From a virus, in the IMG/VR virus record IMGVR_UViG_3300046734_000173, positions 1 through 33,234 of that record: DNA of 33,234 nt; one strand, 5' to 3'. Every line of letters starts with the position of its first letter. Positions within the stretch are counted from its first letter, which is position 1. Below the pieces are notes generated by a model, which worked only from the letters and a program-made list of their open reading frames with translations, did not search any database and was not told the origin of the DNA. Position numbers and translations under genes: made by a program. Of this stretch, positions 1 to 33,234 are shown piece by piece.

Positions 1-127
1 AGTTACGTCAAGTGCTACATATTTTACAAACGACTATGTAGGAACAACGCTAAAAATATATGGAACAGAAGCTACAATTACTGGATATACATCTGGAACA
101 CAAGTAACAGTAACGTTAAAAGACGAT
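1..127. repeat. Direct terminal repeat, left copy (circular assembly overlap)
   Basis: Bases 1-127 are identical to 33108-33234. The tail tubular protein B reading frame continues in phase from 33234 to 128, so this is the overlap left when a circular graph is cut. A length of exactly 127 is a common assembler k-mer size, which favours an assembly overlap over a biological terminal repeat. It shows the molecule was circular or circularly permuted (or terminally redundant) in the sample. Confidence 0.95.
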
Positions 128-1930
128 CTATTTGTTGAGTTAGATGATGACCCATTTGCTACGCAACAAGGTTCTGGAACAGTAAAGGTAACTCATGCAA
201 ATCATGGTTTGTCTACAGGAGCTTCAGTAGTAATATCTGGGTCAGAAGACATATTTGATGATGATGGTAACGGTTTAGCTAATGCAAACTTAAATGGTAC
301 ATTTAGTATAACAGTAGTAGATGACAATCATTATACATATACAGCTGGTTCAGGCGATACAGCTACAGAATCAGTAGATGGTGGTGGTGTTAGAGTTATT
401 ATAAAAACACACGCACCTACTAGAGATTGGCAAGAACAAGTTATATCTACTGCAAATGGCTTTCCTAAAACCGTAGCATTTCATGAACAAAGATTATTTT
501 TTGCTGGTGTTCCATCACTACCAGATGGTATACAAGGAAGCAATGTAGGACAGTTTTTTAAGTTTGATGTAGGGGAAGCAGCTGATTCTGATTCAATACA
601 AATACAAATAGCGTCCGATGAAATAAATGAAATAAGGCATATTATATCTGGTAAAGTTTTAGAAATATTAACAAACACAGCAGAGTTTTTTCTTAAACCA
701 CAGATAGGAAAACCTCTTACACCTACTGATTTACAGATAATTAGACAAAGTTCTTTGGGTTGTCAGCTTCCTGCAAGAGCAAAAATATTTGATGGCTCTA
801 CAATTTTTATACAAACAAACGGAAAAACAGTAAGAGAATATACATTTAATGCTTCTACAGAAGAATTTGTTTCTGCTCCTATTTCTTTATTATCTAGTCA
901 TTTAGTATCAAATCCAATAGACGCAGACAGAATAAAATCATTAGCAGATCGAGACGAACAATTATACTTTTTAGTAAACACAGACGGTACATTAGGCGTT
1001 TACTCTTCACAAAAAATACAAGAATTACAAGGTTGGGTGCAATGGTCTACAACTGGAATTATACAGTCAGTAGCTTGTTCAACAGATTTTGTTTATATTG
1101 CAGTAAAAAGAACTATAAATTCAGCAGATGTTTATTATTTAGAGCAGTTTGCTTCAACATCTTTTGATGTGCCAACAGACATGACTGTTTCAAAAACTTT
1201 ATCAGGTTCTTATCAACCTCATGGTTCACCTTTAACAAACGGTAGTTTTTCTTCTGTTACTACGTTTATTGCTGATGGATTTACAAATGCACCAAATATA
1301 GGTGAATCATTTCAGTTTGCTGGAACTGGTACTGTTTATACAATAAATTCTGTAACAGCAACAGCAAATAGCGGAGAGTATGTAATAGTTTTAGATCAAT
1401 CAGTTTCACAAGCAGATGGAGTAGCTTTGCAATTTACAACATCAAAGACTTTTACTGCTTTAAATAGCAATCCGGATATGAGAGGACTAGAAGTACATGG
1501 AACATCTGGAAGCACAGAATCAGGTAATATTAATTACTATGGAAAAGGAACAGTTACGTCAGGAGGTGTAGTAGTTTTAGATACTCCAGCTTCTGCTGTA
1601 GACATTGGAACAGATTTTACTATGCAGATAAAAACATTGCCTGTTAATGCTAAAGTTACTTCTACTGGTACACAAAATCCTTTAACTGGTAACCCTACAA
1701 AAATAGCAAAATGTATACTAGAACTATCGAGTACGTATAACTTAACCGTTAATTCTAATGACATTTTAATAAATGAAACAACTATTGATACATCTTCAAC
1801 CATTTCTAGTTATACTGGAAAGAAGAATGTATACTTTTTAGGATATGACAATGAGCCTGCTATTGACATTACTCAGTCAGCACCATTGCCATTGAGAATA
1901 TTGGGGATAACTTCGGAGGTATATTTTTAA
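2..1930 (+). CDS. Tail tubular protein B (T7 gp12-like), C-terminal part
   Basis: This is the remainder of the gene that starts at 32563 and crosses the circular junction. The frame is open from base 2 and contiguous with 33234 to 128. The whole protein is about 824 residues, close to T7 gp12 (about 794). In T7-like phages gp12 forms the nozzle of the short tail below the gp11 ring and takes part in DNA ejection. The visible part is rich in beta-forming Thr, Ser, Gly and Val segments, and includes a stretch (around 420-780) on fibre and head coordinates typical of the family (inference from family resemblance). The in-frame TTG at 209 is not the true start. The stop overlaps the start of the next gene (TAATG). 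Confidence 0.9.
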   Translation, partial: VTSSATYFTNDYVGTTLKIYGTEATITGYTSGTQVTVTLKDDLFVELDDDPFATQQGSGTVKVTHANHGLSTGASVVISGSEDIFDDDGNGLANANLNGTFSITVVDDNHYTYTAGSGDTATESVDGGGVRVIIKTHAPTRDWQEQVISTANGFPKTVAFHEQRLFFAGVPSLPDGIQGSNVGQFFKFDVGEAADSDSIQIQIASDEINEIRHIISGKVLEILTNTAEFFLKPQIGKPLTPTDLQIIRQSSLGCQLPARAKIFDGSTIFIQTNGKTVREYTFNASTEEFVSAPISLLSSHLVSNPIDADRIKSLADRDEQLYFLVNTDGTLGVYSSQKIQELQGWVQWSTTGIIQSVACSTDFVYIAVKRTINSADVYYLEQFASTSFDVPTDMTVSKTLSGSYQPHGSPLTNGSFSSVTTFIADGFTNAPNIGESFQFAGTGTVYTINSVTATANSGEYVIVLDQSVSQADGVALQFTTSKTFTALNSNPDMRGLEVHGTSGSTESGNINYYGKGTVTSGGVVVLDTPASAVDIGTDFTMQIKTLPVNAKVTSTGTQNPLTGNPTKIAKCILELSSTYNLTVNSNDILINETTIDTSSTISSYTGKKNVYFLGYDNEPAIDITQSAPLPLRILGITSEVYF

Positions 1931-2532
1931 TGTGTGAACCTACAACATTAACAGCATTAAGTACAATGGCTGGAAACTTTGGGTTTCAACAAACAGCAGC
2001 CACATTTGCAACTATGGCTGGCTCATCTACAGCTGTAGCTATAGGTCAAGGAATATCAGCAGTTACAAGCGTTATATCTTCACCAATAACTTCTATGGGA
2101 TTAAGCTTAATGCAAGGACAAGCAACTAAAGACTTTTATGGTCAACAAGCTGCACAAAATAGATATCAACAACAACAATATACTAATGAAATAAAAAGAG
2201 AAAGACTAGAAATAGCATTAAGAGAAAGAGAAAGAAAAAAAATATATGAACAAAACAAAAGCAATAATCTAGCAGAATTTTCTGCAACTGGCGTAGATAT
2301 AGCAAGTGCTTCATATAAAGCAATTATGAAAGAAGCACGTAATGTTTATTTACAAGACAGAGACGCTATAAGTTTAAGAGGATTTGATGAAGTAGCACGA
2401 AGTGCCGACATGAGACAGTTAGCAACTATAGATGAAGCCGCTAATATAAAAATGGGTAAAGCTAAAGCTACATCTCAGTTTGTTAATGGGTTAGTAGTTT
2501 CATCAAAAATATTAGAAGAGACACCTAGTTAA
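1930..2532 (+). CDS. Internal virion protein, T7 gp14-like
   Basis: The protein has 200 residues, against 196 for T7 gp14, and sits directly after tail tubular protein B as in T7. The N-terminal half is hydrophobic and small-residue rich (Ala, Gly, Ser, Thr, with candidate membrane-inserting segments around residues 20-65). The second half is a long charged helix (around 75-130, rich in Gln, Arg, Glu) with coiled-coil character. In T7, gp14 leaves the capsid and inserts in the outer membrane as the first part of the ejection channel. The start overlaps the upstream stop, and the stop overlaps the next start, implying translational coupling. The assignment rests on position, length and composition, since the family diverges strongly in sequence. 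Confidence 0.75.
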   Translation: MCEPTTLTALSTMAGNFGFQQTAATFATMAGSSTAVAIGQGISAVTSVISSPITSMGLSLMQGQATKDFYGQQAAQNRYQQQQYTNEIKRERLEIALRERERKKIYEQNKSNNLAEFSATGVDIASASYKAIMKEARNVYLQDRDAISLRGFDEVARSADMRQLATIDEAANIKMGKAKATSQFVNGLVVSSKILEETPS

Positions 2533-4754
2533 TGGCAATAATAAAAGAAAAAAGACAAGTATCTTATGAAACTCGTATAGGAGTAAACAGAGGTACTAGC
2601 AAACCAGCAGAAGCACAAGCTGTCGTAGCCGATAGTTATGGTTCATTATTTGCAGACGCTTCAAAATTTGCTTATAACAGAGCAATAGAAAATGGAAAAA
2701 TGGAAGCGTTAGAACGTGCTGAATCACAATCTTTTACTACACAAGACATTGATTTAGGTAATGGCAATACAACCAAAATGCCTGTTAAGTATACTGAAAG
2801 AACAGATTTAGGACGTACAGGTAACAAAGAATATGCAAGGTTAATGAATGCTAAATATAACAAGTCGCTTAATAATTCTTTAGATAATCTTATTTTAGAT
2901 GAAAGAAATTCAGCACAAATGTTAGAAATATCAAAAGGTGAGTTTAACAAAAAGATTAGATCAAAACTATCTTTAGTTTTTGAATCATTAGACCCAGACG
3001 ATAGAGCAAATGCAAAACTACATGCAGAATCTAAAATTGTAGAAAGTGGATTTTATGTAGATAAAACTCACAAATCGTCACAAGTGCAACAAGACAAACT
3101 ATTATTTAACCAACAATCAAGTAACATCTTGCTAAATGCTGCAACAGAATATTATGCGTATAAAGACAGACAAACATTAAATTTAAGAATAAAAGAACTA
3201 CAAGATGAAAAAGACTTGTATCGAAGTCGTATGTCTAATAATGACTTAAACAATATGTATGATAACAAAATAAATAGATTAAATGCTAAAGCAGATATAT
3301 ATGATTTACTTGATATAAATATTTCAGACATGATGGACTTATCAAATTTAAATTCTACAAACGCTAAAACAATGAAAAAGATAACAGAATTTTTTTCATC
3401 AAACGGCGTTAACGATTTAAAGATAAACAATAAAGTTATTACAAAAGAGCAAGTTCTTTCAAAGATAAAGGGAGACAAAACCAAAATTTTTCAAGAATTA
3501 GCTTTAGAGTATCAAGCTTTTCAAAAAGAATACGCAACTAAATATCAAGCTTCTTTAAGTTTTATAAAGGTAAACAACGCAATAATTAAAGACCAAGCTA
3601 GTGATTTAACTAATGATAAAATAAAAACTGTTTTGAATAGCCCAGAGTTTTTAGAACAAATATATGAAACATATGCTATGCAAACAGACAAAACCGAATC
3701 ATACAAACAAGCTCAACAGAGTGGATCTATAATGGATTTTTATGGGTATTTATATAAAAACAAAAATGTGCATGCTTTACCACCAGCTGTTATTAATACA
3801 ATAGTTGGTGCAGCAAAAAGCAGAAATGTAGATGTTCTTTCAGGATATGCCCCTTTAATACAGTTTATGGGAGAAAATAGCCAATACATGAAAGAAAACG
3901 GATTCGACAGCGAACAGTCAGATTTGATAAGCGACTTAGCAGAAGTGCCAAATGCAAGCCCAGATAACTATAGACTTGTTATGGACAAATTTGATTCTGT
4001 TAGAAACGATAAAGAGTTAACAGAAATGTATTCATTAGGATTAACTAATGTATTTAATAAAACACAAGGAATAAAGGGTGAGTTTAAAGGTGTAAGTGAT
4101 TTTAATAATTATTTGAGTAAACAAGTAAATGATCTAAGAGGAATAGGCGATATAAGTGATGATAGTGAAAATGAAAGATTCGGACATTTAGTTGCATTTA
4201 AAATAAAAAAGGCAGTAATGGACAGAATAGAAGCTTCAAATAGATTTCCAACAAAAAACAAAGTACAACAATATATATTTGAAGAGGGACAAAATTTAAT
4301 AAAAGAACAAAATATTGGCAAATCGGTAATAGGGTTTAGCCCTTTGGCTTTAGGGGGTTCATATATAACAGACACAGAAACCTTGATGACTACAACAACT
4401 CTTATGGAAAACCCACCAGATAGAATACATTCAGAAGCATTTACTGATGGAGGCTTTGCAGTAACTAAATTTATGAATACTAAAATAAACGGTATGATTA
4501 AAACAAAAAAAGAATTTGGTTCAGACGCTGTAACAGAAAGTTTATCAGAACCAAAAGGATATAACCCAGCATTAAGCAGATATAAACTTTATCCATTAGA
4601 AAATGAAGACGGAACATTTGATTATCAAGTAATACACATTGGTAAAAATGTTTTTGAACCTACGCTGTTAAGAGATGAAGTCGGAGACCCTCTAATAATT
4701 ACAGTAGAAGAGTTTGGGAAAATAGCAGAATCATTACAAAACAATGGCAACTAA
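2532..4754 (+). CDS. Internal virion protein, T7 gp15-like
   Basis: The protein has 740 residues (T7 gp15 has 747) and lies between the gp14-like and gp16-like genes. It is largely helical and polar, rich in Lys, Asn, Asp and Glu, with no signal peptide or membrane segment. That suits a core protein which, in T7, forms the periplasmic part of the DNA ejection tube together with gp16. No enzymatic motif is visible. The start is joined to the upstream stop (TAATG) and the 3' end overlaps the gp16-like gene by 11 bases. The call is by synteny and size. The sequence itself is not recognisably similar to T7 by eye. Confidence 0.7.
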   Translation: MAIIKEKRQVSYETRIGVNRGTSKPAEAQAVVADSYGSLFADASKFAYNRAIENGKMEALERAESQSFTTQDIDLGNGNTTKMPVKYTERTDLGRTGNKEYARLMNAKYNKSLNNSLDNLILDERNSAQMLEISKGEFNKKIRSKLSLVFESLDPDDRANAKLHAESKIVESGFYVDKTHKSSQVQQDKLLFNQQSSNILLNAATEYYAYKDRQTLNLRIKELQDEKDLYRSRMSNNDLNNMYDNKINRLNAKADIYDLLDINISDMMDLSNLNSTNAKTMKKITEFFSSNGVNDLKINNKVITKEQVLSKIKGDKTKIFQELALEYQAFQKEYATKYQASLSFIKVNNAIIKDQASDLTNDKIKTVLNSPEFLEQIYETYAMQTDKTESYKQAQQSGSIMDFYGYLYKNKNVHALPPAVINTIVGAAKSRNVDVLSGYAPLIQFMGENSQYMKENGFDSEQSDLISDLAEVPNASPDNYRLVMDKFDSVRNDKELTEMYSLGLTNVFNKTQGIKGEFKGVSDFNNYLSKQVNDLRGIGDISDDSENERFGHLVAFKIKKAVMDRIEASNRFPTKNKVQQYIFEEGQNLIKEQNIGKSVIGFSPLALGGSYITDTETLMTTTTLMENPPDRIHSEAFTDGGFAVTKFMNTKINGMIKTKKEFGSDAVTESLSEPKGYNPALSRYKLYPLENEDGTFDYQVIHIGKNVFEPTLLRDEVGDPLIITVEEFGKIAESLQNNGN

Positions 4755-7700
4755 TCAAGACGAAATAAGAAATCAACAGTTTATTGATTCTCAAAAACTA
4801 GAGAAAGAAGAAGCTGGTCCATATACTGGTCTTAAATCAAGAGAAGTTACACAAACATATAAAGACTTTGAAACACAAGCAGGTACATTTTCTGAAGATG
4901 TTGTAGATGAGTTTTGGTTAAACTGGGTTGGACAATCTATAGAAAATAATTTTATTTATGAATATGAGGGTGCTGAAGAGTTTGATGAAAACTTTAATCC
5001 TTTTGCAGATGATTACTTAATGGGTTATGAAAGATATAAAGAAAAATTTATTAATGCCAGAAATGAACAACATGCAGACCATATAAAATCTAAGATTGAT
5101 AGAAACCAAGACAGAAGAGACAGGTTAAATGCTTCTGAAAGAAACATTATGCCAGCATTAGTAGGTAATTTATTAAACCCAGAAAACTTTGTACCATTAG
5201 GTTTGTTTGGAAAAGGCATAACTTTTGGCAGTAGATTTTTAAAAGGTGGTGCTGTATCTGGATTATCAGTAGGAGCTACTGAACCATTTAGAAGACATTA
5301 TGACCCAACAGCTACTGATGAAGAAACTATGATGTATGTTGGAAGTGCATTTTTGTTTGGTGGTTTGTTTAATGGATTTTTAGGTAGGGCGCCTACAAAA
5401 TTACAAGATAAAAAAGTAATTAAAGAAACCGTAGATGATAAAGGTGGACCAGATGGATTGATGAATAATATTCATAAAGCACAAAAAGAAACATCTGGAG
5501 ACAATATTTGGGATGGTAATTTAATAAACGTAGAAAAAGAATTTCCTACAATAAAAGTTGTAAAAGTAAAAGAAAATGAAACTGGCACATTTGTTGACAA
5601 AAATGGCGATCATATTGTTACGCCTGACGCAAAAGCTACAAATAAAATAAACGGCAGTTGGATAGATAAACCAGAAACAACAAAAATTAATATAGATAAA
5701 ACAACATCTAAGGTAAAGCAATACGGAACATCTAATAAAGCTCCAGTTAGAATAGAACAAGTTGATGGCGAAACAATTGCTATTGTTGATACTGGATATA
5801 TAAAAAAATTAGTAGAAAACAATAAGCACATGTCATCAAATAAAGACACTTTATCACCACATGAAATACCACAAGATATAGCTAGACATCTTAAAAATGA
5901 AGATGAAGTAGCTGAATATATGGTAAAAAAAGAAATATATAGAAATACAATAGTAGACGCAAAAAAACCAAAAGAATCATTTTCACAATATGAAAGAAGA
6001 TTAAATGATGAGGTTTGGAATAATGTAATGAAAGCTCGTACAGCCGATTATAATACATATTATGGTGAGGGCGGTGTTGCAACTTTTCTAGTAAGACAGT
6101 TAGATAAATTTTATGACATGGGAAAAGTAGGAAATGCACTACAAAAAATTAGTCCTAGCGTTGGAAACTATTTATCTAAAAATATGCTAGAACTAGTAGG
6201 TGATATGGGTGTTGTTTCAAGGGCTGCGAAAGCTGGCATATCTTTAAACTCATCTGTATTTGCTAGAGCAATGACCAGATGGGGTAAAACATACGATGAA
6301 TGGGTTGTAGGTTTTGATGATTTGTATGTTAAATATGCTACAGGTCAATCTGATTCTACAAAAGTAGGTTCTTTAAATGTTACTGCAAGTAGAATGAGAC
6401 TAGGATATAACTTAAAACAAATAGTAGACCCATCAGTAGCTCCTGCAAATCATGACTTTGGAGCATTTAGTGAACAAGTTTACAAGGCAGTATCTGATCA
6501 AGATTTTTATAAGTCAGTAGATAATCCAGTAATTAGAGAAGCAGCTGACCATACAAGAAAGTTTTTTAAAACATTTGGTGATGAAGCTGAAAACTTAAAC
6601 ATGTTTGCTAGTCAAAAAAATCTAGTAAATGATATTGAAGTTACAGAGGGTTATATAAAACAGATTGCAAAAGCAATAAAAGAAAACAAGCTTTCTAGCG
6701 TAGCTATAGAAAGATTAAAAAAATTAGAGGGCAAGTTTAATAAACAATTAGCTAAAGGTAAAAGTCAATTAGAAGACTTAGAAGATGGAGTAATTAGACC
6801 GTTTAGCGATGAATTTAAAGAAACATACATTACCAGATATTATAGTTTTGAAAAAATATCTAAAAATTTAGACAAATTTAAACAAAAAATAAAAACTCAT
6901 ATAGAAACAAATCCTGCTATTTATGAAAAAAGATTAGTAAATTATAAAGATACTGACGCACTAGTAGACGAAATAACAGAAAACATTTTACAACAGTCAG
7001 CCAGAAACGATGGTGATGGATTAATGGCATTTGGTAGAACAGGTGGTTCTTATAAAGCTGGTGCAAGACCATTGATGGAAAGGTCATTAAGAATAGATAG
7101 TAAAGAAATACAAGAATTTTTAGAAACTGATTTACTAGCAATATCAAAAATGTACGCAAATAGAATGGGAACTGCTATAGAAATGACTAGATCATTTGGC
7201 GACAGACACATGGATAAATGGTTTAACAAAACAGAAATGGACATATTGCTATCTGGAGATATTAAAAAAACATCTGACATTACTGCTATGAACAAAGCAT
7301 TAGGTTCTATGAATGCAGCAAAAGAAAAAATGTATGGAACTTATAACAATAAAGACATTACTTCTATAGACAAAACATCAGCACAGTTTTTAAGAAACTG
7401 GACATCACTAGCTACAATGGGTCGTGTTGTATTTACTGCACTTGCAGATACTGGTAGACCACTTATGGTACATGGAATAAAAAGAGCGTTTGGTGATACC
7501 TTTGAAACAATGACAACTAATAGAAAAGCATGGACACAAATGAAAGCTGACTTTGACGCTTTATATCATGCACATGAATTAGCAAATCAAATGGGAGCAA
7601 TGGAAAGGTTTACCACTGGTATTGGACCAGTAAGCTCAAACATATTGCAAAGGTCACAAGGAGCTTGGTATTGGGCAAATGGTTTAACCCCTTGGACTTT

Positions 7701-8676
7701 GAGTATAAAAAGATTTACTGGCATTATTTCGCAAAGACGATTTATGGAAGATATAATAAAATATGTTGATGGTTCAGCAACTAAAGATGAAATTCTTAGA
7801 CTTAACTCATATAACATTGATTTAAATACTGCAAAATTAATTAAGTCAATGCCTTATCAAAAAGACGGAAAGTACATATTAGCTAATACTAAGGCATGGT
7901 CAGGCAAAAAAGGTGGTGGTGAAGCACTAGCTAGATTACGTGTTGCTGTTCAAATGGATGTAGAAAGAACTATTATAACGCCTAGCCCAGCAGACAAACT
8001 AAACATGATGTATGGTGTTGTAGACATTCCGTCTGAATCTTTTAAATCTATAGTAAGAAACAATCCTGTATTACAAAAGTTTGGATTTCAAGAACATCAA
8101 TATGGAACTAAATTTCAAAACGCATTTATGTCTATTCCTTTTCAATTTTTTAGCTGGATGGTTTCTGCTAATAGAAAATTACTAATGTCTGGTGTTACAG
8201 GCAGAGATTTTTATTTAATGCAAGGAGCAGTAGGAATGGTTAGTTTTGCTATGTTAGGAGATTACCTAAAACTAGCTTCACAAAATAGAGGAGAAATGTG
8301 GTGGGATAAATCGTTAGAAGAAAAAATAATGACTGGCGTGGAAAAGTCTGGGGTACTTGCTATATTTAGCGATGTAAATGGCTGGGTAGAAAATGCTACA
8401 GATAACGAGTATGGCATAAGACCATTATTTGGCATGAAAGACCCATATGACCCAGATAACAATAAAATTAGACCACATGATAAATACAGATTATTAATGG
8501 GACCAGCTGGTAGCAAATTTTATGATTTGTATGATTCTATAGCTTCAGATGACATGACTGAAAGAAGTGCAAAAAAAGCTATTTATGACCTTTTACCTCT
8601 TAATAACTTGTTTTATATAGATGGCACGTTTAAATCCATTTACAATTACAGCACAGACTATTATGATGAGAGATAA
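4744..8676 (+). CDS. Large internal virion protein, T7 gp16-like, without a visible transglycosylase domain
   Basis: The protein has 1310 residues (T7 gp16 has 1318) and is the third member of the internal-core trio. In T7 it enters the cell first, carries an N-terminal lytic transglycosylase and completes the inner-membrane channel. Here the N-terminus is acidic and helical, and I see no SLT-type catalytic region. A glycine-rich hydrophobic segment lies at about residues 138-175 and another at about 195-215. The C-terminal third (from about residue 880) contains amphipathic and hydrophobic helices, including a stretch around 1140-1180, that could insert in membranes. The missing lysozyme-like domain matters because no separate endolysin was recognised either. 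Confidence 0.75.
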   Translation: MATNQDEIRNQQFIDSQKLEKEEAGPYTGLKSREVTQTYKDFETQAGTFSEDVVDEFWLNWVGQSIENNFIYEYEGAEEFDENFNPFADDYLMGYERYKEKFINARNEQHADHIKSKIDRNQDRRDRLNASERNIMPALVGNLLNPENFVPLGLFGKGITFGSRFLKGGAVSGLSVGATEPFRRHYDPTATDEETMMYVGSAFLFGGLFNGFLGRAPTKLQDKKVIKETVDDKGGPDGLMNNIHKAQKETSGDNIWDGNLINVEKEFPTIKVVKVKENETGTFVDKNGDHIVTPDAKATNKINGSWIDKPETTKINIDKTTSKVKQYGTSNKAPVRIEQVDGETIAIVDTGYIKKLVENNKHMSSNKDTLSPHEIPQDIARHLKNEDEVAEYMVKKEIYRNTIVDAKKPKESFSQYERRLNDEVWNNVMKARTADYNTYYGEGGVATFLVRQLDKFYDMGKVGNALQKISPSVGNYLSKNMLELVGDMGVVSRAAKAGISLNSSVFARAMTRWGKTYDEWVVGFDDLYVKYATGQSDSTKVGSLNVTASRMRLGYNLKQIVDPSVAPANHDFGAFSEQVYKAVSDQDFYKSVDNPVIREAADHTRKFFKTFGDEAENLNMFASQKNLVNDIEVTEGYIKQIAKAIKENKLSSVAIERLKKLEGKFNKQLAKGKSQLEDLEDGVIRPFSDEFKETYITRYYSFEKISKNLDKFKQKIKTHIETNPAIYEKRLVNYKDTDALVDEITENILQQSARNDGDGLMAFGRTGGSYKAGARPLMERSLRIDSKEIQEFLETDLLAISKMYANRMGTAIEMTRSFGDRHMDKWFNKTEMDILLSGDIKKTSDITAMNKALGSMNAAKEKMYGTYNNKDITSIDKTSAQFLRNWTSLATMGRVVFTALADTGRPLMVHGIKRAFGDTFETMTTNRKAWTQMKADFDALYHAHELANQMGAMERFTTGIGPVSSNILQRSQGAWYWANGLTPWTLSIKRFTGIISQRRFMEDIIKYVDGSATKDEILRLNSYNIDLNTAKLIKSMPYQKDGKYILANTKAWSGKKGGGEALARLRVAVQMDVERTIITPSPADKLNMMYGVVDIPSESFKSIVRNNPVLQKFGFQEHQYGTKFQNAFMSIPFQFFSWMVSANRKLLMSGVTGRDFYLMQGAVGMVSFAMLGDYLKLASQNRGEMWWDKSLEEKIMTGVEKSGVLAIFSDVNGWVENATDNEYGIRPLFGMKDPYDPDNNKIRPHDKYRLLMGPAGSKFYDLYDSIASDDMTERSAKKAIYDLLPLNNLFYIDGTFKSIYNYSTDYYDER

Positions 8677-8678
8677 TT

Positions 8679-10625
8679 ATGACTATATTAACGGCTAAAA
8701 ATACGCCTAGAGTAACCTACACAGCTTCTGGTAGCCAGACTGCTTTTACTATCCCTTTTGAGTTTTTTAGTACATCTGATATAAAGGTATACAATGGAAC
8801 AACTTTACTTACTTATGAAGCAACTCCGAGTGCTGCTAACAAGTACAGCATTTCAGGTACGGCTAGTGCAAGCGATAGTGCTTATGAGTTTGGGGCTGGG
8901 GGTACTGTTACTTTGGGTGGTAGTGGAGCTACTGCTGGAGACATTATTACTATTATTAGAGATATTTCAATAGAACGTTCTACAGATTTTCCAACAACTG
9001 GCTCATTTGATATAACATCACTTAACACAGATTTAGATAAAATATATGCAAAACTAGCTGATATTGATACACATACAGATAGATCAGTTAAATTAGCTGA
9101 TACTGATAGCATAGTAGCTGACGTTACATTGCCAGCAAAAGCAACTAGAGCGTCTAAAGTTTTATTTTTTGACGCTAATGGCGTACCAGAAACAACTTTA
9201 TCTTCTACTAATTTAACAACACTAGGTGAAAAAACAACAGAAATAACAACTGTTGCTAACAACATAGCCAACGTAAATACAACAGCTACGAATATTGGAG
9301 CAGTAAATACTGTTGCTTCTGACCTAGCAACTGTTGCTGCGATTACATCAGACGTTGTTACTGTAGGTAATATAGGAGCAAATGTAACTACTGTTGCTGG
9401 AGTAGCAGCAAACGTTACAACTGTTGCAACAAATATTAGCTCAGTAAATACAGTCGCTGCTGACATAACCAAAGTAGTAGCTGTAGCAAATGATTTAGCT
9501 GAAGCAGTATCTGAAATAGAAACTGTAGCTGACGATCTAAACGAAACATCATCAGAGATAGAAGTCGTTGCTGGCTCTATTGCTAATGTAAATGCTGTAG
9601 GTAGTGCTATTGCTAATGTTAATACCTCAGCAACTAACATTAACAATATTAACGCAGTCGCAGGACAGATATTATTTACAGAAGATTTGGGAGACTTAGG
9701 GGCTATAACAACTGGCTCTGGAAATACAATAAATACTGTAGCGACAGACATTTCAAATGTAAATACAGTAGCTGGAATATCTGGCAATGTAACAACTGTA
9801 GCTGGTAACAACGCAAACGTATCTACGGTAGCAGGAATTTCAGCTAATGTAACAACAGTAGCTGGCATTTCATCTAACGTTACAACGGTAGCAGGAATTT
9901 CTTCAGCTGTTTCTACTGTTGCAGCCGATGGCTCTGACATAGGAACGGTTGCAGGCGACACAACACATATTCAAGCACTTGGTCCAATATCTGCAAATAT
10001 AGCTACAGTTGCTGGTATATCTAGTAACGTAACTACAGTAGCAGGAGTATCATCTAATGTTACAACAGTCGCAGGAATATCTAGTGCTGTAAGCACAGTA
10101 TCTAGTGCTAATGCAAATGTATCAACTGTAGCTGGTGCTATTGCAAATGTTAATACTGTAGGCGCCGCTATAACAAATGTAAACACAGTAGCTTCTAATA
10201 TATCTGGAGTTAACAGTTTTGCAGAAAGATACAGAGTAGGTTCAAGTGACCCAACATCTAGTTTAGATGAGGGAGATTTAGCATACAATAGCACAGACAA
10301 TGCTCTTAAATTCTACAATGGTACATCATGGGCTAGTATAAGTGCTGGTCTTACAGATATCGTTGGAGATGTTACACCACAATTAGGTGGTAACTTAGAC
10401 CTTAATGGTAATAACATTACAGGAACAGGAGGAATTCCAGCAGCGAATTTAACTGGAACACTTCCAGCAATTAATGGTGCTGCTTTAACTGGCATAAACA
10501 CAGATTTGGTTGATGATACATCACCTCAATTAGGTGGTGCATTAGACGGACAAAATAATAACATGAGTAACATTGGCACAGTCGATGGTACTAACTTACA
10601 AATAGACTTCGGAGGTATAACGTAA
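8679..10625 (+). CDS. Tail fibre protein with T7 gp17-like N-terminal domain and repetitive shaft
   Basis: The protein has 648 residues. Residues 1-130 match the T7 tail-fibre attachment domain in style: an opening beta region with a TAFTIPFEFF-type motif, then a GDIITIIRD segment and an STDF motif. From about residue 190 to 515 the shaft consists of imperfect repeats of about 12-13 residues built on NVxTVAG, which suggests a long trimeric fibre. The C-terminal part has LGGNLDLNGNNI-type segments common in phage fibre tips. It probably binds the tail tube through the N-terminus and carries the receptor-binding partner at the tip. It is followed directly (TAATG) by the S74-domain gene, so the two products may work as one fibre. 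The start follows the gp16-like stop by 2 bases. Confidence 0.85.
   Translation: MTILTAKNTPRVTYTASGSQTAFTIPFEFFSTSDIKVYNGTTLLTYEATPSAANKYSISGTASASDSAYEFGAGGTVTLGGSGATAGDIITIIRDISIERSTDFPTTGSFDITSLNTDLDKIYAKLADIDTHTDRSVKLADTDSIVADVTLPAKATRASKVLFFDANGVPETTLSSTNLTTLGEKTTEITTVANNIANVNTTATNIGAVNTVASDLATVAAITSDVVTVGNIGANVTTVAGVAANVTTVATNISSVNTVAADITKVVAVANDLAEAVSEIETVADDLNETSSEIEVVAGSIANVNAVGSAIANVNTSATNINNINAVAGQILFTEDLGDLGAITTGSGNTINTVATDISNVNTVAGISGNVTTVAGNNANVSTVAGISANVTTVAGISSNVTTVAGISSAVSTVAADGSDIGTVAGDTTHIQALGPISANIATVAGISSNVTTVAGVSSNVTTVAGISSAVSTVSSANANVSTVAGAIANVNTVGAAITNVNTVASNISGVNSFAERYRVGSSDPTSSLDEGDLAYNSTDNALKFYNGTSWASISAGLTDIVGDVTPQLGGNLDLNGNNITGTGGIPAANLTGTLPAINGAALTGINTDLVDDTSPQLGGALDGQNNNMSNIGTVDGTNLQIDFGGIT
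9243..10215 (+). repeat. Imperfect coding repeats of the tail-fibre shaft
   Basis: About two dozen degenerate units of 36-39 bp encode NVxTVAG-like peptides. The closest copies lie at 9760-10110, where GTAACAACTGTAGCTGG-like strings recur. The repeats differ in third positions, so they are mostly old rather than recent duplications. They also keep a long antisense frame open at 8882-9961, which is not a gene. Confidence 0.8.
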
Positions 10626-11311
10626 TGGCTAAGAAATTACAATTAAGAGGAGGTTCAACATCCGATCATGGTTCTTTTACAGGAGCTGTTAGAGAGGTTA
10701 CCGTTGATACTGATTTAAAAACATTAAGAGTACATGATGGCTCTACTGCTGGTGGTACAAGAATAGCAAAACATTCTGAACTTTCATCTTTTATTACTGG
10801 TGTAACTGCTGGTACTGGTATAGATGTATCAGGAGTAACTATAAGTGTTGAACCTGATTTAAGAGATGGTATTACTCATATAGGTAGAGATACGAATGAT
10901 TATATAGAATTTGGCACAACAACAACAAGATTCTTTCTTGATGGTGCTGAAGATATGAGATTAGAAAATGATGGAGATTTACATGTAGAGGGAGATGTTA
11001 TTGCTTTCTCAACTACAGTATCTGATGTTGCATTAAAATCTGATATACAAATGATACCTAACGCACTAGATAAGATAGATGAAGTGCGAGGTGTTACATT
11101 TACAAGACACAATGGACAAAAGTCTGCTGGTATCATTGCACAAGAATTAGAAAAAGTTTTACCAGAGGCTGTAAGAGAAAAAGAACTTAAACTTGTAGAT
11201 GGCAAAAAATATAAAACAGTAGAGTATGACGCAATTCATGGACTTTTAATTAACTGTATAAAAGAGTTAAAAGATCAAATTAAGGAATTGAAAGATGGCT
11301 TTACAAAGTAG
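10625..11311 (+). CDS. Fibre or spike protein with C-terminal S74 intramolecular chaperone domain
   Basis: The protein has 228 residues. The N-terminal part (1-60) has the LQLRGGST and TVDTDLKTLRVHDG motifs common in marine-phage fibre proteins. From about residue 131 it carries the peptidase S74 chaperone. The self-cleavage site is around Ser133-Asp134 with Lys138 (VSDVALKSDI), followed by RGVTFT, the hallmark GIIAQELEKVLPEAV and a C-terminal coiled coil. S74 domains fold a trimeric fibre and then cut themselves off. A chaperone domain on so short a protein suggests it forms the tip of the fibre encoded just upstream. The start overlaps the upstream stop, and the 3' end overlaps the next gene by 17 bases. 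Confidence 0.85.
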   Translation: MAKKLQLRGGSTSDHGSFTGAVREVTVDTDLKTLRVHDGSTAGGTRIAKHSELSSFITGVTAGTGIDVSGVTISVEPDLRDGITHIGRDTNDYIEFGTTTTRFFLDGAEDMRLENDGDLHVEGDVIAFSTTVSDVALKSDIQMIPNALDKIDEVRGVTFTRHNGQKSAGIIAQELEKVLPEAVREKELKLVDGKKYKTVEYDAIHGLLINCIKELKDQIKELKDGFTK

Positions 11312-11885
11312 TGGTCAAATAAAACTAAGTGAGATAGCTACAGAATTTGGTGGCTCTGCACCTCATTCTTTATCAGAGTATTACGATAAAGGTAATGCAC
11401 CAGCTAGTGGAGAGATTCAATTAGCAGCAGACTTTTATGGTACAGCTAATGGTCTTTCTCTTAATACCACTATAACATTTGGTGAACAAACAACTAAATT
11501 GTTTAGATTTAATCGTGGGTTTATAAGTAGCTCAGGAAGAACTGTTGGAACATTAAATGATGTAGGACCAAATCCAGATAGTACATTAAATCCCGGTCCA
11601 ACTAATACAACAGCAATAGGAAGTCTTGCTAGTACAAATGCTGGTTTAGCAACTGTTGAAGCAATTTATACCAGACATGGTAATGGTGTAACTACAAGTA
11701 TACAATTTGAGATTAGTGCTTCGACAACTGCTTGGACAAATATCAAAGTAACGCATAGTGGAACTACATTTACATATAATAGAGGAAATATGACTACAAG
11801 CGATAATCAACTATTTACTATAAACACAACAACTGGCGCACCTTTTCCAAGCAGTGGGACTGGAACTTTTCAAATTAACATATAG
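11295..11885 (+). CDS. Probable tail-associated structural protein
   Basis: The protein has 196 residues. It opens with a motif seen at the start of many marine-phage tail proteins (ALQSSGQIKLSEIATEFGG, then PHSLSEYY and a short GEIQLAADFYG segment). The rest is Thr, Ser, Gly and Asn-rich beta-type sequence without membrane segments or enzymatic motifs. It overlaps the S74 gene by 17 bases and precedes a gene of similar context, so it is most likely a virion or fibre-decorating protein that adjusts host binding. The family resemblance is from memory and no precise domain name is offered. Confidence 0.6.
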   Translation: MALQSSGQIKLSEIATEFGGSAPHSLSEYYDKGNAPASGEIQLAADFYGTANGLSLNTTITFGEQTTKLFRFNRGFISSSGRTVGTLNDVGPNPDSTLNPGPTNTTAIGSLASTNAGLATVEAIYTRHGNGVTTSIQFEISASTTAWTNIKVTHSGTTFTYNRGNMTTSDNQLFTINTTTGAPFPSSGTGTFQINI

Positions 11886-11893
11886 GATAAATA

Positions 11894-12424
11894 ATGGCAT
11901 ATACATTTACAGAAATAGTATTTACATCAGGGACTACATTTGATTCCCTTTATGCAGATAGCCTTGAAGATTTAGAAAGTGGAACTTGTATTTTTCCAAA
12001 TACACATAATTCTGAAAATAAAAAAGATACATTAATAAATGTACTATGCAATCAAGAACATGAAAATATGAAAAGTATTGAAGTAGCTAAAGATGGCGTA
12101 GTATGTATGTGGCTACAATGTTATTTTTTATACAATACTCTTTTATGGAAACATGGATTAGTAGGAAAAATAAATAATAGTAAATCATGGACATGGACTA
12201 ATGAGTTCCATCAAGCAAATAAAGATTGGATTCAATCAATAGGTGGTACTAAATTTGCATTAGAATGTATAAAAGGAGGTAGAATAGATACTTATTTTAC
12301 AAAAGGAACTACTGACGGAATGTGTCTAGGTACTCTTACTACAAAAGATTTAGAAGATGATGTTCAAGATACATACATAACAACGACACAACCTATTTTA
12401 AAAAGAATGACATGGGAATACTGA
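11894..12424 (+). CDS. Unknown tail-region protein, possibly of GNAT-like fold
   Basis: The protein has 176 residues and is not confidently recognised. The N-terminus (YTFTEIVFTSGTTFDSLYAD) resembles openings of proteins found beside tail genes in marine podoviruses. The middle has a Trp-rich segment (residues about 95-115) and the C-terminal third includes KFALECIKGGRIDTYF, which is reminiscent of acyltransferase-like folds. No acetyl-CoA loop is clear. It lies between tail genes and the desaturases, and its stop abuts the GTG start of the first desaturase. It could be a structural or receptor-modifying protein, or part of the lipid-related cassette. Its function is open. Confidence 0.5.
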   Translation: MAYTFTEIVFTSGTTFDSLYADSLEDLESGTCIFPNTHNSENKKDTLINVLCNQEHENMKSIEVAKDGVVCMWLQCYFLYNTLLWKHGLVGKINNSKSWTWTNEFHQANKDWIQSIGGTKFALECIKGGRIDTYFTKGTTDGMCLGTLTTKDLEDDVQDTYITTTQPILKRMTWEY

Positions 12425-12425
12425 T

Positions 12426-13109
12426 GTGGGACTTACAATATTATATCTAGTTTATTTTTTACTAGCACTTTATTCTTTTATAAAACTATCTTGGTTACAA
12501 CTTTTATACACATACATACTCTTTTACTTTTTACTAGAATTTACTATGAGTTTGTTTATACACAGATGGGCTACACATAATCTATGGAATCCACCAGTAT
12601 GGTTTCAAAACATAATGAGTGTAGTATCTATGACTGCATTAATTGGAACACCAATATCGTATAGTGCGTGGCATAGAAACCACCATAAACACTCAGACAC
12701 AGATAAAGACCCTCATAGTCCTAAGCACAAAAACTGGTTCAATATTATATTTAGAACACATGAACAAGAATATAATATTAAACTTGTTACAGATAGACTA
12801 AGAAATAAATGGCAATTATTTTTAACTAAATATGAAACAACGTTGGTTTACGTGTTTAATGCTATTCTTTTCTTAGTCCTGCCAACTGCATGGTTTCTTA
12901 CATGGGCTACTGCTGTAGCTATGACTACGTTCTGGGTAATGCTAGTTACAGGTATTATGTGCCACACAGACAAGGTAAGGGATGTACCTTACATGTATCC
13001 CTTTGCATTTTCTGAATCATTTCATAAACAACATCACATCGAACCACAACTTAAACATTGTAAGTTTGACCCATATGTCTGGTTAATTAAAAGATTAGGT
13101 TGGGCATGA
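12426..13109 (+). CDS. Membrane fatty acid desaturase, first of two
   Basis: The protein has 227 residues and all three histidine boxes of membrane di-iron desaturases: HRWATH (46-51), HRNHH (83-87, followed by KHSDTDKDPHSP as in delta-9-type enzymes) and HKQHH (200-204). Four hydrophobic segments (about 2-20, 24-45, 140-157, 160-179) place the boxes on the cytoplasmic face. Such enzymes use O2 and electrons from a ferredoxin or cytochrome b5 to introduce a double bond in an acyl chain, so a host donor is needed. It is shorter than usual (typically 270-320), and the third box lacks the usual GEGWHNYHH context. The GTG start lies one base after the upstream stop. It is probably an auxiliary metabolic gene acting on host membrane lipids. 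Confidence 0.85.
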   Translation: MGLTILYLVYFLLALYSFIKLSWLQLLYTYILFYFLLEFTMSLFIHRWATHNLWNPPVWFQNIMSVVSMTALIGTPISYSAWHRNHHKHSDTDKDPHSPKHKNWFNIIFRTHEQEYNIKLVTDRLRNKWQLFLTKYETTLVYVFNAILFLVLPTAWFLTWATAVAMTTFWVMLVTGIMCHTDKVRDVPYMYPFAFSESFHKQHHIEPQLKHCKFDPYVWLIKRLGWA

Positions 13110-13852
13110 ATCACGCTATTAAGATACAACTACTAGCACTTACCAATGTATTAATATCTATTTGGGCGTGTATTACATATCCTGAGTACATAATCTATGG
13201 GTTAATTGGATGGGCATTTGTAAATATATTCTCAACTAACATAGCTATACATAGATATATGAGCCATAGATCATTTGAAACTACACCAATTAAAGCTAAG
13301 ATACTTAAATATCTTACAGTCATATCAGCATTTGGAAGTCCACTATCATGGACAGCACAACACAGATATCATCATAAATACTCTGGACATCCTACAGATG
13401 ACAACCAATCACCTGCAAGAATAGGTTATCTAAGAGCGTGGCTTACATTATATGATCATATAACTGTACCCAAAGTCATGGTCAAAGACATACTTAAAGA
13501 CAAAGATTATATGTTTATCACTAGGAATTATTGGGCTTTACTGTTTACATATGTATTAATTTTGTACACAATTAATCCTATGTTAGGACTATTTTTATTT
13601 TCATTTCCATGTGCATGTATTTATGTAGTAGCTGGAGCATTTGGTGTTATACCTCATAGCAAACATTTTGGATATAAAGTAGTAGAATCTAAACCAAATT
13701 GCACAGCAGTCAACAGTCCATTGACATCATTAATTAGCTGGGGTGAGGGTTGGCATAACTATCATCATACTAAGTCAAAGGACTATAGACATGGACACAA
13801 ATGGTGGGAGCTAGATCCTCCTGCATTTTTTATAGAAAGGATTTTTAAATGA
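13106..13852 (+). CDS. Membrane fatty acid desaturase, second of two
   Basis: The protein has 248 residues. Boxes are HRYMSH (49-54), HRYHH (86-90) and the classical GEGWHNYHH (third box at 217-221), followed by a C-terminal WELDPPAFFIERIFK-type ending seen in delta-9 acyl desaturases. Four hydrophobic segments are visible (about 7-25, 28-47, 143-158, 160-183). ATG 13106 is chosen because it overlaps the upstream TGA as ATGA, a coupled start; an in-frame TTG at 13100 is less likely. It shares the box layout with the upstream enzyme but differs in the third box and flanks, suggesting an old duplication or two acquisitions. Cyanophages are known to carry lipid desaturases, but two in a row in a T7-like phage this small is notable. 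Confidence 0.92.
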   Translation: MNHAIKIQLLALTNVLISIWACITYPEYIIYGLIGWAFVNIFSTNIAIHRYMSHRSFETTPIKAKILKYLTVISAFGSPLSWTAQHRYHHKYSGHPTDDNQSPARIGYLRAWLTLYDHITVPKVMVKDILKDKDYMFITRNYWALLFTYVLILYTINPMLGLFLFSFPCACIYVVAGAFGVIPHSKHFGYKVVESKPNCTAVNSPLTSLISWGEGWHNYHHTKSKDYRHGHKWWELDPPAFFIERIFK

Positions 13853-14013
13853 AACAGGTTACAAACACACAGATAATGGCTCAGTTGCACCAGATGGATA
13901 AAAGAATTATAAAGCTAGAAGAAAGAATGAACAAAGGTGTAGGAGCTGTATCAGTTCTTGCATGGCTTGGAGGAATAGCTGCCGTAGTAGGTAGTTATTT
14001 TTATAAATCATGA
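13849..14013 (+). CDS. Small coiled-coil plus single-TM protein, holin- or XhlA-like
   Basis: The protein has 54 residues. Residues 1-30 are a charged amphipathic helix (MDKRIIKLEERMNKG) and residues 32-51 form one hydrophobic segment (GAVSVLAWLGGIAAVVGSYF) at the C-terminus. This layout resembles XhlA-type or class-II-like small holin proteins. The start overlaps the desaturase stop (ATGA) and the stop overlaps the next start (ATGA), so it is translated as part of the run. Its position just before a three-segment holin-like protein supports a role in lysis timing, but a desaturase-linked membrane role cannot be excluded. Confidence 0.6.
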   Translation: MKQVTNTQIMAQLHQMDKRIIKLEERMNKGVGAVSVLAWLGGIAAVVGSYFYKS

Positions 14014-14447
14014 TACCTATGGAGCTACTCAGCATGCTAGCTAGCACAATCCTAGGCGGTGTGTTATCTATCATGGCTCAAAAATCTCAAGCAGAAGCTG
14101 ATAAACAAAAGATGTTTATGCAACGGGCAGAATTTTCAGCTAAACAAATTGACAAAGCTAGAAATGTTACAGATCAATTTACAAAAAATACCAGACGCTG
14201 GATAGCCCTAATAGCTGTAGTATCTATATTAGTGATACCTAAACTAGCACCATTTATAAATCCTGACTTAACAATTTATGTTGGTTATACAGAAGAAGTT
14301 ATGCAAGGTTGGTGGATATTTGCGTCAAGCACAGACATGACACAATGGAAACCAATGACAGGCGCATTAGTAATTACACCATTAGACACTCATGTCGTCT
14401 CATCAATTATCGGTTTATACTTCGGCGGAAGTTTGGTACGTAAATGA
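14010..14447 (+). CDS. Holin-like membrane protein (3TM type)
   Basis: The protein has 145 residues with three hydrophobic stretches: about 5-22, 64-83 (IALIAVVSILVIPKLAPF) and 124-141 (VVSSIIGLYFGGSL). Between the first two lies a charged helix (AEADKQKMFMQRAEF). The pattern NTRRW before the second segment and a short final segment ending LVRK resembles three-segment holins of the gene-transfer-agent release type found in alphaproteobacterial phages. A holin would depolarise or open the inner membrane to start lysis. The start overlaps the upstream stop and the end overlaps a short frame at 14444. Confidence 0.6.
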   Translation: MIPMELLSMLASTILGGVLSIMAQKSQAEADKQKMFMQRAEFSAKQIDKARNVTDQFTKNTRRWIALIAVVSILVIPKLAPFINPDLTIYVGYTEEVMQGWWIFASSTDMTQWKPMTGALVITPLDTHVVSSIIGLYFGGSLVRK

Positions 14448-14451
14448 AAAA

Positions 14452-15135
14452 ATGGATACATCAAAAATAAAACCTGCTTTAATTATAGTCGCTATACTTA
14501 TTTTATTACTAGGTATAGAATCCAGTCTTAGTGATGTTACTTCCTCTGGGGCTACTACCAATTCTCAAACCTCGACTTCTGGAAGTCAAACTGCAATCAC
14601 TGGAGGGTACAATTCAGATGTTACAACGAACTATTCAAGTGGAAGTTCTAATACCACAAACAACACAACCAGCAATTCTACAAGCAACGAAGCAAAATCC
14701 AATCCAGTATCTATGTCGTCGGCACCGTCAATGAGTTCCTATGGTCAGGATAGTTGCCTTATACCTCTTTCTGGTGGTGTAAGTGTGATGACTATTTCTG
14801 CTACAGCTGGGTCCTATATTGTGGATAAAAATTGTGAACGTCGCAAGGCTACTTCTGTATTAGCAAAACTTGGAATGAAAGTCGCTGCCATATCATTGAT
14901 GTGCCAAGATGAAAACGTTTGGAATGCTATGAAATCTGCTGGTTCAGTCTGCCCAATTGACGGACTTATTTCTGAACAAGCAGAAAAACGCTGGGAAGAA
15001 GTAGGTGGATTCCATAGAACAAAAGAATATGCACACAAAGGAAGTTCAAGCAAAGAAACTAATGACAAGGTAGAACAATACAGAAAATATAAAGAGAGTT
15101 TAAATGAAGACCATAGCAATCATAATCATGACTAG
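14452..15135 (+). CDS. Membrane-anchored periplasmic protein, possibly the inner-membrane lysis partner
   Basis: The protein has 227 residues from ATG 14452. An N-terminal hydrophobic anchor (about 9-22, ALIIVAILILLLGI) is followed by a Ser, Thr and Asn-rich linker (about 25-95). A compact domain with four cysteines (near residues 103, 124, 151 and 164) and a charged, probably coiled tail ending in His and Asp come next. The anchor-linker-periplasmic order fits an inner-membrane spanin-like protein, and the lipoprotein gene nested over its 3' end (15104-15232) supports that. The cysteine domain is not typical of spanins. The upstream in-frame extension to 14392 overlaps the holin and is unlikely. 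Confidence 0.5.
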   Translation: MDTSKIKPALIIVAILILLLGIESSLSDVTSSGATTNSQTSTSGSQTAITGGYNSDVTTNYSSGSSNTTNNTTSNSTSNEAKSNPVSMSSAPSMSSYGQDSCLIPLSGGVSVMTISATAGSYIVDKNCERRKATSVLAKLGMKVAAISLMCQDENVWNAMKSAGSVCPIDGLISEQAEKRWEEVGGFHRTKEYAHKGSSSKETNDKVEQYRKYKESLNEDHSNHNHD

Positions 15136-15232
15136 CTTTATTGTTTCATGTGCAAGTAAAACTATAGAGTTAAGACCTATACAAATATATGGTAGTAACG
15201 AACAAAGCGTACCAACACCAGTATACGAGTAA
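15104..15232 (+). CDS. Small lipoprotein, o-spanin (Rz1)-like
   Basis: The protein has 42 residues. It begins MKTIAIIIMTSFIVSCASK, a short signal with a lipobox (FIVSC, Cys at residue 15), and the mature part is a short Pro-containing tail of about 27 residues. Small lipoproteins whose gene overlaps the end of an inner-membrane lysis protein in another frame are typical o-spanins, which link inner and outer membranes during the last step of lysis of Gram-negative hosts. It overlaps the upstream gene by 32 bases and its stop overlaps the next start (TAATG). The lipobox is clear. The pairing with a specific i-spanin is inferred. Confidence 0.7.
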   Translation: MKTIAIIIMTSFIVSCASKTIELRPIQIYGSNEQSVPTPVYE

Positions 15233-16848
15233 TGGATTTAGATAGATTAAATATTTTTCTTTTAGTAATGCTAATTGTTAGCACGTTAGCTAATGCAGAA
15301 ACTACAAATAATTTATTACCACAACAGTTTTTTAATAATAACTCTAACCACAATGAGTGGACATGTAATGACCCATCTCATAATCATGGCAATAGTATTG
15401 TCGCAGCACATCATGGTGACAGCATTGAAAGAGATGTAAGTTTATCTGAGTATTTAACTGAAGATCAAATACAATATGGTTGGTCATCTACACTAGGCGC
15501 AGACATCTGGCATTGGAATAACTTATCTAGTGAAACAGACATGATTCAAACCATTACAGCTAGTGACGGTACAGTTACAACACAAAAAAGAACAGTAGCG
15601 TTTAGCCAAATCACGCCCTATCAAACGTATACATCTACCTACATAGAGGGTATGAACGTAAATACAAATTATAACATTAACGTCAAGTTTGACTTTAGAG
15701 AAAGTTCACAGTCGCAATATCATAGAGCAGTAGATTTAAAAAACCCTACCCTTGTTATAGACTATGAACCTAATCCTATATTTTTAAGCACAGCACAAGA
15801 GACAGATATAGCTACGGCAGTAGAGTTTGTAGAAGAAGCTACTGATATAGAGTTAATAGAATTTGAGCCAGATGAATACAGCTTTGAGCTATATGAAACT
15901 CCTGAAATAATTTTAACAGCTATTGAAGAAATATATATTGAACCATTAGCAACAGTAGAAGAAATTAATACAGGCGTTATAGATGTTTTTAATGTACCAC
16001 TACCAACAGAACAATTTGATACAGAAATAGAAATGGAGATAGCATATGACAGTCAAGAGAACTTCTCGGAAATCACAACAGAAATCCAAATCGACGAAAC
16101 GTTTATTGAAACAAGAGAAAACCTTGAAGCTCAAACAACCCTTATCGAAGACTACTTCTCAGAAGAAGTCGCCAGTAATGAAACAATCATTGAGCCAGAA
16201 CCAGAAGAAATTGTTGAACGACCAACAGAAAACGAAACCACAATTGTCAACGACGACACCACTTCCGTTGTTGAAGAAGTTTCAAATGAAGATCAAAATT
16301 CATCTGGACAACCTGAAGCAGAAACTCTTATCGTATCTGAAGAAATAGATAGTGAACGTAATGAAGTTGACGGAGAAAGAGAAGCAACAGCAGATAGAGA
16401 TTCAGATGTTGGAAATGAAACTACTGCTGGAGCAGAAGAAAATATCGAAAGCGGAAATCAAGAGGTGGAAGAAAGCAGGAATGAAACAGTTTCTGGAGGA
16501 AGTAATAGAGTTGTTACGATAGAAGAAATAAGAAAAAAGGTAAACGAAACAATAAAAAGGGTTGACCAAAGGTTAGTTGCTACGTCAATTATTGTGGCAA
16601 AAACTATGCAAACTAACCACGACCTTGACAATTACTCTAATGTAAACAAGAATATATTTAGTGAACAATTGCAAATAGACGGTGGAGAATACTTTGAAAC
16701 CAGAAACTATATTGATACTAGAGATATATATGCAGACATTTCTTATGGCGATCAAGACGTCGTACAGAGATATCAAGAGAAAGTTCAAGAAGCTACTGAC
16801 GAAAGGATAAGAGCCGAAGAACATTTAAGGAGAATACGTGGATATTAA
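15232..16848 (+). CDS. Large acidic exported protein of unknown function
   Basis: The protein has 538 residues. It has a classical signal peptide (about 1-22, FLLVMLIVSTLANA before the mature ETT). Residues 24-170 look like a beta domain with a His-rich stretch (NDPSHNHGN and HHGDS). Residues 170-425 are extremely acidic, low-complexity, Glu and Thr-rich. Residues 430-538 form a helical domain starting RVVTIEEIRKKVNETI and ending in a charged coil. Exported acidic proteins of this layout occur near lysis genes in marine phages, but I know no function. Possibilities are a periplasmic cation-binding or cell-wall-spanning protein, or a virion-associated one. Between 16046 and 16330 the codon use is richer in C-ending codons than elsewhere. 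Confidence 0.7.
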   Translation: MDLDRLNIFLLVMLIVSTLANAETTNNLLPQQFFNNNSNHNEWTCNDPSHNHGNSIVAAHHGDSIERDVSLSEYLTEDQIQYGWSSTLGADIWHWNNLSSETDMIQTITASDGTVTTQKRTVAFSQITPYQTYTSTYIEGMNVNTNYNINVKFDFRESSQSQYHRAVDLKNPTLVIDYEPNPIFLSTAQETDIATAVEFVEEATDIELIEFEPDEYSFELYETPEIILTAIEEIYIEPLATVEEINTGVIDVFNVPLPTEQFDTEIEMEIAYDSQENFSEITTEIQIDETFIETRENLEAQTTLIEDYFSEEVASNETIIEPEPEEIVERPTENETTIVNDDTTSVVEEVSNEDQNSSGQPEAETLIVSEEIDSERNEVDGEREATADRDSDVGNETTAGAEENIESGNQEVEESRNETVSGGSNRVVTIEEIRKKVNETIKRVDQRLVATSIIVAKTMQTNHDLDNYSNVNKNIFSEQLQIDGGEYFETRNYIDTRDIYADISYGDQDVVQRYQEKVQEATDERIRAEEHLRRIRGY

Positions 16849-17062
16849 AACTATAGCTACTGGCATAGGATTGGTGATTACGATAGCTGGGCTGTTCGTT
16901 TACCAAGGGCAATTAATAACAAGACTTGATGTAGTTGAATCACGGTCTGCGCCGGACATCAAACCTCTGGAACAGGATATAGCTATCAACAAAGCAGAAA
17001 TAGCAGTATTGAAAGCTAAAGTAGATGAGATTAAAGCTAGGTCAGACAACCCTTTAAGATAA
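16838..17062 (+). CDS. Single-TM coiled-coil protein, i-spanin-like candidate
   Basis: The protein has 74 residues. GTG 16838 is chosen because a strong AAGGAG lies about 6 bases upstream, and it overlaps the end of the acidic protein gene by 11 bases. Residues 5-22 are hydrophobic (TIATGIGLVITIAGLFVY), and residues 28-70 form a heptad-like coiled coil (LEQDIAINKAEIAVLKAKVDEI). A short N-terminal anchor with a periplasmic coiled coil matches small inner-membrane spanins, though the protein is small and could instead be an accessory membrane protein. It is the last gene of the rightward unit and ends 10 bases before the convergent Ref-like nuclease gene. Confidence 0.55.
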   Translation: MDIKTIATGIGLVITIAGLFVYQGQLITRLDVVESRSAPDIKPLEQDIAINKAEIAVLKAKVDEIKARSDNPLR

Positions 17063-17072
17063 TATTTGATTA

Positions 17073-17363
17073 TTACTTTTCAAAAATAGTCCAGTCAACG
17101 ACGTCGCCTGTCTCTTGCTCATACCATTTCAATAGTTCTAATTCAGAGCAAAACATCTTTTCAAAACTACGCCTACCCATACCATGGAAACCTGTATTAC
17201 CCCTATGATGTTCGGTACATAGTGGTATACATTTTACATTACGCTGAGACATGCCCATAGAAGCCCTTAAATGGTGTATTTCTGTCCTTGTTTTCTGCGT
17301 TAGACTATAACGCCTACAGACTACACAACCATACTCTGATTGGCGTCTGTAAACGTTTTGCAT
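17073..17363 (-). CDS. Ref-like HNH nuclease (RecA-dependent type)
   Basis: From ATG at 17363 the protein has 96 residues; an in-frame TTG at 17381 would add six. It has CVVC (Cys13, Cys16), a central HH (30-31), CIPLC (45, 49), EHH (51-53) and the glycine-rich GNTGFHGMGRRSFEKMF segment. This is the zinc-bound HNH arrangement of the P1 Ref family, which cuts DNA at RecA-made displacement loops. As the last gene of the leftward unit, with SSB, annealing protein and exonuclease in the same operon, it may process recombination intermediates or break host DNA. Holding in the Ref family is by motif pattern. A generic HNH endonuclease is the alternative. Confidence 0.75.
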   Translation of the reverse strand: MQNVYRRQSEYGCVVCRRYSLTQKTRTEIHHLRASMGMSQRNVKCIPLCTEHHRGNTGFHGMGRRSFEKMFCSELELLKWYEQETGDVVDWTIFEK

Positions 17364-17373
17364 TTCTTTCTTT

Positions 17374-17604
17374 TTATTCAACTTTTTCTAGATTTCTTAC
17401 ACTAAAGTCTTTGTTCTTTGTTAGAAAACCATAATGACACAATCTTTCTATAACAATTTGTGCCTGACTTCTGTATCTAAAATCCATATGTTTGGCTACT
17501 TCAAGTACTGTTGGACTAAAGCCGTGCTTGTCAATGTATTCATTAACAAATAGCAATACTTTGTTTTGATTTTCCGTAAGCCATTTTCCATTAATTTCTA
17601 TCAT
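17374..17604 (-). CDS. LexA-type winged-helix DNA-binding protein (DNA-binding domain only)
   Basis: The protein has 76 residues, nearly all of it resembling the N-terminal DNA-binding domain of LexA: LTENQNKVLLFVNEYIDKHG (9-28), the turn FSPTVLEVAKHMDF (29-42) and the recognition and wing part (RSQAQIVIERLCHYGFL). The LexA protease and dimerisation domain is absent, so it cannot self-cleave. It would act as a small regulator or an antagonist of host LexA. The start overlaps the SSB stop (TAATG). It is the only obvious transcription factor in the genome and so a candidate to bind the dyads at 23109-23130 and 23791-23808. Confidence 0.7.
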   Translation of the reverse strand: MIEINGKWLTENQNKVLLFVNEYIDKHGFSPTVLEVAKHMDFRYRSQAQIVIERLCHYGFLTKNKDFSVRNLEKVE

Positions 17605-18005
17605 TAGAACGGTGGCTCCTCTCCATTAAATACTTCATTGATACTTTCAGTAACTTGTTTGACTTCTTTAGTTTGATCTTTTGGACCAAAATCTATTTCA
17701 ATTACTTTGACAGTCAATACGTTATTACCCTCTTTGTCTTGCCAGATACTAGGTGTTCCGTCTATTACAAGTTTCTTACCTTTGTTAGATTCGCCCTCCA
17801 AATAGGGTCTGATTCTATCAAGTCTATTACCTTGTTTGTTGTCCCACATTTGACAATTAAACCATGAGGGTTTCTCTTCTTTAGCACTACTGTCCCATTG
17901 ATTGACTGCAATACTAAACTTTAGATAACCAGTACCTGATTTAGTTTCTTTAAACTCGGCACCTTTGCCCATGTTTCCACTTAATATTATTTTAGCGTAG
18001 CTCAT
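17604..18005 (-). CDS. ssb: Single-stranded DNA-binding protein
   Basis: The protein has 133 residues. It has an OB-fold SSB layout: KIILSGNMGKGAEFKETKSG, FSIAVNQW, then PSWFNCQMW and KKLVIDGTPSIW. It ends in an acidic tip with terminal EEPPF, like the DDDIPF tail by which SSBs recruit repair and replication partners. It coats single-stranded DNA made by the YqaJ-type exonuclease or during replication by host enzymes. A strong ribosome-binding site (GGAGG) precedes the start, and the start overlaps the upstream stop (ATGA). Confidence 0.88.
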   Translation of the reverse strand: MSYAKIILSGNMGKGAEFKETKSGTGYLKFSIAVNQWDSSAKEEKPSWFNCQMWDNKQGNRLDRIRPYLEGESNKGKKLVIDGTPSIWQDKEGNNVLTVKVIEIDFGPKDQTKEVKQVTESINEVFNGEEPPF

Positions 18006-18358
18006 TTACTTTCCTCCTTTTCTACTACATTTAATACAACATGTTTAAAGCATTCATCTTTCAATTTTGTCAATAAACAATCAATTAAATTATCTGTGTT
18101 TACATAATGATTATCGTATACTTCTACATCATCAACGAATACATGATATGAAGTTTTACTTTCTAGATGAACAATAGTTAACATTGGTTCGTTGTCCCAT
18201 TCAGTCTCTAACCTTTCTAATTCTTCTACATAAACTGTATCGTATGTAAAGTGTGCGTCTACAATAGCCCAATCTTCATCTCTGTATTTAAAGCTTATTA
18301 GATATGATTGGTTTTTATAGTTACTGTCTTCCATTGTTATGCTTTCGCTTATCTTCAT
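18002..18358 (-). CDS. Unknown acidic protein in the recombination operon
   Basis: The protein has 118 residues and is not recognised. It is acidic and beta-rich (SYLISFKYRDEDWAIVDAHF, TYDTVYVEELERLE, SYHVFVDDVEVYDN) with a helical end (NLIDCLLTKLKDECF). Neither membrane segments nor catalytic motifs are apparent. It overlaps SSB and the annealing protein gene by 4 bases at each end, so it is tightly co-translated with them and may be an accessory or an inhibitor of a host DNA enzyme. AGGAG precedes the start. Confidence 0.6.
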   Translation of the reverse strand: MKISESITMEDSNYKNQSYLISFKYRDEDWAIVDAHFTYDTVYVEELERLETEWDNEPMLTIVHLESKTSYHVFVDDVEVYDNHYVNTDNLIDCLLTKLKDECFKHVVLNVVEKEESK

Positions 18359-18987
18359 TTTTTCTCCTGTTGTTTGATTAGTTTTTCTTTTCTTTCTTCT
18401 GCAATTTTTATATAGTGATCAACTTCTGCTTGACCTAAATATTTGCAAAACCATATTTTTTGTTGTCCGTCATTGCTAAATTTCATGAACTCTTTATCGC
18501 TCATAACTTCCGTAGCAGTAAGTACACTCATCAGACCAAGAGGAAACTCATCTCTCCAGAGAGCATGGTCTTTATCTTCTATTCCATTAATTTCATCTCC
18601 AGAAGCATACTCTCCGCCAGCTAACCCCATAGAAGCTAACGCTCTACCTATTGCTGATGTCTCGCAGTTTTCCAAAGCTGATAATTTATTTACTGGTCCG
18701 TTGTTTTTATGCTCATATGCAAGTCCACTACCTACAATTCTGCCCTCTGAATCTTTGACATAACAACCAACGGCTACAATATTGTCGACAGTTAGTTCTG
18801 GAATTACTCTGGTTTCAATACCATATTCCCAACCAAATGCTTTTCTGAATGTTAATACTCTATCAACAACCATAGAATAGTTCTTTCCACGGAAGTCAAC
18901 GCCACTCTTTTTTCTTACTATATCTACTTCATTTATCAATTGATTGACTTGTTCAAGTGTGATATTTTCAATATTTTGATTACTCAT
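18355..18987 (-). CDS. ERF-like single-strand annealing protein
   Basis: The protein has 210 residues. It has YSMVVDRVLTFRKAFGWEYGIET (38-60), a core strand region with GRIVGSGLAYEHK, and the signature ALENCETSAIGRALASMGL (104-122) followed by GGEYASGDEI. This is the pattern of the ERF/Rad52-type annealing proteins of phages. They anneal complementary single strands, here probably those produced by the adjacent YqaJ-type exonuclease and coated by SSB. In a phage without its own polymerase this can support recombination-driven concatemer formation. A strong AGGAG lies before the start. Confidence 0.75.
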   Translation of the reverse strand: MSNQNIENITLEQVNQLINEVDIVRKKSGVDFRGKNYSMVVDRVLTFRKAFGWEYGIETRVIPELTVDNIVAVGCYVKDSEGRIVGSGLAYEHKNNGPVNKLSALENCETSAIGRALASMGLAGGEYASGDEINGIEDKDHALWRDEFPLGLMSVLTATEVMSDKEFMKFSNDGQQKIWFCKYLGQAEVDHYIKIAEERKEKLIKQQEKK

Positions 18988-19006
18988 ATTATTATACTCC
19001 TAACAT

Positions 19007-19840
19007 TTATTTATCAATAGTTATCACTATTGAGTTTCTTTTGTTTCTAGTAGCTGATATACCATGACCAGTTACTTTCCTTACATCGTTTTCAATCATA
19101 GACTTTAGCTCATCATTGAGTTCTTTTGTTTTTCTGTACTCTGGTGTGCTAAGTTCTACTTCTTTTACACGCTGTTTACATTTCTTATATTCTTTAGCTA
19201 CTGATTCCCATTGTTTATTTTCTGTATAGTCAATAGTTCTCATGCCATTTAATATAATATTTTTTGGTGTCTTGTCATCAAAGATATCAAACCCTGTTGG
19301 GTCTTCATTTTTTTCTACGTAGTACCAAAAAGCTTTTTCTCTTTTGTAAAGCTCATTACAAAATGCAGTATCAATATCTACTGTCATTGATTCATGTTTT
19401 GCATTACCAAAGATTACACTTAATATCATGTAGTCAATCTTCTTTGTAGCTAATGGGTGTGTACCATTGTCTACTGTATGATTAAATAACATCATGTAGT
19501 GATTCAGTTGTGCATGATATTGTTCTGCAATAGAATAAATATCACGCCTATCATGAGTATGTTTACACTCAACAGGTATTCCGCCAGATGTTATAGCGTC
19601 CATTTGCCCAGTCATAAACTCATGTTGTGGAAGATCAATTGATTGTTTGTATGTAACTCCTAAATCATGTGCCATAAAATCTAGGTTTAGTTTTTCTGTA
19701 GCGATACCAATCTGTACTGGTACAACCCATGACAAATCTTCAGGTTCAGCTATGCCACGTTTGATTCTGTTTAAGTCAAGCCAGTCGCCATTATAAATTT
19801 TGTTAGCGTCTGACCCACCTATGCCTTTTGTTCTATCCAT
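19007..19840 (-). CDS. YqaJ-type exonuclease (lambda Exo family)
   Basis: The protein has 277 residues. It has the opening GIGGSD (6-11), Glu49 in a GIATEKLNLDF helix, the PD-(D/E)XK core with GQMDAI (Asp81) and ECK (Glu91, Lys93), and the Q-containing helix EQYHAQLNHYM. That is the full set for the YqaJ/lambda-exonuclease fold, which degrades one strand of linear duplex DNA and works with an annealing protein. Its partner is the next gene downstream. The start overlaps the end of the gene at 19833-20183 and has AAGGAG at good distance. Confidence 0.88.
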   Translation of the reverse strand: MDRTKGIGGSDANKIYNGDWLDLNRIKRGIAEPEDLSWVVPVQIGIATEKLNLDFMAHDLGVTYKQSIDLPQHEFMTGQMDAITSGGIPVECKHTHDRRDIYSIAEQYHAQLNHYMMLFNHTVDNGTHPLATKKIDYMILSVIFGNAKHESMTVDIDTAFCNELYKREKAFWYYVEKNEDPTGFDIFDDKTPKNIILNGMRTIDYTENKQWESVAKEYKKCKQRVKEVELSTPEYRKTKELNDELKSMIENDVRKVTGHGISATRNKRNSIVITIDK

Positions 19841-20183
19841 TGTTATACTCCTTTAAATATTTATTTACTGGAAACCCATTGACCAGATGATTCTCATATG
19901 TGCAGACAATCTGCAATTTAGATATGTACCATGAGCTATGTTGTTTGTGTATTGGTTCACACTTTTGTACGAACTCGCTTGGTATAGGTAACCTTGCATA
20001 TTTATAATTAGCTACAACATCTCTCATAACATCAGACATAATAAAGTTTGGATATTTATTTAAGACTTCGAAGTACATATGCAATCCTAAATCCGTAGGT
20101 ATCTTTACTTGAAATGTTTCAGCTACAGTCTGTAAACACAAAGCAATATGTCCGTCTGATTTATCAGTCAACAGTTTTTTCAT
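19833..20183 (-). CDS. Possible replication accessory protein (helicase-loader-like)
   Basis: From ATG 20183, one base after the stop of the DnaT-like gene, the protein has 116 residues. It opens MKKLLTDKSDG and has a helical middle with KIPTDLGLHMYFEVLNKYP, then SDVMRDVVANYKYARLPIPSEF. That last pattern resembles small helicase-loader or phage P-like proteins in general shape, but the match is loose. The frame is open further upstream to TTG 20447 (or ATG 20441), with an AGGAG 7 bases before the TTG. That would make 204 residues and overlap the DnaT-like gene by 263 bases. I prefer the short form because third-position use in the overlap favours the other frame. Confidence 0.5.
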   Translation of the reverse strand: MKKLLTDKSDGHIALCLQTVAETFQVKIPTDLGLHMYFEVLNKYPNFIMSDVMRDVVANYKYARLPIPSEFVQKCEPIHKQHSSWYISKLQIVCTYENHLVNGFPVNKYLKEYNNG

Positions 20184-20184
20184 T

Positions 20185-20541
20185 TCATGAAACACTTTTG
20201 ATATGTTTGTGTTGTATTCTAATTTTATTATGCTCCTCTTCTGTATTTGTTTTTCCATTTCTTTGGTCAATGATTCCAGACATACGGTTTCTTTGTTCCG
20301 AAACAGTTTCGGTATTGATTCTAGTATTTCTTTCTCTATTCCATTTTGCATTCTGTCTGCACCACGCTCTGAATTTGACATTCCAGTTAGCGTAAGCTCC
20401 TCCAGTTGAGAGGTAATAGTCTTTAAATTGTTCGACTTCATGTTCAATTTCTATCTCCTGTCCGAATCTATCTTCGCACTCTTGTTTTATTCTGTCGGTT
20501 GGTTGCCAATCTTCCGTCATAATTACTCTATCAATTTTCAT
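20185..20541 (-). CDS. DnaT-like (primosomal) replication protein
   Basis: The protein has 118 residues. Residues 11-66 read DWQPTDRIKQECEDRF, then FKDYYLSTGGAYANW and FRAWCRQNAK. This is the F..YW..G....DW...F..W pattern of the DnaT-type DNA-binding domain found in phage initiator proteins that help load the host replicative helicase. The second half (67-118) is Arg, Asn and Thr-rich and probably disordered. It is the first gene after the 400-bp hairpin array, which is where an initiator gene would sit beside its origin. A GGAG precedes the start. Confidence 0.6.
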   Translation of the reverse strand: MKIDRVIMTEDWQPTDRIKQECEDRFGQEIEIEHEVEQFKDYYLSTGGAYANWNVKFRAWCRQNAKWNRERNTRINTETVSEQRNRMSGIIDQRNGKTNTEEEHNKIRIQHKHIKSVS

Positions 20542-20943
20542 ATTTGCTCCAGATGTACACCCACGTATGTCAGTACATGGGTATATAACATCTCGTTATT
20601 TCTATACACCCTGTATAGAATTCATTAAAGATAGATAAGCTTTTGTAACTTAAGGCTAGCGACTAATAAAAGTCTGACACTTTTTACGGTACCACCTATC
20701 TATCCCCTGTCTAAGAACATAGCCATATAAACTTAGACAATTCATTAAGGATAGATAAGATATCGATACCACGTTCATCCTATCTATCCCATACTCATGT
20801 CCATTATATCCCCATGAGTAATTCATTAAGGATAGATACAAGGTACGAACAGCTCGACTTAGATTTCAATAATCCTTTGCAAGACACATTCAGTATTAAT
20901 ATCTATCCCAACATGCTGAGTAACAGTACCTTACTCCTCAGAC
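20542..20943. other. 402-bp non-coding interval within the leftward unit
   Basis: There is no credible gene here. The frame at 20656-20841 on the minus strand only translates the repeated arms (YLSLMN occurs twice). A separate imperfect dyad lies at about 20556-20585 (arms TACACCCA and TGGGTATA), just upstream of the main hairpin array, and several six-base palindromes such as AAGCTT, CTTAAG, GCTAGC and GGTACC lie in the first spacer. It separates two minus-strand genes, so it can act either as DNA (origin, partition) or as part of the mRNA. Confidence 0.85.
20600..20941. repeat. Array of four stem-loop units with shared outer arms and different, fully paired inner stems
   Basis: The unit is TATCTATCC, a variable stem-loop, ATTCATTAA, GGATAGATA. 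The outer arms pair with each other. Inner stems pair perfectly but differ in sequence: TCTATACA/TGTATAGA (20601-20619), TGTCTAAG/CTTAGACA (20708-20739), TACTCATG/CATGAGTA (20792-20820) and GAGTAA/TTACTC (20918-20936). The first unit lacks the left outer arm and the fourth lacks the right one, marking the array edges. Spacers between units are 59, 23 and 61 bp. Different sequences with preserved pairing mean the fold is what is conserved. Its place beside a DnaT-like gene suggests an origin of replication. Confidence 0.85.
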
Positions 20944-21339
20944 TTACAGTTCGTATGTTCTGTATACCTCCACGTAGTTTTCATAAACTTCTATATCAGC
21001 AGTAAAGTCATAGCCGTCAGCAAGACTATTACGTGTCTCAAAAAATTTAGGTTTGTTTCTGTACTGCATATACATTCTACCATAGTACGCTTTGTAGTTG
21101 TTGTTTAATTTGAATATATCTCCAACAGTATCTTCATCTCTATGCCACCTGATGATACTCAGAATATCCTCAATGGAATATCTGTTACGTTTTTTAGCAG
21201 ATTCATCAGCGTACCTGACAATCAAAGCAAATACTTTTGGATTGTTCTTGTGAAAATTAGCAAAGTCATTTGGTTTAACCAACTGATCTATTTTTTTATT
21301 TTCCATTTCACCTATTAACATGTTCTTAAGTCTACCCAT
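20944..21339 (-). CDS. Conserved phage protein of unknown function
   Basis: The protein has 131 residues. It carries a set of conserved features met in many phage genomes: PNDFANFHKNNPKVFALIVRYA (24-45), IRWHRDE (63-69), FKLNNNYKAYYGRMYMQY and a final FFETRNSLADGYDF. The family is widespread beside DNA metabolism genes, without known activity. There are no catalytic or membrane motifs. A clear GAGGAAAG lies 5-6 bases before the ATG. Its stop lies just after the last unit of the hairpin array. Confidence 0.75.
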   Translation of the reverse strand: MGRLKNMLIGEMENKKIDQLVKPNDFANFHKNNPKVFALIVRYADESAKKRNRYSIEDILSIIRWHRDEDTVGDIFKLNNNYKAYYGRMYMQYRNKPKFFETRNSLADGYDFTADIEVYENYVEVYRTYEL

Positions 21340-21341
21340 TT

Positions 21342-21509
21342 TTATCTTTCCTCGTGATGTTGTTCCATTAAATAATCAGATACGCATATAGCTTTCGACA
21401 ATCTTTTCTTTATTGTTCCAAGATGTTTATACTTATCAACCCATTTATACACAACGTACAAAGTGTGTGCGTCCAACGAACCGTATTCCAATATTGTTTC
21501 TTTCTTCAT
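21342..21509 (-). CDS. Small unknown protein
   Basis: The protein has 55 residues, beginning MKKETILEYGSLDAHTL and ending LMEQHHEER. It is mostly helical and basic in the middle (YKWVDKYKHLGTIKKRLSKA), with an organisation like a short DNA-binding helical protein, but no family is recognised. It is supported by AGGAG 5 bases before the ATG, and by the fact that its last codons form the ribosome-binding site of the next gene. It fills the space between two genes exactly. Confidence 0.7.
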   Translation of the reverse strand: MKKETILEYGSLDAHTLYVVYKWVDKYKHLGTIKKRLSKAICVSDYLMEQHHEER

Positions 21510-21517
21510 AATCACTC

Positions 21518-21994
21518 CTATATTAATAATAAATCTTGTTGTCCAGATGTTTCTACTTTGTCGTAGTTCTTATGCCAATCACATTCTTTAGGTATCCTAT
21601 CTTTCATAATCTCTATGTTATGAATAGATAATTTCTTAATCATGTATCCGTGCATATACTCTACACGCTCTGGCAAATCCAATGGTATAGATGTAATGAC
21701 ATTACTTTTATACCCTGTCTCAGTTATGTCGACAATAGGAATAGGATTATTAATATCCCTATTGTCTTCATGAGGATTTGTAGAATGAAATGCAGTCCAA
21801 AGAAAATAGTTTTGTTCTCTTCTAAATTCAGCATACCTCTTACTTCCAAAGTCAATCCTGTCTGCTGGTTGTCCAGACGCACCAGTATAATATCTAGTGT
21901 CGCCGTCGTAACATGCGTCAAACCTGTAAGTCTGCCAAACTTTTTGCCCTCTATAAATTTCTAAGAATGTACCTTTCAAGTATTTCATTTTCAT
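21518..21994 (-). CDS. Unknown early protein
   Basis: The protein has 158 residues, Tyr and Arg-rich, beginning MKMKYLKGTFLEIYRGQKVW and containing DACYDGDTRYYTGASGQ and GSKRYAEFRREQNYFLW. The C-terminal half has an LPERVEYMHGYMIKKLS segment. No family is recognised, and membrane segments and catalytic motifs are absent. A GAGGTGA lies before the start, which overlaps the upstream stop (ATGA). Early leftward genes of this type often act on host functions, but nothing here says which. Confidence 0.65.
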   Translation of the reverse strand: MKMKYLKGTFLEIYRGQKVWQTYRFDACYDGDTRYYTGASGQPADRIDFGSKRYAEFRREQNYFLWTAFHSTNPHEDNRDINNPIPIVDITETGYKSNVITSIPLDLPERVEYMHGYMIKKLSIHNIEIMKDRIPKECDWHKNYDKVETSGQQDLLLI

Positions 21995-22221
21995 TCTTCG
22001 TCACCTCTATCCAATGTATTAGTATCAGGGTTAAAATATCTTACACTCGTATAGCCAGTCTTCAGGGAATCACATGTGATTTTATATCTGCCTTTGTCCA
22101 GAGCATGTACTCTAAAGTCTTTTAACCTTTGTCCAAAGAATCGCATAGTTGCTTTGCTAAAATAGTAAGGCGATGAATCCATTGTTAATCTTTTTATTTC
22201 GTATATCGTTGGTCTTCTCAT
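21991..22221 (-). CDS. Small conserved phage protein
   Basis: The protein has 76 residues. The core SSPYYFSKATMRFFGQRLKDF followed by YKITCDS and a C-terminal RYFNPDTNTLD resembles small proteins found in many phages, in which a PYFFSRKTMRFFGQ-like motif precedes a short beta part. The function is unknown. GAGGTAAAC lies before the start, and the end overlaps the next gene by 4 bases. Confidence 0.7.
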   Translation of the reverse strand: MRRPTIYEIKRLTMDSSPYYFSKATMRFFGQRLKDFRVHALDKGRYKITCDSLKTGYTSVRYFNPDTNTLDRGDEE

Positions 22222-22231
22222 TTTGTTTACC

Positions 22232-22411
22232 TCAAAAATATATTAAGAATGTTATTGTCAAAGCTATCAACAAACTCATAACCCAGAACCCAACGAATTC
22301 ATATTCGCCAATTGACCATAGGGTATAGATATAGATAGCTAGCCCAGTGACTAAAGCACAAAAACAAAATGCACCTAAGCCAATGTACATGCACACAATT
22401 TGGTCTGTCAT
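22232..22411 (-). CDS. Small membrane protein with two hydrophobic segments
   Basis: The protein has 59 residues. Two hydrophobic segments, about 5-29 (including GAFCFCALVTGLAIYIY) and 40-58 (GFWVMSLLIALTITFLIYF), are linked by a short polar turn (WSIGEYEF). It is probably an inner-membrane protein. Early small membrane proteins of phages can block superinfection or change host membranes, but that is inference. The start overlaps the upstream stop (ATGA). It ends 10 bases before the next start. Confidence 0.7.
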   Translation of the reverse strand: MTDQIVCMYIGLGAFCFCALVTGLAIYIYTLWSIGEYEFVGFWVMSLLIALTITFLIYF

Positions 22412-22632
22412 TTTTTTGCCTCTATTGGTTTGTCTCTCATCTGATATCTAGATTGATTTTTCATCATTCCACTAACAAAATTCAAAACATCTGGAATGTT
22501 TTTCACATCAACTATTATGCCGCCGTCAATAAATTTGCCGTCTAGATATACATCAAAATCTGTGCCAGATGATTGAGTACTTTCACGCATTACAATTTCA
22601 ATTATTGTTTCTTCACTCATATATTCTTTCAT
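22408..22632 (-). CDS. Small unknown early protein
   Basis: The protein has 74 residues, beginning MKEYMSEETIIEIVM. It contains an FDVYLDGKFIDGGIIVDVKN segment and a basic tail. It is probably a small mixed alpha/beta protein of unknown role. AGGAG lies 6 bases before the ATG, directly after the GC-rich hairpin at 22644-22682, so translation or stability of this and downstream genes may depend on that hairpin. Confidence 0.65.
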   Translation of the reverse strand: MKEYMSEETIIEIVMRESTQSSGTDFDVYLDGKFIDGGIIVDVKNIPDVLNFVSGMMKNQSRYQMRDKPIEAKK

Positions 22633-22643
22633 GTCTTTCTCCT

Positions 22644-22689
22644 GTCGCGATCGCGGAGAACTTTGTTCCTCGCGTCCGCGACTTTTTTT
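22644..22689. terminator. GC-rich hairpin with T-run, beside a ribosome-binding site
   Basis: The arms GTCGCG (22644-22649) and CGCGAC (22677-22682) enclose an inner imperfect stem (22652-22660 with 22666-22674) and a CTTTG loop. On the plus strand seven T residues follow, the shape of an intrinsic terminator, though no plus-strand gene lies here. On the minus strand, where the genes are, an A-run precedes the hairpin and AGGAG follows it. It may act as a barrier to antisense transcription or as an mRNA-stabilising or processing element. It is much richer in G+C than its surroundings. Confidence 0.6.
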
Positions 22690-22691
22690 AT

Positions 22692-23042
22692 TTAGTGTTG
22701 TGTCCTGGAATGTTCTGTTATTCCATTAAGCAAAGCAAAGCTTGGAACTAATGCTTCATCATCTCCCAATTCAACTTCGACAAATTGACCAGATAAGATT
22801 CTTTTTTCAATTTCTTTACCGTTCAATTGAAGCCAATAATTTCTATGCTTCGCCGTTGTTACTGAATTTTTCCAAAGCTTTGCACCCCTGAATATTGAAC
22901 TATTCAACATCACTACATTGCTTTCTGTATTCCAGACACCAATAACTCGGTTGTATGATAAGAGCGTTTGATTCTCATTAAATGTCACAATGTGACTATT
23001 TAAACCGATTCGCTCAACGCTCACGTTTGGTAACTTTTCCAT
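22692..23042 (-). CDS. Conserved phage protein of unknown function (DUF8033-like)
   Basis: The protein has 116 residues. The stretch QTLLSYNRVIGVWNTESN, then WKNSVTTAKHRNYWL follows the pattern SYxTxVA...YSxTTxxHxxxWL of a small family common in phages and mobile elements; the DUF number is from memory. No known activity is attached. GAGG lies 7-8 bases before the ATG. Its 5' side holds the dyads at 23072-23095 and 23109-23130. Confidence 0.6.
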   Translation of the reverse strand: MEKLPNVSVERIGLNSHIVTFNENQTLLSYNRVIGVWNTESNVVMLNSSIFRGAKLWKNSVTTAKHRNYWLQLNGKEIEKRILSGQFVEVELGDDEALVPSFALLNGITEHSRTQH

Positions 23043-23071
23043 ATTATATTCCTCATATTATTTTAATTAGA

Positions 23072-23095
23072 TATCTGGACACATCTGCCCAGATA
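23072..23095. promoter_or_regulatory. Inverted repeat in the leader of the 22692-23042 gene
   Basis: The arms TATCTGG (23072-23078) and CCAGATA (23089-23095) pair perfectly around a 10-base centre. It sits 30-53 bases upstream of the start at 23042, so it could be an mRNA hairpin or a protein-binding dyad. Confidence 0.5.
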
Positions 23096-23104
23096 CCATA
23101 ATTT

Positions 23105-23130
23105 ATTATACTACAGATTGAACTATAGTA
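23105..23130 (-). promoter_or_regulatory. Candidate internal early promoter overlapping a dyad
   Basis: On the minus strand a perfect TATAAT lies at 23105-23110. No good -35 box is found 16-18 bases upstream. A near-perfect dyad overlaps its upstream edge: TACTACAG (23109-23116) with CTATAGTA (23123-23130), one mismatch. A box this good with an overlapping dyad suggests a repressed promoter for the genes from 23042 leftward. Confidence 0.4.
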
Positions 23131-23137
23131 CATGTAT

Positions 23138-23572
23138 TTAAGCTAAAGATACGTTGTCATAATCACGTACTTGACCATATACTGGACGCTTAGTCTGAAC
23201 TTTTTCTTTCAGTCTAGGTGCTGTCCAAGTCTCGCCAGTCAATTCTAGATAAGCATTGGATAGTTTATTCAATGTCATCTCATGATTGCTTATAGATATC
23301 TTGTAATATCCAGAACGCTCATCCAACATCTGGACTAAACCGTCATCTCTTTCTGCTTTCTCTTTAGCATTCTCTTCTTTCAAGTCAGCTAGTACATTAG
23401 ATTGAGCTTTCTCTATTTTGAGTTTGGCAAAGTAGAACAATCTTGCTTGAGCGTCAATGAAGTACTTCATCGGATTATTCTCAGGCTTCGATGAGCTAGG
23501 TGGCAAAATCTTTTCAGCATTGCCTATGTGTGTAGAGAGTATTTTCTCTACTGTGTTGTTAATGTTTGTCAT
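23138..23572 (-). CDS. First gene of the leftward unit; unknown helical protein
   Basis: The protein has 144 residues from ATG 23572, with AGGA about 8 bases upstream. The frame extends to 23917 but the extra codons cover the structured leader and are not coding. It has a Pro and Ser-rich N-terminal part (ILPPSSSKPENNP), then a long charged helix (QARLFYFAKLKIEKAQSNV, DLKEENAKEKAERDD) and a compact C-terminus (NKLSNAYLELTGETW, KRPVYGQVRDYD). It has no recognised family, but coiled coil and basic end could fit a DNA or RNA-polymerase binding protein. Being first in the early unit, it is a candidate host-takeover factor. Confidence 0.65.
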   Translation of the reverse strand: MTNINNTVEKILSTHIGNAEKILPPSSSKPENNPMKYFIDAQARLFYFAKLKIEKAQSNVLADLKEENAKEKAERDDGLVQMLDERSGYYKISISNHEMTLNKLSNAYLELTGETWTAPRLKEKVQTKRPVYGQVRDYDNVSLA

Positions 23573-23584
23573 TATTATTTTCCT

Positions 23585-23598
23585 GCCAGATCGCTGGC
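23585..23598 (-). promoter_or_regulatory. Small hairpin next to the ribosome-binding site
   Basis: GCCAG (23585-23589) and CTGGC (23594-23598) pair perfectly around the four bases ATCG. In the minus-strand mRNA it lies directly before AGGAAAATAATA and the ATG at 23572. It could modulate access to the ribosome-binding site. Confidence 0.55.
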
Positions 23599-23603
23599 GT
23601 TTT

Positions 23604-23716
23604 GTTAAGTGAGACCGAAATACGTACAAAGTCAGTGCCGTGGCAAGTTTAGGCTCGGTCGGTTTGGAGGAACTTGACACGGCGGAACTTATGAACGTAC
23701 GGTTCTCTGACTTAAC
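23604..23716 (-). ncRNA. Long imperfect hairpin, probable structured 5' leader RNA
   Basis: The arms pair in succession: GTTAAGT 23604-23610 with ACTTAAC 23710-23716; GAG with CTC (23611-23613, 23705-23707); CCG with CGG (23615-23617, 23700-23702); TACGT with ACGTA (23621-23625, 23695-23699); AAGT with ACTT (23629-23632, 23687-23690); CCGTG with CACGG (23638-23642, 23678-23682); CAAGTT with AACTTG (23644-23649, 23671-23676). That is about 33 pairs closing a 21-base G-rich loop (23650-23670). It lies between the candidate promoter at 23757 and the first early gene. It could be a leader RNA (regulatory or antitermination) or a DNA structure. Confidence 0.7.
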
Positions 23717-23756
23717 GAGACGCATAGCGACTGGCATAATCATCTGGACAAAATTA

Positions 23757-23786
23757 ATAATACAGTAGATAAAATACGCATGACTA
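23757..23786 (-). promoter_or_regulatory. Candidate promoter of the leftward unit
   Basis: On the minus strand TATTAT (23757-23762) serves as the -10 and TAGTCA (23781-23786) as the -35, with an 18-base spacer. It would start RNA near 23750 and give a leader of about 178 nt containing the long hairpin. Box quality is moderate (5/6 and 4/6). Confidence 0.35.
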
Positions 23787-23790
23787 CACC

Positions 23791-23808
23791 TAAGCATGAA
23801 CATGCTTA
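23791..23808. promoter_or_regulatory. Perfect operator-like dyad
   Basis: TAAGCATG (23791-23798) and CATGCTTA (23801-23808) are perfect inverse complements around AA. It lies immediately upstream of the candidate -35 of the leftward promoter, in the middle of the divergent region, where a repressor could control both directions. Confidence 0.55.
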
Positions 23809-23833
23809 TATCAACTATCGCGCTTCGCTTGAT

Positions 23834-23871
23834 TCCACGAAATTCGCTGACGCTAGAATTTCTGCGGTGGA
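23834..23871. promoter_or_regulatory. Hairpin before terS
   Basis: TCCAC (23834-23838) pairs with GTGGA (23867-23871), and GAAATTC (23839-23845) with GAATTTC (23856-23862), with a 10-base loop and a 4-base bulge on one side. This makes twelve pairs in all. It lies 33 bases before the terS ATG. A role as terS-binding site, leader or terminator is undecided. Confidence 0.5.
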
Positions 23872-23903
23872 CTAATAAAAACGAATAGAATAATATACTG
23901 AAT

Positions 23904-24275
23904 ATGAAGACAGTCACAAGAGAGATTACACCTAGAGCAAAGAAGTTGGTGGATATACTAGTATCACAAGGTTGCAGTATTACAGAAGCTTCTAAGTTGG
24001 CAGGATATAAGGGAAACAGTGCAAGGGTAACAGCTCACAAAATGCTACAAAGTCCAAAGGTACAGGAATATTATCTGGTACAGCTGAGACGTAAGATAGC
24101 ATTGGGTGGGACTAAGGCACTGCATAAGATAGAATCACTTAGTGCGAATGCTAGAAGTGAATACGTACAGCTAGAAGCAAGTAAAGATATACTGGATAGA
24201 GCAGGATTCAAAGCACCAGACAAACATCAACATCTGGTATCAGGGGAACTGTCTATCAATATCGACCTGTCTTAG
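23904..24275 (+). CDS. terS: Terminase small subunit
   Basis: The protein has 123 residues. It has an N-terminal helix-turn-helix of TerS type (KKLVDILVSQGCSITEASKL, then AGYKGNSARVTAHKML), the oligomerising helical part (VQEYYLVQLRRKI and KALHKIESLSANARSEYVQ) and a typical tail (LEASKDILDRAGFKAPDKHQ ending GELSINIDLS). It would recognise phage DNA and regulate the large terminase. It starts the rightward unit but lies 1.4 kb from terL, with tiny basic genes and a structured element between, which is unlike the usual adjacent layout. No strong ribosome-binding site precedes the ATG. Confidence 0.8.
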   Translation: MKTVTREITPRAKKLVDILVSQGCSITEASKLAGYKGNSARVTAHKMLQSPKVQEYYLVQLRRKIALGGTKALHKIESLSANARSEYVQLEASKDILDRAGFKAPDKHQHLVSGELSINIDLS

Positions 24276-24282
24276 AATTAGC

Positions 24283-24352
24283 GTACTGCGTACACTCATC
24301 TATACTCGGACTTATGTGTCCTCGATTCTCGATAGCATGTGCATTCGCACAT
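24283..24352. promoter_or_regulatory. Cluster of short hairpins downstream of terS
   Basis: In order: GTAC/GTAC around TGC (24283-24293, inside the direct repeat GCGTAC twice); GGAC/GTCC around six bases (24308-24321); TCGA/TCGA around three bases (24322-24332); ATGTGC/GCACAT around ATTC (24337-24352). They precede the larger hairpin at 24361-24450 and with it fill most of the gap. Confidence 0.45.
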
Positions 24353-24360
24353 TAGATTGA

Positions 24361-24450
24361 CACGGACTGGTTTCAGACCGCACCTAGTCATGAGAATAAT
24401 AGTACTGTCTGTGCCTTGTGGGACTAGGGGGGTCTTAAAAACCAGCCGTG
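24361..24450. ncRNA. Nested long hairpin between terS and the terL gene group
   Basis: The pairs are CACGG with CCGTG (24361-24365, 24446-24450), CTGGTTT with AAACCAG (24367-24373, 24439-24445), AGACC with GGTCT (24375-24379, 24431-24435) and CCTAGTC with GACTAGG (24383-24389, 24422-24428). That makes 24 pairs with short bulges around a 32-base loop (24390-24421). A GGGGGG run (24427-24432) lies within the 3' arm. The position near both terminase genes suggests a packaging-site or structured RNA role, in either DNA or RNA form. There is no T-run, so it is not a normal intrinsic terminator. Confidence 0.7.
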
Positions 24451-24516
24451 ACTACTTATATAACCACCTCTACACACAATATTTCCTTTCAAGGTTCGTT
24501 ATGATATATTGGGTCT

Positions 24517-24663
24517 ATGGCTAAACTATGTGCAAAGGGCAAAGCTGCTGCGAAAAGGAAATTCAAAGTATATCCGTCTGCTTATGCGAATATGTATGCA
24601 GCTGGTATTTGCTCTGGTAGAATCAAACCGAAAGGTAAAAAGAGTGGCAAAAAAAGGTCTTAA
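24517..24663 (+). CDS. Tiny conserved basic phage protein
   Basis: The protein has 48 residues, beginning MAKLCAKGKAAAKRKFKVYP and continuing SAYANMYAAGICSG. This is a short, widely conserved basic protein of marine phages, usually found near terminase or structural genes, of unknown function. High Lys/Arg content suggests nucleic-acid binding. The ATG at 24517 lies inside a longer frame that uses TTG 24509, which belongs to the next gene's frame and not to this one. It overlaps the next gene by 20 bases. Confidence 0.75.
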   Translation: MAKLCAKGKAAAKRKFKVYPSAYANMYAAGICSGRIKPKGKKSGKKRS

Positions 24664-24883
24664 ACAATGGGTAAAAGATAAGTGGGTTGACATTGCTAAC
24701 CCTCGTTCTGACGGTTCATTTCCACCTTGTGGCAGGTCAAAGGGCGAGAAAAGATCAAAGTATCCAAAATGCGTACCTATAGCTAAAGCTAGAAGCATGT
24801 CAGCTTCCAAGCGCAGAGGTGCTGTAAAGCGTAAACAAGCCAAATCCAACAAGGGACCTAAACCCTCATATGCTAAGACATGA
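24644..24883 (+). CDS. Small basic protein, DUF5872-like
   Basis: From GTG 24644 the protein has 79 residues. It reads KKGLKQWVKDKWVDIANPRSD (3-23), then FPPCGRSKGEKRSKYPKCVP with two cysteines, and MSASKRRGAVKRKQ. It belongs to a small family of Lys/Arg-rich phage and algal-virus proteins (DUF5872, by memory), which may bind DNA or zinc. The in-frame upstream extension to 24509 is not needed: the GTG start gives the conserved N-terminus and an AAGG is available. It overlaps the previous and following genes. Confidence 0.72.
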   Translation: MAKKGLKQWVKDKWVDIANPRSDGSFPPCGRSKGEKRSKYPKCVPIAKARSMSASKRRGAVKRKQAKSNKGPKPSYAKT

Positions 24884-25125
24884 TTGAAAGAGCAGGTGAA
24901 AAATTTTCTGGCTACAATAAGCCAAAACGTTCCAGAACCAAAACTAAAAAATTTGCTGTACTCGCCAAGGTAGGCAGTAAGATTAGATTGATTAGGTTTG
25001 GTGACGCTAATATGACAATAAAAAAAGATCAACCAGCACGTAGAAAATCATTTAGAGCAAGGCATAAGTGTGCTACTGCTAAAGATAAACTAACAGCAAG
25101 ATATTGGAGTTGTAAAAAATGGTAG
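24880..25125 (+). CDS. Small basic protein, DUF6321-like
   Basis: The protein has 81 residues: EKFSGYNKPKRSRTKTKKFA, then GSKIRLIRFGDANM and RRKSFRARHKCATAKDKLTA ending RYWSCKKW. The pattern SGYNKPK...IRFG...KSFRARH...A.YW...KW is a known small family in marine phages and related viruses (DUF6321 by memory). The function is unknown. It could bind nucleic acid given its basic charge. The start overlaps the upstream stop (ATGA) and the stop overlaps the next start. Confidence 0.72.
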   Translation: MIERAGEKFSGYNKPKRSRTKTKKFAVLAKVGSKIRLIRFGDANMTIKKDQPARRKSFRARHKCATAKDKLTARYWSCKKW

Positions 25126-25250
25126 ACATCAAATACATCAATAGAAAAATAAAACAACAAGAAATGGACAAGAGGATTGAAAAGTACAAAGAAGACCTTA
25201 AAAAGAAGAAACAACAGTCATCTAGTACCAATACTCATGATTCAAAATAA
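25119..25250 (+). CDS. Tiny coiled, charged protein
   Basis: The protein has 43 residues, starting MVDIKYINRKIKQQEMDKRI and running through a Lys/Glu-rich helix (EKYKEDLKKKKQQ) to a short Ser/Thr tail. It overlaps the end of the preceding gene by 7 bases. It is probably translated as part of the run of tiny basic genes and has no recognised family. A start codon overlap and lack of any other frame support it moderately. Confidence 0.5.
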   Translation: MVDIKYINRKIKQQEMDKRIEKYKEDLKKKKQQSSSTNTHDSK

Positions 25251-25329
25251 ACAGCGATTTTACCCTATTTAAGGGCTTTATATGAGATGTTAAGAATTCA
25301 ACGACAAGTAGCAGTTAAGAGGAGGAGAG

Positions 25330-25500
25330 ATGAGCTTAGAAAAGAACAAAAAAAGAGCAAAAGCAATAGAAAAAAATCTAGCAAAAGAAAAGCGTGAGTA
25401 CAGAAACACCAGAATGAAACAATGTTTGGAGGTTAAAATGCTCAAAGGACATTCACTAGAACAAGCTACCAAGCTATGTTCAGGACTAATTGATAGCTAA
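25330..25500 (+). CDS. Small basic helical protein
   Basis: The protein has 56 residues, with AAGAGGAGGAGAG directly before the ATG. It reads MSLEKNKKRAKAIEKNLAKE, then EYRNTRMKQCLEVKMLKGHS and a C-terminal LEQATKLCSGLIDS. It is all helical and basic in the first half, possibly nucleic-acid binding, with no known family. Its stop overlaps the next start (TAATG). Another frame at 25287 overlaps its start and lacks such a ribosome-binding site. Confidence 0.6.
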   Translation: MSLEKNKKRAKAIEKNLAKEKREYRNTRMKQCLEVKMLKGHSLEQATKLCSGLIDS

Positions 25501-25709
25501 TGGCTTATCATTCCATAGAAAAATTAAGAAAATATAACCATGGTGCTTTAAAAAAATTGCGAATTGCAGTTAAATTAACTCATATGAAAGACCTACCTAA
25601 AGAGGGATTGACAGATAGAGAGTGTGATAGGGTATTAGAAGCCTTGAATCCAGTCACATTAGAGAAGCTTTACAAACTAGCAGTAGACCATGACATCGTT
25701 AACCTATAA
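25500..25709 (+). CDS. Small protein upstream of terL
   Basis: The protein has 69 residues: MAYHSIEKLRKYNHGALKKL, then KDLPKEGLTDRECDRVLEAL and TLEKLYKLAVDHD. Helical throughout with no membrane segment. It overlaps terL by 20 bases, so the two are translated together. It is possibly a terminase accessory, with a predicted helix-turn-helix-like LTDRECDRVLEAL region, but this is inference. Confidence 0.6.
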   Translation: MAYHSIEKLRKYNHGALKKLRIAVKLTHMKDLPKEGLTDRECDRVLEALNPVTLEKLYKLAVDHDIVNL

Positions 25710-27195
25710 GCCAGACGGCGACGTAATCAAACAATTTATGAAAGACACGTCTTTTTTTCGTGGGCTTCGTGGACCAGTAGGTAGTGGTAAATCAGTCTCT
25801 TGTTGTATTGAAATATTGAGACGTGCCTTAGAACAAAAGCCATCGGAAGATGGAATCAAAAGATCAAGATGGGCTGTGATAAGAAATACCAACCCACAAC
25901 TGAAAACAACTACAATAAAAACGTGGCTTGATTGGTTTCCTGAAGAAACATGGGGCAAGTTTACATGGTCAGTACCCTATACTCATAAAATAAAAAAAGG
26001 CGATTTAGAATTGGAAGTTATTTTTTTAGCCCTTGATAGACCAGAAGATGTCAAGAAACTACTATCATTGGAGCTAACAGGTGTATGGATTAATGAAGCA
26101 AGAGAGATACCTAAGTCAATTGTTGACGCATGTACCATGAGGGTTGGAAGATATCCTAGTATGCGTGACGGTGGTCCCACATGGTATGGCGTTATATGTG
26201 ATACCAACCCACCAGATACAGACCATTGGTGGTCAATCCTCGCAGGTGAAACTGTTATCCCAGATTATATAACCAAGCAAGAAGCTAAGATGTTAGTGAA
26301 GCCTGATAACTGGAGATTTTTTAATCAACCCCCAGCTATGTTAGAGCAGTACGATGATAGAGGTGAATTGAACACCTATAACGACAATACTAACAAAGAA
26401 AACGGAAAGAATCTAACTAAGAATTATTATGAAAATATTATACGTGGTAAGACCAAATCATGGATTGATGTCTATGTTTTAAACAAATTAGGTCAAGTAG
26501 AAGATGGGAAACCTGTATATGAAATGTTTAATAGAGATGTGCATGTAGCTAAAAGCGATATAGCTATAGTGCCACAAGCTCCAGTTTACGTAGGCATAGA
26601 CTTTGGATTAACCCCAGCATGTGTCTTTGGACAGAAACTTAGAGGTAGATGGCTTATCATTGATGAGCTTGTAGCAGAGGATATGGGTATATTACGCTTC
26701 AGCGATCTAATGAAATCTAAAATGGCAGAGTATTTACCTAGAGATTTTACAATATTTGGCGACCCAGCAGGTGACCATAGGGCGCAGACAGACGAATCTA
26801 CACCATTTCAGATACTAAAAGGCAGAGGAATTATGGCAAGACCAACTCATTCCAACGATGTTTCATTGCGTTTGGAAAGTGTCAATGCTACATTACAGAG
26901 AATGATTGATGGCGAAAGTGGTTTATTAATAGACCCTAAGTGCGTTAACATTATAAAAGGTTTTGATGGAGGTTATCATTACAGACGTATGCAAGTATCA
27001 GGAGAAAGATACGATGAAAAACCTAACAAGAATAGGTTTTCGCATATACATGACGCATTACAGTACATGTTGCTAGGTGCTGGAGAGGGAAGAAGCTTGA
27101 CAGTAGGTCAATCTAATTCAAGACCAGTAGTAGCTAAAAGAAACTTTAATGTGTTCGATTTGAAATCAAAATCAATTTATGAAAGGAGAAAATAG
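25690..27195 (+). CDS. terL: Terminase large subunit
   Basis: The protein has 501 residues. ATPase part: Walker A GPVGSGKS (28-35), Walker B region LTGVWINEARE (130-139) and a coupling motif CDTNPP (170-175). Nuclease part: acidic residues at YVGIDFG (Asp304), FGDPAGD (Asp358) and a final HIHDALQYM (Asp455), the usual three metal-binding positions of the RNase H-like fold. It drives DNA into the capsid and cuts concatemers. It follows a small helical gene with a 20-base overlap and leads to the gp7.3-like and portal genes. Confidence 0.93.
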   Translation: MTSLTYKPDGDVIKQFMKDTSFFRGLRGPVGSGKSVSCCIEILRRALEQKPSEDGIKRSRWAVIRNTNPQLKTTTIKTWLDWFPEETWGKFTWSVPYTHKIKKGDLELEVIFLALDRPEDVKKLLSLELTGVWINEAREIPKSIVDACTMRVGRYPSMRDGGPTWYGVICDTNPPDTDHWWSILAGETVIPDYITKQEAKMLVKPDNWRFFNQPPAMLEQYDDRGELNTYNDNTNKENGKNLTKNYYENIIRGKTKSWIDVYVLNKLGQVEDGKPVYEMFNRDVHVAKSDIAIVPQAPVYVGIDFGLTPACVFGQKLRGRWLIIDELVAEDMGILRFSDLMKSKMAEYLPRDFTIFGDPAGDHRAQTDESTPFQILKGRGIMARPTHSNDVSLRLESVNATLQRMIDGESGLLIDPKCVNIIKGFDGGYHYRRMQVSGERYDEKPNKNRFSHIHDALQYMLLGAGEGRSLTVGQSNSRPVVAKRNFNVFDLKSKSIYERRK

Positions 27196-27197
27196 AA

Positions 27198-27461
27198 ATG
27201 TGTGGAAATCCATTTAGTAGCCCAAGTATTCCTACACCACCCCCACCTCCACCAGAGGATGAGAGTGCAAGAGACGCTCGTAAAAGAATGCGAGAAGACG
27301 AGCAGAAAGAAACGGCTGAGAAAAAACGTGATGATTTAGAAAATAGAATCGCCGCTTTGTATGGGACAACAGGCAGAAGATCGCTCTTAACTGGTAGAAC
27401 AGGGGGACAGGGTTTTAAAGTTGGCTCTGAACTTATGAGTAATCGTACACTAGGAGCATAA
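27198..27461 (+). CDS. Small protein between terL and portal, T7 gp7.3-like
   Basis: The protein has 87 residues. It has a proline stretch (PSIPTPPPPPPEDE), a charged coil (ARDARKRMREDEQKETAEKK) and a C-terminal GRRSLLTGRTGGQGF. T7-like phages carry a small tail-assembly protein (gp7.3) immediately before portal with a Gly/Arg/Ser-rich C-terminus, and this resembles it in place and composition. GAAAGGAG lies before the ATG. Confidence 0.55.
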   Translation: MCGNPFSSPSIPTPPPPPPEDESARDARKRMREDEQKETAEKKRDDLENRIAALYGTTGRRSLLTGRTGGQGFKVGSELMSNRTLGA

Positions 27462-27462
27462 T

Positions 27463-29037
27463 TTGGCTGTAATAGACACCTACGCTCCTAGTATTAGCCA
27501 ACATGATAGTCCTGTTAATGCTTTATTGAAGCGTTATGAATCTGCAAAAGCAGTAAAAGACCAATGGAAAGGCACGTTTGAAGAGTGCTATGAGTTTGCT
27601 TTACCACAAAAAGAATCATTTTATGATGAAACACAGGGTAGAAGACGCACAGATAGAATCTTTGATGAGACAGCAGTCGTTGGAATCCAAGAGTTTGCTT
27701 CAAGATTACAGTCAGGAATTGTACCAAACTTCAGTAGATGGGCAGAATTCAGGGCTGGTAATGAAATTCCAAAGGAAGATAAAAAAGAAGTAGACCTGTT
27801 ACTAGATGAAGTAACTGAATATGTATTTGAGTTATTGCAAAACTCTAACTTCTCACAAGAAGTACATGAATCATTTTTAGACATAGCATTAGGCACAGCA
27901 GTGCTTTTAGTAGAAGAGGGAGACGCAGTTAACCCTATAGTTTTCAAAAGTATTCCATTACCACAGGTTTATTTGTCATCTGGATATGATGATAAGGTCG
28001 ATCATGTGTTTAGAGAAAGACAAATTAGAGCAAAAGATATGTTAATTGCTTACCCAGATGGACAACTTAGCGACGATATGAAGCGTGATATGATAGAAAA
28101 TCCTGAAAAAATGTGTGAAATCATAGAGGTTGTATACAAAAATCATGCCAATACAAAGGATGATGAGTACCATTATTGTGCTATTTCACCAGAACATGAG
28201 CATAAAATATACGAAGAAGTCTATAAAGGGCTAGGTGCTAACCCATTTATTGTATACAGATGGTCTAAAAGTAGCGGAGAAACCTATGGTCGTGGACCAT
28301 TGATGAATGCTTTACCTGCTATTAAGACTGCAAATCTACTTATTGAAATGGTTTTAGAAAATGCACAGATGTCTATATCTGGCATGTATCAAGTTGAAGA
28401 TGACGGCGTAGTTAACGTAGATAATATCTCATTAATTCCCGGAACAATAATTCCTAAAGCTGCTGGGTCGTCTGGACTACAGCCAATACCACAAGCTGGA
28501 AACTTTAATGTTAGTGACTTAGTTTTAAAAGACCAAAGAAACAATATTAAAAAAGCCTTATATAATGATATGTTGGGAATGCCTAATCAGTCTACACCAA
28601 TGTCTGCAACAGAAGTAGCAGAAAGACAAGCTGATTTATCACGTCAAATTGGTGCAGCATTCGGAAGATTACAAGCAGAATTAGTAACACCAGTATTACA
28701 AAGAGTAGTTTATATCCTTAAAAAACAAGGAAGAATTAAAATACCTAAAGTAAACGGTAGAGAAATAAAAGTAACTTCATCAAGCCCACTAGCACAGGCA
28801 CAATACCAACAAGATGTAGCTACAGTAGACAGATTTTTAGCAATGATACAAGGCAGAGTAGGTCCAGAACTTACAAATTTGATAGTAGATCAAATGAAAG
28901 TAGCTAAGTATGTAGCTAAAAAACTAGGGGTGCCAGAAGAATTGGTGCGTTCTGAAGAGGAAATGCAAGCCGCAGCTCAACAAATGCAACAAATGATGGC
29001 TCAACAACAACAATCAACTGAACCACAAGGAGAATAA
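27463..29037 (+). CDS. Portal protein (head-tail connector, T7 gp8-like)
   Basis: The protein has 524 residues. It has the podovirus connector layout with WKGTFEECYEFALPQKESF near 35-53, RRRTDRIFDETA and LQSGIVPNFSRW, later KSSGETYGRGPLMNALPAIK and MSATEVAERQADLSRQIGA, ending in a Gln-rich tail. It forms the dodecameric ring through which DNA enters and leaves. The start is TTG at 27463, supported by AGGAG 8 bases upstream and by lack of a good ATG nearby. The frame opens two bases after the previous stop. Confidence 0.9.
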   Translation: MAVIDTYAPSISQHDSPVNALLKRYESAKAVKDQWKGTFEECYEFALPQKESFYDETQGRRRTDRIFDETAVVGIQEFASRLQSGIVPNFSRWAEFRAGNEIPKEDKKEVDLLLDEVTEYVFELLQNSNFSQEVHESFLDIALGTAVLLVEEGDAVNPIVFKSIPLPQVYLSSGYDDKVDHVFRERQIRAKDMLIAYPDGQLSDDMKRDMIENPEKMCEIIEVVYKNHANTKDDEYHYCAISPEHEHKIYEEVYKGLGANPFIVYRWSKSSGETYGRGPLMNALPAIKTANLLIEMVLENAQMSISGMYQVEDDGVVNVDNISLIPGTIIPKAAGSSGLQPIPQAGNFNVSDLVLKDQRNNIKKALYNDMLGMPNQSTPMSATEVAERQADLSRQIGAAFGRLQAELVTPVLQRVVYILKKQGRIKIPKVNGREIKVTSSSPLAQAQYQQDVATVDRFLAMIQGRVGPELTNLIVDQMKVAKYVAKKLGVPEELVRSEEEMQAAAQQMQQMMAQQQQSTEPQGE

Positions 29038-29039
29038 TT

Positions 29040-29135
29040 ATGCCAATGGGTAAAGGAACTTATGGAAGTAAGGTTGGTCGTCCACCAATGAAAAAGAAAA
29101 AGGACAGTATGAAGAAGAAAAAAAAGAAAAAGTGA
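29040..29135 (+). CDS. Tiny lysine-rich protein
   Basis: The protein has 31 residues: MPMGKGTYGSKVGRPPMKKK, then a Lys-rich end. The opening GKGTYGSKVGRPP recurs as a short protein or as a protein end in many marine phages, beside the portal gene. It may bind DNA at the packaging vertex, but that is a guess. AAGGAG lies before the ATG. Confidence 0.65.
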   Translation: MPMGKGTYGSKVGRPPMKKKKDSMKKKKKKK

Positions 29136-29142
29136 GGTCTTT

Positions 29143-29430
29143 ATGACAGAGAACAAGCCCAATAAACTTATTGGATTAGACGGCATGACCAGACAATCTA
29201 AAGATGAGGAGAACTTAAATACTTTGTGTTTTGGTGTATTCAACACCGTATCAGGAAAAGAAATCTTAAAGTACTTGAAATCCTTAACGTTAGACGCAGT
29301 AGCTGGTCCAGAAATATCCAATGAACAATTGAGACATTTAGAGGGACAAAGATACATTGTTGGTTTATTACAAAGAAGAATCAACAAAGGTACTAGTCAA
29401 AAATTAGTTAAGGAGAATAACAATGGCTGA
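29143..29430 (+). CDS. Bbp19-like phage protein
   Basis: The protein has 95 residues. Its C-terminal AGPEISNEQLRHLEGQRYIV then GLLQRRINKG matches the pattern of the Bbp19 family of small phage proteins found between portal and capsid genes. The N-terminal half (residues 25-50) is helical. The function is not known, but it may help assembly. It overlaps the scaffold gene by 8 bases. Confidence 0.68.
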   Translation: MTENKPNKLIGLDGMTRQSKDEENLNTLCFGVFNTVSGKEILKYLKSLTLDAVAGPEISNEQLRHLEGQRYIVGLLQRRINKGTSQKLVKENNNG

Positions 29431-30229
29431 AGAGCAACAAGCAGTAGAATCTACTGAACAAACAACACAAGAACCCGTACAACAAGAAACAGAAAATGTT
29501 TCACGTGAAACATCTGAACCTGAAGTTTTAGCAGATAGACCAGACTTTGTACCAGAAAAATTTTGGAATGAAGAAACTGGTGAAGTTAAACTTCAAGATA
29601 TATGCCACTCATACAGCAATGCAGAACAGCTTATTTCTGGAAAAGAAGAAGCATGGGAAGAAAGAATTAAGTCTAAAATGGATTTAGAAAGCAAAGAACT
29701 TATTCCTGAATCGCCAGATAAGTATGAGCTTCCTGATTTGCTAGAGGGAATTAATGAAGAAATGGTAGAATCTAACCCAATTATGGAAGATTTTAGAAAA
29801 TATGCTCATGAAAACAAGGTATCCCCAGATCAATTTAAAAACTTAGTCAACATGTATTTGGATAAACTTGTCTATCCACAACAAAAAGCTTTTGAAGAAG
29901 AATCTAAAAAGCTTGGAGACAATGGACCTGAGCGACTTGACGCTGCAAATTCTTTTGTAACTGCAAACTTTACACCAGAAGAAGCACAGTTAATTCAATA
30001 TACTTTAGGAACATCTGCATTAGGCGTTGATATTTTAGAAAAAGTACAGAATTTAACTAAGTCAACTAGGGTAATGGCAGACGCAGTAGCGAAACCACAG
30101 TCTCCATTAACTCTTGCTAAAGTAAGAGAAAAGATGAAAGACCCTAAATACTTCGACCCCAGACATAAAGACCCAGCTTACATCAAGGAAGTTGATGAAG
30201 ACTTTGCTAGGTTATATGGAGACAGCTAG
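29423..30229 (+). CDS. Capsid assembly scaffolding protein
   Basis: The protein has 268 residues, acidic and Glu/Gln-rich. The start is disordered (EEQQAVESTEQTTQEPVQQE), then DRPDFVPEKFWNEETGEVKL and SPDKYELPDL, and a long helical part (FRKYAHENKVSPDQFKNLVN). It ends with a basic/acidic PKYFDPRHKDPAYIKEVDED, a region that in scaffolds binds capsid protein. It lies directly before the capsid cluster as T7 gp9 does. Its codons 25-30 contain the parS-like palindrome at 29497-29512. AAGGAG precedes the ATG. Confidence 0.85.
   Translation: MAEEQQAVESTEQTTQEPVQQETENVSRETSEPEVLADRPDFVPEKFWNEETGEVKLQDICHSYSNAEQLISGKEEAWEERIKSKMDLESKELIPESPDKYELPDLLEGINEEMVESNPIMEDFRKYAHENKVSPDQFKNLVNMYLDKLVYPQQKAFEEESKKLGDNGPERLDAANSFVTANFTPEEAQLIQYTLGTSALGVDILEKVQNLTKSTRVMADAVAKPQSPLTLAKVREKMKDPKYFDPRHKDPAYIKEVDEDFARLYGDS
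29497..29512. promoter_or_regulatory. Perfect 16-bp parS-like palindrome (ParB binding site consensus)
   Basis: The sequence is TGTTTCACGTGAAACA, a complete palindrome and the fully symmetric form of the bacterial chromosomal parS consensus. It lies in the scaffold gene, where it encodes NVSRET as part of the disordered N-terminal tail. No second copy was seen, and no ParA or ParB gene is present. If the host ParB binds it, the phage would carry a docking site for the host segregation machinery. Confidence 0.6.
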
Positions 30230-30785
30230 ACTTTATGTCGAACGAGGATTGCCAGATCATTCTTATGAACTGGCACCTCACCTAAAACAATCAGATAAAG
30301 AAGAACTAGCAATCATGGGCAATGACCCATTGACTTCTTTACTTTCTCCTTTTCGTTATAGATACAGAAAAAATATAAATACGTACACAGTAATGACTGC
30401 AGACAAGGAAGTTATTGCTATGTTTGGTGTTATTCCTTTGATGAATGAAACCAAAAAAGGTGCTGTATGGTTTCTTTCTAAAGAATTTACTAGAAAACAA
30501 TCACTATATTTTGCTAAAAGAAATAACAAATGGACAGATTACTTTCTATCTGACTATGATTATGTGTTTAATTTTGTACCAATTCATAATATTTCTACAA
30601 TAAAGTGGTTAAAATGGCAGGGTTTTTTGTTTAAAAGAAATCATTTGCTTGTTAAAGATATTGAAATGTTGTATTTTTATAGGCAGATACAGGGTGTATC
30701 TGGAAATATACAGCCCATTATTGATGATATCGGTCCAGTATGGACAACCGAAAAAGCAGATAAGGGACAACTGTTAGAACATTAA
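30216..30785 (+). CDS. T7 gp13-like (DUF2833) protein with GNAT-like pattern
   Basis: From ATG 30216 the protein has 189 residues. It has an early MGNDPLTSLLSPF, MTADKEVIAMFGVIPLM, GAVWFLSKEF and a late NFVPIHNISTIKWLKWQGFL. These follow the layout of the gp13/DUF2833 family in T7-like phages, related to acetyltransferase folds. T7 gp13 is needed for head or tail maturation. It overlaps the scaffold gene by 14 bases. The upstream TTG (30192) is less likely. Unlike T7, it sits between scaffold and capsid. Confidence 0.65.
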   Translation: METARLYVERGLPDHSYELAPHLKQSDKEELAIMGNDPLTSLLSPFRYRYRKNINTYTVMTADKEVIAMFGVIPLMNETKKGAVWFLSKEFTRKQSLYFAKRNNKWTDYFLSDYDYVFNFVPIHNISTIKWLKWQGFLFKRNHLLVKDIEMLYFYRQIQGVSGNIQPIIDDIGPVWTTEKADKGQLLEH

Positions 30786-30811
30786 ATGATAATTTTTAAG
30801 GAGAGAGTTAA

Positions 30812-31636
30812 ATGGCAACTCAAATTACAAATTCGTTTATTAAGCAGTTTGAATCCGAAGTCCACATGGCTTATCAAAGAATGGGTTCAAAGCTTAAGAA
30901 TACGGTAAGACAAACATCAAATGTTCAAGGTAACCAAGCAAGATTCCAAAAAGTAGGAACAGGCACAGCGTCTACTAAATCTAGACACGGTGAAGTTCCA
31001 ACAATGGAGTTAACACATTCTACAGTAGATGTCACATTAAGTGATTTCTATGCTGCGGATATGGTTGACAAACTTGATGAGCTAAAAACAAATATTGACG
31101 AAAGACAAATATTAGCTCAATCAGCTGCTTCGGCTCTTGGACGTAAAGTAGACCAGTTAATAATAGATGTATTAGACGCTGGCTCTAACTCAAACAACGT
31201 AGTTCATGGTTCAGCGGCATTAACGCTAGCTAAAGCTTTAACAGTATATGAAGCATTCGGCGAAGCAGATATCCCTGATGACGGACAAAGATACTTTGTT
31301 GTATCACCTGCTGGTTGGGCTGACCTATTACAAATAGATCAATTCAGCAGAGCAGAATACGTAGGAGAGGGAGACTTACCATATGCTGGTGGAATGACTG
31401 CCAAGCGTTGGTTAGGTTTCTTATGGTTTACTCATTCTGGGCTATCCATTTCAAGTACAACTAGAGACTGTCACGCATATCACAACACTGCTGTTGGGAT
31501 GGCTAGTGGACAGGACATTACTACTGAAATGAACTATTTACCAGAAAAAGTAAGTAATTTAATAACATCATACTTTAGTGCAGGAGCTGTCATGATTGAC
31601 AACGACGGTGCTATCGAATGTCAAATAACAGAATAA
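30812..31636 (+). CDS. Major capsid protein
   Basis: The protein has 274 residues: MATQITNSFIKQFESEVHMA, then SKLKNTVRQTSNVQGNQARF and SRHGEVPTMELTHSTVDVT with YAADMVDKLDELKTN. Later come ASALGRKVDQLIID and YFVVSPAGWADLLQIDQFS. It is the compact capsid type common in marine podoviruses, close to the Bcep22/P22-like HK97-fold group, and it makes up the shell with the scaffold encoded two genes before. AAGGAGAG lies before the start. Confidence 0.82.
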   Translation: MATQITNSFIKQFESEVHMAYQRMGSKLKNTVRQTSNVQGNQARFQKVGTGTASTKSRHGEVPTMELTHSTVDVTLSDFYAADMVDKLDELKTNIDERQILAQSAASALGRKVDQLIIDVLDAGSNSNNVVHGSAALTLAKALTVYEAFGEADIPDDGQRYFVVSPAGWADLLQIDQFSRAEYVGEGDLPYAGGMTAKRWLGFLWFTHSGLSISSTTRDCHAYHNTAVGMASGQDITTEMNYLPEKVSNLITSYFSAGAVMIDNDGAIECQITE

Positions 31637-31646
31637 GGAGGATAAC

Positions 31647-31895
31647 ATGGCTTTAGACGCAACAAACTTAAAAAAGGTAGCTGGCGCAGGCGATCAAAAT
31701 CTCTTTATTTATAAGAGTACTGACGCACCAGCAACTATTGCTGGTTCAGGTTACTTTAATTCAGTAACTGCTGACTTGAAACAATTTGATATTATCTTAG
31801 CTGTAGGTACCACAGGTGGTACTGCAACTGGAGATTTATTATTTGTAACAAGTGCAACGGCAGCGACAACTGTAACGACAACTAACGGTACATAA
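31647..31895 (+). CDS. Small head protein, probable decoration or stabilising protein
   Basis: The protein has 82 residues: ALDATNLKKVAGAGDQNLFI, YKSTDAPATIAGSGYFNS, then FDIILAVGTTGG and a Thr-rich end. It belongs to small proteins that follow the capsid gene in many marine phages and is mostly beta. It has AAGGAGG before the start. The role of capsid decoration is inferred from position and size. Confidence 0.6.
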   Translation: MALDATNLKKVAGAGDQNLFIYKSTDAPATIAGSGYFNSVTADLKQFDIILAVGTTGGTATGDLLFVTSATAATTVTTTNGT

Positions 31896-31903
31896 CGTAC
31901 TCA

Positions 31904-31940
31904 GGGGCTGGGTTATTTCACTCATATTATTCCCAGCCCC
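31904..31940 (+). terminator. Perfect 9-bp stem-loop after the capsid genes, in the place of T7 T-phi
   Basis: GGGGCTGGG (31904-31912) pairs perfectly with CCCAGCCCC (31932-31940) around a 19-base loop. No T-run follows (ACCCAAATATT), so full termination is doubtful. It lies between the capsid and tail tubular A genes, where T7 has its main terminator, and could reduce readthrough or protect the upstream RNA from decay. Confidence 0.6.
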
Positions 31941-31951
31941 ACCCAAATATT

Positions 31952-32563
31952 ATGACAGATAGTAAATTTGATATATGTAACCAAGCCCTAGTTTTAGTAG
32001 GAGCAAACACTATCAACTCATTTAGTGAAAATACAACTGAATCCAAAGTCTGCAATCAATTATATAACATGACTTTAGAAACTATGTTGACCAGATGTAG
32101 ATGGAGATTTTCAACTAAACAGCAACAACTATCTAGAAAAACCGATAAACCTTTAGGAAGATTTTCTTCAGCTTATTCATTGCCATCAGACGCTTTGGTA
32201 ATGAATACAATAACTGTTTCAGATAATGTTATTCAGTATGATAGATATAACGATCAGATTTTTTGCGACGCTACATCAACTGATGTAGTAATAGCAGATT
32301 ATACATTTCAACCGTCAGAAGCAGACTTTCCACCATATTTTAAATCCGCATTAGTATTTGAATTAGCTTCATTGTTTTCTGGAGCTATAGCAAGAAACGA
32401 TTCATTATCTCTTTTGTATCAAAGAAAAGCACAAGGGCAACTATCTATTGCTAAATCACAAGATTCACAAGCACAAACAACAAGACGTGCAGATGTGGAC
32501 AGATTTAGAAATAGAAGAAACTCTGGAAGTTTGGGGACTGTAAAAGCTAAAGTATCTTCATAA
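31952..32563 (+). CDS. Tail tubular protein A (T7 gp11-like)
   Basis: The protein has 203 residues (T7 gp11 has 196). It has FDICNQALVLVGANTINSF, CNQLYNMTLETMLTRCRWRF, YSLPSDALVMNTITVSD and ADYTFQPSEADFPPYFKSAL. These fit the gp11 family, whose ring joins the portal to the tail nozzle. The stop overlaps the next start (TAATGG). It follows the hairpin at 31904-31940. Confidence 0.9.
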   Translation: MTDSKFDICNQALVLVGANTINSFSENTTESKVCNQLYNMTLETMLTRCRWRFSTKQQQLSRKTDKPLGRFSSAYSLPSDALVMNTITVSDNVIQYDRYNDQIFCDATSTDVVIADYTFQPSEADFPPYFKSALVFELASLFSGAIARNDSLSLLYQRKAQGQLSIAKSQDSQAQTTRRADVDRFRNRRNSGSLGTVKAKVSS

Positions 32564-33234
32564 TGGCAACAACAAGAATTCATCAAGCAAATTTTAGTGG
32601 GGGAGAAGTAGACCCCAATCTTATTTCACGAAACGACTTAAACGCTTATGGCAAATCATTAGATAAAGCTAGAAACGTAATATGCAGAAACCAAGGGGCA
32701 ATTGAAAGGAGGGGTGGGACATTTTGGAGAGCCGATTTGGGAGCAGAATCAAGGCTTGAACCTTTCATATTTAGTGGAGAACAAGAATATATATTTGCAT
32801 TTCAAAACACAGCATTAAAAATTTATTCAACAAACGGAACATTATTACAAACAATTACAAGCTGTCCATGGACTACAGCACAATTAAAAAATATAAATTT
32901 ATCGCAACAAGGCGATACTATGATTGCAGTAAATGAAAACTTTATTCCACAAATTATTAAGAGAACAGGTGCAACAACTTTTACTAGAACAGATTTTGCA
33001 TTTGAAAGCAGTCTGAATGGAAAAATTATATATCAACCTTATTTTAAGTTTGCTGACAATACAGTTACATTAGACGCAAATTCTTCAAGTGCTGGTTCAG
33101 GTGTAACAGTTACGTCAAGTGCTACATATTTTACAAACGACTATGTAGGAACAACGCTAAAAATATATGGAACAGAAGCTACAATTACTGGATATACATC
33201 TGGAACACAAGTAACAGTAACGTTAAAAGACGAT
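32563..33234 (+). CDS. Tail tubular protein B (T7 gp12-like), N-terminal part
   Basis: This is the first 224 codons of the gene whose remainder is at 2-1930. The opening MATTRIHQANFSGGEVDPNL and ARNVICRNQGAIERRGGTF are hallmark motifs of the family. The frame reaches the last base of the window exactly in phase and continues at base 128. Together the two parts give about 824 residues. Confidence 0.93.
   Translation, partial: MATTRIHQANFSGGEVDPNLISRNDLNAYGKSLDKARNVICRNQGAIERRGGTFWRADLGAESRLEPFIFSGEQEYIFAFQNTALKIYSTNGTLLQTITSCPWTTAQLKNINLSQQGDTMIAVNENFIPQIIKRTGATTFTRTDFAFESSLNGKIIYQPYFKFADNTVTLDANSSSAGSGVTVTSSATYFTNDYVGTTLKIYGTEATITGYTSGTQVTVTLKDD
33108..33234. repeat. Direct terminal repeat, right copy
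   Basis: These 127 bases are identical to 1-127. See the left copy: the repeat shows the sequence is circular after assembly, and the real genome is 127 bases shorter than the window. Confidence 0.95.

Follow-up and report, generated by a model that had tools for sequence, protein, structure and literature searches.

A hypervariable array of structured hairpin cassettes, apparently exchanged between phages, next to a DnaT-like gene

The 33,234-nucleotide stretch of viral DNA analyzed here (the window; positions 1 to 33,234 of IMG/VR record IMGVR_UViG_3300046734_000173) carries at 20601–20941 an array of hairpins, set between a 131-aa gene just upstream (phrog_13625, 20944–21339) and a DnaT-like gene downstream (20185–20541; PF17948 at 31.9 bits with a cut-off of 25; phrog_1408, replication initiation). 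Both genes lie on the minus strand, which is also the sense of the array. Read along that strand, the first half comprises an end hairpin, an A hairpin of 79 nt, the linker TTAATGAATT, a B hairpin, an A hairpin of 41 nt and again TTAATGAATT; the second half comprises a B hairpin, an A hairpin of 77 nt, TTAATGAATT and a closing end hairpin. A hairpins take the form GGATAGATAGG-variable-CCTATCTATCC, with the common base GGATAG/CTATC(C/T) and differing interiors, and are followed by TTAATG|AATT and then usually by a B hairpin.

The end hairpin that serves as upstream anchor (CTGAG...CTCAG / GAGTAA...TTACTC, 20916–20941) has similar counterparts in loci L001–L006, where the 131-aa gene is likewise kept beside the array. 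It is followed on the minus strand by the first A hairpin (class A44, 20830–20908, arms GGATAGATAT / GTATCTATCC), a linker (20820–20829) and a class B25 hairpin (TACTCATG / CATGAGTA, 20792–20820) with a near-identical unit in L054. The second A hairpin (20749–20789), assigned at 75% identity to class A32, has 14 contiguous pairs, and the payload of its counterpart in L003 is letter-identical to one in L077, a member of another phage group. After the next linker (20739–20748) comes a B hairpin at 20708–20739 (TGTCTAAG / CTTAGACA) that is found identically in L003 and L150, while its loop, TTTATATGGCTATGTT, sits on a different stem (GTGTAGG / CCTACAC) in L070, L160 and L210. The third A hairpin (20629–20705, arms GGATAGATAGGT / GCTTATCTATCT) and the last linker (20619–20628) lead to the downstream anchor TCTATACA-GGG-TGTATAGA at 20601–20619, variants of which close several other arrays, directly after their final A hairpin.

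Elsewhere in the window, the terminase shares 80% identity with its counterpart in Pelagibacter phage EXVC031P Hodr, so the host is likely to be SAR11. The DnaT-like reading frame overlaps the next one (19833–20447, minus strand) by up to about 260 nt in a different frame; this 204-aa frame is kept in L001–L006, and either both frames may code over a long stretch or the second gene may begin later. On the plus strand, two neighbouring fatty acid desaturase genes with a slight overlap (12426–13109 and 13100–13852; PF00487 at 39.5 and 61.3 bits) could, in this small phage, be auxiliary metabolic genes that change host lipids. A gene of the RecA-dependent nuclease family (17073–17381, minus strand; PF16786, 30.5 bits over 26.9) lies in one gene block with genes for a single-stranded DNA-binding protein (SSB) and a RecE-like exonuclease.

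The first-pass annotation of this DNA correctly located the arms, the constant ATTCATTAA and the inner stems that pair. Using a strict definition (a hairpin starting with GG, with 10 of 10 standard arm pairs, ending at a TTAATGAAT-like linker), we counted three such hairpins in the window, compared to none in 29 of 30 first-order Markov resamplings and one in the other. Over the 560 kb of 60 array loci, which were picked for having the motif, there were 112 hairpins with linker versus 0 in the reversed sequence, and each of 14 loci distantly related to that of the 131-aa gene (L012–L025) had none. The hairpins are therefore real and beyond chance. Their register differs from that first proposed, in which TATCTATCC paired with GGATAGATA past an inner stem. 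Among 30 distinct pairs of neighbouring hairpins from many contigs, the 3′ arm matched its own upstream arm better in 18 cases, equally well in 10 and worse in two. For the window alone the two folds compete, with the minimum free energy structure using the enclosing pairing and the centroid forming a chain of separate hairpins, yet the comparison favours the chain as the conserved fold, and we rejected the enclosing fold in that role. What had been described as four like units are instead three A and two inner B hairpins in alternation, plus one hairpin at each end; GAGTAA/TTACTC is part of the end hairpin beside the 131-aa gene and has an arm on one side only. Of 29 B segments, 11 had a terminal stem at p ≤ 0.01. 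A coding role was also considered, as a 61-aa frame spans the window array, and was set aside on finding by eye that other cassettes have stops in that frame.

Searching with the 131-aa gene yielded 25 loci, ten of which (L001–L010) are 74–100% identical. The array in L001 and L002 is the same as that in the window, while L003 has two A hairpins and L004–L006 have one each; between the window, L003 and L004, array interiors measure 287, 156 and 47 bp with flanks that are 88–98% identical. Unit number and kind thus vary at this locus next to nearly unchanged genes. The remaining four loci (L007–L010) have a different linker and altered but compensated arms, such as GGATAGCGA/TCGCTATCC and GGATAGACAGG/CCTGTCTATCC. 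Hodr, a cultured relative, has no array here, its homologue of the 131-aa gene overlapping the next gene, and its whole genome contains no hairpin-linker site by the strict test; a relaxed test gave two sites, compared with 2, 1 and 0 in three bacterial pieces. The units differ chiefly through exchange of whole hairpins, to which compensatory arm changes are added. The array has apparently been swapped unit by unit between viruses, which would explain why its content outpaces the neighbouring genes. Two fully empty anchor-to-anchor sites were predicted, and neither had a match. Such exchange could be homologous recombination without selection for the payload.

To survey these elements more widely, IMG/VR was scanned with CTATCCTTAATGAAT (at least 119 stretches) and TCTATCCTTAATGAATT (83 stretches); some single matches were chance k-mers. 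Contigs that had the hairpin, pooled with the relatives found through the 131-aa gene, comprised 60 arrays with 103 A hairpins and 43 distinct unit strings, the 60 being a lower bound, given that L031, L165 and L167 were left out, and still including near-identical strains. Ten loci in all were excluded from the 60-array parse and what builds on it: seven second copies (L034, L037, L107, L144, L149, L152 and L166), L031 as a near copy of L026, L165 with two strict hairpins, and L167 with none. Three GTDB loci (L145–L147) were included in the count of mismatches in 73 hairpins described below and excluded from the fold comparison, array parse, motif-only covariation and filled/empty-site analysis. 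Hairpins not starting with GG were excluded from the mismatch count, fold comparison, array parse, boundary analysis and strict tests; arrays with other arms (L007–L010 and L082) fell outside the parser, which also missed the third A hairpin of the window. CTATCC+TTAATGAAT was the route to nearly all arrays in the sample; this string fixes part of the 3′ arm and of the linker, and hides variants. Of the 60 arrays, 30 had one detected A hairpin, 19 had two, 10 had three and 1 had five.

The arrays are confined and oriented. In 49 contigs scanned whole, sites with 0–1 mismatch formed one cluster per contig, some being single chance matches, and a few sites with two mismatches occurred elsewhere. 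The nearest upstream gene shared the strand of the array in 52 of 57 cases and the nearest downstream gene in 52 of 53, and only one linker site fell inside an open reading frame of at least 100 aa. Outside arrays, TTAATGAATT was found five times in 343 kb of 41 loci, with about 4.7 expected; as there is no excess, we discarded the linker as a general gene leader. Away from its main site, L053 has hairpin-like pieces (CCTTACGGGCGTAAGG at 3285 and GGGATAGATATACCAGA at 3970), and arrays may sometimes be split by genes. In reference collections, BLAST with one cassette against INPHARED returned two records, both with only a 21-base match, and the window array returned nine, all weak. For an array with a tRNA, the best 20 of 180 phage records and the best 20 of 206 plasmid records all aligned on the tRNA stretch, with no match covering 80% of the query among the matches listed. 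A second array gave eight records, one of which, MH327490, led to the B16 cassette described below. By the pieces tried, there was accordingly no array in INPHARED or PLSDB among the matches listed. A GTDB search with one 19-mer had three matches (Pseudomonas, Hymenobacter and Buchananbacteria), none with a strict hairpin, and we rejected a host origin on this count.

Parsing the 60 arrays at a 75% class limit gave 45 A and 26 B classes, of which short ones such as A8 may lump different payloads. One upstream end hairpin (..CTGGAGTATCTGTG) precedes five different first A classes (A5, A13, A14, A25 and A29), and four last A classes (A14, A17, A26 and A27) precede CCTTACGG(T/G)CGTAAGG. Comparison of filled and empty sites places the A unit, GGATAG...CTATCCTTAATG, after TTAATG and before AATT. 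For the B11 end GAGTATTAATG, the junction GAGTATTAATG|AATT is empty in L158 and filled in L114; for the B16 end C(G/A)CCTTAATG, the site is filled in L078 (CACCTTAATG) and empty in L028, L056, L091, L211 and others, with the form CGCCTTAATG|AATT in those four. Many units end in (TTA)ATG, and an ATG or GTG ending is frequent among the other left neighbours.

The B slots hold hairpins, a tRNA-Asn gene (four arrays: L077, L098, L113 and L211) or a mini-gene, B4, some 50 codons long (L068, L092, L128 and L137). Payloads also occur on different stems, such as TTA(C/G)GGC..AAAACTTCC..GAAGT in L053, L009 and L098, and B16, which recurs with different outer stems and which Marine virus AG-345-A17 and L214 contain with no array detected. 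B16 is an RNA-like unit of about 85 nt (L209:3260–3347 and L214:6175–6262, with copies in L028, L056, L078, L090, L091, L124, L157, L158 and L210–L213) in which CTTAATGAG and GCGT(A/T)CCAAATC are invariant and the outer stem changes. RNAalifold kept 11 pairs, three of them with two-sided changes, lending modest support to B16 as a candidate new RNA family. Among large payloads (classes A7 and A24; L056, L092, L128 and L044), TGTAATNACACAC and GGTGAGCTAGTG are conserved, and by eye CTAGC and GCTAG in some A7 and A24 payloads could pair across the inner stem as a pseudoknot.

We grouped the contigs by requiring two proteins in common, each 130 aa or longer and no less than 35% identical, which divided the 60 into groups of 33 and 24 with three singles; the two groups depend on this rule and on pieces that are mostly 4–15 kb, since a looser rule chained 59 of the 60 together. 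Under the chosen rule, the contigs with arrays come from two or more phage groups with few large proteins in common. Group 1 contains the window, with its RecE-like exonuclease, and L129, with a Sak-like annealing protein. In group 2, L113 encodes an HNH-family protein and an AAA ATPase resembling MoxR; the ATPase best matches those of Salmonella phages FSL SP-058 and kin (29% identity), which we take to be N4-like. At the 75% limit, 18 of 71 classes occur in at least two groups and 16 of 71 in both large groups, and at a stricter 90% limit with B units under 20 nt left out, 9 of 84 classes are still common to both.

The pairing within these hairpins bears on the molecule in which they fold. 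In 73 A hairpins with 10-bp arms, required to have Watson-Crick pairs at 8 or more of the 10 arm positions but without selection on mismatch type, the mismatches were 44 G·T, 3 A·C and 0 other. When arms were instead located by motif only (39 distinct pairs from 51 elements), 86.1% of positions 6–12 formed standard pairs, whereas reshuffling the 3′ arms 2000 times gave 75.5% (sd 1.6, maximum 80.6%). Besides 32 G·T (9 at position 12) and two A·C, this set had 36 mismatches of other kinds, 28 of them at positions 11–12, past the stem in many elements. On the array strand, B hairpins of the form RCCTA-NNNN-TAGGY had a GNRA loop (GCAA, GTGA or GCGA) in 18 of 18 cases from 11 distinct contexts; the control for this count is weak, as three such hairpins located outside arrays have GNRA on one of their strands too. 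Across distinct tetraloop hairpins, GNRA was found in 6 of 56 on the array strand and 0 of 56 on the complement. RNA folding z-scores (−4.3 for the sense strand and −5.0 for the complement) give no separation between strands. The pattern sought for an RNA element, compensatory pairing that tolerates G-U on one of the strands, was observed. The claim that the fold rather than the sequence is selected is therefore borne out by arm covariation, the bias of G·T over A·C and the GNRA loops, and for the same reasons the fold is most likely selected as RNA of gene sense. Single-stranded DNA of gene sense is the alternative, which would tolerate G·T too; neither tolerance of G·U nor GNRA-type loops are exclusive to RNA.

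The earlier proposal of an iteron-like origin fared less well. An origin of replication, or a site at which the DnaT-like protein assembles a primosome, would suit the window array, which lies about 60 bp upstream of that gene, and we consider it very improbable in view of the wider sample. PF17948 matches occur in 9 of 31 array contigs, four within about 0.7 kb of the array and five 1.7–3.9 kb away, and in group 2 contigs with flanks seen (e.g., L028, L030, L032, L048 and L113) an AAA ATPase gene is downstream instead. The cumulative GC skew does not reach a minimum at the array, and the slope of the curve shifts at about 17 kb and 23–24 kb, where gene direction changes. With array content and copy number not conserved and Hodr lacking the array, an origin at a fixed place beside its initiator was rejected.

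The description itself, namely the cassette structure, turnover, sharing and pairing, is nearly certain from the comparisons above. What it amounts to is more open to argument, and we give an even chance to its being a hypervariable, horizontally exchanged array of structured-RNA cassettes that act in trans and are read with the neighbouring genes. The array would probably be transcribed along with these presumably early genes as part of their transcript, a read-through suggested by the window array having no terminator-like site and no excess of promoter-like ones. The AU-rich TTAATGAATT linkers would leave the hairpins as separate RNA domains, perhaps processed out, with UUAAUGAAUU as a possible processing site. 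Payloads would be small structured RNAs acting in trans, as the recognizable slot contents, the tRNA and the mini-gene, would both give trans-acting products. Exchange may proceed by annealing of short shared stretches (CTATCTATCCTTAATGAATT and GGGATAGATAGG) between co-infecting phages, for which the RecE-like and Sak-like proteins of group 1 would be suitable enzymes, and the turnover would fit changing selection from hosts or rival phages. A bolder version, which we put forward tentatively and think somewhat doubtful, is a phage-borne library of trans-acting RNAs: one locus per phage, stacking interchangeable RNA domains along with tRNA and mini-genes, which pass from one phage group to another via the fixed junction TTAATG|AATT and turn over in an arms race against hosts or competing phages. 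It would in effect be a non-coding equivalent of integrons or defence islands that works without encoding a recombinase itself.

Two other explanations, both of which we judge unlikely, account for parts of the same evidence. The units might be selfish, non-autonomous mobile hairpins moving as single-stranded DNA with a logic like that of REP or IS200/IS605 elements, inserting after ATG and carrying TTAATG at their right end, with an enzyme from the host or another phage whose needs would keep the fold. The exact boundaries after TTAATG, the empty and filled sites, the units common to two phage groups and the use of a single strand in nearly all cases agree with such movement. Opposed to it, a Y1 transposase (PF01797) was absent from all 31 array contigs, with the control positive in 5 of 14, which also led us to reject a REP/RAYT or IS200/IS605 element as such; a tyrosine integrase (PF00589) was likewise absent from the 31 contigs, which may be fragments, with the control positive in 14 of 14 genomes. 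Furthermore, none of the three GTDB matches had a strict hairpin, the units are not scattered, given their single cluster per contig, and payloads vary freely, unlike copies of a single transposon. The hairpins might instead act in cis, stabilizing, spacing or processing the polycistronic mRNA of the neighbouring genes, a role that hairpins between genes have in other phages, in which case content would drift as any stable hairpin suffices. The intergenic and gene-sense placement of nearly all arrays, the AAGGAG or AGGAG resembling a ribosome site that abuts the last linker in several of them, and the constant end hairpins around a changing middle would be expected of such a segment, which nonetheless leaves unexplained the payload sequences kept and common to phage groups, the tRNA and mini-gene cassettes, and the large multi-stem payloads. 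Should the hairpins act as RNAs, these phages would harbour dozens of small structured RNAs in a rapidly changing stock, of which the B16 cassette, at least, is also present where no array was detected. Distinct phages would then have a new route for trading non-coding genes, and the payload classes would supply RNA families for testing. Selfish units, on the other hand, would represent a type of mobile hairpin in phages that fits none of the tested enzyme-bearing classes.

Among known systems, integrons keep ordered cassettes at a single locus, with turnover at constant junctions and folded sites. The array resembles them in these respects and differs in that its cassettes are mostly non-coding hairpins; with no integron-type tyrosine recombinase in the 31 array contigs, we rejected both an attC cassette array and the suggestion of attC-like recombinase sites, although the comparison to a working cassette array is still apt. 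CRISPR was rejected as well, as the units differ and share mainly arms and linker, and the sole Rfam 15 row for 20400–21100 of the window was below gathering (CRISPR-DR22, E 3.2). In Rfam searches of 18 whole loci, the three matches were tRNA only, and among 40 cut-out arrays at E up to 2, three rows were tRNA and the other seven below gathering. With a type III toxin-antitoxin system in mind, in which a ToxN/AbiQ-type endoRNase adjoins a tandem RNA array, PADLOC scanning of nine proteins (six from the window, two from L011 and one from L138) gave four weak rows, none named ToxN or AbiQ, and the only Cas-named similarity was a weak one of the RecE-like exonuclease to Cas4. In the window at 20300–21400, there were 0 terminator-like sites (0.3 expected) and two promoter-like sites (4.4 expected from shuffles, using the sigma-70 consensus only), which speaks against intrinsic terminators in the window array. 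Promoter early stem-loops (PeSLs) are reportedly composite promoter-terminator motifs, and an early promoter with a terminator-like stem-loop was not found in the window array, so a PeSL identity was also rejected.

Titles and the beginnings of abstracts, with most subscription papers and preprints outside this scope, gave no account of such an array, and several described elements share individual traits with it. PeSLs of T4-like phages are presented as intergenic stem-loop modules tied to shuffling (PMC4503421); as outlined there, they are short, intergenic and shuffled between related phages like the units here, which differ in that the window array shows neither terminator-like sites nor an excess of promoter-like ones, and in being themselves the exchanged cargo, in tandem. 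The start-associated sequences and their extended forms (SAS/ESAS) of Cluster K mycobacteriophages, according to the part of PMC3203893 drawn on, lie just upstream of non-structural genes and combine inverted arms with a variable spacer, mostly of 4–13 bp; the 13-bp start-associated repeat begins GGGATAGG and has 11–19 dispersed copies per genome. These phage repeats with inverted arms and a variable spacer are comparable to our units, in contrast to which they appear, from that part of the source, to lack the one clustered array, the larger and varied payloads and the alternating unit types. STAXI elements, in the excerpted account of PMC2864571, are tandem pseudoknots near SSB and antirestriction genes, judged likelier to act as RNA than as single-stranded DNA; the likeness is of tandem structured units near DNA-handling genes, and the difference that one pseudoknot is repeated in STAXI as portrayed there, whereas most units differ here. 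Hairpin-forming elements of mitochondrial DNA are, in the summary given by PMC2800124, intergenic and apparently repeated invaders, a trait they seem to share with our hairpins, and come as one or few types in many copies per genome, with no ordered array of different payloads mentioned in that summary. Taken as partial accounts, these four (PeSLs, ESAS, STAXI and the mitochondrial hairpin elements) appear to be the closest counterparts in print to the cassette array of the window.
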